From positions 1 to 63,040 of the forward strand of contig CALUXI010000009.1 of NCBI GenBank assembly GCA_944324705.1: DNA of 63,040 bases, in the 5' to 3' direction. The position numbers and the translations under genes are program-made. The notes beneath the pieces were generated by a model, which saw only the letters and a list, made by a program, of their open reading frames with translations, was not told the DNA's origin and ran no database searches. Of the stretch, positions 1 through 63,040 are shown piece after piece; within the stretch, counting starts at the first letter, position 1, and each line of letters starts with the position of its first letter. The stretch is from an uncultured Acholeplasmatales bacterium (GTDB taxonomy: Bacteria; Bacillota_I; Bacilli_A; Acholeplasmatales; Anaeroplasmataceae).

Positions 1-87
1 GTGTTGGATTTAATAAATATATATTTTATATAGAAAATTATTTAATTACTACTTGATTTTTCTTATCTAATTTTATTTGTTAATAAA

Positions 88-149
88 TAAAAAACCAAAG
101 TAAACTATAATAATTTAAGGAATAATCCTAATCATTAAGTCTACCTTGG
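88..149 (-). terminator. Terminator of the opp operon
   Basis: On the minus strand an 11-bp stem (139-149 with 95-105, including two G-U pairs) closes a 33-nt loop that itself holds a small AGGA/TCCT hairpin. It is followed by a run of T residues (TTTTTTATTT). It lies just after the last gene of the opp transcription unit. Positions 1-87 hold no gene that I can see. Confidence 0.7.
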
Positions 150-159
150 TAGTATAAAT

Positions 160-591
160 CTATACCATATAATATGCTATAAAACAACTTATAGCAATAA
201 TTAAAAATATTGTAGCAGAAAACAATCCTTCAATAGGTATTGGTTTTCTCTTACCCTTTCTAATTTCCTTATAATCAGCATAAGTACCAGATATTTCTTC
301 ATCAATATGTGGCATAGGTATAAATTTAGCAAAAACATATTTTAAAGAATATGTCAAACCATCAAAAGTACCTTGATGAGCTGAAAAACTTAAAAATACA
401 AGTCCATATAAAATTATAGATGAAACTAAAGTTATATCAGACCAATATCTTAAAGCATCTTTAGTATTTTCTGCTGTAAAAGGATTTCTAAAAAATAATG
501 CTAATGCGGAAATTATAACTCCTGTTATAAAATAAACAACTAGAGTTATCCAATTAATTTTTCTTCTTCTTTTTTCCATTATGGCTCGCAT
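160..591 (-). CDS. Small two-helix membrane protein, DUF3899-like
   Basis: This is a 143-aa protein with a basic N-terminus (EKRRRK), two membrane segments near residues 14-33 and 50-68, a central cytoplasmic stretch, and a third hydrophobic segment at the C-terminus (about 122-141). The layout resembles the DUF3899 small membrane proteins of Bacilli, but I am not certain of the family. It is the last gene of the opp transcription unit and its start overlaps the end of oppF by 38 bp. A second ATG at codon 5 (579) gives a protein starting MEKRRRK, which is the more natural N-terminus. Neither ATG has a clear Shine-Dalgarno sequence, so coupling to oppF translation is likely. No function is known. 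Confidence 0.6.
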   Translation of the reverse strand: MRAIMEKRRRKINWITLVVYFITGVIISALALFFRNPFTAENTKDALRYWSDITLVSSIILYGLVFLSFSAHQGTFDGLTYSLKYVFAKFIPMPHIDEEISGTYADYKEIRKGKRKPIPIEGLFSATIFLIIAISCFIAYYMV

Positions 592-1888
592 TGTTTTTTA
601 AATCAATATTTTTAATCTCTTGTCTATATTTTTCTAATTCCTTAGTATTACATAGCACATAATGTCCTGGAATTACTTCTTGGAATTTAGGTTTTTCCTC
701 AGAATAATCATGTTCTACTAACGGATTATAGACAAAACGAACTCTTTGTTTTTCATATTCCGGATCTGGTAAAGGAATTGCAGAAAGTAAAGATTTTGTA
801 TATGGGTGTAATGGATGTTTAAATAATTCATCTGATGTAGTTAATTCTACCATCTGACCAAAATACATTACACCAACACGATCGGAAAAGTATTTAACAA
901 CTGACAAGTTATGAGCAACGAACAAAATAGTTAAACCTAATTTATTTCTTAAATCATTTAATAAATTTAATACTTGAGCTTGAATAGAAACGTCTAAAGC
1001 ACTAACAGGTTCATCAGCTATGATTAATTCTGGATTCATAATGATAGCTCTAGCAATACCAATTCTTTGACGTTGTCCACCACTAAATTCATGTGGATAA
1101 CGATCAGCATGTTCTCTAACTAAACCAACTAATTCTAAGACTTCATATACTTTTTCTTCTAAATATTTTTTGTCCTTAACACCTTGAATAACTAATCCTT
1201 CAGCAATTATATCTTTAACTGTCATACGTGGATCAAGTGAAGCAATTGGGTCTTGGAAAATCATCTGAATCTTAGTAATTAATTTTTCGTGTCTTGCTTT
1301 CTTTAATTCTTTTCGATATTCTTTATTTAAGTTTTCTTTTTCTTCTTCTGTTTTAGCCTTTTCTAGTAAGCTTTGATATTTATTCTTTAAAGCTAAAACA
1401 TTATTTTTAATGAAAACTTTATCACATTTCTTTTGATCAAACTTAGCTTTTTTAATTTCTTTATTTTGTTCTTGAATATATACTTTAGCTTCTTCTTTTA
1501 ACTCAGCTATTAGTTTATCATATTTTTCATTGATACTTGTAGCATTATTAGAATCTTTAGCTAATTCATCTTCTTTATCTTTTTTCAATTCTTTAAGCTT
1601 GTTGTCTAATTCTTTTCTTTTGTTTTTAATATTTTCTTTATAATCTAAAGCCCCGGCTACAATTCTAGTGTTTTCAAAATATACACTTCCACCTGTAGCA
1701 TTATAAAGCTTAATAATTGTTCTACCTGTTGTCGTTTTACCACAACCAGATTCACCAACTAATCCAAATACTTCGCCCTTTTTAATAGAAAATGAAACAT
1801 GATCAACTGCTTTTAATTTAGTATTACCTAGTTTAAAATATTGACTTAAATTATCTACTTTTAATAAAACATTCTTATCATTATCCAT
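554..1888 (-). CDS. oppF: Oligopeptide ABC transporter ATP-binding protein OppF, with coiled-coil insertion
   Basis: This is the second ATPase of the oligopeptide importer. It drives uptake of peptides captured by OppA through the OppB/OppC channel. Walker A (GESGCGKT) is at residues 45-52, the Q-loop (IFQDP) at about 210-214, the signature SGGQ at 269-272, and Walker B (LIIADEP) at 288-294; a switch histidine follows (FVAHN). The protein is 444 aa, against about 310-330 for most OppF. The extra length is a Lys/Glu-rich, probably coiled-coil insertion at roughly residues 80-203, between Walker A and the Q-loop. The C-terminus keeps the OppF-type tail with GHYVLC. The ATG overlaps the end of oppD by 8 bp (ATGGATAA), so translation is probably coupled. 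Confidence 0.93.
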   Translation of the reverse strand: MDNDKNVLLKVDNLSQYFKLGNTKLKAVDHVSFSIKKGEVFGLVGESGCGKTTTGRTIIKLYNATGGSVYFENTRIVAGALDYKENIKNKRKELDNKLKELKKDKEDELAKDSNNATSINEKYDKLIAELKEEAKVYIQEQNKEIKKAKFDQKKCDKVFIKNNVLALKNKYQSLLEKAKTEEEKENLNKEYRKELKKARHEKLITKIQMIFQDPIASLDPRMTVKDIIAEGLVIQGVKDKKYLEEKVYEVLELVGLVREHADRYPHEFSGGQRQRIGIARAIIMNPELIIADEPVSALDVSIQAQVLNLLNDLRNKLGLTILFVAHNLSVVKYFSDRVGVMYFGQMVELTTSDELFKHPLHPYTKSLLSAIPLPDPEYEKQRVRFVYNPLVEHDYSEEKPKFQEVIPGHYVLCNTKELEKYRQEIKNIDLKNNASHNGKKKKKN

Positions 1889-4043
1889 TTTCTTTTACCA
1901 TCTCTTTCATTCTTTCAATTCTATTTTTGAGAGTTTTTGGCATTTCAACTTTTGGCGCATTAGGATGCAATAACCATGTAGCAGCATAATGAGTATTAGA
2001 TACCTTAAACATTGGTGGTTGTTTTTCAAAATCAATTTTCATAGCATATTGATTTCTAGCAGCGAACGCATCACCTTTTGGAGGGTAAATCATATTTGGA
2101 GGTGTACCAGGAATAGATTCTAATCTTTCTTTAGTATCTAAATCTGGCATACTTGATAATAAAGCCCATGTATAAGGATGCTTTGGATTATAGAAAATAT
2201 CTTCACTAGTACCAATTTCAACTATTTTACCAGCATACATAACAGCTATTCTATCTGCCATATTAGCAACAACACCCATATCATGAGTGATAAAAATAAT
2301 TGATAAGTTTCTTTCTTTCTTCAATTTAGTAATTAATTCTAGAATTTGAGATTGAATTGTTACGTCAAGAGCTGTTGTTGGCTCATCACAAATAAGAACA
2401 TCTGGATTAGCAGCTAAAGCAATAGCAATAACAATTCTTTGTCTCATACCACCAGAAAATTCAAATGGATATTGTTTAAATCTTCTTAATGGATCATTTA
2501 TACCAACTTCTTCTAATAGTTTTAAAGCCTTAGTTTTTGCTACTTTTTTAGTTACTTTAGTAGCTACATTTGAAGCTTTTTCTTTGAAGAAATCAATCAT
2601 TGCTATAGCTTCTTTATTAATGTTTATCTTTCTATTATCAGTATAATAATTCAAATAATTTAATAAATCAGTATAAATTCTAAATAATTCTTCTTTAATT
2701 TGTTCTTTATTCCATTCAATCTTAGGAGCAACACTCCAATTTGGAGTTTTACCTTTAGAAACCATTTTATTATATTTATTTGTTTCTTTATTAAATCTTT
2801 TTTCTTCTCTTGCCGTATTGCTATCTACTGCAAAGAAATTATTTATTGTATCAATAACACTAGTTCTAAAAGTATAACATGGACTAGTTCTATAAATGTC
2901 TAATTTATCAATAGAATCTTCTACTAAATTAAATAATTCTTTTAACTTAGTTTTATACTCTTTTTCATTAGCATTTAAGATATCTATTGCCATAATTTCT
3001 TGTAGTTTTGTTTTAGCTAAATTGGCCTTAGCAACACTTTCTTTATTACTTTCTATTAAAGCTTTTTCAACTAAACTTATAAAATCTAACATAAATTCTT
3101 CATCTAAAGCTTTTAAAGTAATTTTATTTAATTCAGAATATGATTTATAACTAGGTAAAGTTTCAGAAACAAATGTTAAATAATAACCTAAAGAAAAGAA
3201 ATTAGGACTTACTTTATTAGATTTAATATAGCTATGTAATAAAGTAGAAAGTTGTTTTAATCTTTCGATTAATTCCTCTGAATTTTCTAATTCGTTTTTC
3301 TTATTCATTTTTGCTTCTAAAGAATCAACTAAATTAGAAACCTCTGATATATCATTACAAAAATATGTATCTTCAATATTTTTATAGTTTTTCTTAATAT
3401 AATTTATACTTTTAATTGGGCTTTTAGAAGCATTCTTTTCTAGATGGAATATTAAATCATCAACACCTATAGCTAAATCTTCACAAGCTTCAAAAGCATT
3501 TGTGTATCCCTTTTCTAACTTTAAATGAGTTTCCTCAAATTTATTAAATTTAACTGCTTTTTGTTCATATTCTTTCTTTTCTTCAGCAGATGCATTTAAA
3601 CCCATATAATGCACACAAGACTTTAATAAAGAATTAAAGATTGTTCTTGATTCTCTTCTATTTGCCTTGTTTTTCAAAATCATTGCCTCAGTTAATTGCT
3701 TACCAACTCTCATAATTGGATTTAAACTAGACATAGGATCTTGGAAAATCATAGCAATTTTATCGCCACGAATCTTATGGAAGTCATCTTCAGAAATCTT
3801 TAATAAATCTTTACCATCATAAAAAATTTCTCCACCTTGAACAATTGCATTTTTAGCTAAAATTCCAAGTATAGCTCTTGATGTAACAGATTTGCCAGAA
3901 CCTGATTCACCTACAATACATAATGTTTCACCACTATATAAATCAAAAGAAATACCTCTAACAGCTTGAACATTACCATTAATTGTTCTAAAAGATATTG
4001 TTAAATTTTCTACACTTAATTTTTTATCTAATGAATTACCCAT
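1881..4043 (-). CDS. oppD: Oligopeptide ABC transporter ATP-binding protein OppD, with about 380-residue insertion
   Basis: This is the first ATPase of the Opp importer. Walker A (GESGSGKS) is at 45-52, the Q-loop (IFQDPMSSLNP) at 99-109, the signature FSGGMRQR begins near 529, and Walker B (LICDEP) is near 550; a switch His follows (ITHDM). At 720 aa it is about twice the usual 330-360. The extra sequence, roughly residues 125-504, sits in the helical subdomain between the Q-loop and the signature. It is Lys/Glu/Asn-rich, mostly helical in character, and I recognise no domain in it. The C-terminal OppD/OppF region normally carries three or four conserved Cys (CPFAPRC type). Here the equivalent stretch reads DAFAARNQYA and the Cys are missing. 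The start codon overlaps the oppC stop (TAATG). Confidence 0.93.
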   Translation of the reverse strand: MGNSLDKKLSVENLTISFRTINGNVQAVRGISFDLYSGETLCIVGESGSGKSVTSRAILGILAKNAIVQGGEIFYDGKDLLKISEDDFHKIRGDKIAMIFQDPMSSLNPIMRVGKQLTEAMILKNKANRRESRTIFNSLLKSCVHYMGLNASAEEKKEYEQKAVKFNKFEETHLKLEKGYTNAFEACEDLAIGVDDLIFHLEKNASKSPIKSINYIKKNYKNIEDTYFCNDISEVSNLVDSLEAKMNKKNELENSEELIERLKQLSTLLHSYIKSNKVSPNFFSLGYYLTFVSETLPSYKSYSELNKITLKALDEEFMLDFISLVEKALIESNKESVAKANLAKTKLQEIMAIDILNANEKEYKTKLKELFNLVEDSIDKLDIYRTSPCYTFRTSVIDTINNFFAVDSNTAREEKRFNKETNKYNKMVSKGKTPNWSVAPKIEWNKEQIKEELFRIYTDLLNYLNYYTDNRKININKEAIAMIDFFKEKASNVATKVTKKVAKTKALKLLEEVGINDPLRRFKQYPFEFSGGMRQRIVIAIALAANPDVLICDEPTTALDVTIQSQILELITKLKKERNLSIIFITHDMGVVANMADRIAVMYAGKIVEIGTSEDIFYNPKHPYTWALLSSMPDLDTKERLESIPGTPPNMIYPPKGDAFAARNQYAMKIDFEKQPPMFKVSNTHYAATWLLHPNAPKVEMPKTLKNRIERMKEMVKENG

Positions 4044-5560
4044 TAGTCATCAGCTCCTCTCAATGAAGGGTTGAAGGCATCACGTAAACCATTACCAAAC
4101 AAGTTAAAAGTAATCATTAAAAGAGAAATAAATAGAGCTGGGAATAATATTACGTGTGGATAAGTACTTAAATATGCCTTACCATTTGCTAACATAGTAC
4201 CAACTGAAGTTGTCTCTGAAGAATTCAAGTTAACAATACCTAAGTATGTAAGAGAAGATTCACTGAAAATAACACTAGGTATTACTAATACAGATGCCGT
4301 TATCAACGTACCTAAAGCATTCGGGAAAATATGTTTAAACATCAACCTTCTATTTGAAGCACCTAACGTTTTGGCAGCCATAACATATTCTTGATTTTTA
4401 TAACGATAAAATTGCATACGGGTAGTCGAAGCCGTTCCAATCCAACCCGTTATAAAGAACGCCAATAGTAATGCCGGGACAATACCAACACTCTTAGACA
4501 AGTGTAGCTGGAACAAGGTTGTAACAACTATAAATGGAACATTACCCAAAATATCACAAATACGTTCCATTACTAAGTCAATTTTACCACCATAAAAGCC
4601 TTCAATCGCACCATAAATAGCACCAATAACTAAGTTTACAGCAGATACACATATAGCTAATAAGAAACTAAATCTAGCTGCTACAGCAAGTCTAGTAAAT
4701 ATATCATAACCACTATTATCAGTACCAAAAATGAATGATGGCTCATAACCATATTGATATTGGAAATATGAATACTTTGAAACTCTAACTGAATAATCTG
4801 TTTTACCTGTAGGTTTCCAATATACATAATCACCATTAGAATCTCTTAAATATACATCCTTTAGTATTGGGTTTCCTTCACTATCATAACCTGAAACTTT
4901 AGGATTTCCCCTACTATCTATCTCATACCAAATATTAGCATCTTCTTTAAAAGTTTGAATAGTAGATTCAAAACTAACAGCAGGATATATTACTTTTATT
5001 CCTGTTTCTTCTTCCCATGCTAAAATATTATTAATTTCATCCATTGTGATTGAGTTAATAAACATAAAGCCCAATCCACTATATGAATCAAATCTTATAT
5101 CATAATAATTCTCTAATTGGTTTGAAGCACCAACTTGTTGATATTCAGATTTAATTTTTGCAATAGGTTGTTGAGGATTACCAAATTCATTTGTTTCATA
5201 CCATAATGCATAATATTTGTTAAATTGAGTTTGATTTATAGTCATACTCTTAGTTCCATCCCAAAAACCAGTACCTGAAAATAAATCAATCTTTGGTAAT
5301 AATCGATTGTATTTTTGTCTATTTTGATCAAATTCAGAACTAGTATACTTTGTACTAGCTAAAATCGGAGCAAATATCGCGTATAAAACTAAAACACATA
5401 TTATTATAAAAGCAGCAACTGATGCTTTATTTTTACTAAATCTAATAAAAGCATCTTTAAAATAACCAATTTTCTTAGTTTCAAATTTTGTATCATGAAT
5501 TTTTTTATCTTCATTAACAAATTCAAATAAACTTTTATCAATATCAAGATTATTTTGCAT
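4043..5560 (-). CDS. oppC: Oligopeptide ABC transporter permease OppC, with large extracytoplasmic insertion
   Basis: This is a membrane permease of the BPD/DppC type. A cytoplasmic N-terminus leads to membrane segment 1 (about residues 48-68). In ordinary OppC the FGTD motif that leads into the gated part of the channel follows within a few dozen residues. Here FGTDNSGYDIFTR appears only at about residue 279, after an extracytoplasmic insertion of about 190 residues rich in Tyr, Trp, Asn and Gly. The remaining membrane segments and the EAA loop (NQEYVMAAKTLGAS) are normal. The length is 505 aa, against about 300 usually. The insertion probably forms an outer domain able to touch the equally enlarged OppA. 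The gene overlaps oppD by one base and is separated from oppB by a TAATG overlap. Confidence 0.92.
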   Translation of the reverse strand: MQNNLDIDKSLFEFVNEDKKIHDTKFETKKIGYFKDAFIRFSKNKASVAAFIIICVLVLYAIFAPILASTKYTSSEFDQNRQKYNRLLPKIDLFSGTGFWDGTKSMTINQTQFNKYYALWYETNEFGNPQQPIAKIKSEYQQVGASNQLENYYDIRFDSYSGLGFMFINSITMDEINNILAWEEETGIKVIYPAVSFESTIQTFKEDANIWYEIDSRGNPKVSGYDSEGNPILKDVYLRDSNGDYVYWKPTGKTDYSVRVSKYSYFQYQYGYEPSFIFGTDNSGYDIFTRLAVAARFSFLLAICVSAVNLVIGAIYGAIEGFYGGKIDLVMERICDILGNVPFIVVTTLFQLHLSKSVGIVPALLLAFFITGWIGTASTTRMQFYRYKNQEYVMAAKTLGASNRRLMFKHIFPNALGTLITASVLVIPSVIFSESSLTYLGIVNLNSSETTSVGTMLANGKAYLSTYPHVILFPALFISLLMITFNLFGNGLRDAFNPSLRGADD

Positions 5561-6519
5561 TATTTCGCCCCCATTCTAATACGTGGATCAATTAATCCAT
5601 AACTTAAGTCAACTACAAGACCAGCTAATAAACCTATTAAACAATAGAAAGCTGACAATAACATAAATAAGTTATATTCTGGGGTAGTACCTTGAATTGA
5701 TTCTATATATAAAGGACCTACACCTGGAACGCCAAAAATTTGTTCAATAATTAAAGAACCACTTATTATACCAATAAATTGAGAAATAATTGACGGGAAA
5801 ATAGGAACCATTGAATTCCTTAAAGCATGTCTAATAGTTGCTTGCGATCTAGTTAAGCCTTTAGTTCTAGCTAACAACATAAATTCACTGGTTAAAACTT
5901 CTGTCAATTCGGCTCTTGTATAACGAGTTAAACCAGCTATCGTACCAAAAGATAAGGACAGGACTGCTGGCAAAGCTGATACAAACATAGACCACGAGAA
6001 ATAATCATACCCAGAATCCATAACCATCGGTAACAATTGCCATTTTGAGCATAAGAAATATTGAACTAAAAAGGCATAAACATATGATGGAACAGAAATG
6101 AAAACCATAACCCCTGTACTAATCACATGATCTTGCCATCTATTTTTCTTTAAAGCTGCAAATATACCAAGAGCTAAACCAATTGGAACACTAATAATCA
6201 TAGCCAAAAAGTTTACATAAATTGTAGCTGGTAATTTTTGTAAGAAAATCCCCATAATTTCTTGACCTTGATATTTTGCACCTTCACCCAAACCCCAGTT
6301 ACCACCAAATAAAGTAACCCGTAAGAATATAAAATACTGTTCAATTATTGGCTTATTATAACCCAATAATTCTCTTCGAGCTTCTAATATAGCTTTATCT
6401 TTATTTGCAGCATCAATAGGAGGTAATGGTAATAATTTAACTAAAACAAAACACATTGTAAGAATAACTAAAAAAGTAAATAGCATCAGCGCTATTCTTT
6501 TTATAACATATTTTACCAT
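5560..6519 (-). CDS. oppB: Oligopeptide ABC transporter permease OppB
   Basis: This 319-aa permease has the usual six membrane segments of the OppB/DppB family, starting with the typical MVKYVIKRI N-terminus and segment 1 at about 9-28. The periplasmic loop contains LGYNKPIIEQY and the EAA loop reads TKGLTRSQATIRHALRNS, which docks onto the ATPases. Of the five Opp proteins only this one has a normal length. The start has a good ribosome site (AAGGAG) in the 80-bp gap behind oppA. It forms the peptide channel together with OppC. Confidence 0.95.
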   Translation of the reverse strand: MVKYVIKRIALMLFTFLVILTMCFVLVKLLPLPPIDAANKDKAILEARRELLGYNKPIIEQYFIFLRVTLFGGNWGLGEGAKYQGQEIMGIFLQKLPATIYVNFLAMIISVPIGLALGIFAALKKNRWQDHVISTGVMVFISVPSYVYAFLVQYFLCSKWQLLPMVMDSGYDYFSWSMFVSALPAVLSLSFGTIAGLTRYTRAELTEVLTSEFMLLARTKGLTRSQATIRHALRNSMVPIFPSIISQFIGIISGSLIIEQIFGVPGVGPLYIESIQGTTPEYNLFMLLSAFYCLIGLLAGLVVDLSYGLIDPRIRMGAK

Positions 6520-6599
6520 GAAAAAACTCCTTTATTTAAGATAAAAATAGGTAGATAGGACATATTCATATCCTATCTACGAATTTTCAAAAACATAAA

Positions 6600-9140
6600 T
6601 TATTTATAATTTAATGTTCCACCAGAATCTTTAACGTATTCTGCCCAACCATTATCATCATAGTTATATGTAAAGTATTGGAAGCCACCAAAACCCATAC
6701 CAAATACATATTCTTCAGTACCAAAGTTTATCTTTTGGCCACGTAATTGAGCACTAGAGTTATCAATTAAAGGTAACATTGTATATTGTTCTAATACCGC
6801 ACCTTCACAAGCAGCTAATACTGCAATTCTAGTTTCATATGCAACATTAGAACCAGCTGTAAATTGATATTTATCACCAGTTTCTTTAACAGTAACATTG
6901 ATAGTTTGTCCTGATAATGCAACAGCACCTAAATCATATGCGTTAGATACTAATGTTACATCATGAAGTTCTACATCTTGACCATCTTTTTGAACAGTTA
7001 CATTTTCAAAATAAACTTCTACTGGAACTGTTGAATAAGAAATACCTGTATCATATTGTTGGTTTGGAGCAACATAAGCACTCATTAAGTTGTATGGATC
7101 TAATTCTGAACCAGACCATCCTACACCAAATAAAATATCAACTTGTCCGCCTCTTAAAGCATCACCGAAACCATCACCGATTGATTCATCTTTAGTGAAG
7201 TTAAGTTTACCTTCAAATAGTGTACCTTTTGCAGCTTCATTCCAACTTGCTGTTAATGAATCAAAGCCTTTTGAATAGAATTCAGCTGTACCTGGTATAC
7301 CGATAACTATATCAATTGTAGAGTTACCATCCCATTTACCTTCAGCCTTTAATGTTTTAGCAGCTTCATTGAACATTTCTTTAGCTTGAGCAACATCTAC
7401 ACCAGTAATAGAAGCAATAGCTTCATCTTTTGTAGCATAACGTTTACCTTCACCAACTTCGTCAGCTAAACCCCAGAACTCTAATATAACATCTTTTGCA
7501 GCTTCTTCAGAACGATAAGTAGTACCATTATCAGGATCAGAAACATTTAATGTTGAGAATAAAGCTGTAGCAGCATTATTCATTGGAGAACATGCAAGTG
7601 CGAATGCTTTACGATCAATAGCGAATGATAATGCTTTACGGAAAGAAAGATTAGATAATGCTATATCACCTGAATTAGCACCATCTTTATTACCTTGTGG
7701 GTTAATAGCAACAAAGAATGTACTTGCAGAACCTGAATAATAAGTATATGGACTATTTTGGTATCCTTCCATATCAGCTTCAGTTAAACCGTATGAATCA
7801 AGTTGACCATTTAAGAACATGCTTAATCTTGTGTTATCTTCTTTAACACATTGAGTAACAACTCTATCTGTTTGATACCAACCTGGTCCTGGTTCTTTAT
7901 CGTTATAACCATACCAATTTTCATTACGTTCTAGAACGATTTCCTTATCCATTTGGAAAGAAGTTAATTTATATGGACCATATGATGAATATGTTTCTAC
8001 ACTTGTGCCATATGTTGATGTAGTTATACTATTTTCAGTTTTCTTAGTTGATTCATATAATTTAACATTTACTAATGGACTAGGCATAGCATATTTTAAG
8101 TAGAACCCTTCTAATGGATTATCAATAATATATACTAACTTACCATCTACAGCTTTAACACCAACATCTTCAAAAGCTACTTCAGGCCATGTATAGTCTT
8201 CAACTACAAAGAAATCTAACTCTTCATCAGCCATAGTTTGCCACCATGCAATAAGTCTATTCCAAGTATCAGAAACTGAAGAATCAGCTTTGATAGCAGC
8301 AAGAGTCATACCTTCCATTTTTGCTAAATCAGCTATTAATTCAGCACCACCATCAGTTACAGCATCATATGTAGTTCCTTTGCCATCACCATATTGATCT
8401 TCGATTTTACCAACTAAATAATTTTTAACTATAACTTCAGCAACTTGTGCCGCAGTTTGTGTTGTAGCACCTAGAGAGCTTCTAATTGAAGCTACATCTT
8501 CTCCACCTTCAGTAGCAGCAGGACCTAGTTTAAATACAAGTTCACTATCATTTTCTGTAGAATATGTTGAGTAAACAGTATCACCAGCAAAGTCACCTTT
8601 CTTACCTTGGTAAATATAATTCTTAGCATTGTGAATTACAAAACTACCAGAATATGTATAAGAGTCAGCTCTATAATTTTGTGCTGATGGTTCTAATAAC
8701 AACTTTATTGAATCAACAAATGTTTGAGCTGTAATACGAGTGCCATCATCAAATTTTAGATCATCTCTTAAAGTGACTTCCCAAGCACGGTTTTTGTCGC
8801 CATCAGCAATGCCCCATTCTTCACCAACATACTTGTTTGTTACATCAACAGGATCACCAACAGCCATTCCATCAACCATTTGATAACCTGTCCTGTCTTC
8901 ATTATAATCAAATGTATAAAGACCAGAAGTTGTATCACTAATAATTAATGAATTAGCAGTTTCAGTTTGATATGTAAATGGATTCCAGTTATTAGGGAAA
9001 ACACTAGTAGCTTGGTTATATGTGTGTGTACCATCATTAGAATAAACTTTATTTCCTTCTTCAGACTTACAACCTGCAAAAGTCACACATGCAACCGTTG
9101 TCAAACCTAATGCAACAATTTTTCTTCCAATTTTAGTCAT
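6600..9140 (-). CDS. oppA: Oligopeptide-binding lipoprotein OppA (large form)
   Basis: This is the substrate-binding lipoprotein of the Opp importer (SBP_bac_5 family). The signal peptide ends in a lipobox (TFAGC, lipidated Cys24). Family features include LRDDLKFDDGTRITAQTFVDS, RNENWYG, and the ALSFAIDRKAF segment. The protein is 846 aa, against about 540-600 for typical OppA. The extra length is spread over an insert rich in Gly/Ala/Asp/Glu around residues 165-285 and a longer C-terminal lobe. I place the start at 9140 rather than at the ATG at 9155: the sequence AAAGGAG, five bases before the 9140 ATG, is the ribosome site and lies inside the longer reading. It is first in the operon, behind a consensus promoter. 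Confidence 0.92.
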   Translation of the reverse strand: MTKIGRKIVALGLTTVACVTFAGCKSEEGNKVYSNDGTHTYNQATSVFPNNWNPFTYQTETANSLIISDTTSGLYTFDYNEDRTGYQMVDGMAVGDPVDVTNKYVGEEWGIADGDKNRAWEVTLRDDLKFDDGTRITAQTFVDSIKLLLEPSAQNYRADSYTYSGSFVIHNAKNYIYQGKKGDFAGDTVYSTYSTENDSELVFKLGPAATEGGEDVASIRSSLGATTQTAAQVAEVIVKNYLVGKIEDQYGDGKGTTYDAVTDGGAELIADLAKMEGMTLAAIKADSSVSDTWNRLIAWWQTMADEELDFFVVEDYTWPEVAFEDVGVKAVDGKLVYIIDNPLEGFYLKYAMPSPLVNVKLYESTKKTENSITTSTYGTSVETYSSYGPYKLTSFQMDKEIVLERNENWYGYNDKEPGPGWYQTDRVVTQCVKEDNTRLSMFLNGQLDSYGLTEADMEGYQNSPYTYYSGSASTFFVAINPQGNKDGANSGDIALSNLSFRKALSFAIDRKAFALACSPMNNAATALFSTLNVSDPDNGTTYRSEEAAKDVILEFWGLADEVGEGKRYATKDEAIASITGVDVAQAKEMFNEAAKTLKAEGKWDGNSTIDIVIGIPGTAEFYSKGFDSLTASWNEAAKGTLFEGKLNFTKDESIGDGFGDALRGGQVDILFGVGWSGSELDPYNLMSAYVAPNQQYDTGISYSTVPVEVYFENVTVQKDGQDVELHDVTLVSNAYDLGAVALSGQTINVTVKETGDKYQFTAGSNVAYETRIAVLAACEGAVLEQYTMLPLIDNSSAQLRGQKINFGTEEYVFGMGFGGFQYFTYNYDDNGWAEYVKDSGGTLNYK

Positions 9141-9229
9141 TTTTTCTCCTTTCATAGTTCCTTCTTTTTTGCTGAAAGATAAGCATTTTTACCATTTCAA
9201 ATAGACGAATCTTTCAAAATGTGTTATTA

Positions 9230-9258
9230 ATTATATATATTTTCAAATGCAAAATCAA
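9230..9258 (-). promoter_or_regulatory. Promoter of the opp operon
   Basis: The minus strand has -35 TTGATT (9253-9258), a 17-bp spacer and -10 TATAAT (9230-9235). This leaves a 5' leader of about 85 bases before oppA. A 14-bp sequence with TTTTCA/TGAAAA arms lies just upstream (9274-9287). Confidence 0.75.
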
Positions 9259-9281
9259 GAACATTGTCAGTTATTTTCATT

Positions 9282-9295
9282 TGAAAACGCTTTTT
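9282..9295 (+). promoter_or_regulatory. Possible cre-like site upstream of the opp promoter
   Basis: The sequence TGAAAACGCTTTTT matches the CcpA catabolite-response pattern (TGNAANCGNWNNCW) except at the conserved C near the end. It sits about 25 bp upstream of the -35 box. A chance match is quite possible in DNA this AT-rich. Confidence 0.25.
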
Positions 9296-9383
9296 TATAT
9301 AATAAAATTAGAACTAAATGGATGCATAAAAAATTTATTTTTTGTTGAAAAGCCTTTTATAAAAATAAAATTCAATAAGCATC

Positions 9384-9425
9384 AAAAACCGCTTAATTAA
9401 ATAAATAAAATTCAAAAAAGCGGTT
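9384..9425 (-). terminator. Terminator behind the GH105-like gene
   Basis: An 8-bp perfect stem AACCGCTT (9418-9425 read on the minus strand) pairs with AAGCGGTT (9387-9394), with a 23-nt loop, followed by TTTTTGAT. It lies directly downstream of the stop codon at 9440. Confidence 0.6.
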
Positions 9426-9439
9426 AATGTTTGAATATA

Positions 9440-10573
9440 TTATTTTCTAATTCTTACGACTTCAGTATAAGCCATAATAAATGGTCCTACCCCTTTAGCA
9501 TCATTTTCTACTATAGGTTCTGATATATAATATTTAAAAGTTCCATCTCTTCTTCTATTATTTTCAGGTCCTAAACCGGCAACTAAACATATGCCACCTA
9601 AATTTAAGTCACCATTCTTATTAGTTAGATACTTATTACAAATACCATCAAATATTTTAAGACCAATTTCTGCATATCTTTCCGGTAATACTCTTAAACG
9701 TGCTCCTTTAAGTAAAGTATAAGCTACCATAGCACTACCACTAGTTTCTAGATAATTACCTTCTTTACTTCCTTTATCAATTACCTGATAGAACATATTA
9801 CTATCTTTATCTAAATATTTTAAAATACCATCAACAGCTTCTTTTAACAATCCTTTATAGTAAGCATAATCTTCATAAATTTGTTCATCCATATAACCTA
9901 ATATATCTACTAAACTTACTAAATGCCAACCACAAGCTCTTAGCCAAAAATTCTTAGATAAACCTGTTTCTTTATCGCACCAAAATGATTCTCTAGATGC
10001 ATCATAAGCATGGTAATGTAATCCTTTTTTAGAATTAAACATATTTTTTCTTACATTTTGATATTGTAATTTAATATCTTTATAATTCTTATAACCATTA
10101 AATATAGTTTCATAGCGCATATAAAATACTTGCATCATATAAAGACCATCTAACCAAACTTGATTAGGATAGATTTTTTTATGCCAAAAACTACCTTCTT
10201 TAGTTCTAGGATGAGTAAGTATTTGCGAATATGATAATTCAATCGCATTCTTATATTTTTCTTCTTTGAAGTATTTATATAAATCAAATAAAATTCTTGA
10301 TTCAGCTACATCATCAGTTGAATAATTCTCTTTATTATAGCCTAATATCTTATTACCGTTATCACTTAAATAATAATCTACATAAGTTTTAACAAAATTT
10401 AAATACTTCTTATCATTAGTAACTTCATATAGTTGAATTAATGAATTCATCATGCAACCATCAATATAATTCCAATGTGCTTCTTTACCTTGTCTGATTT
10501 GTTCAATATTCCATAATGGTTCGTTTGGCTTTGAAGTCATTAACTTTTCAATATAATTATCAACAATTTGCAT
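9440..10573 (-). CDS. Unsaturated glucuronyl/rhamnogalacturonyl hydrolase-like protein (GH105/GH88 type)
   Basis: This is an (alpha/alpha)6-barrel hydrolase of 377 aa with no signal peptide, so it should act in the cytoplasm. Family features are WNYIDGCMMNSL near the N-terminus, the DDVAESR stretch with an acidic pair, the WLDGLYM motif with its catalytic-type Asp, FWLRACGWHL, and a C-terminal GVGPFIMAYTE. Enzymes of this family remove the unsaturated uronic acid left by polysaccharide lyases, for example YteR/YesR on pectin fragments. No lyase or sugar transporter is nearby, so the substrate is unknown. I use the ATG at 10573: AGGAGG lies six bases before it (10580-10585). The longer reading to 10591 would run into tsaC. 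Confidence 0.8.
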   Translation of the reverse strand: MQIVDNYIEKLMTSKPNEPLWNIEQIRQGKEAHWNYIDGCMMNSLIQLYEVTNDKKYLNFVKTYVDYYLSDNGNKILGYNKENYSTDDVAESRILFDLYKYFKEEKYKNAIELSYSQILTHPRTKEGSFWHKKIYPNQVWLDGLYMMQVFYMRYETIFNGYKNYKDIKLQYQNVRKNMFNSKKGLHYHAYDASRESFWCDKETGLSKNFWLRACGWHLVSLVDILGYMDEQIYEDYAYYKGLLKEAVDGILKYLDKDSNMFYQVIDKGSKEGNYLETSGSAMVAYTLLKGARLRVLPERYAEIGLKIFDGICNKYLTNKNGDLNLGGICLVAGLGPENNRRRDGTFKYYISEPIVENDAKGVGPFIMAYTEVVRIRK

Positions 10574-10575
10574 AC

Positions 10576-11124
10576 TTAACCTCCTATACATGCCTTAATA
10601 TCTTCTAAAGTGATTGCACCTTGTCTTAACATAATTATATCACACTTTGTTAAATCTACAACTGAAGAAGGTAAATGACTAGATACATTTTCTTTAGGAT
10701 AAATCTTTTTAACTTTATCACCATAGTTTTTAACTATTGTATCATAATCATCTAAACTAGGCTCCCCACTCTCGTTGACACTTGTAACAAACATCGGTCC
10801 ATTTTCTTTTAAGATTTCTAGGGATAGTTTCGCATTAGGGATTCTAACCCCAACTGTTTTTAGTCCCGATACTTTAGTTAATTTTTCTTTAGCATTTAAT
10901 ATTAAAGTTAAAGGACCAGGCAAAAATTTATTAATAATCTTTTTAGCATCATCACTTAAAATAGCTATTTCATCAATTTGTTCTAAATCAGCACATAAAA
11001 CAGCTAACGGCTTACTTTTAGGCCTATTTTTAATCTTATATATTAAATCAATTCCTTCTAAATCAGACACTTTACATCCAATACCATAAACTGTATCTGT
11101 CGGAAAAATAATCACATTATTCAT
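10576..11124 (-). CDS. tsaC: L-threonylcarbamoyladenylate synthase (Sua5/YciO/YrdC family)
   Basis: The enzyme makes threonylcarbamoyl-AMP from Thr, bicarbonate and ATP, the first step of t6A37 modification in ANN-decoding tRNAs. The N-terminus FPTDTVYGIGC is diagnostic. Other family segments are KNRPKSKPLAVLC, PGPLTLIL, VGVRIPN and the SVNESGEPS loop. At 182 aa it is the short TsaC/YrdC form without the C-terminal Sua5 domain. The start at 11124 (ATG, preceded by GGTGA) is better than the upstream GTG at 11136. It overlaps prmC by 8 bp, part of the usual prfA-prmC-tsaC order of Bacillota. Confidence 0.92.
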   Translation of the reverse strand: MNNVIIFPTDTVYGIGCKVSDLEGIDLIYKIKNRPKSKPLAVLCADLEQIDEIAILSDDAKKIINKFLPGPLTLILNAKEKLTKVSGLKTVGVRIPNAKLSLEILKENGPMFVTSVNESGEPSLDDYDTIVKNYGDKVKKIYPKENVSSHLPSSVVDLTKCDIIMLRQGAITLEDIKACIGG

Positions 11125-11968
11125 GAAATTCACCAATATAGATAAAAGTCATTCTATCTTTTCCTTCTAAATCTTTTAAAGTTTCTACCTTAGCATTTTT
11201 AAAATATTTCAAAGCTAAAGCTTCTATTTCTTTTTTCTTATCATAGCCATGTTCAAAACATATCATTGCTTTTTCATTTAAATAATTAGCTGCATTTTTA
11301 AGTATTATTTCATAAAACTTAAGGCCATCATTACCGCCAAATAAAGCGATATTTGGTTCATTGTCTTTAACTAAACTATCAACTTCTTCACTACTTGGAA
11401 TATAAGGAGGATTTGATACTAATATATCATATTTTTTCGTTAATGGTTCTAACATATCACCAATTAAAAAATCAACTTTAGCACCTAAATTTAAAGCATT
11501 TTCCCTAGCTACACAAATAGCTTTTTCTGATATATCTGTAGCTGTTAGATGCATATGCTTTTCTTCTAAAGCTAAACTAATTGCAATACAACCAGAACCA
11601 GTACCAATATCAACTACTTCGACATCTTTATCTTTAAAATATCTATCATAGCGATATAAAATATTTTCTACTAATTCTTCTGTTTCAAAACGAGGAATTA
11701 AAACATCTTCATTAACTTTAAAATCATAACCATAAAAAGTAGTTTTACCTACTAAATATTGTATAGGTTTATTATGATGTAAATATAAATCAAATAGTTT
11801 ATTAAACTCTAAAATGTCATTATCATTAATATCTTTATCTAATAAATTAAATAATTCTGTTGTTGATAAATTTAAAAGATAAGTAAGTAAAAAGATAACG
11901 GCACTATCTTCTTTGCCGTTATTCAATGCTTCTTCTTGTTTAAGTTTTATAAATTTATTGAAGGTCAT
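11117..11968 (-). CDS. prmC: Release factor glutamine methyltransferase PrmC
   Basis: This enzyme methylates the Gln of the GGQ motif in class I release factors, using S-adenosylmethionine. The 283-aa protein has the helical N-terminal domain (residues 1-80), then FYGYDFKVNEDVLIPRFETEE, the SAM-binding VDIGTGSGCIAIS, and the catalytic NPPY motif (VSNPPYIPSSEEV). It lies directly behind its substrate gene prfA, overlapping it by 14 bp, which implies coupled translation. Confidence 0.95.
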   Translation of the reverse strand: MTFNKFIKLKQEEALNNGKEDSAVIFLLTYLLNLSTTELFNLLDKDINDNDILEFNKLFDLYLHHNKPIQYLVGKTTFYGYDFKVNEDVLIPRFETEELVENILYRYDRYFKDKDVEVVDIGTGSGCIAISLALEEKHMHLTATDISEKAICVARENALNLGAKVDFLIGDMLEPLTKKYDILVSNPPYIPSSEEVDSLVKDNEPNIALFGGNDGLKFYEIILKNAANYLNEKAMICFEHGYDKKKEIEALALKYFKNAKVETLKDLEGKDRMTFIYIGEFHE

Positions 11969-13031
11969 TGATTTCTGCCTCTAACTTTTCTTTTTGATCA
12001 GCATTAATTAATTCATTAATAACTAAATCTAATTTACCTTCCATAATGACATCAAGACGATTAATTGTAAAACCAATTCTATGATCAGTTACTCGGTTTT
12101 GTGGGTAGTTATATGTTCTAATCTTTTCACTACGTTCACCATGTCCGACTAAAGATTTACGAGTATTACCCTCTTGTTCTTCTTTTTCAGCTAACATTTG
12201 ATTATAAATTCTAGTTTTTAAAAGTTGAATAGCTGCCGCCTTATTTTCATGTTGTGAACGATGAATTTGACATGCAACCGCAATACCTGTTGGAATATGA
12301 GTAACTCTAACCGCACTATAAGTAGTGTTAACCCCTTGTCCTCCTGGACCTGAAGAACAGAATGTATCGATTCTACAATCATTTAAATCAAGTTCAAAAT
12401 CAATTTCTTCAGCCTCAGGCATTACAAGTACTGTAGCGATAGATGTATGAATTCTACCTTGTGATTCAGTTGCCGGAACTCTTTGAACTCTATGACCACC
12501 TGATTCATATTTTAAAAATGAGTAAGCACCTTCACCTTTAACCATAAACTGAATAGATGAATAACCACCCATTTCAGAAGTAATAGCATCTAAGACTTCA
12601 ATTTTCCAGCCTTTAGCTTCGGCATATTTAGAATACATTCTATATAAATCACCAGCAAAAATATTTGCTTCATCGCCACCTACAGCTCCTCTAATTTCCA
12701 TAATAACATTCTTATCATCATTAGGATCTTTAGGAAGTAATAAAACTTTAATTTCTTCATCAATTTCTGCAATTCTTTTAACTGCATTATCATATTCTTC
12801 TTCAGCCATAGCTTGAATTTCCGGATCTGACTCTTTTTTCATTTCCTTTAAATCAGCTAGACTATCATTTAATTTCTTTTGCTCACGATATAAAGAAACT
12901 ACATCTTCAAGACCACGAGCTTCTTTAGCATAACTAGTTACTAATTTAACATTCATAACTACTTCTGGGTCTTGCATTAATTGTTGCAATTCTTCATATC
13001 TTTTTTCCATCAATTCTAAACGATCATTCAT
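11955..13031 (-). CDS. prfA: Peptide chain release factor 1
   Basis: RF1 ends translation at UAA and UAG. The 358-aa protein shows the coiled N-terminal domain, the GGDEANIFAGDLYRMY segment, the catalytic SGPGGQGVNTT (GGQ) loop, and the C-terminal HGERSEKIRTYNYPQNRVTDHR stretch (read here in parts). In place of the PxT anticodon element I see RVPATESQGR, as expected for RF1. The start at 13031 (MNDRLEL) is preferred to the GTG at 13046. It is followed by prmC, which modifies its GGQ loop. Confidence 0.95.
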   Translation of the reverse strand: MNDRLELMEKRYEELQQLMQDPEVVMNVKLVTSYAKEARGLEDVVSLYREQKKLNDSLADLKEMKKESDPEIQAMAEEEYDNAVKRIAEIDEEIKVLLLPKDPNDDKNVIMEIRGAVGGDEANIFAGDLYRMYSKYAEAKGWKIEVLDAITSEMGGYSSIQFMVKGEGAYSFLKYESGGHRVQRVPATESQGRIHTSIATVLVMPEAEEIDFELDLNDCRIDTFCSSGPGGQGVNTTYSAVRVTHIPTGIAVACQIHRSQHENKAAAIQLLKTRIYNQMLAEKEEQEGNTRKSLVGHGERSEKIRTYNYPQNRVTDHRIGFTINRLDVIMEGKLDLVINELINADQKEKLEAEINDLQ

Positions 13032-13047
13032 AAAATAATAACCCACC

Positions 13048-14382
13048 TTATTCTGTCTTTTCTATAAAGTTAGAGAATTCGCCATTAAATATCATAGCAA
13101 TCCCATCACCTTCTGTTGTTTGACCACTTCTATTTTTAGCAATGATTAAATCAGCTTCCCCTTTACGGGTTGAGCTTTTATTATAATAATCATCACGATA
13201 TAAAAACATAATAATATCAGCATCTTGTTCAATAGAACCAGAATCACGTAAATCCGCCATAATTGGCCTTTTATCATCTCTTTTTTCAACTGCTCGTGAA
13301 AGTTGAGATAAGGCAACAATAGGAATATTTAATTCTAAAGCCATTAACTTTAAAGCTCTTGAAATTTTACCAATTTCTTCATTCATAGACATACCACCTT
13401 CAGATTTAATTAATTGAAGGTAGTCAATAACTACAAAATCCAAATCATCTTGTTCTTTTAATTGTCTACATACTGATTTTATCTTATTAACTGTTAAATC
13501 AGTTTCATCACTAAAATAAATATTTAAATTATTTAATCTTGTACAAGCTGTTTGAATACGAACCCATTCAGCTTCTTTTAAATAACCTCTTTTAATATTT
13601 TTTAAAGAAATTTTAGAATCAGAAGCGATCATTCTCTCTACTAATTGTTCTTGAGGCATTTCTAAAGAAAACATAGCTACCGTAGCTCTACCTTTTTTAT
13701 TCTTAGAAGCTACATTAACAACTAAATTAACCGCAAAAGCTGATTTACCCATAGCAGGTCTAGCCCCAAGTAAAATTAATTGTCCACCTTGAAAACCTAA
13801 TGTATAATTGTCTAAAGACGGAAAACCTGTTTTTAAACCAACAATATTTTCTTTTTGTTTAGATCTAGCTTCCGCATTAGCTAAAACTACTCCCGTAATA
13901 TTTTTAATATTAGTAAAAGTTCCTGTCTTTTTTCTTTTTGATAAAGCGAAGACACTAGTTTCCATATCATCAATAAAATTTTCAGTTGTCGTATTAGCTT
14001 GATAACCTTTTTCCGTTAAAGTTTGTAACAATTTTAAAGCATCACGGCGTAAACTAGCATCTTCAATAAATTTAATATAAGTTTCGGCATTACGTGTTGA
14101 ATAACCAATATCAGCAAGGGTTGAAATATATTCAAAACCACCAGCTTTAGTTAAAGTATCCTTAGACTCTAAATCACTGATTAAACTTGTTATATCAATA
14201 TTTTTCCCTTCTCGATATAAGCTTATTAGAGAGGCAAAAATGATTCTATTTCTTTGTTCATAAAAATCTCTTTCTAAAAGTCTACCTTCTACTTTATTCA
14301 AAATTGTAGGTTCTAATAAAATAGAACCAATTAGACCTTTTTCTGCCTCCACATTAGCAGGTATAGTAATATTTTGTTGCAT
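13048..14382 (-). CDS. dnaB: Replicative DNA helicase DnaB (DnaC of Bacilli)
   Basis: This is the hexameric 5'-3' helicase of the replication fork. The N-terminal DnaB domain (NVEAEKGLIGSILL onward) occupies residues 1-100, and a RecA-like core follows with Walker A (GARPAMGKSAF), MFSLEMPQEQLVERM, and Walker B (DFVVIDYLQL). The C-terminal RSGQTTEG arginine-finger region is present. I use the ATG at 14382: GAGGT lies just before it, while the longer TTG reading at 14397 overlaps the end of the gdpP-rplI gene. Its place behind rplI is the conserved Bacilli arrangement. Confidence 0.95.
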   Translation of the reverse strand: MQQNITIPANVEAEKGLIGSILLEPTILNKVEGRLLERDFYEQRNRIIFASLISLYREGKNIDITSLISDLESKDTLTKAGGFEYISTLADIGYSTRNAETYIKFIEDASLRRDALKLLQTLTEKGYQANTTTENFIDDMETSVFALSKRKKTGTFTNIKNITGVVLANAEARSKQKENIVGLKTGFPSLDNYTLGFQGGQLILLGARPAMGKSAFAVNLVVNVASKNKKGRATVAMFSLEMPQEQLVERMIASDSKISLKNIKRGYLKEAEWVRIQTACTRLNNLNIYFSDETDLTVNKIKSVCRQLKEQDDLDFVVIDYLQLIKSEGGMSMNEEIGKISRALKLMALELNIPIVALSQLSRAVEKRDDKRPIMADLRDSGSIEQDADIIMFLYRDDYYNKSSTRKGEADLIIAKNRSGQTTEGDGIAMIFNGEFSNFIEKTE

Positions 14383-14390
14383 AAGAACCT

Positions 14391-16817
14391 CTAACAACCA
14401 ACTACATTAATTTGGAAAGTAGCTTGAATATCCTTATCTAAATTAACTGTACCTTGATAAATACCAATCGCATTAATATCAGCTGGCATTTCTAGTTTTC
14501 TCTTATCTAGTCTTATACCGTTTTGAGCATCAAATTCATCAACTATTTGTTTAGATGTAACATGTCCAAATAATTTACCATCTGCACCTTGTTTGATATA
14601 AACAGTAACACTCTTAGTTTCAATTTCTTGTTTTAATTTTAATAATAAATTACGTCTATTTTCCTTATCAATAGCTTCTTGTTTCTTATTTTCTTCTAAT
14701 TGCTGTAAGTTAGCATCATTACATAATAAAGCACTACCATTGTTAATTAAGAAATTACCATATCCATTATTAACATCAATAATATCATCTTTTTTACCTT
14801 TGCCTTTAACATCTTTTAATAAAATAACTTTCATTCTCTCTTCACCTTCAAAATCATAATTACGTTTTAATATATCAAGTAACTGAGCTTTAACATCAGC
14901 TAAAGTTTTATCCTTAATTTGACATGCAGCAGCCTGTAAATGACCGCCGCCACCCATTTCTTCCATAATAATTTGAACATTGACAGTATCTAAACTTCTT
15001 GAAGATATCGCAACTTCGTTTTCTGACAAATAAGCTAAAGCAAAACTAGCATCTACCCCTTCAATAGTTAATAATCTATCAGATATCTTAGCTAAAATAG
15101 TTCTATCATCAAAAACTTTATCAATAGAAGCTATTGCGAAATGGCCTAAAACAATCTCACTTTCAACTACTGCCTCAGAAATCTTTCTCTCATCGCTATA
15201 TGAATCACGTAAGATTCTCTTAACCTTGACCATATCAGCACCATTTTCTTTAAGAGTTGAAGCAACCTCAAAAGTTCTAAAACCTGTTCGATAAGTAAAA
15301 TAATTAGTATCAACAACCATACCACAAAGCATTAAAGTAGCTTCAATAGGTTTTAATTTAGGACTAGGAGCAAACATAAACATTTCCATAATCAATTCTA
15401 CTGTTGATGAACTATAAGTTTCAACATAACTCATTTCAACATTCTTAAAGTCAGCATCACCAACACGATGATGATCAATTACTGCTACATGTAAAGCCTT
15501 GTCAATTAATGTCTTAAACATTACTAAATTAGGTGATTGTGTATCACAAACTAAAAGTAATGTATTTGAAGTTAAATAATTTAAGGCTTTAGCTTCATCT
15601 ATAACATAATCTAAAACTTCCGGTTCTTCATTGGCTAGAAGTTCATAAGCTTTTTTAGCTGTAACATCTAAATGGTCATAATCTAGAGCTATTCTAGTTG
15701 TTATACCAAAACTTTCAACCAATCTAAACGCACCTATTATAGCCCCTAAAGCATCACAATCAGCTTTATTATGGGCCATAATTAATACTTTTTCATAAGT
15801 ATCTGTCAATTCTTTTAATGAGTTAGTTTGCATTCTAACCGCAACTAAAGTATTCTTTTCTAAAGCATTAACTTGGCCACCAATATATTGGATCTTTGAA
15901 CCTTGAATATTAACTACAGCCTGATCCCCACCACGCTTTTCTGCTAATTCTACAGCATTCAAGGCAAGATCTCCTACCTCGTTAAATTTAAGATCATAGG
16001 AAGCAATACCAACGCTGATAGTTGTTTTAATATGATTGTTCTTTGATAAATCTCTAATTTTATCTAAAATAGAAAATTTATCTTCAACCATTTTTAGTAA
16101 TTCTTCTCTATCGGTAATAATTAAAATTCTATCATCATCTATACTTTGGAAAAAACAATTATATGTTTGAGCCCAATTAGAAATTTCCCCAAATATTTTA
16201 CCACTTATAGTTGTCTTATCTTGTAAGTCATAACGTTTTAAACTTTCTTCTAAGTTATCTACAACTACAATTCCAATCGCAATATTACGATTTAAATACC
16301 TAGTTTTTAACTCTGTTTCTTTAGTCGTATCAAAAAAATACAATAACCTATTTTCTTTCTTAATACTAAACTCATAAGTCCTACCGTTATCTGATAAAAT
16401 AAAACTTGATTCATCGCTTTTTAAAAAATCCAACAATTTCTCACTAATATCAGATATAGCTACATTCTTTAAACTTTTCTTTAAACATTTTTGGGCATAA
16501 TCATTAAACCACTTAATATGAAAATCATTATCATAAATAATGATACCAACTGGCAAGTTTTGAAAAGCCATATCACCAGCTGCATTAATATGATATGTAG
16601 TATCAGACCATACTTCTAACTGTTGTTTCAACTTTTTAATTGTTTTTTGTTTTAAAGTAATAGCATAAATAAAAATAACTATAACAGCTATAACTAAAGT
16701 TGAAATAGCCAATATTAAATACGTTAAATTAAGGGTTAAGTTATTTTCTTGACTATAAAAATACCATAAAACTCCCGAAGCCCCTAATGATAATAATGCA
16801 AATATAGTATAAAGCAA
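14391..16817 (-). CDS. gdpP-rplI: Fusion of GdpP (c-di-AMP phosphodiesterase) and ribosomal protein L9
   Basis: A single 808-codon frame joins two proteins that are separate neighbours in other Bacilli. Residues 1-660 are GdpP: two membrane helices (about 1-22 and 31-54), a PAS-like region, a degenerate GGDEF domain (EKRGGDQAV), then DHH/DHHA1 with MAHNKADCDALGA, VCDTQSP, VIDHHRVGD and GGGGHLQAAA. It hydrolyses c-di-AMP at the membrane. Residues 662-808 are complete L9, starting MKVILLKDVKGKGKKDD, with the L9 N-terminal domain, long linker helix and C-terminal domain; L9 alone is 147 aa, the normal size. There is no stop or frameshift at the join (GEER-MKV). The start is TTG at 16817 behind AGGTG. 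Free L9 might also be made from an internal site. Confidence 0.9.
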   Translation of the reverse strand: MLYTIFALLSLGASGVLWYFYSQENNLTLNLTYLILAISTLVIAVIVIFIYAITLKQKTIKKLKQQLEVWSDTTYHINAAGDMAFQNLPVGIIIYDNDFHIKWFNDYAQKCLKKSLKNVAISDISEKLLDFLKSDESSFILSDNGRTYEFSIKKENRLLYFFDTTKETELKTRYLNRNIAIGIVVVDNLEESLKRYDLQDKTTISGKIFGEISNWAQTYNCFFQSIDDDRILIITDREELLKMVEDKFSILDKIRDLSKNNHIKTTISVGIASYDLKFNEVGDLALNAVELAEKRGGDQAVVNIQGSKIQYIGGQVNALEKNTLVAVRMQTNSLKELTDTYEKVLIMAHNKADCDALGAIIGAFRLVESFGITTRIALDYDHLDVTAKKAYELLANEEPEVLDYVIDEAKALNYLTSNTLLLVCDTQSPNLVMFKTLIDKALHVAVIDHHRVGDADFKNVEMSYVETYSSSTVELIMEMFMFAPSPKLKPIEATLMLCGMVVDTNYFTYRTGFRTFEVASTLKENGADMVKVKRILRDSYSDERKISEAVVESEIVLGHFAIASIDKVFDDRTILAKISDRLLTIEGVDASFALAYLSENEVAISSRSLDTVNVQIIMEEMGGGGHLQAAACQIKDKTLADVKAQLLDILKRNYDFEGEERMKVILLKDVKGKGKKDDIIDVNNGYGNFLINNGSALLCNDANLQQLEENKKQEAIDKENRRNLLLKLKQEIETKSVTVYIKQGADGKLFGHVTSKQIVDEFDAQNGIRLDKRKLEMPADINAIGIYQGTVNLDKDIQATFQINVVGC
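14832..14847 (-). promoter_or_regulatory. Candidate internal ribosome site and start codon for free L9
   Basis: Within the fusion frame, AGGTG (14843-14847 on the minus strand) is followed eight bases later by ATG at 14834-14832, exactly at the first codon of L9. The spacing is ideal. This is what a separate rplI start looks like, so it may still be used, giving both fused and free L9. Confidence 0.55.
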
Positions 16818-16838
16818 TTAAATCACCTCATTTAATAA

Positions 16839-16867
16839 ATTATAACAATTTATTAACTTTTTTACAA
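16839..16867 (-). promoter_or_regulatory. Promoter of the gdpP-rplI-dnaB unit
   Basis: The minus strand has -35 TTGTAA (16862-16867), a 17-bp spacer ending in TTGT, and -10 TATAAT (16839-16844). It lies between the rpsR terminator and the TTG start of gdpP. Confidence 0.65.
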
Positions 16868-16892
16868 TTAAAAAGAGGTTTTTCAACCTCTT
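16866..16892 (-). terminator. Terminator behind rpsF-ssb-rpsR
   Basis: An 8-bp perfect stem AAGAGGTT/AACCTCTT (16873-16880 with 16885-16892) with a four-base loop GAAA is followed by TTTTTAATT on the minus strand, just after the rpsR stop. It separates the ribosomal operon from the gdpP unit. Confidence 0.85.
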
Positions 16893-16898
16893 ATTATA

Positions 16899-17144
16899 CT
16901 ATTCTTTTACGAATGGTAATAATGCCATATGACGTGCTCTTTTAATAGCAATTGCTAATTTTCTTTGATATTTAGCAGAAGTACCAGTAACACGACGTGG
17001 TAAAATTTTACCTCTTTCAGTAATGAATTTCTTTAATAATTCAACATCTTTAAAATCGATATGTTCAATTTTGTTCTTTGTGAAGTAACATTCTTTTTTT
17101 CTGCTGCGACGTACAAAGTCACGTTTTTCACTTTTATTTTGCAT
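16899..17144 (-). CDS. rpsR: 30S ribosomal protein S18
   Basis: At 81 aa it is the normal size for bacterial S18. Conserved features are the basic N-terminus ([15 protein letters not shown]), [22 protein letters not shown] (read in parts) and the C-terminal [14 protein letters not shown] equivalent. S18 pairs with S6 on the 30S platform; both are encoded in this operon. The ribosome site is GGAG. Confidence 0.97.
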
Positions 17145-17158
17145 AATTATTCTCCTTT

Positions 17159-17635
17159 CTAAAATGGTAAATCATCATCATCAACATTCATTGTATCAAC
17201 ATCATCACTTGAGCCATAACTTGGCTTTTGATAGGTGTTAGGAAAACTTTGTGGGCTCACAACTGAACCTTGACTAGGTTGGTTAAAGCTTGGATTAGGT
17301 TGATTCTCAATATTTTGTGTTCTCGGAGTTAAATTTTCAACTTGATCACACATTATATCAACTACATTACGCATACTACCATCTTGTGCTTGATAAGTTC
17401 TAGTTTGCAATCTACCTTCAACAGCTAACATATTACCTTTTTTAACATAACGAGAAATAAATTCAGCTTGACTTCTAAATGCTACACAATTAAAAAAGTC
17501 AGCTTGTCTATTACCTGATGCATCTCTAGTCATTCTATCAACAGCTAAAGAAAATGAAAGCATCGCAATTCCCGTAGATGAATATCTAAGTTCTGGGTCT
17601 TTTGTAATACGCCCAGTTAAAAACACCCTATTCAT
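17159..17635 (-). CDS. ssb: Single-stranded DNA-binding protein
   Basis: This 158-aa SSB has the OB fold in residues 1-105 ([49 protein letters not shown]), a flexible Gln/Pro/Ser linker, and the acidic tail DDDDLPF that recruits replication proteins. It lies between rpsF and rpsR as in most Bacilli, with 2-bp and 14-bp gaps. Confidence 0.97.
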
Positions 17636-17637
17636 GA

Positions 17638-17925
17638 TTATTCACCGTCTTTTACAACAATGTTACGAATAATGTTTTCATTATAACCAACAACACGGTT
17701 AAATTCTTCAATAGCCTTAGGTGTAGCTTCTACTAACATCCACACATAATAACCTTTACGCATTTTTTGGATTTCGTAAGCTAATTCTCTAAGACCCCAT
17801 TCTTTAGTTTCTAGAACTTTAGATTCGTTATTAGCAAATATTTTTTCAACATTAGCTACTTCATTTTTAATAACATCTTGTTCTAGATTTGAACGAAGAA
17901 TAAACATAACTTCATATTTTTTCAT
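17638..17925 (-). CDS. rpsF: 30S ribosomal protein S6
   Basis: At 95 aa it is the normal length, starting MKKYEVMFILRS with the conserved KEWGLRELAYEIQKMRKGYY segment. It is the first gene of the rpsF-ssb-rpsR operon and has a strong AAGGAGG site. The S6-S18 pair is known in several phyla to repress its own operon through an RNA structure in the leader. Confidence 0.97.
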   Translation of the reverse strand: MKKYEVMFILRSNLEQDVIKNEVANVEKIFANNESKVLETKEWGLRELAYEIQKMRKGYYVWMLVEATPKAIEEFNRVVGYNENIIRNIVVKDGE

Positions 17926-17990
17926 ATTTTTACCTCCTTATGGTCTTTTGGCCTATCATTAAATAGGCAAGGACGCCTTCAAGCGCTTTG
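17926..17990 (-). ncRNA. rpsF leader RNA, possible S6:S18-binding element
   Basis: The roughly 60-base leader holds a perfect GCCTAT/ATAGGC hairpin (17951-17968) with a six-base loop, on top of a lower stem (GTC/GAC with two A-U pairs) separated by an internal loop, just before the ribosome site. An S6:S18-binding RNA at this location is known in Bacillota. The structure is visible, but I could not confirm the conserved CCG bulge, so the assignment rests mainly on position. Confidence 0.4.
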
Positions 17991-17992
17991 TT

Positions 17993-18021
17993 ATTTTAGC
18001 ACAAATAACATTACAAAGCAA
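17993..18021 (-). promoter_or_regulatory. Promoter of rpsF-ssb-rpsR
   Basis: The minus strand has -35 TTGCTT (18016-18021), a 17-bp spacer ending in TGTGC, and -10 TAAAAT (17993-17998). Confidence 0.65.
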
Positions 18022-18037
18022 TTAAAATTTAAAAAAA

Positions 18038-18970
18038 TTACTTATTGATAACTTCTACTTTCTTAACATAATCAAGATGATTTAAAAGAAATATTGTTTC
18101 ATCTAATGGCCCAAGTCTCGAAGATGTATTATTTTCCGCCCGATAAGATAATGAACTATCAAAATTTAATGAAACAATACCTTCTAAATATGACACATCT
18201 TTAAGGCCAAAGTTTTCATGTATATATGTAGTAATAATTTTATTATTTGAATCAGTAATACTTGAAGCATATTTATAACCTATCAAATTATCAAAAAAAT
18301 CATAATTAAAGCCGTTATAATTAATAAAATTTTTATCAATATATAAATTTAAAGTAAAACTAAATGAATCTTTACTAGTATCTATTTTATTAATCTCATT
18401 TGTTATTTCATTTTTATTTAATATTTCCTTATCTTCTAATATAACACTATTATATTCCTTAAATTCTGAATCTGGTACACCATCTGTTAAATAATCAAAA
18501 TAAGAAGAAATTGCAGCTACAGTATAACTAGATACTAATAAATTTTTATATGCATCTTGTAAACTATAAGTGTTTTTTCCATCATAAACTAATATTACAT
18601 CTACTATACCAATACGACTAAATTTAAAATTACCTATCTCATAATACCAGTATTCAGCAAAACCAGAATTTAAATCACCTAAATAAATATAACAACCATC
18701 ATAAATGCCATAATACTTATCTATAGAAAATTGATATGTTCCATATAATTCATAACAATCTTCTAAAGTCCACCCTTTATCTTCCTCATAATTAGCTAAA
18801 TAATAATTTTTAAAAGAATCATAATACAATTCACAATAAGTTTTTACATCCATATTCAAAGAAGCCGCTATTTCTTTATCTTTTTCAGTATACTTATTAT
18901 CTTCTTTATTACATGCTGAAATAGATAACAAAGACATTATAAATAACATTATAACTAAGAATTTTTTCAT
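18038..18970 (-). CDS. Lipoprotein of unknown function
   Basis: This 310-aa protein has a signal peptide and lipobox (LLSISAC, Cys20), so it should be anchored on the outer face of the membrane. The mature part is rich in Tyr, Asp and Asn, with repeated aromatic stretches such as YELYGTYQFSIDKYYGIYDG, and no cysteine pairs or catalytic motif I recognise. It lies just behind a broken subtilase gene with 11 bp between them, so it may have been co-expressed with that protease. I do not recognise the family. Confidence 0.75.
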   Translation of the reverse strand: MKKFLVIMLFIMSLLSISACNKEDNKYTEKDKEIAASLNMDVKTYCELYYDSFKNYYLANYEEDKGWTLEDCYELYGTYQFSIDKYYGIYDGCYIYLGDLNSGFAEYWYYEIGNFKFSRIGIVDVILVYDGKNTYSLQDAYKNLLVSSYTVAAISSYFDYLTDGVPDSEFKEYNSVILEDKEILNKNEITNEINKIDTSKDSFSFTLNLYIDKNFINYNGFNYDFFDNLIGYKYASSITDSNNKIITTYIHENFGLKDVSYLEGIVSLNFDSSLSYRAENNTSSRLGPLDETIFLLNHLDYVKKVEVINK

Positions 18971-18981
18971 TATAACACCAC

Positions 18982-20123
18982 CTAATCATAAACAACCATT
19001 GCGTTATCAAAATACATATCTAATAAGTAACCACACATAATACAATCAACATATCTATTAGATAAAGTGTCTGAATGTAAAACAACATGCTCTCCAACTC
19101 TAGATTCACCACAAAGAGAACAATATACACTATGTTCTTTTCTATTACGTGATAATGAAACGTAATTATGCTCGTGTTGAGGTATAAAATCATCTAGAGA
19201 GTTATAAACATTTAAAATACCACTTGACACACAAGTACTATATAAACTTTCTTTTTTAGTAGCATTACTCATTAAATTTTCTTTAAATTCTAACCAACTA
19301 ATTGATTTATTAGCTTTCACACAAGATCCATATAATAAAGCAATAGCTCCTGTTACAATAGCAGTTGAATAGGATGTCCCAGATACATAATCATATGAAT
19401 TTACATTATTAGCAGTTGTCGTGTATATATTTATCCCCGGGGCCAATAAATCTACAGTTTCTTCATCTGTATAAAAGTCTTTTATAGCTTCATCAGATTC
19501 TAGCACCAACTACTAACAAATTATCATAATCAAATCTTTGTGGCACTGTAACATCCTTACCACTATTTTTATTATAATTACCTGCAGAACACACAATGAT
19601 TCCTGAATAATCTCTAATTGCTTCACCTAATATCGGCGATGTTGCAGCTGATGAAAAATTAGAACTTAAATTTAATAGCTAAAGCAGCATTATAAGACGA
19701 TGAAGTATAATCTGAATTTGTAATTTTTAAAGAAACTAATGAAACATCATCACATACACCAGCTATTCCAACATTATTATTTCTTTTTGCTCCAATAATG
19801 CCTGCTATTTTTGTCCCATGCCCAGAACCATCGATGGCATTATCAATAAATGGGTTATTTAATCATAGCTAAGTGTTTCATCTACTAAGCCTTTTAAATC
19901 TTCATGTTCTTTATTTATACCAGAATCAATAATACCTATTTTTAAACCTTCAGCAGAATCATTTATTATATTTCATTATCTAATCCAATATTGTCAAAAT
20001 ACCATTGATTTAAATTATATGGATCGTTTGTGTTAATCATTGTTTTTGGCGAAATTATTATCGTTCCAACATCCCTCTCCGATAAATATCCACAACTATC
20101 AAACAAACTACAATTTTTTTCAT
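18982..20123 (-). pseudogene. Subtilisin-like serine protease (S8) gene, broken by at least four frameshifts
   Basis: All three catalytic regions of a subtilase can be read on the minus strand, but in different frames: Asp in LKIGIIDSGI (about 19920-19950), His in GSGHGTKIAGI (about 19800-19830), the oxyanion-type segment IIVCSAGNY (about 19580-19600), and Ser in GTSYSTAIVTGA (about 19350-19385). Frame changes occur near 19975, 19865, 19680 and 19500. Two fit loss of one base and two fit gain of one. A signal-peptide-like MKKIVVCLIVV begins at 20123 in yet another frame. The C-terminal part after the Ser domain holds two CxxC pairs (YCSLC, CIMC). The gene would have encoded a secreted or surface protease of about 375 aa. 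Confidence 0.85.
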
Positions 20124-20145
20124 TATAACACGCTCATCGTTAATA

Positions 20146-20646
20146 TTAGTCTCTATAACTATCTACAATCGCATAAACATTATAGCCAAAAACTAATAAA
20201 TAATAAGCAAATAAAATATAACAATAATTAGGGAACACACTATCTAAGGAAAGATATAAAACTGCTAAAGTTATCGTAATTGGAATAAGAATTATTAATA
20301 TAAACATTTTCAATGATTTAAATAAATTAAAAATAAGACCAACTGCTAAAAAACCAGCTAATACCAACCCTAAATAAATAGAAAAATTAACAAGGTCAAA
20401 TTCCCCGTTACTACCAAAAGAGGCAACTACACAAACAGCTAATAAAACAACAAAACCAACAATACTTTTAATAAGTGCTAAATTAGAACTTCTTATAATA
20501 AAAATATCGAATAAATACACTAACAAATTAATAATTACTAATGTTTCAAACACTTTTATATTATTAAAAACATATAAACTTAAAAAACAAAACACTAATA
20601 ACACAATAAACACTACATCTAGTAAATATGATATTTTCTTTAACAT
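20146..20646 (-). CDS. Small multi-helix membrane protein of unknown function
   Basis: This 166-aa protein is nearly all hydrophobic, with about five membrane segments and no cytoplasmic domain. I recognise no family. It ends 22 bp before the start of the broken subtilase, so it was probably co-transcribed with it. The reading frame is intact, unlike its neighbours on both sides. Confidence 0.6.
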   Translation of the reverse strand: MLKKISYLLDVVFIVLLVFCFLSLYVFNNIKVFETLVIINLLVYLFDIFIIRSSNLALIKSIVGFVVLLAVCVVASFGSNGEFDLVNFSIYLGLVLAGFLAVGLIFNLFKSLKMFILIILIPITITLAVLYLSLDSVFPNYCYILFAYYLLVFGYNVYAIVDSYRD

Positions 20647-20750
20647 TATATATCACTTCCCTTTCTTTAATTTTTACTAGCTGAATCTAAAACAACTATC
20701 ATAATTCAAATTTTCCATTATACACAATAAACATTTAACATTCGTTAATT

Positions 20751-21190
20751 TTATCTAATTAACTCTTCTAATATCTTAGAAAACTCATTCTTAAACTTTT
20801 CAAGTGAGTCAAGAGTTATATTTGAAAATCTAACAAAGTTTTCTCCCATAGCTACACTAGAACATAAATCTAATTCTAAAGTAATCATCTAAATCTTGAA
20901 ATTGAATGTCTATACTCGTTTTTGTTTTTATAACCTTATCCAAAAAATCGTCTAACATATTAAGGTCAAACAAGTCATAATCCCAAAATGTAAATTCAAT
21001 GCTTTCAAATAATTGTGGGATATATATTAAATATTTATTATAATTTTTGGGCATAATATCCGAAAATACAAAGAATAAATCTACAGCTTCATAACCATAT
21101 CTATCTAATACTAATCTAGCAAAAGGATTAGAAAAATTTAAATTGCACTCGTTAATTTTTTGTAATTGAATCCTATAATATAATGCCCCC
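20751..21190 (-). pseudogene. Degraded gene remnant, unknown function
   Basis: A frame from about 21190 to 20860 reads through LQKINECNLNFSNPFARLVL, YGYEAVDLFFVFSD and a Phe/Asp-rich stretch (FESIEFTFWDYDLFDLNMLD) without a start codon at its 5' end. Near 20870 it shifts frame into LELDLCSSVAMGENFVRF and ends at 20751. The coding character across two frames points to one former gene missing its 5' end. I do not recognise the family. Confidence 0.5.
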
Positions 21191-21266
21191 TATAAATAAT
21201 AAATCGTTAACCTCAATTGAATTATAGCATATAATATATTTTATTAAAAGAATAAAACTGATTTTG

Positions 21267-22019
21267 TCAATCAGTTTCATTTAAATATGGAATTATATTA
21301 TTTAATACTAAACCTATTTCATAACCTAGTATTAAAGATTTAAAATCATTTAAATTAATTTGACATATCTCTTCTTTTTCTACTTCTTTATTAATTAAAT
21401 CAATTACTAAACTATCTCTATACTTTAAATCTTTATTAACTAAAAAAGATGTTACATCATTAAGTTTAATAATAATTGGGGCTTTATCAATACTAAAACT
21501 ATCTGGATATTTAAATATATGTTTTCTAAAGTATTCTTTTTTTAACATATCCTCTAATATAATTAAATAATAATTATCATATAAACAATAAACACTATTT
21601 TTACTAATATTAAAATCAGAATATATTTCATAATAAGTATAAATTAATCTTTTATTTTTGTATTTATTTAATTTAACTTCTAAATATCTTTTTAAAGCCT
21701 TTTTATAATTCTTACGATAAAGAAAAAACAATATTGGGGTAAAATAAACAATTCCTAAAAGTGAAATTATTAATAAAACTATAAATACTAAATAGTTATT
21801 AATTATTAAGAAAATAAAACTTACTAATAATAGCAATAAAAATATAGCTGATGGAAAAATTAAATATAAATTATAATCATAAGCTAAATAAGCTTTAATA
21901 ATATTTAATTCAAAATCATCTAATAAATTACCTTTAGCTAATTTATTTAAATAATAATAAAATCTAATCAAGATAGTCACCATCAAAAGTAATAATGAAA
22001 TAATAATTGCGGCCAGCAA
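21267..22019 (-). CDS. Membrane protein of unknown function
   Basis: This protein has up to 250 aa: a hydrophobic N-terminus, two strong central membrane segments (about residues 54-75 and 78-100), and a Lys/Tyr-rich cytoplasmic C-terminal half containing a possible beta-rich domain (KAPIIIKLNDVTSFLVN). The longest reading starts with TTG at 22019 and overlaps the CDF transporter gene by 56 bp. An ATG at 21983 would give 238 aa. Neither has a clear ribosome site. It ends with TGA, one of the few genes here that does. It is the last gene of the tatD-htrA-CDF unit. No function is assigned. Confidence 0.6.
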   Translation of the reverse strand: MLAAIIISLLLLMVTILIRFYYYLNKLAKGNLLDDFELNIIKAYLAYDYNLYLIFPSAIFLLLLLVSFIFLIINNYLVFIVLLIISLLGIVYFTPILFFLYRKNYKKALKRYLEVKLNKYKNKRLIYTYYEIYSDFNISKNSVYCLYDNYYLIILEDMLKKEYFRKHIFKYPDSFSIDKAPIIIKLNDVTSFLVNKDLKYRDSLVIDLINKEVEKEEICQINLNDFKSLILGYEIGLVLNNIIPYLNETD

Positions 22020-23130
22020 AATGTTTATTCAACATATCTAAAATTTCCTCATTACTCTTTTTATAATCATGAGGAACAACAACATCAAAAACCACATTAG
22101 TATGAGTAGGACCCTCAACTATTCTAAAATCATGAATTGTTAGCCCTTCTATTTGTAAGAGCTCATTGACTTCTTTTTTTAAAGAAATAACCTTCTGATT
22201 GTCATTTTCAATCGGATCCATATGAATGGTCAAATCAACCCCGTATTTAGCTAAAATGTCTCTTTCAATATTATCTATTTGATCATGGGCTGCCATAATA
22301 TCTTCTTTAGCCGGAACTTCTACATGAATAGTCATAAAACTTTTGTTAGGACCATACATATGACATCTTATATCATGAACCCCTAATACTAAAGGATAAC
22401 TCAAAATATCACTTACAATATTTTGAATAAACTCATGACTTGGGTTAATTCCAATTAAAGGGTCTGATGTTTCTTTAATCATTTTAATACCAGAAATTAA
22501 AACGAATATACTAATAAATATACCAAGAACACCATCTAAAGAAAATGGCATATTAGGAACAAAATATATAACTACACTACCAATAAAAATAGTTGAGGTA
22601 GATAATACATCATTTAACGAATCTTGACTTGAAGCAAGTAAAGAAACTGAATTAATAAGTTTACCCACCTTCCGGTAAAAATATCCTTGCCATAATTTAA
22701 CTATAATTGCCATTGCTAAAATAACTAACGTAATAATTTTAATATCTGTCTTTTCGTTATTTATTATAGAATCAATTGAATCTGTTAAAATTTGAATACC
22801 AAAAACAATAATAATAACACTAATAATCAATCCAGCAATATATTCAAATCTAGCATGACCATAAGGATGTTTTTTATCTGCTGGTTTAGCAGATATCTTA
22901 AACCCAAACAAATTAATACTAGATGAGGCCATATCAGATAAGTTATTAAAACTATCACCAATAATGGCTACTGAATTCGCAATAAAACCAATTATAAGCT
23001 TAGCCAAAAATAGTAAGAAGTTAGAAATAATTCCAACTAAACTAGCTAAAGTGCCATGTTTTGTTCTAACCTTTTCATTTTCTAAATTTTTATAATCTTT
23101 AATGAATAATTTTCGTAATAAATTAACCAT
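21964..23130 (-). CDS. Cation diffusion facilitator (CDF) family metal exporter
   Basis: This 388-aa CDF protein exports divalent metal ions (Zn, Mn, Fe or similar) by proton exchange. The six-helix membrane domain carries the GDSFNNLSDM motif in helix 2, HPYGHARFEYIAGL, and the second metal-site DSLND in helix 5. The cytoplasmic C-terminal domain (about residues 215-310) holds HDIRCHMYG and HVEVP, as in FieF/MntE. An extra C-terminal segment of about 80 residues (from LTIHDF) looks like a second copy of the same type of regulatory fold. The metal cannot be told from sequence. It lies four bases behind htrA. Confidence 0.9.
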   Translation of the reverse strand: MVNLLRKLFIKDYKNLENEKVRTKHGTLASLVGIISNFLLFLAKLIIGFIANSVAIIGDSFNNLSDMASSSINLFGFKISAKPADKKHPYGHARFEYIAGLIISVIIIVFGIQILTDSIDSIINNEKTDIKIITLVILAMAIIVKLWQGYFYRKVGKLINSVSLLASSQDSLNDVLSTSTIFIGSVVIYFVPNMPFSLDGVLGIFISIFVLISGIKMIKETSDPLIGINPSHEFIQNIVSDILSYPLVLGVHDIRCHMYGPNKSFMTIHVEVPAKEDIMAAHDQIDNIERDILAKYGVDLTIHMDPIENDNQKVISLKKEVNELLQIEGLTIHDFRIVEGPTHTNVVFDVVVPHDYKKSNEEILDMLNKHFAGRNYYFIITFDGDYLD

Positions 23131-23134
23131 TTCT

Positions 23135-24319
23135 TTAGCCTAAAGTAGTTTTATATTCTAGATACTTCCAAGAACCATCTATATTACGTAAAACTACAAT
23201 AGACATTTCCTCCCCTTTCAACATTAGGTTTAATTCTCTACTAATATCTGTATTTCTAGTTACATAAGTATCATTTACCTTAAATACAACATCATTAACT
23301 TGTAAACCAACTACATCACTATCTTTACTTGTAGCATTAGCTGCATTACTTCCTTCTTCTACAGCTGTAACAACTACACCTTGATTAAAATCCTTACCTT
23401 TATTTTCTTCATCTTCATTAGGATAAGTGTTTGGCAATTTAGCACTATCTTCAGGATTTAAAGTACTATTAACTGTCATAACTGTAATACCTAATTTAGG
23501 TCTTTCAACATCTTTATATGTTGATTCAATATCAGAAACAACATCTCTAACTGTCCAAATTGGAATAGTATAGCCCATTCCTTCAATCGGAATTATTTCT
23601 CCTTCTTCTTCAATTATAGTACTCTTTTGATAATTAATACCAATTAATTTACCTGTTATAGAAAATAAAGCTCCACCACTATTACCAGGATTAATAGCCG
23701 CTGTATGCATAATATCAGTCAAACTAACTTTCGCAATATTACCAACTGAAACATAATTATAATTATCTAAAGATAAAGGGCAACCAATAGCTATACAATA
23801 ATTACCTTCAACTGGCATATTATCTTCTTCATTATCAATTGAAATAGCTTTTAAATTATATTCTTTTAAATTGACATTAAAAGTTAAAACAGCCAAATCA
23901 TTAGCGGCATCACTACCAACTGAGTCAGCTTCGATATATTTGCCATTACCTAAATAAACATTGTATTTAGCTAGGTTTCCCTCTGTATTAACAACATGTT
24001 CATTAGTTATAACAAAACAAGTTACAACTGTACTATTTTCATCAGCTTCTTTATCGCCATCCATCATTTTATAAATGACACCACTACCAATAGACATTGC
24101 TTCTTGTCCCATTGTTTTATAGGTTACGCTAATACCAACACAAGCACTTTTAACTTCTTCAATAGTTTTAGTGATATCTGTTTCAATCTTTTCATAAGTT
24201 GTATCATCAGTTAAAACCGTTGAAATTGGGGCTTGTGGATCTGTAAATGTTAAATCACAACTCACCAAGCTAAAAATCAATAATAATCCTACTATGGCCG
24301 TTAATATTTTATTTTTCAT
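23135..24319 (-). CDS. HtrA/DegP-type serine protease, predicted lipoprotein
   Basis: This extracytoplasmic quality-control protease has 394 aa. The trypsin-like domain carries His108 (TNEHVV), Asp141 (NDLAVL) and Ser214 (GNSGGALF), all in place. A single PDZ domain follows (about 280-390, with VVGLQVNDVVFKVN and the closing LRNIDGSW). Most Bacilli HtrA proteins are held by a membrane helix. Here the N-terminus ends instead in a lipobox (SLVSC, Cys21), so it should be lipid-anchored. The gene is two bases behind tatD. Confidence 0.92.
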   Translation of the reverse strand: MKNKILTAIVGLLLIFSLVSCDLTFTDPQAPISTVLTDDTTYEKIETDITKTIEEVKSACVGISVTYKTMGQEAMSIGSGVIYKMMDGDKEADENSTVVTCFVITNEHVVNTEGNLAKYNVYLGNGKYIEADSVGSDAANDLAVLTFNVNLKEYNLKAISIDNEEDNMPVEGNYCIAIGCPLSLDNYNYVSVGNIAKVSLTDIMHTAAINPGNSGGALFSITGKLIGINYQKSTIIEEEGEIIPIEGMGYTIPIWTVRDVVSDIESTYKDVERPKLGITVMTVNSTLNPEDSAKLPNTYPNEDEENKGKDFNQGVVVTAVEEGSNAANATSKDSDVVGLQVNDVVFKVNDTYVTRNTDISRELNLMLKGEEMSIVVLRNIDGSWKYLEYKTTLG

Positions 24320-24321
24320 GA

Positions 24322-25086
24322 TTAATCCTCCAATTTAAATAACTTAATAGTATTATTTTCTAATATTTTTTCTAATTCTAAAATATCTATATTTCTAATT
24401 TCGGAAATAGCTTTTAATACTTCTTTAACATAGGCTGGTTCATTTCGTTTACCTCTGTAAGGAGTAGGTGCTAAATATGGTGAATCTGTTTCAATTAACA
24501 ATTTATCTAAAGGTATGCCTTTAGCTACCTCTTTAGGAACTCTAGCATTCTTAAAAGTAACTGGTCCACCTAAACTAATATAAAAACCTAAAGCAATAAA
24601 CTTTAAAGCCATCTCTAAACTACCACTATAACAATGCATAACTCCCCGTGCCTCTTTATACTTAGATAAGATATTATAAGTATCATTAATCGCATCTCTT
24701 GAATGAATTATTAAAGGCAAATTATATTTAATACTTAATTTAACTTGTTCCTCAAAAACCTTTAATTGTAAATCTTTATTAGAAGTATCATAATGATAAT
24801 CTAAACCACATTCTCCTAAAGCATAAACTTTATGATTATTAATAAAATCCTCTAAATATACTAAATCTGAAAGATAATTATCACTAACTTCACTAGGATG
24901 TATTCCACAAGTAGGATATAAATAGCCTTTATATTTTGTAGCTAATTGATAAGCTAAATCATTAGTATCTCTAGAAAAACCTACTAATACAATTTTATTA
25001 ACACCATTATTTTTAGCATTATTTATTACATTTTCTAAATCTAAGCTAAAACTTTCATCAAATATATGGGCATGTGAATCAATCAT
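24322..25086 (-). CDS. tatD: TatD family metal-dependent deoxyribonuclease
   Basis: A 254-aa TIM-barrel hydrolase with the family's metal ligands: IDSHAHIFD at the N-terminus, the Glu in ALGECGLDYH, HSRDA, MHCYSG, and LIETDSPYLAP near the C-terminus. TatD proteins are 3'-5' exonucleases linked to DNA repair and turnover. The start has a GGAGGG site. It heads the tatD-htrA-CDF unit. Confidence 0.94.
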   Translation of the reverse strand: MIDSHAHIFDESFSLDLENVINNAKNNGVNKIVLVGFSRDTNDLAYQLATKYKGYLYPTCGIHPSEVSDNYLSDLVYLEDFINNHKVYALGECGLDYHYDTSNKDLQLKVFEEQVKLSIKYNLPLIIHSRDAINDTYNILSKYKEARGVMHCYSGSLEMALKFIALGFYISLGGPVTFKNARVPKEVAKGIPLDKLLIETDSPYLAPTPYRGKRNEPAYVKEVLKAISEIRNIDILELEKILENNTIKLFKLED

Positions 25087-25199
25087 CTTATCCCTCCATT
25101 TAGTGTATTATAAACTTATAATGAAAAAAAATCATTATTTTTTATAAAATATAATAAATTAACTGGTTATTTATATTTCTTATTACTCTAATATCTAGT

Positions 25200-25944
25200 T
25201 TAATTAGTTAACTTGTTTTCTTTACATATTAAATAATCAAAGACAACATCACTCTTGAAATGACAATAAATACCTAAAGCCATGCTAGTTAAAATTGTAC
25301 TAACTAAGCATAAAATCATATCCTTCATAGTATCTAATAAAGCATAACGATATCCTTCAGGTTTAACATAGAAATTATAAATATCTTCCATTGAACCTTC
25401 CAAATTTAAACTAGAATCCCCACCATTATAAATTCCCTCAATTTCGGGAATAAACCTTTGGGCATTACCAGAAAATAATGTGTCTGAACAAAACTCAAAA
25501 ACTTCCCATAATAAAGCTATTGTACAAGAAGCCAAAAAAGCTACGAATAATGATAAAAGATAATTCTTTCCTTTTGTTAAATCTTTTAAAAACAAATTAT
25601 GAATTACCAAATAAGCAACAAAGGTAAAAACAATTCTACTCGTAAAATGTAAAATTGAATCTCAAAAAGGAATTAAATCATAAAAATTAAAAATTGAACC
25701 TAAATAAATAGCACAAAAAGTAAAAACTAAAATAATTATTCTAATTAAAGAATCTATTTCAATTTTAAATAATTTTTCAGCAAACGGAAAAGCAAAAATA
25801 ACTAATAATCCTCCGATAGACTGACAAATATTAATAAATAATTTATCACTATTATTAAAATAACTATAAACTATACCTCCTACAAAAGTCATAATATAGA
25901 TTATAAAAAAACACCAACAATATTTTATTTTTTCTTAAACTCAT
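25200..25944 (-). pseudogene. YjdF/DUF2238-like membrane protein gene, broken by a TGA and a frameshift
   Basis: One former gene is split into parts. It begins at an ATG at 25944 (MSLRKNKILLV), changes frame in a run of seven T near 25915, and continues as MTFVGGIVYSYF. It then meets an in-frame TGA at 25662 and resumes directly with DSILHFTSR, followed by ALLWEVFEFCSDTLFSGNAQ and DTMKDM. The family normally reads WD at the TGA site (W-D-x-x-L-H-F-x-S), so TGG to TGA is the likely change. About five membrane helices in total. Both lesions have to be corrected to give one full-length protein. Confidence 0.75.
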
Positions 25945-26087
25945 AATATCACCAAAACTATTCTAGCCTAAAGATAAATTAAGTTTGTGAATAACTAGTG
26001 GGATTAAAATTCTTGTATTTCAACATATAACCTAATTTAATATATTATTTTTTTAAACATTGTAATATAATAAGTCTGGTGGTTTAG

Positions 26088-26396
26088 ATGTATAAAGTTA
26101 AAATAACAATAATTAGAAAAAATAAATATGATGATTTAATTCTAAAATATGAAAATAAAATATTAAACCCTTGTCCTTATAAAGAAGGCGACACCTATAT
26201 CTATGATGGTCTAGAAAAACCTAAAGAATTGTGTGAAAATGCTTGGCTAAGCATATACCCCTACGCTTTTGCCTTAAGTCAAGGAGCCACTAAAATTCAT
26301 AATAATTGGTTAAAAAATGAAAGACAGGCCATAGTCAGCTGTAATGACGGACTTAGACCTGTAACCTTTTTACTTGAAACTATTGAAGAAGCTTAA
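26088..26396 (+). CDS. TIGR04076-family protein
   Basis: A 102-aa protein with the family pattern: a basic start, then CPYKEGDTYIYDG, the second Cys in LCENAWLSIYPYAFALSQGA, and a third in VSCNDGLRPVTFLLE. The spaced cysteines suggest a metal or redox site, but the role of the family is unknown. This is one of the few plus-strand genes. Its end overlaps the end of the convergent M16C peptidase gene by 17 bp. Confidence 0.75.
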   Translation: MYKVKITIIRKNKYDDLILKYENKILNPCPYKEGDTYIYDGLEKPKELCENAWLSIYPYAFALSQGATKIHNNWLKNERQAIVSCNDGLRPVTFLLETIEEA

Positions 26397-29208
26397 TTTC
26401 TTTAAAGATTTTAGCTTCTTTTTTTATTTTTTTACCATTCCCAATTGCACATTTAACACTATCTTTAAAACCATTTATTAAAACATTTTTTAGATTCTTA
26501 ATATCAAATAAAGTAGTATTAATAACCTCTTTTTTCAACCTTATATTATCCTCTAAACTATAACCTCTCAAATAATCAAATAAAGCTCTCTCACCCTTAC
26601 TTCTAATACTTAGAGGTTGTTCTAACTGCCCAATAGTTCCGACTTTATAATTATTCAATTTTTCTTCAGTTAACTCTAAATTCTCTAAATAATTAATTAT
26701 ATTATAATAAATTTCATATGTTTTACTTATATTAGGATCTTGATAACTAACAATACCAAATAAACCATTACGCATAAATTTAATATTAGAACCATAAGCT
26801 CCTCCTAATACTCTAACGTTATCCCATAAATAAGAAGAATTTAAAATATTATTTAAAACTAATAGTTGTCCCGTAAACTCTCCTTCATACCTTCCCCCAA
26901 GAGCTACATAATTAACTGTAAAATCAGTTATAAAGCCTTCATTTAATTTATCTTCTTTAAATATATATTTTGCATTATATTTATAATCACTTAAATTATT
27001 ATAAGTAAAATCAATTTCTTTCTTAATACTATCTAAATTAAAATTATCACAAGTAACATGAGCTAAAAATCTATCTTTAACAAATATAATATTTTTAATT
27101 CTTTCTAACTTATTAATTATTTCTTTTTTTAAAGAATCATAATTATTAACTAAATTACTAATAAAATAATAAAAATTAAGACCACTAATATTTTCATTAA
27201 AATTAAAAGATTCATCAAGATAACTTAAACATCTATTAAGAGCTAACCCTACACTACTATCTACTAAACTAGTCTCTAAATTAATTTTAATTTCTTCTAA
27301 TCTTTCTTTTAATTTAATCTCATCATTAAAAATTGTATTATTAATAATATCATTAATTAATAAGTTAGCTTCCTTAATATTTTCACTTAATAGACTAAAA
27401 CTAACTGTAAAATAAGCCTTATAGCATTTTTCTTTAGTCGTAAGTAAACTTAATCTAAAACTTAAGCCACCCGTATATTTAAGAATCTTTTTAACTAAAT
27501 CTGAACTACTATTATTACTAGTAGGTAAATGCTTTAAAATAAGGCTTAATAAAGACAAATATAGGATGTCATCATTACTTAAATTTAAGGCATTAAATAA
27601 ATATTTTAAATATATTAAATTATGACTACTATAATCACTATGTAATAATAAATAACTATCTTTTATCTCTTTAATTTTAAATTCTTCAATATCTTTATTT
27701 AAATCACTTATTTTTAATTTAGGAATCTTAGCTAACACTTCTTCACTATCTTCTTTTTCTTGATATTCCTTTAATCTTAAATTAGCTAAATTTAATTCTT
27801 CTTTATCTAAATTATTTTTAAATTCATGAACTTTATTTTCCTTAACTTTTGGCTCTAAAGAAACATAAGATTTATGATTATTATTTAATAAATAATCCTT
27901 TATTACTTCATTAAAATAAGTTGTATTTATTTCTTCTTTTAACATTTCATAATATTTTAATACTTCTAAATGGCTATAACAATCACTATTATCATAAAGT
28001 AAAGAAGCTAAACTTCCTAAAATATAACTTAAACCTTTATTAGCACTTAAATTAAATTCCTTATTTTTAAAAATATTATATTCTATTTGATTTCTTAGCA
28101 ATTCCTTATCTAAACCATTAATAGCATAATAATTAAGCTCTTCATTTAATAACTTAACAAATTCCTTTTCCTTATCTTTATTACTACCATAAGCTACAAT
28201 TGAAATAAATGGGGTTAATATTTGATCATCAAAAGTAACATTAATATCTTTACATATCCCCAATTCAACTAATTTTTTAGTTATTTTAGCATTAGGGTTT
28301 TGTAATAAAATGGTTAAAATTAAATCTATTGCTAGAATTAGCTTCATATCTTTATTACTAGATAAAACTAAATTATAACTTAAATAAGTATCATTTTTAT
28401 TTGTATCATTAACTTCATAGTAAGCTTTAACTTCTTTTATTTCTGAACACTTACTTTTTTTAATCTCTGTATTATAATTTGAATATTCAAATTTATTTAA
28501 ATAATTTAAGGCAATATAATTTAACCTTTCCTCTACATCACAATTACCATATAAATAAATATAACAATTTGAAGGATGGTAATAGTTTTTATGACAATCT
28601 AAAAACTCTTCATAACTTAAATTAGGAATTTCTTTTGGGTAACCTCCAGACTCAAATCCATAAGAAGAACCAGGATATAAACTTTTTAAAATTTCATGAT
28701 ATAAAATTTGTTCTGGATCTGAATATACTCCTTGCATTTCATTATATACTACACCATTACAAATTATTTTATTTTCTTTTACTTCATAATGATAGCCTTC
28801 TTGTTCAAATATTTCTTTATTCTTATAAATTAAAGGATTAAATACAGCATCTAAATAAACATCCATCAAAATTTTAAAATCCAAATCATTTGTACTTGCA
28901 CAAGGATACATAGTTTTATCACTATAGGTCATAGCATTTAAAAAAGTATTAACTGAACTTTTAAGTAATTCTTTATACGGATCTTTAATAGGATATTTAT
29001 TTGAACCACATAAGACACTATGTTCTAAAATATGACATACACCTGTGTTATCTTTAGGAGGTGTTCTAAAAGCTATCGTAAAATATTTATTATTATCATC
29101 ATTTTTAATCACACAAACTTTAGCTTTAGTTTTATTATGTGAATATAAATAAATATCTGAATCTATATCTTTAAGGTATTTATGATTAATGAGTGTATAA
29201 TATTCCAT
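26380..29208 (-). CDS. M16C (presequence protease-like) zinc metallopeptidase
   Basis: A 942-aa insulinase-superfamily peptidase. The inverted zinc motif HILEH lies near residues 59-63 with the distal Glu in GVVYNEMQG, all within the N-terminal domain, and the M16C-associated region follows. This is the two-half single-chain form related to PreP and falcilysin, which degrades short peptides in a closed chamber. No signal peptide is seen, so it is probably cytosolic. It could process peptides brought in by Opp. The start at 29208 follows AGAGGTG with a six-base spacer. The GTG at 29217 lies inside that ribosome site and is rejected. Confidence 0.9.
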   Translation of the reverse strand: MEYYTLINHKYLKDIDSDIYLYSHNKTKAKVCVIKNDDNNKYFTIAFRTPPKDNTGVCHILEHSVLCGSNKYPIKDPYKELLKSSVNTFLNAMTYSDKTMYPCASTNDLDFKILMDVYLDAVFNPLIYKNKEIFEQEGYHYEVKENKIICNGVVYNEMQGVYSDPEQILYHEILKSLYPGSSYGFESGGYPKEIPNLSYEEFLDCHKNYYHPSNCYIYLYGNCDVEERLNYIALNYLNKFEYSNYNTEIKKSKCSEIKEVKAYYEVNDTNKNDTYLSYNLVLSSNKDMKLILAIDLILTILLQNPNAKITKKLVELGICKDINVTFDDQILTPFISIVAYGSNKDKEKEFVKLLNEELNYYAINGLDKELLRNQIEYNIFKNKEFNLSANKGLSYILGSLASLLYDNSDCYSHLEVLKYYEMLKEEINTTYFNEVIKDYLLNNNHKSYVSLEPKVKENKVHEFKNNLDKEELNLANLRLKEYQEKEDSEEVLAKIPKLKISDLNKDIEEFKIKEIKDSYLLLHSDYSSHNLIYLKYLFNALNLSNDDILYLSLLSLILKHLPTSNNSSSDLVKKILKYTGGLSFRLSLLTTKEKCYKAYFTVSFSLLSENIKEANLLINDIINNTIFNDEIKLKERLEEIKINLETSLVDSSVGLALNRCLSYLDESFNFNENISGLNFYYFISNLVNNYDSLKKEIINKLERIKNIIFVKDRFLAHVTCDNFNLDSIKKEIDFTYNNLSDYKYNAKYIFKEDKLNEGFITDFTVNYVALGGRYEGEFTGQLLVLNNILNSSYLWDNVRVLGGAYGSNIKFMRNGLFGIVSYQDPNISKTYEIYYNIINYLENLELTEEKLNNYKVGTIGQLEQPLSIRSKGERALFDYLRGYSLEDNIRLKKEVINTTLFDIKNLKNVLINGFKDSVKCAIGNGKKIKKEAKIFKEIKLLQ

Positions 29209-29246
29209 TATTTTCACCTCTAATTTTTATAGCCTAAATTATACCT

Positions 29247-29280
29247 AAAAATAGGGGTAACCTCAAGTATAAGGTTACCC
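29247..29280 (-). terminator. Terminator behind the 29287 lipoprotein gene
   Basis: A 9-bp perfect stem GGGTAACCT/AGGTTACCC (29255-29263 with 29272-29280) is followed on the minus strand by CTATTTTTAGG. It separates the lipoprotein gene from the M16C peptidase gene. Confidence 0.75.
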
Positions 29281-29286
29281 AATAAA

Positions 29287-29919
29287 TTACCGACTATATT
29301 TTAAATAAATATTATTTTCTTCTGTTTTAAATTGAATATTAAGACTATTTGCCATCAGACTTCCTTTCCTAACTGTAGGTAAAGTAGTTACCCTGTAATA
29401 TTCACCTTTAGCTATTTCAAACATCTTAGTTTTTTGATAAAACTCTATAAATTCGGTTTCACTACATTTTATTTTATACCATTCATTTTCATTTATATAA
29501 ACTTCATCACTATCTACCCTTTTGACATCTATAAGATACGTAGGGGCCATAAATATAGTAGAATCATCATCATACTGTAATATTATATGAGGTTGTTCAT
29601 AAATATAATACTTACCAACATCGGAAATAATTCCAATTTGGATTGTGTCATTTATGTTTTTTTCAATAACGAGGGTATCATCATAAATATAGGCTTCACA
29701 ATCATTTTTTTCTAATATTTTCTCTTTTATTTTTTCTAAAGAAGTAGTGCTATTAAAGGTGCCCCCCTTACCATTTTCATAAACATTTACACCTTGATAC
29801 TCAAGAACAAGTTCTTCTCCCACCGAAGTCCAAAAATCAAGGTTAGTTCTAAAAGCCGGACCAGTCACACAAGAGGTTAAACTAAATAAAATTAACAAAG
29901 TAATAATAAATTTTTTCAA
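29287..29919 (-). CDS. Small lipoprotein of unknown function
   Basis: A 210-aa protein with a short signal peptide and lipobox (FSLTSC, Cys17). The mature part is a mixed beta-rich sequence with VGEELVLEYQGVNVYENG and an EFIEFYQKT helix, and no motif I know. The start codon is TTG at 29919, supported by GGAGG eight bases upstream. It has its own terminator and seems to be a single-gene unit. The gap upstream (29920-30193) holds no gene that I can see. Confidence 0.7.
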   Translation of the reverse strand: MKKFIITLLILFSLTSCVTGPAFRTNLDFWTSVGEELVLEYQGVNVYENGKGGTFNSTTSLEKIKEKILEKNDCEAYIYDDTLVIEKNINDTIQIGIISDVGKYYIYEQPHIILQYDDDSTIFMAPTYLIDVKRVDSDEVYINENEWYKIKCSETEFIEFYQKTKMFEIAKGEYYRVTTLPTVRKGSLMANSLNIQFKTEENNIYLKYSR

Positions 29920-30193
29920 AATTGTTACCTCCTCGTATAATAATGATGTTTTTCATATTTCATTATTCTTGTATTTCCGAAAGCATTTATTACACTTATT
30001 CTAAAAAATACATACAATATAAACAATCAAATTATTATATTACCTCCCTTTTTTAATATGTAGTGCAAATTTAAATCTTAGAGATACCCAGCTACATATC
30101 AGTATTTGTGAAACTATAAAATTATAATCTTATTAAATTAAATATAACTAAATAATATACTTTTTCATTGTTGGTTAACTACTTTTAAATATC

Positions 30194-31198
30194 CTATTCT
30201 ATATTAATGACAAACATTAAAATAACACCTAAAACTAAAGTTATAGCCATCATTATAATATCTAGTTTAGAGATTTTAATCGTTCTAGAAAATATAGCGT
30301 AGGTAGAGTATTCTAAAACTAAGACTACCCCTATCAGTAATAAATTAAATGGGTTATGGTTAATAATGGCAGAAAAATAAATTAAGACAAGAATAAACAA
30401 TATTGGGGTAAGAAGCTTATAACTAAATAGTTTAGTATCTGGTAATTCTACCTTTTCGGCATAAGTCTTAGTACTATAAAAGTAAAGTGGAATAAAGGAT
30501 AAGTAACAAATAACTGTAATGCTTAAACCTAAAACAAGGTTTAAAACATAAACTGTATCTTTTGTATTTAAGATATAGTAATTACACCAATTACCAAGCA
30601 TTGCATATAAACTATAATCTAATAATCGTTCATTAATAAAATAACTAATAATTAGAACTACTATTTTAGGAATAAAAATTAAAAATATTAAATATAAAAT
30701 GGAATCTATATAATTATTAGCTCTATTAAAAAAGAAAAGTATAACATTCATTAGTCCAAGCCCTGAAACTAATTCTATTAAAACAATGTAAAAGATTTGT
30801 AGTAATTCCGATCTTGTTAAATACATAGGTTCTCCCGCAAATGATATACCTAGACTCAATAGTCCCGCAATAGCGTAAGATGAACCTAATAAAACTAAGA
30901 ACATAACAACTACTTCTATTAAGGTAAATAAATATTTTCCTAAAAATAGTTCTTTATGAGTAATAGGTAAAGCATAATATAAATCTAAGGAAATACGTTT
31001 TTTGTTATAACTAAAATTATAATAAATAATTAAAATAATACCTACAAAAGAAAAATAACCAACAAAACTAGTAAAGCTATTTACACTTATATAAAAACTT
31101 CCCCATAAAATAAACAAGTAAATGCTAAGCCCTAAGCCTAATAAGATTGGGAAAAACAATAAATTTCTTTTTAATTCATACTTTAATACATCTTTCAT
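30194..31198 (-). CDS. ABC-2 type exporter permease (Ytr-like)
   Basis: A 334-aa membrane protein with about eight hydrophobic segments and the ABC-2-type N-terminus (KDVLKYELKRNLLFFP). The loop RISLDLYYALPITHKELFLGKYLF is typical of the YtrC/YtrD-like permeases of Bacilli. It overlaps the ATPase gene by 4 bp and belongs to a gntR-ATPase-permease unit, as in the Bacillus ytr operon, which responds to cell-wall-active compounds. The substrate is unknown. Confidence 0.8.
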   Translation of the reverse strand: MKDVLKYELKRNLLFFPILLGLGLSIYLFILWGSFYISVNSFTSFVGYFSFVGIILIIYYNFSYNKKRISLDLYYALPITHKELFLGKYLFTLIEVVVMFLVLLGSSYAIAGLLSLGISFAGEPMYLTRSELLQIFYIVLIELVSGLGLMNVILFFFNRANNYIDSILYLIFLIFIPKIVVLIISYFINERLLDYSLYAMLGNWCNYYILNTKDTVYVLNLVLGLSITVICYLSFIPLYFYSTKTYAEKVELPDTKLFSYKLLTPILFILVLIYFSAIINHNPFNLLLIGVVLVLEYSTYAIFSRTIKISKLDIIMMAITLVLGVILMFVINIE

Positions 31199-32094
31199 TT
31201 TAAATACCCACTTTCTTTTATCATCATCTTAAAATAATCCTCAAAACTAATGGGTACTTCCTCTATAAAGACAGGTTTCATTGCCTCTAGTTTTCCTAAA
31301 TAAGAAATGTTTTCCTCTCTTTTAAAGACAATTTCAATAATTTTATTATTAATATTAATAGCTATAGGGTTTAAAAAAACAAAATCTTTTACTTCTTTAT
31401 ATTCCTTAAATGCTAATTGAAATTTAACATATTGTTCAATTTGATCATTTGTATTACCACAAGAAATAACCTTTTTATTATCTAAGATAGCAAAAGAATC
31501 AACTATATCTTCTAAATCCTTTAACGAATGAGAAGATAAAACAACTGTCATATCAGGGTAATCTTCATAAATATCGGTAATCATATTTTTAAATTCTAAT
31601 CTAGCTAACGGATCTAGACCATCAAAGGCTTCATCTAAAATAATATATTCAACCTTACAAGCTAAAGCTAAACTAATAAAAAATCTTCTTTTCATACCTT
31701 TAGAATAGTTGATAATCTTTTTACTAGGATCTAAAGAAAATTTATCTAGATAATAATAAAATTTATTTTCATCTAAATCTTCATAAAAAGATTCATATAA
31801 TCTAAGCAATAACTTCCCACTAGCGTTTAAAGTGTAGTAAGGTTCATCAGGCAAGAAAAAGACCTTTTTCTTAACTTCTTTACTTTCAAAAAGATTAGAC
31901 CCTTCAAATAAAATTTCTCCGGCATCTGGTTTATAGACTGTTGCCATTAGTCGCATTAAGGTTGATTTACCAGACCCATTAATCCCAATTAAACCAAAAA
32001 TACTGCCTTTAGAAATTGTTAAATTAATTTTTTCTAAAACTACTTTTCCGTCAAAACCTTTAGTTAAATTATTTATCGCAATCATCTTTTTCAC
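31195..32094 (-). CDS. ABC exporter ATP-binding protein (YtrB-like)
   Basis: A 299-aa ATPase: Walker A GINGSGKST near residue 39, signature NYSKGMKRR, Walker B YIILDEAFDGLD, and switch His in VLSSHS. The C-terminal ~80 residues are the accessory domain seen in exporters of the CcmA/YtrB type. It pairs with the permease at 30194-31198 and overlaps the regulator gene by 26 bp. Confidence 0.9.
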   Translation of the reverse strand: MKKMIAINNLTKGFDGKVVLEKINLTISKGSIFGLIGINGSGKSTLMRLMATVYKPDAGEILFEGSNLFESKEVKKKVFFLPDEPYYTLNASGKLLLRLYESFYEDLDENKFYYYLDKFSLDPSKKIINYSKGMKRRFFISLALACKVEYIILDEAFDGLDPLARLEFKNMITDIYEDYPDMTVVLSSHSLKDLEDIVDSFAILDNKKVISCGNTNDQIEQYVKFQLAFKEYKEVKDFVFLNPIAININNKIIEIVFKREENISYLGKLEAMKPVFIEEVPISFEDYFKMMIKESGYLK

Positions 32095-32446
32095 CTTCTT
32101 TATAAACGATATTGATATACTCTTCTAATTCCTCCTTAGTAACATTATTTTCCTTAAAATGTTTAAGGGTATTGATAATTTCTGTTTGAAAAGTATATTT
32201 TGATTGACTACCCTTAACAAAAATTCCCTTTTTAGGTAATGTATAAATTACACCTCTTTCCTCTAATAGAGAATAAACACGTTCAATCGTATTAGGACTT
32301 ACACCGAGCTGAACACCTAGTTTTCTACAAGAAGGTAACTTTTCATTTTCTTTGTAGACACCTAATTTTATTAAAGATTCAATTTTTTCTGCGAGTTCTA
32401 AATAGATAGATTGTTTTGACGTAATTTTAATATCTATGTTCTTCAC
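32069..32446 (-). CDS. GntR-family transcriptional regulator (YtrA subfamily)
   Basis: A short GntR regulator with an N-terminal winged helix (SIYLELAEKIESLIKLGVY, KLPSCRKLGVQLGVSPNTIERVYSLLEERGVI, in parts) and the short C-terminal helix pair of the YtrA group. It probably represses its own operon and the ABC exporter behind it. I set the start at GTG 32446, giving 125 aa beginning (V/M)KNIDIKITSKQ, which matches family N-termini. The longer frame to ATG 32491 would place the promoter inside the coding region. The TSS predicted from the promoter falls at or within a base or two of the GTG, so the mRNA would be leaderless. Confidence 0.85.
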   Translation of the reverse strand: MKNIDIKITSKQSIYLELAEKIESLIKLGVYKENEKLPSCRKLGVQLGVSPNTIERVYSLLEERGVIYTLPKKGIFVKGSQSKYTFQTEIINTLKHFKENNVTKEELEEYINIVYKEGEKDDCDK

Positions 32447-32452
32447 ATCTAT

Positions 32453-32481
32453 AGTATACTGTATCAACTGTATCAAGTCAA
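32453..32481 (-). promoter_or_regulatory. Promoter and direct-repeat operator of the ytr-like operon
   Basis: The minus strand has -35 TTGACT (32476-32481), a 17-bp spacer, and -10 TATACT (32453-32458). Two tandem copies of TTGATACAG fill the spacer and are the likely GntR-type operator. A weak cre-like TGAAAGCG sequence overlaps the -35 side. Confidence 0.75.
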
Positions 32482-32520
32482 GCGCTTTCATAAACGTTAT
32501 AAAATATAAAAAAGAGGACC

Positions 32521-33015
32521 TTAAATCCTCCTAGACTTTAATTCTAATATTAAAAAACCAAGTATATAACTACTACCAAAACCACCTAAAATGCCCGTTA
32601 TGACTCTTCTAGTGTTAGTTGACATTATATTAAAACCATATTGTAACAAGCCATCCAAAAAACCAATTAATAAACAAATAATAGCTAGAATTAGCAATTT
32701 TTTATTTAATCTCGTAAAGGAAAATAAAAAGAAAGGAATAAATAAAAATAAAGTTAAAGTGATAGCTAGACATCTAAAGCATAAAGGGAAACAAAAACCA
32801 TTAATAATGATAGATCTACTAGGATTCTTGTTACAATAAGGAAGTTGACCAAACATATCTTTATCAATTAAATAAGTAACTAATAAAATAAGAGCTACAA
32901 AATATCCCCCATATAAAATAAGAGATATTAATGTAGCTAATAAATTAATTATGATATTTCCTCTTTTTAAAAAGATATTTTTAAGGCCTAAAAATGGTAC
33001 TAAACAGGCAAACAT
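32521..33015 (-). CDS. DUF2085-family membrane protein
   Basis: A 164-aa membrane protein with about four segments and the family's Cys/Arg pattern NPSRSIIINGFCFPLCFRC, similar to the CHR...PLCARC motif of DUF2085 proteins. The function is unknown. I use ATG 33015, which overlaps the stop codon of the zinc-ribbon gene (TAATG) and so is translationally coupled. The longer TTG/other reading to 33054 runs back into that gene. Confidence 0.7.
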   Translation of the reverse strand: MFACLVPFLGLKNIFLKRGNIIINLLATLISLILYGGYFVALILLVTYLIDKDMFGQLPYCNKNPSRSIIINGFCFPLCFRCLAITLTLFLFIPFFLFSFTRLNKKLLILAIICLLIGFLDGLLQYGFNIMSTNTRRVITGILGGFGSSYILGFLILELKSRRI

Positions 33016-33320
33016 TAGGCAGTAGCCGTACAACCAACTAAACCTGCAATGCAAACAAAGTAAACTACGATTAATACAGCATTAAGAATAACCATTGTTA
33101 AAGCACCTTTACCTGCTTGATTAGCATTTTTAGGTTGAGTATCTTTCCAAACAAGATATAAAATTAAACCTGCTAATGGAATAAAAAAACCTAAAACTGC
33201 CCAACCAAAACTACCAGTATCGTTTGCATTAGTGCTAGACACACCATTTTGTGAAGCCCCACAATACGGACAAAACTTAGTCCCTTCTGGAATCTCTTTA
33301 CCACAACTTCTACAAAACAT
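33015..33320 (-). CDS. Zinc-ribbon membrane protein
   Basis: A 101-aa protein with an N-terminal zinc ribbon (FCRSCGKEIPEGTKFCPYCG), a short linker, and two membrane segments (about 37-57 and 74-95). Such zinc-ribbon plus membrane-helix proteins are common in Bacillota and of unknown role. The ribosome site is GGAGGGG. It is coupled to the DUF2085 protein behind it. Confidence 0.75.
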   Translation of the reverse strand: MFCRSCGKEIPEGTKFCPYCGASQNGVSSTNANDTGSFGWAVLGFFIPLAGLILYLVWKDTQPKNANQAGKGALTMVILNAVLIVVYFVCIAGLVGCTATA

Positions 33321-33362
33321 ACAATCCCCTCCAAACAGTTATATATTCTACTAAATTTTTTA

Positions 33363-36300
33363 CTAATCTTCAATTAAATATGTATTATTCTGTAAAATAC
33401 CTTGTAAATATGAACAAATATTATCTATTTCAGCTTCCTTATTACGCCACCAATTCATAATCCAAATCCGGTAAATATGCCAACCCCTAGATTCCATATA
33501 TTTACGTCTTGAATAATCTCTTTCTCTAACATTACTAATATTTTTAAATAATAAAGTATCAAACTCAATACCTAAAATATATTTATCATCTTGTTTAATA
33601 GCTAAGGCAATACTATATTTACCAATCCCTACATTAGCTAAAACTGTAAATCCTCTTCTTCTTATTTCTTGATACACTTCAGCTATAATGTTTTGTTCAT
33701 TATTTTTATGTAATTGATTTTGTTCTCTTAAGGAATATAAGGTAGCCTTAGCTGCTACATTATCACTACTAGATACAGCAAAACAATATTCTAAATACTT
33801 CTTCAAATAACGTGGCCCCGAATTAGTAGTTTGCTCAATCTTTAATTCGTATGGGAAAATCGAAGTTACAACAATAACTTTTTGTTTAGCTCTTGTTATT
33901 GCGACGTTTAGTCTATTTTCCCCACCTTTTTGATTTAACCAACCAAAGTTATGAACCAATTTACCATTTTCATTTTTCGCATAACCGATAGAAAAGATTA
34001 TGACATCTCTTTCATCACCTTGTACATTTTCAATATTTTTAACAAATAAACCAATATCTTCGCCATCTTTATTACGTTTAAATTCACTTTTAACAAGACT
34101 AGCAAACTCACTATCGTTATTCGCTTCTAAATCAATCAAATCTAAGATTAAATCTCTTTGTTGACTATTAAAAGTGATAATACCTACTGTTTCATTATTA
34201 GTTCTGGTCTTTAAGAAATCTTTTAGTAAACTTACAACTTTTAAAGCTTCTGGTTTATTCTGTCTGTCAAGCCATAAGCCATTATCAATTTTATAAACTC
34301 TAATTGCATTATATGATTTATCAGTTGTGTTAGGTGAGATATATAAATCATCATTGTAAAAGGCATAATTAGAAAAAGATATTAACTCTTGATACTTACT
34401 ACGATAATGGAAATTTAAAACAAGTGGTGGTAAAATTTTGTATTTAGCAAGTTCTAATAAACTTTCTTCTTCTAAGGCAATATTATCCTCGTCATATTCA
34501 TCAACATCATATTCAAGCCTTCCTGAACCTAAACTAGATGGACGCAATTGTTTACTATCCCCAGCTACTAAAAGTTTCTTCGCTCTAAAAATAGTAGGAA
34601 TACTTTTTTCAATATATAACTGACTGGCCTCATCGAATATAACTAAATCAAAACTTTTTTCAAATAATGGGAAAACTTCACTAACAACTTCTGGAGTCAT
34701 TAAGTATATTTTAATGTTATTATTAAATAAACTATAATACTTATTAATAAATCTATTTAAATTGTATTTTCTCTTAGCTGAAACAATATTATGATTAATT
34801 TCATCCCACTTTTCACTGCTTTTAATTTTCTTAATACCATCTAATAATTTATTATAAACAATATTTAAAACAACATCTTTTTTCTTATTATATAAATTAT
34901 CAAGCGTATTATATAACTCATTATAATTATGAATATCCGCTAATGCTTCTAAATGTTGTTGTTCATAATTAATTAAATAATTATATAACAAGAAATTTAA
35001 TAATATTTGATTAGCTAAACTTAAATCATGTTCAACATCTTTAATTACTTTTCTTAAAGCTTCTAAATAGTAAATATTAGTTTTAGTTAAAGTTAAATAA
35101 ATCTTTTTACCATCAACAAAACTCTTATAATCATCTAAATCAACAATTGAAATACCTTTATTAATTAAATTAATTCTAACTTCTTTATTTAATTCTCTAA
35201 AATATTTCTTACCAAAACTATTAATACTCTTTTTAATCTTCCCTTTAAACATTTGTTTAAATTTAGATTTTTCCTTAAAGTCTTTAATATCTTGACTAAG
35301 TTTTCTAACTTCACTTCTAATATCTTCTAAGTTAAGATCCGTTAAGTCATCATTTAAATAATAAATAAACGTATTTTCATATTTTTTATATAATAAAACC
35401 TTACTTAAAAAACCACTATCTTTAAATTTAACAAAACTATCCTTAATATCATTATATAACAAATCATTAAAATTAAAATTATATAAACTTTCTTTTAATG
35501 CATTATAAGTAATTTTATCCCCTGGATTATCTAAATTAAAACTAGTAGTTTCTTGATACATTTGACTACAAGATGTACCAAAATTAGAATCTTTATAAAA
35601 AATATCTGCAATATTTTGAAATCTAGTGGTAATATTATTAATCTTCTTATCAATTTCAATTAACTCTTCTTGATTACTATTTAAAGTTTTAACATCTTCA
35701 TCACTAAATATTTTAATCAAAGACTTATAAAAACCATCTTTATCATTAATATCATCAATTTGTAAGGCAAACTTATTTAAAATACCCAAACGTGAATAAA
35801 CAACATCTAAAGCTGCCTTCTTTTCTGATACTAATAAAACAGATTTATCATTTAAAACAAAGTTAGTAACTAAACTAGTAATAGTTTGACTTTTTCCTGT
35901 TCCAGGAGGTCCTTCAACAACTACCGCATCTTTAACATTAATATTTTTGATAACTTCTTCTTGAGAACTATTTAATTCACCAACATAATCAAGTTCACCA
36001 GAAAACTCTTTAGTTGAGACAAAATCTGCCGTATTGTTTGACAATAGTTTGGCTAAATTTTTAGTAATAATTTTATTTTGTAGTATTTGTTCAAAATCCT
36101 TTTGTAAAATAGTTGAATAAGAAGAAAATCTAGCTAAAACAGCATAAGATTCTACACTATAATCACCAATTCTATAATATTTTAAATCATCAGCTTTTAC
36201 TTGTATAAAAGGAGCTAAATCTTTACTAACTCTGTAAAACCTAATTCCTTCTTCATTATAAAAATCAATTAAATTAGTCATAAAATTAGCTAAATTTAAA

Positions 36301-37016
36301 TCTTCTATTACTACATTTGGTAAAGTCTTATTTATTTCTTTAAATTTATAATTAGCAAGTAATAGATGTGAATTATATGTTACTTCCCTACTTGTATCAA
36401 GTTTTAATTTAATAAAATCAATACCTTTTTCAATACTAATAGGGAATAAAGCTAGTGGGGCATGAATATAAAAATCATCTGCTATCTTACCTTTAATAAA
36501 AGGATAACCAACATATAAATCTAAAATACCCTTATCACGATAGTTTTTCTCTGTATCTCTATATACAGCATTAAATAATTTAAAAGCTACCCCAGAGTTA
36601 ATAGATATCTTAAATGTTTTATGTCTAAATAATAAATCAAATGGATCGTTTCCTGATGTATTTAAATCGAATGAAGCTTGAGGTAGTTTAGGAATATATA
36701 ACATCCTATTTCTTTTATTTATTTCAACTAACTTTTTTTCTAACTCCCTAATTGTATTTAAAACATCAGGATTTAAATCACAAAAATTAGAACTGTTAGC
36801 TACTAAAGATGTTACTACATCAACTATTTCATCAACATAACGATAATCTATCTTAACTAATTTATTAAGTTCTTCCTTACTTTGAGGTTTAACTTTAACT
36901 ATTTTTTCTAAATCAACATCACTAAAAACTTCAGGTTTTTCTTTGGCTCGTGATTCATCTTGAATACGTTTTTTACGTCTTAACAACTCTTCTCTTAATA
37001 AATTATCGATATTCAT
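33363..37016 (-). CDS. Large SF1 helicase with DUF4011-like N-terminus and C-terminal Vsr/MTES-like nuclease
   Basis: A 1217-aa cytosolic protein. Residues 90-110 resemble the DUF4011 motif (EINKRNRMLY). The SF1 helicase core has Walker A GPPGTGKS at 369-376, Walker B DLVIFDEASQLY, motif III GDSKQLRPSS, motif V/VI with NVQGDERDVIIFS and RLNVAITRAKQKVIVV. The last ~95 residues (EVYQEIRRRGFTVLANVG, LGIEFD, RREYMESRGW-like RRKYMESRGWHIYRIW) look like a PD-(D/E)xK domain of the Vsr/MTES type, with Glu-Phe-Asp as the probable acidic site. A coiled, Lys/Asn-rich insertion of about 300 residues splits the two RecA halves. Proteins with this plan occur in defence islands, but no partner defence gene is visible here. 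Confidence 0.85.
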   Translation of the reverse strand: MNIDNLLREELLRRKKRIQDESRAKEKPEVFSDVDLEKIVKVKPQSKEELNKLVKIDYRYVDEIVDVVTSLVANSSNFCDLNPDVLNTIRELEKKLVEINKRNRMLYIPKLPQASFDLNTSGNDPFDLLFRHKTFKISINSGVAFKLFNAVYRDTEKNYRDKGILDLYVGYPFIKGKIADDFYIHAPLALFPISIEKGIDFIKLKLDTSREVTYNSHLLLANYKFKEINKTLPNVVIEDLNLANFMTNLIDFYNEEGIRFYRVSKDLAPFIQVKADDLKYYRIGDYSVESYAVLARFSSYSTILQKDFEQILQNKIITKNLAKLLSNNTADFVSTKEFSGELDYVGELNSSQEEVIKNINVKDAVVVEGPPGTGKSQTITSLVTNFVLNDKSVLLVSEKKAALDVVYSRLGILNKFALQIDDINDKDGFYKSLIKIFSDEDVKTLNSNQEELIEIDKKINNITTRFQNIADIFYKDSNFGTSCSQMYQETTSFNLDNPGDKITYNALKESLYNFNFNDLLYNDIKDSFVKFKDSGFLSKVLLYKKYENTFIYYLNDDLTDLNLEDIRSEVRKLSQDIKDFKEKSKFKQMFKGKIKKSINSFGKKYFRELNKEVRINLINKGISIVDLDDYKSFVDGKKIYLTLTKTNIYYLEALRKVIKDVEHDLSLANQILLNFLLYNYLINYEQQHLEALADIHNYNELYNTLDNLYNKKKDVVLNIVYNKLLDGIKKIKSSEKWDEINHNIVSAKRKYNLNRFINKYYSLFNNNIKIYLMTPEVVSEVFPLFEKSFDLVIFDEASQLYIEKSIPTIFRAKKLLVAGDSKQLRPSSLGSGRLEYDVDEYDEDNIALEEESLLELAKYKILPPLVLNFHYRSKYQELISFSNYAFYNDDLYISPNTTDKSYNAIRVYKIDNGLWLDRQNKPEALKVVSLLKDFLKTRTNNETVGIITFNSQQRDLILDLIDLEANNDSEFASLVKSEFKRNKDGEDIGLFVKNIENVQGDERDVIIFSIGYAKNENGKLVHNFGWLNQKGGENRLNVAITRAKQKVIVVTSIFPYELKIEQTTNSGPRYLKKYLEYCFAVSSSDNVAAKATLYSLREQNQLHKNNEQNIIAEVYQEIRRRGFTVLANVGIGKYSIALAIKQDDKYILGIEFDTLLFKNISNVRERDYSRRKYMESRGWHIYRIWIMNWWRNKEAEIDNICSYLQGILQNNTYLIED

Positions 37017-37036
37017 GAATCTTCGCCTCCTTTTAT

Positions 37037-37861
37037 TTAAATTTTCATATAATCTTCTACTTTTAAACCTAATTTATGAGCAAATTCTTCAACTGCTTTA
37101 ACATCTGCAGAATATAAATTCTTAATTTTATGAGCATCAGCCCCAATAATTATTCTTAAATTAGGATATGTTTTAGCTATTTCCCAAAATTCTTTCCGCG
37201 GATATAACCATTCATCCTTATGCCCGTATTTAAGAGAGTTAGCTAAACCATTAGCATTAACTTCTAAATAAATCCCTAATCTACTAGCTGTTTCACAGAT
37301 CATATGACTAACCTTAATACAATGTTTATCAAAAACCTGCTTACCTTCTTCATTTTTATAATTAAAATAAAACAAATCTGGGTGTACTAAACAATTATAG
37401 ATACCTGTTTCCATACCTTTAATAGCTATATCAGCATAATCATAAATAGTTTTATAATTAACATCATCATAACTATTTTTTTCTATTCCATCAGATAAAA
37501 AATAATGAATACCTAAATTTAAATAATCTAAATTAGCTTTAAGCCCAATATAATATTCCTCATGACCCGGGATATATTCAACTTCTAAACCCTTATATAT
37601 CTTGATTTTTGAACCATATTTACTAATTGCCTCATCTAAAGCAGGTAAATAAATACTATAATATTCCTCTAAAGTCATATTTCTTTGAATCCAATTATTT
37701 AAATACTCCTCTTCCGACATAAACTCTCTAGGAACCGGTCCATGATCAGACATCCCAAGTTCTTTAAACCCTAAACTAATAGCTTCTTTTATGTAATCTT
37801 CTGGCATACCCTCAGCATGATTACATAACTTAGTGTGAGTATGATAATTAGCTTTTAACAT
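37037..37861 (-). CDS. PHP-domain phosphatase (histidinol-phosphatase HisK-like)
   Basis: A 274-aa metal-dependent phosphoesterase. Ligand motifs are YHTHTKLCNH at the N-terminus, MSDHGP, EVEYIPGHE, LVHPDLFY, and IIGADAHK near the end, the full HisJ/HisK set. The usual reaction is removal of phosphate from L-histidinol phosphate. No other his gene is in the window, so the substrate could be a different small phosphate. It lies between the helicase and the MacB-like genes with short gaps. Confidence 0.85.
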   Translation of the reverse strand: MLKANYHTHTKLCNHAEGMPEDYIKEAISLGFKELGMSDHGPVPREFMSEEEYLNNWIQRNMTLEEYYSIYLPALDEAISKYGSKIKIYKGLEVEYIPGHEEYYIGLKANLDYLNLGIHYFLSDGIEKNSYDDVNYKTIYDYADIAIKGMETGIYNCLVHPDLFYFNYKNEEGKQVFDKHCIKVSHMICETASRLGIYLEVNANGLANSLKYGHKDEWLYPRKEFWEIAKTYPNLRIIIGADAHKIKNLYSADVKAVEEFAHKLGLKVEDYMKI

Positions 37862-37872
37862 TTTATCCCTTC

Positions 37873-40410
37873 CTACATATCATATTTCGTAATTAAATTA
37901 GCTGGACTTCGCTTTAAATACATATAAATTGGTAAAAGTCCTATTACTATATTTATTAAATATAATAAACCTATTCCTACTCCAAAGGAAGTGAAATTCA
38001 CTAAAAATAAATTCATTCCGGACATTTCATTAACTAACGAATTGCCTAAAGCAAAGAAAGTAAACATCATTAAATAGCCTATTAAAGTAGTAAAGGTACT
38101 TAATACAATAACTTCTTTTAAATATTTAAAATAAAAACTTCGTTTAGTAGCCCCTAAAGTTCGGTATACCGCAATTTCATATTGTTCTTTTAAAACTTTA
38201 GAACGCATTACAAAATAAACTAATAAAACATAAGTTACAATTAAAACTAAGGAAATAACTCCAAAAATAATGATATCTTCATAATTATAAGCCTTGTATA
38301 GTCCAACATAATAATCATATTGACTAATTAATGACACTTCTTGATCATATTGTGTCTTTAAAAAATTAATTAACCCATTATAATCAGATATTTCAAAAGC
38401 TAAATCTTTATTAAAATTACTCTTATTACATAAATAATTAAAAGTGTCAGAATTAACTAACATATTACCAAAAGTTTCACTTTGACTAGCATCATAAAAT
38501 CCTACTATTGTTAAATTAGTATAATTATCTATAGGAGAATTAATCTTATCTCCAACATTATAAAAAGATAACATATAAGCAGGTAATAAACAGGTTAAAT
38601 TATTAGTAATATCTTCACCCTTAATTATCTTATAATTTAAATCTTCATTAGCCATAATATCTGTTCCACCAGGTAAATCATTAGAATTTAAGAATACTGC
38701 ATCATCTTGAACTACATAATCTTCCTTTAACCTAATAATACCATCTACTGTAAATGTGCCTAAATTCGTATGAACTACATCATTCAAATCATATTTAGAG
38801 TTCTCTAATACACAAGCTTCCCCAACAAAACCATCAATTACTTCATAATTATAGTCACTAATATTATAAATAGTAGCATATTTAAGATCTACAGAATTAG
38901 AAGAAACATATATTTCTTTGCTTGTTGTATATAAAACAGCTATTTCATCTTCTATTATACCAGATACTTTAAAATAATATTTTTTTATGCCCATAGTTAC
39001 TAAATTTTTATTTAAAATATCTTCATAATTATCCGATAACATATCAGCTAATTTTGTTGTTATGACAGCATTTTCTAAATTACCAGCTACAAGTTCTCTT
39101 TCATTTATTTGTTCTTTATTATTAATATATGTATTAGTTGTTTGTCGATAATTTTCAATGCTGTTTGTTTTCTCTACTAAAGAAACTGTTAATGTACTAT
39201 TAGCTGATAAATCACAAACATAAGGTAAAATATCTTCAAGGATGTCATATGATACATAAGAATCATACGTTTTATCTACAATTACATATTTATTTTTATA
39301 TGCCGTAGGTTCATAAGGAGTTAAAATATAATTAAAAAATGATGTCACCGAAATAGCTAAAATAAACCCAACCCCAAAGAAAGAAATCTTTAGTAATTTA
39401 TCTTTCCTTCTTCTATTTTTAAAGAAATTAACAAAACTGTCTTTAAATTTAGATAAAGATCTTCTTCTCTTTAAGTTATTGTTATACCAAGAATTATCAA
39501 AATCAATTTCTTTTTCAACAATTTCTGTTCTTTTTTCTTTTAATCTATCAGGACTTAAAATAGATATATTTTTATTAGCTACTAAATAATACCTATTATC
39601 TCTATATATTAGATTAATCTTTAAATCATAATCTTCATTAGCATAAATATTTAATTCTAAATTATTTAAACTAGTACTATCTTTTTGATAATCTTCTAAA
39701 TAAATAACATCATCTTCATTAGAATTGATATTATTAACATCACTTAAATCAACATTATTATTAATATTACCATCTGAAATATAAATAATATTATCACTAT
39801 AATTTTTAGCCAATTCATTATTATGGGTAACTAATAATACTAATGTAGTTTTACTAACTTCTTTTAAAATATTCATAATAGCTAAACTATTACTCTTATC
39901 TAAATTACCTGTTGGCTCATCAGCTAAAATAATTTTAGCATTTTTAATTAAAGCTCTAGCGATACTTATTCTTTGTTGTTCCCCGCCAGATAAGTTCTTA
40001 GCTAATTTTTTTCTTTTCTTATACATCCCAACTTTTTTTAAGACGTATTCAATTCTTGCCTCTACTTCTTTTTCATCAACTATACCAATAATATTAAGAC
40101 ATATTTTTAAATTTTCAATTACTGTCAAATCTGGAAATAATAAATAATTTTGAAAAATAATACCAATATTTTCTTGTCTATATAAATCTAAATTATAACC
40201 TTTATAAGTTTTACCATCATACTCAATAGTTCCATTATAATTATCTAAGCCACCTAAAATATGTAACAATGTTGATTTGCCACTACCACTTCTACCAAGT
40301 AAAGAAATAAGACCTGTATTAGGTAAATCTAAATTAACACCTTTTAAAACTTCTAAAGCGTTTTTCTTATTCTTGTTATAAACTTTTGTTAAATTAAGCG
40401 CTTTAATCAT
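37873..40410 (-). CDS. MacB-like fused ABC transporter (ATPase plus FtsX-type permease), longer partner
   Basis: A single 845-aa chain with an N-terminal ATPase (Walker A GRSGSGKST, signature LSGGEQQR, Walker B IILADEP), a ~110-residue linker region with acidic and Asn-rich stretches, then an FtsX/MacB permease: membrane helix 1 near residue 350, a ~330-residue extracellular domain, and three C-terminal helices. This class handles antibiotics, peptides or lipoproteins, using extracellular movement and not substrate passage through the membrane. I use ATG 40410 (AGGTG six bases upstream). It overlaps the partner gene by 8 bp, so the two chains probably form a heterodimer. Confidence 0.85.
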   Translation of the reverse strand: MIKALNLTKVYNKNKKNALEVLKGVNLDLPNTGLISLLGRSGSGKSTLLHILGGLDNYNGTIEYDGKTYKGYNLDLYRQENIGIIFQNYLLFPDLTVIENLKICLNIIGIVDEKEVEARIEYVLKKVGMYKKRKKLAKNLSGGEQQRISIARALIKNAKIILADEPTGNLDKSNSLAIMNILKEVSKTTLVLLVTHNNELAKNYSDNIIYISDGNINNNVDLSDVNNINSNEDDVIYLEDYQKDSTSLNNLELNIYANEDYDLKINLIYRDNRYYLVANKNISILSPDRLKEKRTEIVEKEIDFDNSWYNNNLKRRRSLSKFKDSFVNFFKNRRRKDKLLKISFFGVGFILAISVTSFFNYILTPYEPTAYKNKYVIVDKTYDSYVSYDILEDILPYVCDLSANSTLTVSLVEKTNSIENYRQTTNTYINNKEQINERELVAGNLENAVITTKLADMLSDNYEDILNKNLVTMGIKKYYFKVSGIIEDEIAVLYTTSKEIYVSSNSVDLKYATIYNISDYNYEVIDGFVGEACVLENSKYDLNDVVHTNLGTFTVDGIIRLKEDYVVQDDAVFLNSNDLPGGTDIMANEDLNYKIIKGEDITNNLTCLLPAYMLSFYNVGDKINSPIDNYTNLTIVGFYDASQSETFGNMLVNSDTFNYLCNKSNFNKDLAFEISDYNGLINFLKTQYDQEVSLISQYDYYVGLYKAYNYEDIIIFGVISLVLIVTYVLLVYFVMRSKVLKEQYEIAVYRTLGATKRSFYFKYLKEVIVLSTFTTLIGYLMMFTFFALGNSLVNEMSGMNLFLVNFTSFGVGIGLLYLINIVIGLLPIYMYLKRSPANLITKYDM

Positions 40411-42424
40411 TTCTCTCACCTACTAGTGTCTTAGTTGTTCTTTCTTTAAAGAAATTATAATTAACTTTGAACCCTAAGAAGACAATAAACATTAACATAA
40501 TAAAGATATATGCTACATAAATCCAAACTTCAACTATTCTATATAAAATAATATTAAAATAATAACCTAAAAAAATACTTAAAATAATAGTAAAAATTAA
40601 AGCTATAATAGAAACTATACTAGTCTCTAATAATAACATTTTTTGTGAGGACTTTTTATTAATTCCTAATATACGCATAATTGTATACTCTTTTAATTTA
40701 CTTACAAAAATATTTTTATAAATTAAATAAGTAATTAAATAAATAATGAACACTGGAATCAATAACATAATAAATAACAAAATCAAAGTTAATAAAGCTC
40801 CCCCATTAATACTACTATTTTCATAAGGATTATATAAATTATAACCTAAATCTCTTAATTTGTTGGCTTGACTATTAGTTAATATCGCATCTACCTCATA
40901 AGTTTCAAAATTATCACTTATAACATAATCAATAGGTAAATACACTGTAAAATCAGAATAAGCATCATCATAACTAACATCGGCATCTACACTAAATCTA
41001 TAATTAATAAATGGAGAATAAGCAAATTCTAATTTATTAAATTCATAACCTTTTGGCAAGTAAATAGTCACTTTATCAATATCTGTTCTCCGAACAAAAT
41101 CTAATTTTAAATTTAAATCATTATTAAGAATTGGAATAAAAGAATCATAATTAAAATTATTATTAGATAAATTACTTTCAAATGGCGTATATGCTATAAT
41201 CCCTCTTAAATACCTATTTCTTCCTACACCTACTACTTTAAAAGTTTTATTTTCACTCTCGTAAAAAACAGTATTATCAATTTTTTTCAAGGCTATTTGA
41301 TAAAAACTATAACCCGAAAATAGAACTATTTCATCTTCTGTCTGAGGCATTCTACCCTCAAACATATCGGTAGAAATATTTAAATTAGTTAGTTCATAAT
41401 TTGTACTATCACTAGTAATATACTTATTATACAAACTGTACTTATTATAATTAATTCCCGTAAAATCTTCTAAATTTAAAGCACTATAATCCTTATTGTT
41501 AATTACATAATAATTAGGGACTAAACATAAAGCACTATCTTCTGTTATTCTAGTTGTTCCTGAATAAGAATAAGATAAAGAACTAAACATAGTTAAAATA
41601 ATAAAAGACATTACAAACATAATCATAAAAGCAAAAATACTTTTTTTAGGTGTGCCTAACAAATTATTAGATGTAAAACGCAAAATATTTTTAAATGATA
41701 ACTTATTAGGACTTAAATCCATTTTAGTATTATCTCTATCATTTACTTCTTTTATCACTCTATCTTCAATTATATGACCATCAACTAAAGTTACTTTACG
41801 AGTTACAATATCTTTTACTTCTTCATAATTATGAGTAACTATTAAGACTAATTTATCTTTTGCTACTTCTTTAATTAAATTAATAATCTCTTTACTAGTA
41901 TTACTATCTAAATTACCAGTCATTTCATCACAAGCTAAGATTAAAGGATCTTGGGCTAAAGCTCTAGCTATGACAACTCTTTGTTTTTCCCCGCCAGATA
42001 ATTTAGTTCCACGATGTTTAACCCTAGCACTAAGACCTACTTTAGCAATTAATTCTAAAGCTTTTTCCTTAGCCTTATCATAATCCATTCCCTTAATTAA
42101 CAAAGGAAACATAACATTTTGTAAGACTGTGTATGAATCTATAATATTATAATTTTGATAAATAAAACCTACATATTTAGCTTTAAAATTATCCGCATCA
42201 TTTACATCAAAATAACTAGTTTCCTCACCATTAAAATAAATTTCTCCATCATTATAAGTATCATTAGCACATATAACATTTAATAAAGTTGATTTACCAC
42301 TACCACTTTCACCTGTAATAGCAACAATATCCCCCTTATTAAACTCTAAATTAATATGTTCTAAAGCTACTGTTGTTATACCATTAGAATTATAATATTT
42401 AGATACATCTTTTAATTTAATCAT
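40403..42424 (-). CDS. MacB-like fused ABC transporter (ATPase plus FtsX-type permease), shorter partner
   Basis: A 673-aa chain with an N-terminal ATPase (GESGSGKST, LSGGEKQR, LILACDEMTGNLD) and an FtsX-type permease: helix 1 near residue 262, an extracellular domain of about 240 residues, and three C-terminal helices. In Walker B the usual Asp-Glu-Pro is Asp-Glu-Met here. The gene overlaps the flavin reductase-like gene by 4 bp (ATGA) and the longer partner by 8 bp. Two such ATPase-permease fusions in tandem suggest a heterodimeric transporter. Confidence 0.85.
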   Translation of the reverse strand: MIKLKDVSKYYNSNGITTVALEHINLEFNKGDIVAITGESGSGKSTLLNVICANDTYNDGEIYFNGEETSYFDVNDADNFKAKYVGFIYQNYNIIDSYTVLQNVMFPLLIKGMDYDKAKEKALELIAKVGLSARVKHRGTKLSGGEKQRVVIARALAQDPLILACDEMTGNLDSNTSKEIINLIKEVAKDKLVLIVTHNYEEVKDIVTRKVTLVDGHIIEDRVIKEVNDRDNTKMDLSPNKLSFKNILRFTSNNLLGTPKKSIFAFMIMFVMSFIILTMFSSLSYSYSGTTRITEDSALCLVPNYYVINNKDYSALNLEDFTGINYNKYSLYNKYITSDSTNYELTNLNISTDMFEGRMPQTEDEIVLFSGYSFYQIALKKIDNTVFYESENKTFKVVGVGRNRYLRGIIAYTPFESNLSNNNFNYDSFIPILNNDLNLKLDFVRRTDIDKVTIYLPKGYEFNKLEFAYSPFINYRFSVDADVSYDDAYSDFTVYLPIDYVISDNFETYEVDAILTNSQANKLRDLGYNLYNPYENSSINGGALLTLILLFIMLLIPVFIIYLITYLIYKNIFVSKLKEYTIMRILGINKKSSQKMLLLETSIVSIIALIFTIILSIFLGYYFNIILYRIVEVWIYVAYIFIMLMFIVFLGFKVNYNFFKERTTKTLVGERND

Positions 42425-42864
42425 TTAACCTCTCCACTAGCTAAAAAAGCTTTATTGTCATCTTGTTTATAATCTAAAACTTTTAAATAAACTAAATAAT
42501 CAGCTTCCATTCCTTCTACGTGCATTACATCTAATACTTCACATTTCATTTTAACTTTAGCTTCTTTAACAACATATACATCATTATACTTTTCTAAATA
42601 ATGTTGATTAAATTTTGGGTAACTATCACTATGATTTTCCCCGAAATGTTTAGCTATTAAATCTTGACCTTTAGCTAAGGCAGACACACCTACTAAGTCA
42701 CCCTTAACTAAACTCTTACCAGTATCTGATGTACTACCTAGTAACATCATAACCTTATCATAATCACACATCATAGACCATGCACACGTCATAGCTCTAA
42801 ACTTACTATTTTTATAAGATGTTATAACATTAGCACCCATTAAAAAAGCCTCTAAATTAGCCAT
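42421..42864 (-). CDS. Flavin reductase-like FMN-binding split-barrel protein
   Basis: A 147-aa flavin reductase-like domain protein. The N-terminal half reads GANVITSYKNSKFRAMTCAWSM, the family's flavin-facing strand-loop, and KSLVKGDLVGVSAL follows. Members reduce flavins with NAD(P)H or bind FMN for other uses. It is the first gene of the unit with the two MacB-like transporters and ends in TGA overlapping the next ATG. How a flavoprotein relates to the exporter is unknown. Confidence 0.75.
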   Translation of the reverse strand: MANLEAFLMGANVITSYKNSKFRAMTCAWSMMCDYDKVMMLLGSTSDTGKSLVKGDLVGVSALAKGQDLIAKHFGENHSDSYPKFNQHYLEKYNDVYVVKEAKVKMKCEVLDVMHVEGMEADYLVYLKVLDYKQDDNKAFLASGEVK

Positions 42865-42963
42865 ATTTTCTACCTCCTATTTGTTTCAATATCTCATATT
42901 AAAAGATAATTGTTTTTTACTTCTAACTAAATTATATCATAAACAAAATAAACTATAAAGAAA

Positions 42964-42993
42964 AAACAAAAAGAGGAAGCAAAACTGCTTCCT
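42964..42993 (-). terminator. Terminator behind the 43014 membrane protein gene
   Basis: On the minus strand AGGAAGC and GCTTCCT form a 7-bp stem with a six-base loop, followed by CTTTTTGTTTTTTC. It separates the small membrane protein gene from the flavin reductase unit. Confidence 0.8.
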
Positions 42994-43013
42994 AAATAAT
43001 AACCATCTTCTTT

Positions 43014-43292
43014 TTATACAAAACCTTGAACAAGAGCAATTGGAGAGTATAAAAGAAGAACTAAAATTGATACCATTAAATCTTTGAAGAAAATCGTTAC
43101 TTTTGCTTTATTGCCTTTATAATTTCTAACATCTATTAAAATCAATAATACTAATGTTATAGCATTACCTAAAGCAAAAGGCGCCCAAGCTAAATCAAAA
43201 CCATTCATATTTAAAGCTATTGGATGGACAATCATAAATACTACAATAAACAAAACTGTTATTATAATGGCATATATAGTACTTTTCCTCAT
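43014..43292 (-). CDS. Small three-helix membrane protein
   Basis: A 92-aa protein with three membrane segments (about 6-27, 38-54, 70-89) and a short basic loop DVRNYKGNKAKV. I recognise no family. It has a good ribosome site (AAAGGAGG) and its own terminator, so it is a single-gene unit. Confidence 0.6.
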   Translation of the reverse strand: MRKSTIYAIIITVLFIVVFMIVHPIALNMNGFDLAWAPFALGNAITLVLLILIDVRNYKGNKAKVTIFFKDLMVSILVLLLYSPIALVQGFV

Positions 43293-43394
43293 TTTTTTAT
43301 ACCTCCTTTCATTTAAAAACGCTACCTCTACATTTATACTGTAGTATTTTTAAAAAAATAAGTCAAGGCTTTTTAAAATTTACATTATTTTCAT

Positions 43395-43417
43395 AAATAA
43401 AACGACCTAAAAGTCGT
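43395..43417 (-). terminator. Terminator behind the barnase-like lipoprotein / DUF4250 pair
   Basis: A 5-bp stem ACGAC/GTCGT (43402-43406 with 43413-43417) with a six-base loop is followed by TTTTATTTATG on the minus strand, directly after the DUF4250 stop. Confidence 0.65.
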
Positions 43418-43418
43418 C

Positions 43419-43595
43419 TTATCTCTTAATAAATCTATTTTCTTTTTGATTATAAACATAATCTATTTTATTTAAAATACTAATTATTTCTTCTTTATCA
43501 AAATCTAAGTCTTCAACTAATCCATCTAAACTAGCATAATTATCTCTTAATTTAGTATTTATATAAGATAATAAAATATTAGGGTCTTTAATCAT
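43419..43595 (-). CDS. DUF4250-family small protein
   Basis: A 58-aa protein beginning MIKDPNILLSYINTKLRDNY and continuing SLDGLVEDLDFDKEEI, a very good match to DUF4250 proteins (pattern DPxxLLSYxNxKLRDxYxSLDxLCxxLDxD). It looks like a small helix-turn-helix fold, and its function is unknown. Its ATG overlaps the stop of the upstream lipoprotein gene by 8 bp (ATGATTAA), so it is translationally coupled to it. A terminator follows immediately. Confidence 0.85.
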   Translation of the reverse strand: MIKDPNILLSYINTKLRDNYASLDGLVEDLDFDKEEIISILNKIDYVYNQKENRFIKR

Positions 43596-44712
43596 TTAAA
43601 AAATCCTTTCTTAAAGTTTCTACATATGGGGTAGGGTTATAATTTTCTCTACTAGAGATTTCGCCACCACCCGTAATATTACCAAACATTTCACCCCAAC
43701 CACCTTCATAATTTAAATATTCTTCAAAATCATTATAATGATTGTAGGTATAAAAAACATAACGTTCATTAGGATCTATTACTTGATTACCATTTTTGTC
43801 ATAACGAACATAAACTAATCTTGCTGCCCCTCTGACAATCGTTCTTCCATTATTGTATATTCTAGCTAAATACGCCGGATCACAATCAGTACCGGTAGTG
43901 CCTAAATCTATTTCATAATAATCTAGTTCTCCACCTTCACCACTAATATTTGGTAATAGTGGTTCATAAGGATATTTACTTGTATCACCAGAAAAATAGG
44001 TATTATTTAATCTTAAATATTCTTTCCAAGGATTATATGTAGGTTTTAGTGATTTACCTTCAACATAATTGGCTGGAATATCCCCAAAAGCCATTAAATA
44101 AGCCGCTACTTCTTCAAGAGTAATATAAGCACAATTTCTATAAACATGGTTAACAACATTACCATAGGTATCTAAAACATAATATGTATTATAATCTTCA
44201 CTAAATAAAGTTGTTGTATTTCTAACATACTTACCATCTTCTTTAATTCTATTACTATATGTAGGTTTTTGATTAGGTACTTCAATATCTCCACTCATTA
44301 AATAATAACCTGTTCTAACAACAGCCTCATCATAACTATATGCTTTAGTATAATTTTGATAAAAATCATCTATATTAATATCTTTATACATGTTTTCATA
44401 ATCGATATCTTCAACAACTTCAATATTTATTGTTGTCTCTACATCACCTAGACTTGCAGTAACTATAAATTCACCAGTCTTAGTCGGATTTATATTTCCT
44501 AATTCACTAATATTTAAATCAGGAGAACTATATTTAACTTTTCCTTCTAAATTAATTAAATCTACTTCAAGTTGGTATTCTTTGTTAACTTCAATTTTTA
44601 AATTATTTCTATTACTAATTATTATTTGAGCTTCTTTGTTTTCATTTTGTTTAACACAGCTACATAATATTAATAAACATAAACTGCTTAAAATTAGACA
44701 TTTTTTTATCAT
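43588..44712 (-). CDS. Lipoprotein with Ig-like domain and barnase-like ribonuclease domain
   Basis: A 374-aa lipoprotein (lipobox LCSC, Cys19). Residues 28-100 look like a bacterial Ig-like domain. Residues 195-345 resemble barnase: YITLEEVAAYLMAFGDIPANY matches the N-terminal ITKSEAQALGW region; then GKSLKP; YYEIDL supplies a Glu (267) like barnase Glu73; ARLVYVRY supplies Arg298, as in RxxRILY; and YTYNHYNDFEEY supplies His325, as in TTDHYQTF. The spacing is longer than in barnase because of an insertion near 272-295. It could be a secreted nuclease or a fold reused for binding. No barstar gene is visible. Confidence 0.7.
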   Translation of the reverse strand: MIKKCLILSSLCLLILCSCVKQNENKEAQIIISNRNNLKIEVNKEYQLEVDLINLEGKVKYSSPDLNISELGNINPTKTGEFIVTASLGDVETTINIEVVEDIDYENMYKDINIDDFYQNYTKAYSYDEAVVRTGYYLMSGDIEVPNQKPTYSNRIKEDGKYVRNTTTLFSEDYNTYYVLDTYGNVVNHVYRNCAYITLEEVAAYLMAFGDIPANYVEGKSLKPTYNPWKEYLRLNNTYFSGDTSKYPYEPLLPNISGEGGELDYYEIDLGTTGTDCDPAYLARIYNNGRTIVRGAARLVYVRYDKNGNQVIDPNERYVFYTYNHYNDFEEYLNYEGGWGEMFGNITGGGEISSRENYNPTPYVETLRKDFLND

Positions 44713-44793
44713 AATAAAATTACCTCTATTAAGATTTTACCATAGCATCGTAAAAAAATCTCTAAAATAGATAACTACTTTAGAGATAAAATA

Positions 44794-46146
44794 TTAATAA
44801 CGCATTAAATATTGATCAATTTCCCATTTAGTAACTTGTCTACGATAATTATCCCATTCAATCTTTTTAGCTTGAACTAATTTTTCACAAACATGTTCAC
44901 CCATAGCTTCTTTAATAACATCATCTTTTAAGAATTCACCAATAGCTTCATTTAAATTAGCTGGTAAACTGTAAACTCCAACATTAGCTCTTTCTTCATC
45001 TGTCATTTTAAATAAATTATCATAAACAGGTTCATAATTTTTACAATTACCTTTTACCCCGTCAAGACCAGCGGCCAAAATAGCTGCCATAGCCAAATAT
45101 GGGTTAGCGGCCACATCAACAGATCTAACTTCTGTTCTAGTTTTTAAACCACGAGCTGCCGGAATACGAATCATAGTTGATCTATTACTGTCAGACCAAG
45201 ATATATAACAAGGAGCTTCAAAACCAGGAACAATTCTCTTATATGAATTTACAATTGGGTTTGTAACTAGACAAAAACCACGTGCATGATCTAATATACC
45301 TGATATCCATTTATTACATAATTCAGATAAGCCATTTGGCGTATTAGGATCATAAAAAGCATTTTTTCCATCATCTTTAACTAAAGAACAATTAGCATGC
45401 ATACCTGAACCATTGATACCATAAATTGGTTTAGGCATAAATGTAGCATGTAAACCATGACGTTTAGCTACATTCTTTACAACAATTTTGAAAGTTTGAA
45501 CATGATCACAAGCTTCTAAAGCACTATTGAATTTAAAATTAATTTCATGTTGAGACATACTAACTTCATGATGAGCTGCTTCAACAACAAATCCAATGCG
45601 TTGTAATTCAGCTACAATATCTCTTCTACAATCTTCAGCACAATCAATAGGTGATAAGTCAAAATAACCACCATTATCATTAAAATCTAAAGTTGGTTTA
45701 CCATTAGAATCTAATTTAAATAAGAAAAATTCTGGCTCTAATCCTACATTAAAAGCTGTAAAACCCATCTCATTCATTTTCTTGATACTTCTCTTTAAAA
45801 CATAACGAGGATCGCCTTCAAAAGGAATATGTTGACCATTTTTACCTGGTCTATAAATATCACAAATAAAACGAGCTACTTTACCATAAGAATTATCTTC
45901 CCAATTTAAAACCAAGAAAGTATTTAAATCTGGATGCAAGAACATATCCGCTTCATAAATACGAACAAAACCTTCAATAGATGAACCATCAAACATAACA
46001 TTATTATCTAATGCATCTTCAAGTCTAGTAATAGGTATTTCTACATTTTTTACAATACCCATAATATCTGTAAATTGCATACGGATATAATGAACATCTT
46101 CATCTTTACAAATTCTTCTAATGTCTTCTTTAGTATAATTTTTCAT
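44794..46146 (-). CDS. glnA: Glutamine synthetase, type I (GSI-alpha)
   Basis: A 450-aa dodecameric enzyme that makes glutamine from glutamate, ammonia and ATP. Conserved parts are the Asp50-type loop (FTDIMGIVKNVEIP, DGSSIEGF), the metal-binding GLEPEFFLF and HHEVSMSQHEINF, the ATP loop NGSGMHANCSL, the Glu flap NPIVNSYKRIVPGFEAP and the Arg site RSTMIRIPAARG. The length matches the alpha form regulated by feedback and not by adenylylation. Its leader contains a promoter, two hexaloop hairpins and a terminator, indicating control by antitermination. It is monocistronic. Confidence 0.97.
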   Translation of the reverse strand: MKNYTKEDIRRICKDEDVHYIRMQFTDIMGIVKNVEIPITRLEDALDNNVMFDGSSIEGFVRIYEADMFLHPDLNTFLVLNWEDNSYGKVARFICDIYRPGKNGQHIPFEGDPRYVLKRSIKKMNEMGFTAFNVGLEPEFFLFKLDSNGKPTLDFNDNGGYFDLSPIDCAEDCRRDIVAELQRIGFVVEAAHHEVSMSQHEINFKFNSALEACDHVQTFKIVVKNVAKRHGLHATFMPKPIYGINGSGMHANCSLVKDDGKNAFYDPNTPNGLSELCNKWISGILDHARGFCLVTNPIVNSYKRIVPGFEAPCYISWSDSNRSTMIRIPAARGLKTRTEVRSVDVAANPYLAMAAILAAGLDGVKGNCKNYEPVYDNLFKMTDEERANVGVYSLPANLNEAIGEFLKDDVIKEAMGEHVCEKLVQAKKIEWDNYRRQVTKWEIDQYLMRY

Positions 46147-46163
46147 AACCTTCTCCTTAAAAA

Positions 46164-46240
46164 TTAAAGGGTCACAAAAAAACTTTGCGACCCTGCATAA
46201 TAATTATTATTTTTTAATTAACGAGCGCCATTGCTCGCTA
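46164..46240 (-). promoter_or_regulatory. glnA leader with two A..G hexaloop hairpins overlapping a terminator (ANTAR-type antitermination element)
   Basis: Read on the minus strand, hairpin P1 (46220-46239) has a 7-bp stem (one G-U pair) and the hexaloop AATGGC. Hairpin P2 (46183-46200) has the hexaloop AGGGTC on a GC stem with flanking A-U pairs. Both loops have A at position 1 and G at position 4, the hallmark of RNAs bound by ANTAR-domain antiterminators. P2 shares its 3' half with the 5' strand of a terminator (46169-46193, ten pairs, then TTTAATTTTT), so P2 and the terminator exclude each other. ANTAR control of glnA-type genes is known in Clostridia. No ANTAR gene lies in the window. 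Confidence 0.65.
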
Positions 46241-46243
46241 TAA

Positions 46244-46272
46244 ATATTATCAAAACAACTTATCTTTGTCAA
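46244..46272 (-). promoter_or_regulatory. Promoter of glnA
   Basis: The minus strand has -35 TTGACA (46267-46272), a 17-bp spacer and -10 TAATAT (46244-46249). Transcription should begin at 46238-46239, right at hairpin P1. The -35 lies only a few bases from the MATE stop codon. Confidence 0.85.
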
Positions 46273-46276
46273 TATT

Positions 46277-47626
46277 CTAAATAGTAAATTCTTTAAACAA
46301 AATACCTTTTTTATTCATTACTATAAGAATAGACATTGACATTATACCAACAATTAAACTAGCTACTGGGAAAATTAACCAAATACCTAAAGTCCCCAAT
46401 GCATAAAAACATCCTAATAATATTAAAGGAACAACTAAACAAATAGCCAAAGAAATAGTTGAAGAGATTAAAGGCCTTGAAATTGACTCAAAGAATGTTT
46501 GGCAAGAAAAAGAAAATGACCTTGTAATATAAGTAAATGAATATACCATAATCGCCATATTAGTCATTTGAATAGCCCCAGGGATTGTATCATCAATATA
46601 AATATGACTGAAAAAATCTCTACCTACAAGCATTATAATAAAAGAAAGAAAACAAATTATAAAACTTGTACCAAAAACCAATTTTTGAATCTTTTTAACC
46701 CGATCAATCTTACCAGCCCCATAATTATAACCTGTTGCCGGTTGTAATGAATCACATATACCATATAATATTGGTAAAATAAATACTTCAAGACTCATTA
46801 AAACCCCATAAGCATTAACTCCATTATCTCCTGCTTGTTGTAATAAAATAACATTAAAAATAGTTCCCATCAACCTTCCACTAATATTATTAATAAAAGC
46901 TGGTCCTCCATTTTTAAAAATACTTATAAACTCTCTTCTAGTAATACTTGGTTTACTAAATTTTAAAACCATCTTTTTACTAACAAACAAGATAACACCT
47001 AAGATGGCACAAATAGTAAAAGCTAAAGATGAAGCAAAGGCAGCTGCCCAAATACCTTGTTTTAAAACTACTATCAAAATATAATCAAATAAAGCTATTA
47101 AACCTGTCATTAAAACATTTAAAAACATACTAGTCTTAACTTTACCACTAATTCTTAAATAATTATCTAAAGCAAAAACTAAACTAGATACAGGTAAAAA
47201 ATAAGCATAAACTCTTAAATAAATAATACCTTCTTCTTTTAACTCACCACTGGCATTCAATAAATCTAAAATATTAGGTGCTAAAAAATGTAATAATATA
47301 GTAATTATACCTTCTAAAACAAAAATTAAAATAATCGACATACTAAATAAACGACTAGCTTTAACTAAATCTTTTTTACCTAATAATATAGCAATTAAAA
47401 CACTAGAACCAATACCTACTAAATCCGCAATAGAAAACGCAATATAAACTAAAGGCAAAGTTAAATTAAGCGCACTAAAAGCTACATTAGAAACAAAATT
47501 TGAAACAAATAAACCATCTAATATCTGATATATAGCACTAAAAAACATACCAATAGCCCCAGGAATAGCTATCTTAATAAATAGCTTAGATACTGGGGTC
47601 TCAATAAAATACTTTTCTTCTAACAT
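46277..47626 (-). CDS. MATE family multidrug exporter (MepA-like)
   Basis: A 449-aa, twelve-helix transporter: N-terminal FIKIAIPGAIGMFFSAIYQILDGLFVS (read in parts) and the matching second half LISSTISLAI. It exports cationic drugs in exchange for Na+ or H+. The gene is one base after the MarR regulator gene, the standard MepR-MepA layout, and is probably induced when the regulator binds substrate drugs. Confidence 0.9.
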   Translation of the reverse strand: MLEEKYFIETPVSKLFIKIAIPGAIGMFFSAIYQILDGLFVSNFVSNVAFSALNLTLPLVYIAFSIADLVGIGSSVLIAILLGKKDLVKASRLFSMSIILIFVLEGIITILLHFLAPNILDLLNASGELKEEGIIYLRVYAYFLPVSSLVFALDNYLRISGKVKTSMFLNVLMTGLIALFDYILIVVLKQGIWAAAFASSLAFTICAILGVILFVSKKMVLKFSKPSITRREFISIFKNGGPAFINNISGRLMGTIFNVILLQQAGDNGVNAYGVLMSLEVFILPILYGICDSLQPATGYNYGAGKIDRVKKIQKLVFGTSFIICFLSFIIMLVGRDFFSHIYIDDTIPGAIQMTNMAIMVYSFTYITRSFSFSCQTFFESISRPLISSTISLAICLVVPLILLGCFYALGTLGIWLIFPVASLIVGIMSMSILIVMNKKGILFKEFTI

Positions 47627-47627
47627 A

Positions 47628-48068
47628 TTATTTATTACCTATCTTAAACCCTTGGCTCAATATATCAGCATATAAATTAGCTGCATCAATGAAACTAGTA
47701 CCATATTTTTCCATAACCTTTTTCATAGCTTCTAATTCTTTAACTTGTATTTCATCAATAAACTTTTTAGCATATAAAATACCATTATCAGTTAAAGAAA
47801 CTTTCATTTCCTTTTTATTATTAGGTAAATAAGACATGCTTATTAAACCTTCTTTTTCATATTTTTTCAAAGTAGTATTTAATGTAGATTTAGGTATTTG
47901 CCAATCTTTACATATTTCTTTTTGTGATAATTCATAATTAGGATATAAGGCATAAATAAGACATAATTCTGATTCACTTAACCCTAAAGTTTTAGAATAT
48001 CTTGAATAAGCTTCATCTACTCTATAAGTAGCTATATAATATTCTCTAATAATTTTTTTAAGATCCAT
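47628..48068 (-). CDS. MarR-family transcriptional regulator
   Basis: A 146-aa winged-helix regulator: LSQKEICKDWQIPKSTLNTTLKKYEKEGLI is the recognition region, then the wing LPNNKKEMKVSLTDNG. It very likely represses itself and the MATE exporter behind it. The operator is the palindrome over its promoter. Confidence 0.9.
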   Translation of the reverse strand: MDLKKIIREYYIATYRVDEAYSRYSKTLGLSESELCLIYALYPNYELSQKEICKDWQIPKSTLNTTLKKYEKEGLISMSYLPNNKKEMKVSLTDNGILYAKKFIDEIQVKELEAMKKVMEKYGTSFIDAANLYADILSQGFKIGNK

Positions 48069-48093
48069 ACTAATCCTCCTTTTGTCCTATTTC

Positions 48094-48129
48094 GAACTAT
48101 ATTATAGTTCTATTTCGAACAAAAATCAA
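48094..48129 (-). promoter_or_regulatory. marR-MATE promoter and operator
   Basis: The minus strand has -35 TTGATT (48124-48129), a 17-bp spacer and -10 TATAAT (48101-48106). The -10 box lies inside a 17-bp palindrome GAACTATA-N-TATAGTTC (48094-48110), flanked by two TTCGAA motifs. A regulator bound there would block polymerase directly. Confidence 0.75.
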
Positions 48130-48226
48130 GAAGTATATCTATTTAATAAATATTCAATCATTTATAAACAAAACAAATAATTATTAAATATAATTCTGTT
48201 GTTTTTAAAATATAATTTTATTATAT

Positions 48227-48255
48227 TTGATTTATATCTAACATTATGTTAGTAT
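48227..48255 (+). promoter_or_regulatory. Promoter with internal palindrome, for the 48308 ORF
   Basis: Plus strand -35 TTGATT (48227-48232), 17-bp spacer and -10 TAGTAT (48250-48255). A 15-bp palindrome CTAACAT-T-ATGTTAG (48238-48252) fills the spacer and is a likely operator. A cre-like TGAAAACGTTTTAG lies at 48266-48279. Confidence 0.5.
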
Positions 48256-48307
48256 GGTGTTGTAATGAAAACGTTTTAGTAAAATTACATTAAGGAGGTT
48301 ATTAAAA

Positions 48308-48883
48308 ATAAAAAAAACGATAGGTATTATTAATATAATTATATTTCTTTTAGCTTGGGTTAATTTACTTAACATTATTATTTTAGATAATAAACAACTA
48401 ATATTTTTAGAAGATACTTCTTCTTTAAGAGAAATAGTATATATAATACTTATAATAATATATGTTATTAGCCTTGTTGTTTATTTTACTATTAATAAAG
48501 ACCAAAGTTATAAATTTAAATATTTAAGCATTATTATAATATCTTTATTAACAGCTATTTTAATAGGAATTACCTTTAATTATACTTCCCCTATTATTAA
48601 TGGTAATAGAACATTAGAAACATTTTATTATTTATCTGTTTCTATAGCTACATTCAATTTAATTATAGCTATAAGTTTATTAATATTACCTCTAGTAAAT
48701 AATAAAATTAAAATAATTTTCTTTGTCTTTTCTCTTATAACATCTATCTTACCACTTATATCACTAATTTTAGCTAATGAAATAATTAAATATATAATCA
48801 TTATTTTAGCTTTCATTATCTTGTTATGTAATTTATTTATTAATATATTAATATTTAAGGACAAAGAAATAGGTGTCAGTTGA
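48308..48883 (+). CDS. Membrane protein ORF with no AUG/GUG/UUG start
   Basis: A 191-codon open frame encodes a protein with about six membrane segments (IIIFLLAWVNLL, YIILIIIYVISLVVYF, LSIIIISLLTAILIG, SVSIATFNLIIAISLLIL, IIFFVFSLITSILPLISL, YIIIILAFIILLCN). A strong ribosome site AAGGAGG (48292-48298) lies nine bases before an ATA codon (48308) followed by AAAAAAACG. The in-frame stretch back to the upstream stop holds no usual start codon. The layout suggests an ATG changed to ATA, or an unusual AUA start. A promoter and a terminator flank it. I recognise no family. Confidence 0.5.
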   Translation: MKKTIGIINIIIFLLAWVNLLNIIILDNKQLIFLEDTSSLREIVYIILIIIYVISLVVYFTINKDQSYKFKYLSIIIISLLTAILIGITFNYTSPIINGNRTLETFYYLSVSIATFNLIIAISLLILPLVNNKIKIIFFVFSLITSILPLISLILANEIIKYIIIILAFIILLCNLFINILIFKDKEIGVS

Positions 48884-48901
48884 CATCTCAGATTATTGAT
48901 A

Positions 48902-48952
48902 AAAAGGCGCTTTACTAGAGTTATGTCTAGCAAAAGTGTCTTTTCTTTTTTT
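48902..48952 (+). terminator. Terminator behind the 48308 ORF
   Basis: A 12-bp stem (48902-48913 with 48933-48944, two G-U pairs) carries an inner CTAGA/TCTAG stem and ends in TTTTCTTTTTTT on the plus strand. Confidence 0.75.
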
Positions 48953-48960
48953 GTATTATG

Positions 48961-49204
48961 AATTTATAATGTACTGCTACACTAAAATTAGACACATAGA
49001 GAGGGGGCTTATAAAGTTCTACTAACTACATTTTTTATCTAAAATCATTTACTTCATTAATTAAATTTGCCGGATCCGGTAATTTAGCTAGGGGGAATAT
49101 ATACCAATTCAATATCGTCTAGTATTTCATTAAACAATAGTAAAAGAGTATCAACATCGTGTTTATCAATATTACATTAATTGTTATCTATATCTAAAGT
49201 TTAT
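48961..49204. other. Non-coding stretch with a possible gene remnant
   Basis: No intact gene is seen. On the minus strand a short frame (HDVDTLLLLFNEILDDIELVY, read in part, about 49080-49170) has the look of coding sequence but is closed on both sides by stops. It may be a fragment of an older gene. Confidence 0.3.
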
Positions 49205-49234
49205 AACAAAAAAGGTGTCAATGACACCATTTTT
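49205..49234 (-). terminator. Terminator of the atp operon
   Basis: A 7-bp perfect stem GGTGTCA/TGACACC (49214-49220 with 49222-49228) is followed by TTTTTTG on the minus strand, and by TTTTTT on the plus strand too, so it may act in both directions. Confidence 0.8.
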
Positions 49235-49253
49235 TACAAATTAATGATTAATA

Positions 49254-51957
<2,704 letters not shown>

Positions 51958-51965
<8 letters not shown>

Positions 51966-53676
51966 CTAAATAAGAGTCTATAAAAGTACTAGCTACCTTT
52001 ATAATTTCCTCTTTAATTTCTGGAGTTAATACTCTTTCTGTTTCTATTTTATTGCATAACATAGAATTAGTTTGTTTAAAATAATCAAGCATCTTATACT
52101 CAGCATCCTTAACTTGTTTTAATGGTAATTTAATAAATAAACGAGCTAAGGCTGTAACTAAAATAATAACTTCCTCATATTGTTTAAATGGTTTATGAAC
52201 ACCTTGACGAAGAATTTGCATTAAACATTGACCATAAGCTAATTGTTCTTTAGTAGCATTATCTAAATCACTAGCAAATTGAGTAAATACTTCCATTTCT
52301 CGATATTGTGATAAATCGAGTCTTAAAGTACCTGTAGCTTTCTTAACTGCCTTAGTTTGAGCATCCCCACCAACTCTTGATACTGATAAACCAATATTAA
52401 TAGCTGGTCTTTGTCCACTGAAAAATAAATCACTTTCTAAAAATATTTGACCATCTGTAATAGAAATAATATTTGTAGGAATATATGCAGATACATCAGC
52501 GGCTTGAGTTTCAACAATAGGTAAAGCTGTCATACTTCCCCCACCTAAAGCATCACTTAATTGGGCACTACGTTCAAGTAATCTTGAATGAAGATAGAAA
52601 ACATCACCAGGATAAGCCTCACGACCAGGAGCTCTACCAAGTAGTAAACTTATCGTTCTATAAGCAATAGCATGTTTAGATAAATCATCATAAATAATTA
52701 AAACATCTTTGCCTAATGCCATAAAATATTCCCCTAAAGCACAACCTGCATAAGGTGCAATATATTGTAAAGCTGGTTCATCTGAAGCAAAAGATGATAC
52801 AACTATTGTATATTCTAAAGCTTTATATTGACGTAAAGTTTCAACTAATTGGGCAACACTAGAAGCTTTTTGACCGATTGCTACATAAATACAAATTACA
52901 TCTTTACCTTTTTGATTTAAAATAGTATCAACCGCAATACTTGTTTTACCTGTTTGTCTATCACCAATAATTAATTCTCTTTGTCCTTTACCAATTGGGA
53001 ACATTGAATCAATAGTTAAAATACCTGTTTCAAGTGGACGATTAACTGGTTTTCGACTAATAATATTTGGTGCTTCCTTTTCAATAGGTAAATAACCTTG
53101 AGCTTCAATTTGGCCAAGACCATCAATTGGATTACCTAAAGCATCAACAATTCTACCTAAAAAACCTTCACCAACAGGAATACCGGCTGTTTTACCAGTT
53201 CTATGAACTTCCATGCCCTCTTCAACTTCACTTGAATCGCCAAACAAAATACAAGACACTGTATTACTACTTATATTTTGAATCATTCCCTTTACGCCAC
53301 TTTTAAAAATAACTATTTCACTATATTCTACTAAGTCAAGTCCACTAATAGTAACAACCCCATCAATAACACTTAAAACATGTCCAACTTGTTCTGTGAT
53401 AATTTGGGGTTGCCATTTATCTACAGTTTCTTTTAATAAAGGTATAATGTTTTTATTAGAATATAAAGAATTTAATTTATCTTGTAACTGATTTAGTCTT
53501 CCTTCATTAGTCCAATCATAAACATCTGAACCGACTTCAAGTCTAAATCCCCCGATGGTTTTATCAATTACATAAGATAAAGTAATAGTTCCATACTTCT
53601 TTTCTAAGAAATTTACTAGACGTTCTTGTTGTTTTTTTGTAGGTTCTTTATCACAATAAAGGATAGCTTTATTCAT
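51958..53676 (-). CDS. atpA: ATP synthase alpha subunit with delta-subunit C-terminal domain fused at its N-terminus
   Basis: A 572-aa chain. Residues 1-72 match the C-terminal domain of the delta (OSCP) subunit: KKQQERLVNFLEKKYG, VIDKTIGGFRLEVGSDVYDW and EGRLNQLQDKL correspond to the delta pattern of a short helix, the IGG strand pair and the final helix. From about residue 75 it is a normal alpha: VLSVIDGVVTISGL, Walker A GDRQTGKT, and LGRAPGREAYPGDVFYLHSRLLER (in parts). The delta N-terminal six-helix domain is absent, and the operon has no separate atpH in its usual place between atpF and atpA. No stop, frameshift or internal start lies at the junction. The start is ATG 53676, inside the 8-bp overlap with atpF. 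Confidence 0.9.
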
Positions 53677-54169
53677 TTTCGCCACTTCCCTCTATCGCTT
53701 TTATAAAGTCATCTAAACTATTGTTTTTAGACTTATCTACAACTTTCTTAGTTGCATCTTTAATTAATTCTTTTATTTCTTTATTTGCGTTATCAACAAT
53801 TCTACTCTTTTCTTTAGTAGCTAATTTATTAGCATTAGTAATAATATTTGTAGCTTCTTTCTGAGCTTCAGCAATTTGATTTTGTCGATATTCTTCCATA
53901 TCTTTACTAGTTTTAGCTCTCAAAGACGCCATTTCTTCATTTAACTTAGCTAAGCGAAGATTTACTTCTTCTTCCTTCTTATTAGCTTCAGCTAATTTAA
54001 GATTAGCTTCTTTATCCATTTCATCATAATGAGCTTTTCTTTTAGCCATAAATTTTTTAACTGGACTAAATAAAAGTAAATAAAGCCCACCTACTAAAAT
54101 AACAAAGTTTAAAAGATGTAAGAGAATTTGTTGCCAATCAATATTTAAAGGAATATCAGCCAAAAACAT
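53669..54169 (-). CDS. atpF: ATP synthase F0 b subunit
   Basis: A 166-aa peripheral-stalk protein: one N-terminal membrane helix (about 14-33) then a long charged coiled coil rich in Lys, Glu and Ala. Start ATG 54169, with AGGTG six bases upstream; earlier GTG and ATG codons lie within that site. In other enzymes the C-terminal end of b binds the delta C-terminal domain, which here belongs to the alpha chain. Confidence 0.93.
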   Translation of the reverse strand: MFLADIPLNIDWQQILLHLLNFVILVGGLYLLLFSPVKKFMAKRKAHYDEMDKEANLKLAEANKKEEEVNLRLAKLNEEMASLRAKTSKDMEEYRQNQIAEAQKEATNIITNANKLATKEKSRIVDNANKEIKELIKDATKKVVDKSKNNSLDDFIKAIEGSGENE

Positions 54170-54184
54170 CCTCATCACCTAACC

Positions 54185-54577
54185 TTATAATACGAATATT
54201 ACTAAAATGCCTACAATTAATGCATAAATAACAACAGTTTCAATAAATACTAAACCTAACATGAAAACTGATCGAATCTTACCATCAGCTTCAGGTTGAC
54301 GACTAATACTTTCACTTGCCTTAGCAATAGCTAAACCCATACCAATAGTACCACCTAAAGCAGCAAGTCCAATACCAATACCGGCAGCCATAGCTTTAAA
54401 ACCATCAGTGTTATCAACTACTTGACTTGTTTCAGCTAAAGGACTAGTTTTAGCAGCTAAAGTATGTAAAACTGCATTTGTAGTCTCTACATCACAATTA
54501 TTAGATACACTTAAAACAACAAAACTAACAACTAAAGTTGCAATCATAAATAACATAAAATAATTAATTTTCTTCAT
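54185..54577 (-). CDS. atpE: ATP synthase F0 c subunit with N-terminal extension
   Basis: A 130-aa rotor-ring subunit. The core hairpin (about residues 58-130) has the Gly-rich helix GIGIGLAALGGTIGMG, the RQP loop (93-95), and the ion-binding Glu113 in GLVFIETVVIYAL. The Na+-type Gln in the first helix is not seen, so proton coupling is more likely. About 55 extra residues precede the core: a hydrophobic segment (about 5-24) that could be a cleaved signal peptide or a third helix, then a Thr/Ser-rich stretch. Start ATG 54577 follows GGAGG; the ATG at 54589 lies before that site. Confidence 0.92.
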   Translation of the reverse strand: MKKINYFMLFMIATLVVSFVVLSVSNNCDVETTNAVLHTLAAKTSPLAETSQVVDNTDGFKAMAAGIGIGLAALGGTIGMGLAIAKASESISRQPEADGKIRSVFMLGLVFIETVVIYALIVGILVIFVL

Positions 54578-54590
54578 AATATCCTCCATT

Positions 54591-55424
54591 TTAAGACAAT
54601 ACTTTCTTCTTTTCTTTCTTTTTCTTAGGCTTTATTTCTGATACTTCACCATAAAATAAAGAAGTTAACATCGTTAAAACATAAGTTTGAACTAAGGCGT
54701 GAATTAAGGTGAATAAAACACCTACAATTACTGGCAGGACAAAACTTAATGCTACATAATAATATACTAATTCTGAAACTAACAAACCACTTAATAAGGC
54801 TCCAAACAATCTAAAACTCATAGATATAGGTAAAGAAAAATCCTTCAAAGTTTTTAAAACACCCTTACCCTTATTAGCGACTAGTCCACCAAACATAATA
54901 ACTAAATAACTAAAACAGCCAATAGTCAATGCCCCATTAATATCTGATAATGGTGCTGGTAAAGTTAAAGGTTCTCCGTTAACACCTACAAATTGAACAC
55001 CAACTAATTCAAATAAAGTACCCACAAAAATATAAGCCCCTGCACCAAATATGTAGGCCCCTAAAAGCTTATTGCGATGTGGACTATTTGATGTAGCTAG
55101 ATTGTCAAAAAAACCTACAGCTTGTTCAATAGCAATTTGAAATTTACCCGGAACATATTTAAACTTTGGAATAACAAATATTCTTACAATAGCGGCAAAT
55201 ATTAATATTACAAGTGTTACAATAAATGCCGAAATTAGTCCTGGATTTACATCTATTAGACCAAATAAAGATATTTTACCATGTTCATGTAACACAGCAT
55301 CTTTCATTGTATCTTGAATAGATTCAGCCCTTTCTCGTTGTGGCACTAAAAATACGGCCACTAGTAATATAATTATTAAACCAAGGTAAATACTCCAGCT
55401 AATAATTTTTTGTTTTTTACTCAC
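54591..55424 (-). CDS. atpB: ATP synthase F0 a subunit
   Basis: A 277-aa membrane stator with the conserved Arg in SMSFRLFGALLSG, facing the c-ring Glu, and the final helices LIHALVQTYVLTMLTSLFY. It ends in a Lys-rich tail. The start GTG at 55424 has GAGGTG six bases upstream and is preferred to the GTG at 55433, which is part of that site. It is the first gene of the operon; no atpI is present. Confidence 0.93.
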   Translation of the reverse strand: MSKKQKIISWSIYLGLIIILLVAVFLVPQRERAESIQDTMKDAVLHEHGKISLFGLIDVNPGLISAFIVTLVILIFAAIVRIFVIPKFKYVPGKFQIAIEQAVGFFDNLATSNSPHRNKLLGAYIFGAGAYIFVGTLFELVGVQFVGVNGEPLTLPAPLSDINGALTIGCFSYLVIMFGGLVANKGKGVLKTLKDFSLPISMSFRLFGALLSGLLVSELVYYYVALSFVLPVIVGVLFTLIHALVQTYVLTMLTSLFYGEVSEIKPKKKKEKKKVLS

Positions 55425-55442
55425 TAGAAACACCTCTAATTT

Positions 55443-55460
55443 AACCTATTTTAATAGGTT
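55443..55460 (-). promoter_or_regulatory. Perfect palindrome in the atp leader
   Basis: AACCTATT-AA-AATAGGTT forms an 8-bp hairpin about 20 bases before the atpB start codon, in the leader of the operon. It has no T-tract, so it is not a terminator. A regulator site or a 5' stabilising hairpin is possible. Confidence 0.4.
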
Positions 55461-55475
55461 GAAAATACCTTTTAA

Positions 55476-55504
55476 ATGATAACACTATATATATAAATAA
55501 TCAA
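55476..55504 (-). promoter_or_regulatory. Promoter of the atp operon
   Basis: The minus strand has -35 TTGATT (55499-55504), a 17-bp spacer and -10 TATCAT (55476-55481). Confidence 0.6.
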
Positions 55505-55535
55505 TTAGAAAGATTGCCGAAAGCCTTTACATTAC

Positions 55536-55584
55536 AATAAAAAAATACATATAAATAATTTATAAAAAACATTTATATGTATTT
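55536..55584 (-). terminator. Terminator behind the coiled-coil membrane protein gene
   Basis: A 13-bp perfect, very AT-rich stem AAATACATATAAA/TTTATATGTATTT (55543-55555 with 55572-55584) is followed by TTTTATT on the minus strand. Confidence 0.6.
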
Positions 55585-55593
55585 AAAAAACAC

Positions 55594-56973
55594 TTAAATA
55601 TTATTTCTTCTTCTAACTTCATAATTTTCAACTATATTTCTTAAATAATTACAATCATTAACTAAACTAGCAGAGCTCGAGTTTATTTTATTTAATAAAG
55701 AGTTAGTTAATTGCTGATTAGTTATTACACTTTGAGCTGCAACTAATTGTGCATTTGAAGTAGCTCTTAAGTCAGCAACTTCATTTGACAAAGCAGATAC
55801 ATTTCTACTAATAGAATCTAACCTACTATTAGTTTGTTCAACAAAACCTTCAACAGTCCTTAAAACAATAGCGTTTTGTTCTGTTATTAAATTACTCAAA
55901 TTTTTAAAACAAACATTTAAATACTCACCTAAAACCTTAGTTTGATTATTAATAGTTTGCCCAATCGCATTAGTAGCATTAACAATAAGACTCTTTAAAT
56001 CTTCAAATTGCATTCTATTTTCAAGTAATATTAAAGCTTCCTTTAAAGTATCAGCTCTCTTAGCTTCTAAATAATAAATAACTAAATCTAAATTAGCCCA
56101 ATCTCTAGTATCTAAAAAATCTCCATATTCTTTTTCTAAAGCTTCATAAATACTATTAGCTCTATAAGATATACTTAAAATATTATTTTGATGAGTATCT
56201 TTTTTAATATCTAATAGCGTAAATTTTTCTTCATTTTCTTTACTAATAGTAACTAGATTATTTTCTAAACTTACTAATTTATTATTTAAACCATTAAGTT
56301 TACTTACTGCTAAATTTTCATATCTTTGTTTATAAAAGGAGTTTTTTTGACTAGTAAAATATTCTTTATCTCTTTCAATCTCTCTATTAAATCTAGCTAC
56401 CCTACTTTCATGATTTTTATGAATTAAATATTTAATTAAAATATATAACAAAACTAAAACAATCAAACCAACAAAGACAATAGCTCCCCATTTCATCATA
56501 AAAGGACCTACGATATCACGCATTACTTCTCCAGTCTTTTGTTGAGCATTATCTATAGCTGAACCATGTCCTTCTTCAATCGCATTAGTGTAGAAAAAAT
56601 CACCTAGATAATATACTCCAACTCCTAATAAGACTATAACCACTCCAATTATAACTAACCATATAATTACTTTAACCGCAAAATCAACATCAAAATAACC
56701 AAAATCTCTTTTTTTGTCATCATATTCTTCAATTTTCTTTTTATACTCTTTGTCAATTATTCCCTTAATTTTCTTATCTTCATCAGCTATTAAGCTTTTT
56801 TGATTTTTAATTAACTCTTCTTTATTTGCTACTTCTTCATTTAAATAATTACGATTAGCTTCTAAAGAATCAATACTATTTTCTTCCTTTTTAACCTTAT
56901 CATTTTCCACTGATATTAAAGATAAACCAGCTCGTAAAGAATATAAAGTAGCTAAAGTTTCTTTCTTGTCCAT
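55594..56973 (-). CDS. Coiled-coil membrane protein of unknown function
   Basis: A 459-aa protein with an N-terminal coiled coil (about residues 18-92: Lys/Glu-rich heptads), two membrane segments (about 103-126 and 163-184) separated by a short outer loop with Gly/His/Gln, and a long C-terminal helical part (about 190-455) with Asn- and Ser-rich heptads resembling the signalling arm of chemoreceptors (SRNVSALSNEVADLRATSNA). I see no known domain. It is a single-gene unit between promoter and terminator. Its role might be in membrane organisation, but that is a guess. Confidence 0.65.
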   Translation of the reverse strand: MDKKETLATLYSLRAGLSLISVENDKVKKEENSIDSLEANRNYLNEEVANKEELIKNQKSLIADEDKKIKGIIDKEYKKKIEEYDDKKRDFGYFDVDFAVKVIIWLVIIGVVIVLLGVGVYYLGDFFYTNAIEEGHGSAIDNAQQKTGEVMRDIVGPFMMKWGAIVFVGLIVLVLLYILIKYLIHKNHESRVARFNREIERDKEYFTSQKNSFYKQRYENLAVSKLNGLNNKLVSLENNLVTISKENEEKFTLLDIKKDTHQNNILSISYRANSIYEALEKEYGDFLDTRDWANLDLVIYYLEAKRADTLKEALILLENRMQFEDLKSLIVNATNAIGQTINNQTKVLGEYLNVCFKNLSNLITEQNAIVLRTVEGFVEQTNSRLDSISRNVSALSNEVADLRATSNAQLVAAQSVITNQQLTNSLLNKINSSSASLVNDCNYLRNIVENYEVRRRNNI

Positions 56974-57062
56974 CTTATACCTCCATCATTAATAAGATAC
57001 AAAACGTTAGTTATAATTCATTAAAATTATATTTATTCAAAGTTAATAACATATATCCTACT

Positions 57063-57091
57063 AAAAAAAGCTAGTTAAATCTCTAACTAGC
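57063..57091 (-). terminator. Terminator overlapping the cca stop codon
   Basis: An 8-bp perfect stem GCTAGTTA/TAACTAGC (57084-57091 with 57070-57077) is followed by TTTTTTT on the minus strand. The TAG stop of cca is inside the stem. Confidence 0.85.
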
Positions 57092-58421
57092 CTTTAATAT
57101 TTTTTAAATATTCTAATAAATCATTTCTATTATTTAATACTTTTTCATCTACTACTGCTTCTAATAACATCTTTAATACTAATCCTATATCTTTACCTTT
57201 ATATCCTAAATTAATTAAATCATTACCATTAATAGCTAAATCTGTTATTTTTAAAGCTAATTTATTTTGATAGATTTCTTCTATTTTACTATTAATATTA
57301 ACAATATCTAAAGGTTTTAAATTAATATGATCCTTTAAATCAGCTTGTTTTAAATCTAACAAATCATATAACAAATCTTTATCTTCATTAGGGGTTCGCA
57401 TAATTAAACGTCTTAATAACCTAGTATTAACTTCAATAGGAGTATCGTGTTCTAATATTAAATATAAAACTCTTTCTTTTTCATCATTAGATAATTTTAA
57501 TCTATCACATATAACTTTAGCTATATTATAAGATTCTTGTGGATGACCATAAAAATGTCCCCATAATCTGCCTTCCTTGATTTCTTCAGTATAACAATTA
57601 GGTTTACCTATATCATGAAGTAAGGCTGCTAAACGACAAATAAAATCTGGCTTTGTATAAGATGTAACATAACATATATGTGTATAAACATCATGAATAT
57701 GATACGGATTATTTTGGTTAAAATTATAACAAGGTTTTAATTCTGGAATAATAGAAAAGATAATTTCATGATAATCCAATAAAGCATTTAAAACATTTTT
57801 GCCTAATAATATACCTTTTAATTCTTCTCTTATTCTTTCTCCAGAGATATATTTCAAAATATTATGAGCTAGTTTAAAGCTTGCCATTTTAGTTTGTTCT
57901 TCCATTTTAAATCCTAATTTAGAAACAAACCTTACCCCTCTTAAAATTCTTAAATAATCTTCACCAAATCTTTTTTCAGCATCTCTAACTGTTCTAATAA
58001 TTCCATTTTTTAAATCACTTTGACCATCATATAAATCAACTAACCCAACTTCTGGATTATAAGCTAAGGCATTAATTGTGAAATCTCTCCTAGCTAAGTC
58101 ACTTTCTAGAGTTCTCGTAAAAGAAACTGAACTTGGGTGTCTCCCATCTAAATATCTATCATCTTCTCTAAAGGTGGTTATTTCAACTTGTTTATCTTGA
58201 TACATAATCGTAATTGTACCATGTTTTTCCCCATTATTATTTATTATTTTATAATCTTTAAATATCTCTTTTATTTCTGATGGAAGCCTATCTGTTGTTA
58301 TATCCCAATCATTAGGTTTTAGTCCTAACAAACTATCTCTAACACAACCACCAACAACATAAGCCTTACCATATTTATTTATAATATTTAATATTTCTTT
58401 AATATATTGAGGAATTTGCAT
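57087..58421 (-). CDS. cca: CCA tRNA nucleotidyltransferase (class II, with HD domain)
   Basis: A 444-aa enzyme that adds or repairs the 3' CCA of tRNA. The N-terminal catalytic domain has VVGGCVRDSLLGLKPNDWDITTD with the two metal-binding Asp, then EVTTFREDDRYLDGRHP (read ITTFRED) and RRDFTINALAY. A C-terminal HD domain follows (LAALLHDIGKP), as in the PcnB-like Cca of Bacillota. It has its own promoter and terminator and faces away from the ATPase gene at 58530. Confidence 0.93.
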   Translation of the reverse strand: MQIPQYIKEILNIINKYGKAYVVGGCVRDSLLGLKPNDWDITTDRLPSEIKEIFKDYKIINNNGEKHGTITIMYQDKQVEITTFREDDRYLDGRHPSSVSFTRTLESDLARRDFTINALAYNPEVGLVDLYDGQSDLKNGIIRTVRDAEKRFGEDYLRILRGVRFVSKLGFKMEEQTKMASFKLAHNILKYISGERIREELKGILLGKNVLNALLDYHEIIFSIIPELKPCYNFNQNNPYHIHDVYTHICYVTSYTKPDFICRLAALLHDIGKPNCYTEEIKEGRLWGHFYGHPQESYNIAKVICDRLKLSNDEKERVLYLILEHDTPIEVNTRLLRRLIMRTPNEDKDLLYDLLDLKQADLKDHINLKPLDIVNINSKIEEIYQNKLALKITDLAINGNDLINLGYKGKDIGLVLKMLLEAVVDEKVLNNRNDLLEYLKNIKG

Positions 58422-58452
58422 AATATCACCACCAGTAAAACCAATCTACCTT

Positions 58453-58481
58453 AATATACTACATTTTCATCAAAATAGCAA
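58453..58481 (-). promoter_or_regulatory. Promoter of cca
   Basis: The minus strand has -35 TTGCTA (58476-58481), a 17-bp spacer and -10 TATATT (58453-58458), in the 108-bp gap between the divergent cca and ATPase genes. Confidence 0.6.
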
Positions 58482-58529
58482 AATTATTTCTCAAACAACA
58501 AAAAAATGTAAAATGAGGTTGGTGATACT

Positions 58530-59858
58530 ATGCTTAAAAGAAAAATAACAGATTTCTTAATCAATTGGAAAAATAGAAAACACAATCCTTTAATAATTTA
58601 CGGAGCTAGACAAGTTGGTAAAACTACTTCAATTAGAGAATTTGGGCTTAATAATTATGAATCATTTGTCGAAATAAATTTTATTTTTAACCCGGAATAT
58701 AAAGAAGTTTTTACTAATTTTAATGTTGATGACATTATAAGTAAGATTTCTTTTCGTAACCCTAATTTTAAATTCATTCCAAATCATACTTTAATCTTCT
58801 TTGATGAGATTCAAAGTTATATGGACGCTACTACTTCTTTAAAAACTTTTAGTCTAGATGGTAGATTTGATGTCATATGTAGTGGTAGTGCTTTAGGTGT
58901 TAATAATTTACATATATCTTCTGTAGCTGTTGGATATAAAGAAGAATATATAATGTGCGGTTTAGATTTTGAAGAATACTTATGGGCTAAAGGATATGAT
59001 GATAAAATTATTAATACCCTCTATAACTCTTTAATTAATCTAACTCCTCTTGATAACTTTGTCTTAAAGATAATTAATGACCTATTTAGAGAATATAGTG
59101 TTATTGGTGGTATGCCTAGAATTGTTAATTCTTTTGTTAATACTAAGAATTATCATGAACCTTGTCTTTTACAAAAAGAATTAAGAAAAGATTATTTAGA
59201 TGACATTAAACAATATGTGACGGGTTTAGATAAAAGTAAAGTAACTAAAATATACGAAAACATTAGTCTTCAACTAGCTAAAGATAATCATAAATTTCAA
59301 TTTAGTAAGATGGGACACGGGGCTAGGTTTTCTTCTTATTTTGACTGTTTTAATTGGTTAATGAATGCTGGAATTATTCTTATGACTTACAATGTTAAAG
59401 AAATCAAACAACCTCTAAAACTCTATTTAGAAGATAATAATTTTAGAGTTTATTTTGCTGATTTAGCTTTATTTATGGCTTTTTTAGACCCTGAGGCTGA
59501 AGAAAAAATGCGTACTCATTATGACTTTTCTATCTATAATGGTGGGCTTTACGAAAATCTAGTTTTAGATAATCTAGTTAAAAGTGGTTTTGAAAATATA
59601 TTTTTCTATCGTAGTCAAGACTCAACGATTGAAATTGACTTTATTATAAATTATTTAAATAAAATTATTCCTATTGAAGTTAAATCTAAAAAAGGACGAG
59701 CTATTTCTTTAAATAAAATCTTAGAGAAATATGATAACATTGATTTTGCTATTAAATTTGGAGATTATAATATTGGTATTAATAATAAAATAATTACTTT
59801 ACCTTATTCTTTATCGTTCTTATTAAAAAGATTTTTAACTGAATATCTTCAAAAATAA
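58530..59858 (+). CDS. AAA ATPase with C-terminal DUF4143-type nuclease-like domain
   Basis: A 442-aa protein. Walker A GARQVGKTTS is near residue 25, Walker B HTLIFFDEIQ near 90, and a sensor follows (VICSGSALGV). The middle holds the winged-helix part typical of DUF4143 proteins (GARFSSYFDCFNWLMNAGIIL), and the C-terminus has a PD-(D/E)xK-like core: GGLYENLVLDNL, IEIDFII and PIEVKSKKG, with the usual Asp, Glu and Lys. These ATPases are very common in gut bacteria and of unknown function. It is one of the few plus-strand genes and is followed by an inverted repeat. Confidence 0.88.
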   Translation: MLKRKITDFLINWKNRKHNPLIIYGARQVGKTTSIREFGLNNYESFVEINFIFNPEYKEVFTNFNVDDIISKISFRNPNFKFIPNHTLIFFDEIQSYMDATTSLKTFSLDGRFDVICSGSALGVNNLHISSVAVGYKEEYIMCGLDFEEYLWAKGYDDKIINTLYNSLINLTPLDNFVLKIINDLFREYSVIGGMPRIVNSFVNTKNYHEPCLLQKELRKDYLDDIKQYVTGLDKSKVTKIYENISLQLAKDNHKFQFSKMGHGARFSSYFDCFNWLMNAGIILMTYNVKEIKQPLKLYLEDNNFRVYFADLALFMAFLDPEAEEKMRTHYDFSIYNGGLYENLVLDNLVKSGFENIFFYRSQDSTIEIDFIINYLNKIIPIEVKSKKGRAISLNKILEKYDNIDFAIKFGDYNIGINNKIITLPYSLSFLLKRFLTEYLQK

Positions 59859-60311
59859 CATGCCTTATATTATCATAAATCATTTTACAAAACATTTTAA
59901 ATAAAGTTATTAATAGAATAATAAAAGAACCTCCTCGTATAATTATCACACTATAAAAAGGAGGTTTTAAAACGTAATTAGGACAATTTAAATAATCTTA
60001 ACTTCACTACTTATGATATTAATTAAGCGAATCACATGAATAACATATCATAGACTTAAAATTAGTACTAGCACTAGAGTTATATTTACCTAATATTAAG
60101 ATTTTTATTGTAATAAATAGTAAAAATTTACTAGTTTTTTACAACTTCTTTACAGGTTTATGATAGATTGAAAATTTTATTTTTTATAACATACTATTAA
60201 AGGAAATTTATGCCCTTTTAAATAAATATGTTGGGATGTGGCAATAAATTTTTAAGAGTAATAACACTTTAAATTCATACTTTAATAATTTAATTTTTTG
60301 AGGAGGTTAAA
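59859..60311. other. Intergenic stretch without a gene
   Basis: I see no coding frame in this 450-bp stretch. It starts with the inverted repeat behind the ATPase gene and ends with a strong GAGGAGG ribosome site for the small membrane protein at 60312. A promoter for that gene should lie near 60140-60200, but none is clear. Confidence 0.5.
59928..59968 (+). terminator. Possible terminator behind the ATPase gene
   Basis: An 8-bp perfect stem AACCTCCT/AGGAGGTT (59928-59935 with 59959-59966) with a long 23-nt loop is followed by only a short T-run (TTTTAAAA). It is a weak terminator at best. Confidence 0.4.
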
Positions 60312-60599
60312 ATGAAAAGTATTAAACAAGACGTAGTTAAAAACATAAATGCAAGGAAAAAGGAAATAATTATTTGGGATATTATATTAATAACTGTGTT
60401 TACCAGTCTTGCTATTTATTCTATAAGCCTTTCTCTTAGTAGCTGGAAAATTCATTATGGTTTTATATTTGGTACTGTAGGCGTTTGGTTATTTTTTATG
60501 GCTTTACTTATTGGTCTTTCAATCCATGAAATTAAATGTTTAAATGGGGAATTAGAAGATATTAAGCGAAGAGTAGATAATAATATAAAGGAAGAATAA
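60312..60599 (+). CDS. Small two-helix membrane protein
   Basis: A 95-aa protein with a basic start (KNINARKKEI), two membrane segments (about 22-40 and 48-70), and a charged C-terminus with a short coiled stretch (CLNGELEDIKRRVDNNI). The ribosome site GAGGAGG is strong. I do not recognise the family. It stands alone, with a terminator behind it. Confidence 0.6.
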   Translation: MKSIKQDVVKNINARKKEIIIWDIILITVFTSLAIYSISLSLSSWKIHYGFIFGTVGVWLFFMALLIGLSIHEIKCLNGELEDIKRRVDNNIKEE

Positions 60600-60671
60600 C
60601 TTCATTAAAAACAATTTTAAATTATGATACATCATTCTAATAAGATATTAAGAGTATTTGATAATCATAAA

Positions 60672-60712
60672 AAATGGGTAGTTTTTCATATCATACAAAG
60701 CTACCCTTTTAA
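60672..60712. terminator. Bidirectional terminator between convergent genes
   Basis: A GGGTAG/CTACCC stem (60676-60681 with 60701-60706) is extended by A-T pairs and has T-runs on both strands. It serves the plus-strand gene ending at 60599 and the minus-strand gene ending at 60743. Confidence 0.7.
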
Positions 60713-60742
60713 TATAGTATATTAAATTTAAAAAACCTATTT

Positions 60743-61264
60743 TTAATTTCTCTTATAAGGTAACAAATCATTACTTCTTCTTCGCATTAATATGCAAACA
60801 ATACCACTTAAAATTCCTGTAATAATTGATAAAAACATAATAATAGGCAAATAATAGACAATAGCACTGGTTGAAGTATATAAATATGCTACAAGTATTT
60901 GACCACAACAATGACACACACTACCTAAAACAGATACTGTAACGCTTGATAAAAACTTAAAACGACTAAATATAATCATAACTATAAAGGCTATAAATCC
61001 GCCACCTAAAGACATGAAGAAAGTAACATTTAAAAATGTTCCTCTAATAAATGAAACAATTAATATTCTAGCTAACAAAATAAAGAAAGCATCATACCAT
61101 TTACCTTCATATAATAAGAACAAAGTAATTACATTAGCTAAACCTAATTTTACTCCAGGAATAGGGATAGGAATAAAAGTTTCAACATAAGAAATAACAA
61201 TAGAAATGGCTAAATAAAGGGATAATACAATGATTTTTTGTAATTTAATTCTATTACTATTCAT
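60743..61264 (-). CDS. Gx transporter family membrane protein (COG4769, once called heptaprenyl diphosphate synthase component I)
   Basis: A 173-aa, five- to six-helix membrane protein with the family's ETFIPIPIPGVKLGLANVITL signature and GTFLNVTFFMSLGGG. Such proteins are ECF S-component-like and sit next to NusG-II and ApbE genes in many Bacillota, as here. The gene overlaps the NusG-II gene by 8 bp. Its substrate is unknown; a quinone-related precursor or flavin has been suggested by context, and this remains inference. Confidence 0.85.
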   Translation of the reverse strand: MNSNRIKLQKIIVLSLYLAISIVISYVETFIPIPIPGVKLGLANVITLFLLYEGKWYDAFFILLARILIVSFIRGTFLNVTFFMSLGGGFIAFIVMIIFSRFKFLSSVTVSVLGSVCHCCGQILVAYLYTSTSAIVYYLPIIMFLSIITGILSGIVCILMRRRSNDLLPYKRN

Positions 61265-61613
61265 AAACTATACTAATGCTCACTTTATTAGGTAAACAAA
61301 TAATTGGTTTGTCATTGCTATCAATTATTTTACCTGTATTAATACATACTTTATCAGGACAACCTGAACTGATAACCCAACAGCCATCATGATCGGCTCC
61401 TATAACCATTTCTGTTTTATCACCTTGAATATTTATTGTTACTTCATCTAAAACGAGTGATAAATTTAGACGATATATTTCCTCATTATCCCGCTCTACA
61501 ATCATATACTTAGTTTCGCCTTTTGTTGGTCTTATATAAATAAAGGCAGCTAAACAAGCAGTTAAAGCAATAATAACTAATATAATTAAGGCATCATACC
61601 ATCTAAATTTCAT
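61257..61613 (-). CDS. NusG domain II-containing protein
   Basis: A 118-aa protein with one N-terminal membrane helix (about 7-28) and an extracellular NusG-II domain (residues 35-118), with the typical GCPDKVCINTGKI and CLPNKVSISIV cysteine-bearing strands. It is not the transcription factor NusG. It lies between ApbE and the Gx transporter gene, overlapping each by 4-8 bp, which suggests joint work in an extracytoplasmic redox process. Confidence 0.88.
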   Translation of the reverse strand: MKFRWYDALIILVIIALTACLAAFIYIRPTKGETKYMIVERDNEEIYRLNLSLVLDEVTINIQGDKTEMVIGADHDGCWVISSGCPDKVCINTGKIIDSNDKPIICLPNKVSISIVYE

Positions 61614-62899
61614 AGTTCCTCACCTGTCGAATTATAGCTTATTTTACCATCTTTAATTATAATTACTTTTAAATCATTGTCTTCAATAAATTTTTCTCTC
61701 ACATCATCAGGCATAACAAATAAAGCTGTTGATAAAGCATCTAATTTACCAGAATCAGTTCCTATAACACTTATACCATCAATATAGTTTTCAGGCTTAC
61801 CAGTAACTGGTGATAATAAATGATGGTAATAAATACCATTTTCTAAGCGATGTTGTTCAGATGGACTTGATGTTACTACTGCTTCATTCTCTACATTTAT
61901 ATTAGCAATACCCCAATTTAATTTATTACGCCAATATGAACCTTCTTTAATATAGATAGCACATACTTGTGAATTAAATAGAAAATAGAGATCTCCCTCT
62001 TTACCATTTACACTATCAGGTGATTTACTACCATAATATGATTTAGCTCCTTCTTTAGCTTCTAAATTAGTATTTCTACCATCGATGTACCAATAACCAT
62101 CTTTAATTTCAATGACTGGGTTTTGATTTGGATAACCATAAACATAAGATAAAATAACATTATAACCATCTTTACTTGGTTTTTCACCCATTAATAAATT
62201 TGAACTACCAGCATTTAATAAATAATACTTAACATTATTTTCAACTAAATAATTATAAGCTATGTTAGTTGCATAACCTTTAGCACATCCACCTAAGTCA
62301 ATTAGAGGTTCTTCACCAGGATATATTTCATCTAAATCATTTTTAATAGTTACTAAATTATCTTCCCCAAATTCTAAATAGGTGTTTCTAGCAATACTTG
62401 CATATATTTGCTGTTCACCTTGACTTGGCATAGTTCCTACATAATTAATATAATCTTTCCACATATGATTTAATCTACCCATAAAAGGATTATAATAACC
62501 ATTTGTATATTCTTGCATACTTACTGCAAATTTTAATAAATCATATAATTCATCAGAAACTTTTAAACTTCTATCTCTATTTAACCTAGCTAATTCACTA
62601 TCATAACTTTGACCATAAATAGAGTCATAACCATCATCTGATATACTATTACAAGTATCATAAATACTTTTAATACCATTGTATATCTTATCTGCTTCTT
62701 CCTTACTAGTAGAATATACTTGTAAAGATATATAAGTTCCCATACTAGCAAAACCACCAGAATATGACTTATATTCTTCTCCTGTATCTGGATCAATAAC
62801 TGAACCAGAATCATCAGGAATTTTATTCGTATCATACATGCAACTAGATAAACCAAAAATTAATATAAATATACTTAATAAATATATTGTTTTTTTCAA
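61610..62899 (-). CDS. apbE: FAD:protein FMN transferase ApbE, lipoprotein, with an inserted segment
   Basis: The enzyme links FMN to Thr/Ser of extracytoplasmic flavoproteins. A lipobox (GLSSC, Cys20) anchors it. Family motifs are MGTYISLQVYS, PLIDLGGCAKGYA (Mg site), YLLNAGSSNLLMG, and YHHLLSPVTGKP followed by DALSTALFVM. At 429 aa it is about 80 longer than usual. Part of the excess is an insert at about 264-328 containing KDGYWYIDGRNTN, which resembles the Gly-Trp-Ile-Gly modules of surface proteins. The start codon is TTG at 62899, with GAGGT six bases upstream. No flavoprotein target (RnfG, RnfD, NqrC or FMN-bind) is in the window. Confidence 0.9.
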   Translation of the reverse strand: MKKTIYLLSIFILIFGLSSCMYDTNKIPDDSGSVIDPDTGEEYKSYSGGFASMGTYISLQVYSTSKEEADKIYNGIKSIYDTCNSISDDGYDSIYGQSYDSELARLNRDRSLKVSDELYDLLKFAVSMQEYTNGYYNPFMGRLNHMWKDYINYVGTMPSQGEQQIYASIARNTYLEFGEDNLVTIKNDLDEIYPGEEPLIDLGGCAKGYATNIAYNYLVENNVKYYLLNAGSSNLLMGEKPSKDGYNVILSYVYGYPNQNPVIEIKDGYWYIDGRNTNLEAKEGAKSYYGSKSPDSVNGKEGDLYFLFNSQVCAIYIKEGSYWRNKLNWGIANINVENEAVVTSSPSEQHRLENGIYYHHLLSPVTGKPENYIDGISVIGTDSGKLDALSTALFVMPDDVREKFIEDNDLKVIIIKDGKISYNSTGEEL

Positions 62900-62950
62900 T
62901 ATAAAACCTCATTTCTAAATTCAGTAATTAATCCCCTAATAGGAATATAG

Positions 62951-63040
62951 TATGTAGCCGATAGTAGCCGATAGTAGCCGATAGTAGCCGATAGTAGCCG
63001 ATAGTAGCCGATAGTAGCCGATAGTAGCCGATAGTAGCCG
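62951..63040. repeat. Tandem 10-bp repeat (ATAGTAGCCG)n, reaching the window edge
   Basis: Eight perfect copies of ATAGTAGCCG (62961-63040) follow one diverged copy (TATGTAGCCG, 62951-62960). The repeat runs off the end, so its full length is unknown. It is half G+C, unlike the AT-rich surroundings, and lies about 55 bp upstream of apbE. Read on the minus strand it is open in all frames as a ten-residue repeat. Confidence 0.95.

Follow-up and report, generated by a model that had tools for sequence, protein, structure and literature searches.

In Bacillus thuringiensis, gdpP and rplI have been reported to form an operon (PMC4568413). Other Bacilli with separate gdpP and rplI have the same gene order as the locus described here, with the rplI start a few bases from the gdpP stop; in these bacteria, however, a stop codon divides the two genes, whereas the gene analyzed here reads through. 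Coupling between the separate genes would take the form of termination-reinitiation over short overlaps (as in PMC10666635). A read-through product with the same domain order, and hence the same fusion, is described by the NCBIfam model NF011110/PRK14538, "putative bifunctional signaling protein/50S ribosomal protein L9." This model names one bifunctional protein and is silent on an internal start, on free L9, and on the fate of the L9 tail, and a full-text search of the available papers found none that studies or discusses the GdpP-L9 fusion. While the fusion itself is thus already catalogued by NCBI, its probable mode of working, through an internal start, is what appears to be new.

A second system that bears comparison is clpB, for which two isoforms have been reported in Mycobacterium tuberculosis (PMC6168691). 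In both cases one frame would carry two starts, and the short product corresponds to the C-terminal part of the long one. However, the clpB isoforms are versions of one protein, whereas the short product of the fused gene would be a complete and unrelated ribosomal protein, L9, which, unlike the short clpB product, comes from an ancestrally separate gene.

Architecture of the fused gene

On the minus strand of the 63,040-nucleotide stretch of DNA analyzed here (the window), which comes from an uncultured Acholeplasmatales bacterium, a single uninterrupted frame of 808 codons holds a complete GdpP and a complete L9, joined at GEER-MKV with no stop in between (Table 1). The open reading frame (ORF) listing and Pfam confirm the original prediction on this point, and the fusion in the window is real: since the same frame is present in more than 130 genomes, a sequencing or assembly error was rejected as its cause. 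All Pfam matches scored above cut-off, both in the GdpP half (PAS_GdpP, 77-163; GGDEF_GdpP, 185-307; DHH, 343-500; DHHA1, 571-651) and in the L9 half (Ribosomal_L9_N, 662-707; Ribosomal_L9_C, 727-806). The whole protein matched NF011110/PRK14538 with 761.4 bits (cut-off, 707) over positions 51-833 of the 838-position profile and the L9 model TIGR00158 with 109.6 bits (cut-off, 58.6). Its L9 part comprises the two L9 domains linked by the connecting helix, with Gly13 and Gly24 present. A genome-wide search found no second rplI in the source genome (97.4% complete, 1.64 Mb in 55 contigs), so that the fused copy is its sole L9.

Table 1. Coordinates of the fused gene, its parts, its neighbors, and local signals in the window
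Feature	Position	Strand	Basis or remark
gdpP-rplI fused ORF, 808 aa	14391..16817	(-)	TTG start; ORF listing and NF011110/PRK14538 score
GdpP part, residues 1-661	14835..16817	(-)	Pfam, invariant columns, motif and hydropathy check
Predicted membrane helices of GdpP, residues 2-60	16638..16814	(-)	Hydropathy and helices of the AlphaFold2 model
Nested rplI: L9, 147 aa	14391..14834	(-)	In-frame ATG 14834-14832 = fusion residue 662; TIGR00158
Linker, DHHA1 domain to L9 start	14841..14864	(-)	Includes low-confidence residues 657-659 of the AlphaFold2 model
AAGGTG, proposed internal Shine-Dalgarno site for free L9	14843..14848	(-)	8 nt upstream of ATG; duplex energy -4.8
GAGGTG, Shine-Dalgarno-like site of gdpP TTG start	16825..16830	(-)	Duplex energy -6.9
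Terminator-like hairpin, rpsR-gdpP gap	16873..16892	(-)	Consensus match; chance expectation about 1 in scanned region
rpsR (S18), upstream neighbor	16899..17144	(-)	ORF listing, named by sequence recognition
ssb	17159-17635	(-)	Upstream of rpsR; named by sequence recognition
rpsF (S6)	17638-17925	(-)	Upstream of rpsR; named by sequence recognition
dnaB, downstream neighbor	13048..14382	(-)	Likely ATG at 14382; Shine-Dalgarno energy -6.5

The GdpP part of the window protein comprises, in this order, two N-terminal transmembrane helices, a PAS domain, a degenerate GGDEF domain, DHH, and DHHA1, and its catalytic residues are present (H349, D353, D355, D425, D448-H449-H450, and D503). The DHH/DHHA1 catalytic set (HxxxDxD, D, DHHR, D, GGGH) is invariant in 27 fused proteins, and these residues are likewise intact in all 10 proteins of a separate comparison, including those from genomes with a second rplI and from family f21. 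A diadenylate cyclase domain was found in 17 of the 18 genomes searched; since the source genome is among them, c-di-AMP is the likely predicted substrate of the window GdpP. The eighteenth genome, G066 (f21, locus L097), yielded no diadenylate cyclase domain, while its GdpP-L9 is present with catalytic residues intact and its branch in the GdpP tree is very long.

An AlphaFold2 model built with 27 sequences reproduced both halves well (mean pLDDT, 84), including a long helix at residues 701-733 that corresponds to the L9 connecting helix, with a pTM of 0.47 that makes the relative placement of the domains unreliable. The pLDDT dropped below 50 at residues 657-659 only, immediately N-terminal to L9.

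Distribution and origin of the fusion

The original prediction proposed comparing the gdpP-rplI junction among related genomes, and the fusion proved to be conserved there. All 60 relatives searched matched the NF011110 model, 58 of them above its cut-off, which misses true fusions sampled in families f7, f14, f17, and f22 and in genome G081. A survey of the class found the fused frame of about 800 codons in ten families (f1, f2, f3, f26, f27, f7, f14, f17, f21, and f22) and an L9 frame of about 150 codons in the remaining ones, with the proviso that it covered the best 150 matches, such that an occasional unfused member of a fused family could have escaped it. Named genomes with the fusion include Candidatus Phytoplasma mali, pruni, and sacchari, as well as other Acholeplasmataceae. 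Outside this set, a stop separates gdpP and rplI in all Lactobacillales, Bacillales (Caryophanales), and Lachnospirales checked, the one exception being a fused metagenome bin that is filed as Bacillales and matches a member of f1. Single tblastn spans hinted at further fusions in Lactobacillales and Bacillales, which were rejected upon finding the stop between the genes. Two genomes of f7, G087 and G328, had no L9 match; their genus (g78) also contains genomes with the fusion plus a separate rplI, and G087, which is 97% complete, also has no good GdpP match.

Of the 85 rows that make up a GdpP tree, 58 are fused; these occupy one side of one branch, so that a single change accounts for the fused state, and no reversion to the unfused state was seen. 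This is a quick tree, in which the place of the unfused family f5 among the first branches is uncertain. Several independent origins, hinted at by a one-base shift of the Shine-Dalgarno (SD) sequence between clades, were rejected given that one change suffices. On this sequence comparison, the GdpP-L9 fusion is ancient and belongs to a single clade that includes the Acholeplasmataceae and the phytoplasmas.

The unfused relatives suggest how such a gene could arise. Their rplI start lies between -29 and +18 nt from the gdpP stop, and the rplI SD usually lies at or inside the end of gdpP. Thus, the ancestor would already have had the start site of rplI, SD and start codon alike, at the end of its gdpP, and the loss of the one intervening stop codon would have let gdpP read through into rplI. 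The tight packing of the two genes in unfused relatives supports the original prediction that the fusion can result from loss of a single stop.

Signals at the probable internal L9 start

The junction was examined in 134 fused genes, and the start statistics come from the 130 of these that lack a second rplI. All 130 have a start codon at position 1 of L9 (ATG in 126, GTG in 3, and TTG in 1), and the three genes with GTG otherwise use this codon for only a minor share of their valines. The SD upstream of the fused L9 had a mean duplex energy of -9.1 kcal/mol (weakest, -4.5; n = 130), close to the -9.5 at 36 separate rplI genes and far from the -1.2 averaged over 2207 other in-frame ATGs of gdpP. 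Predicted mRNA structure followed the same pattern, with -2.5 kcal/mol at the fused L9 start, -2.6 at separate rplI starts, and -5.1 in other stretches of the same fused genes.

An SD within a coding sequence could merely reflect the encoded residues. Synonymous recoding of the seven upstream codons gave a mean energy of -5.9, and the real site was stronger in 115 of the 130 genes. This test was clear in f7, f14, f21, and f22 and weak in f1, f2, f3, f26, and f27 (median p, 0.24-0.46; the sampled sequences are related and not independent, which inflates the P values), where Glu-Gly residues spell much of the SD. The AAGGAG core is nevertheless read in two registers, as K/Q/E-E-E in f22, f14, and f7 and, shifted by one base, as E-G-E/D or G-G in f1, f2, f3, f21, and most of f17. 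One core read in two registers indicates that nucleotides rather than residues were kept, which favors selection acting on the nucleotide sequence.

The internal SD of the window itself is modest, about as strong as the one that precedes ssb in this cluster (-4.2), and most relatives have a stronger SD at the same position before the L9 start. In two additional phytoplasmas that have no L9 but the fused one, Ca. P. mali and the Columbia Basin potato purple top phytoplasma, the ATG is kept and the internal SD is weak (-2.8 and -1.0, respectively); these two may make free L9 without an SD, or not at all.

Genomes with a separate rplI copy

A natural control is provided by five genomes, G081 and G539 (f1) and G286, G293, and G300 (f7), in which the fusion is followed, after some 10-70 nt, by a separate rplI. 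The tree places their GdpP parts at two distinct positions, and they represent two independent lineages. Listed in the above order, the internal SD is gone from all five fused copies (-0.4, -0.4, +1.0, -2.4, and -2.4), while the separate rplI copies do have one (-8.0, -8.0, -10.3, -7.1, and -5.7), and the L9 methionine of the fused copy has been replaced by Thr or Lys in three of the five; this contrast draws on two independent duplication events. If the internal signals serve free L9, one would expect just such a loss of SD and Met beside a separate rplI.

Together, these comparisons suggest that the window gene is an in-frame nested pair whose internal start codon and SD are conserved beyond the needs of the protein, and that internal initiation in the fused gene very probably supplies free L9. 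Ribosomes initiating at the gdpP start would produce GdpP-L9, and those initiating at the internal site would produce ordinary free L9 for the ribosome. That both products are actually made, and in what ratio, is what we infer from these patterns.

The tail that has become redundant in these genomes is not decaying. Gly24, Phe89, and Gly90 are lost from it in all five, and hence in both lineages, although Gly24 is present in all 167 other aligned L9 sequences; Gly13, Asn27, Ala35, Gly86, Ile97, Gly124, and Ala138 are retained. The dN/dS ratio of the tail (NG86 with bootstrap) was 0.115 between G081 and G539 (0.06-0.19), similar to the 0.15 of the GdpP part, and 0.33 between G293 and G300 (0.20-0.51). 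The redundant tail is therefore under purifying selection, and GdpP retains a fold that lacks these invariant L9 residues.

Possible role of the L9 tail

The L9 on GdpP would serve neither to supply nor to hold ribosomes; the phosphodiesterase would instead retain it as a C-terminal domain with a fold of its own. The chance that the tail has such a role of its own is about even, given that the redundant tail stays selected and that expected stops in the linker are absent: a rough count gives about 18 stop gains in the six-codon linker at the mean rate of the protein, or 4 if the rate is set to one quarter of this, and none was seen across the tree. What the tail does for GdpP can be guessed at, with stability, dimer contacts, or regulation as candidates, while holding ribosomes is an unlikely role. 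It is tempting to speculate, at similarly balanced odds, that a second-messenger enzyme recruited a ribosomal protein, a single time and permanently, to serve as a structural or regulatory domain, that the same codons still make L9 via the nested start, and that after duplication the enzyme-bound copy shed L9 residues that are invariant elsewhere and became purely a domain of GdpP.

Alternatively, internal initiation could make free L9 and the tail of GdpP could be a functionless by-product, retained since a stop is hard to gain or would harm L9 expression. This is a variant of the preferred explanation, with which it shares the internal start, and we consider it possible though rather unlikely. 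In single-copy genes, free L9 alone accounts for the conservation of the L9 sequence, and ribosomes elongating through the L9 start could adjust how much L9 is made. However, unfused relatives tolerate a stop only a few codons away from this SD, none of the roughly 18 stop gains expected of a tolerant linker was seen, and the tail stays intact and selected in two lineages that have a separate rplI.

The original prediction went further and took the fused protein to be the L9 of the ribosome, such that ribosomes would perhaps be held at the membrane next to GdpP and c-di-AMP turnover would be coupled to translation. While this is favored by the conservation of the fusion in every sampled relative of the order, with the lack of any L9 elsewhere in the genome, and with a diadenylate cyclase that makes c-di-AMP signaling plausible, we regard it as very improbable. 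Each 50S subunit would require a membrane enzyme, and the conserved internal SD and start codon, which vanish only in the presence of a separate rplI (the two weak-SD phytoplasmas being exceptions), indicate that free L9 is also made. The L9 loop that surrounds residue 24 is part of the N domain, which binds rRNA. A tail that grips the ribosome should have kept Gly24 and the other near-invariant L9 residues, yet in both duplicated lineages the tail lost Gly24 and Gly90, among others, while under purifying selection, which argues against the tether.

Very improbable as well is that the fusion is the only translated product and a protease cuts the junction to release L9: the sole low-confidence segment of the AlphaFold2 model does sit just before L9, but the linker differs wholly in sequence between families that all keep the SD and start codon, and cleavage leaves no role for conserved start codons, GTG and TTG included, or for open mRNA structure.

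Returning to the nested start with a retained tail, current annotation lists these bacteria, phytoplasmas included, with L9 on a membrane enzyme and with no rplI of their own, which invites wrong inferences of membrane-bound ribosomes. What the comparisons point to instead is a single stretch of DNA that, in the same frame, would encode two selected proteins throughout the history of a large clade, and natural gene duplications separate the two roles, the supply of L9 and the tail of GdpP. This raises the question of what an L9-shaped tail does for a c-di-AMP phosphodiesterase.

Neighboring genes and local signals

The fused gene lies in the order rpsF, ssb, rpsR, gdpP-rplI, dnaB, as read from the ORF listing with names given by sequence recognition. 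An rplI-specific promoter within gdpP was considered and rejected, as promoter-like matches were no more common than in shuffled sequences, and an Rfam scan of the window at gathering thresholds found no known RNA element. Elsewhere in the window, a short frame (18982-19509, minus strand) has the GTSYSTAIVTGAIALLYG motif of subtilase C termini without a full protease domain and may be a gene remnant. The hairpin between rpsR and gdpP, in turn, may uncouple gdpP-rplI from the rpsF-ssb-rpsR transcript.
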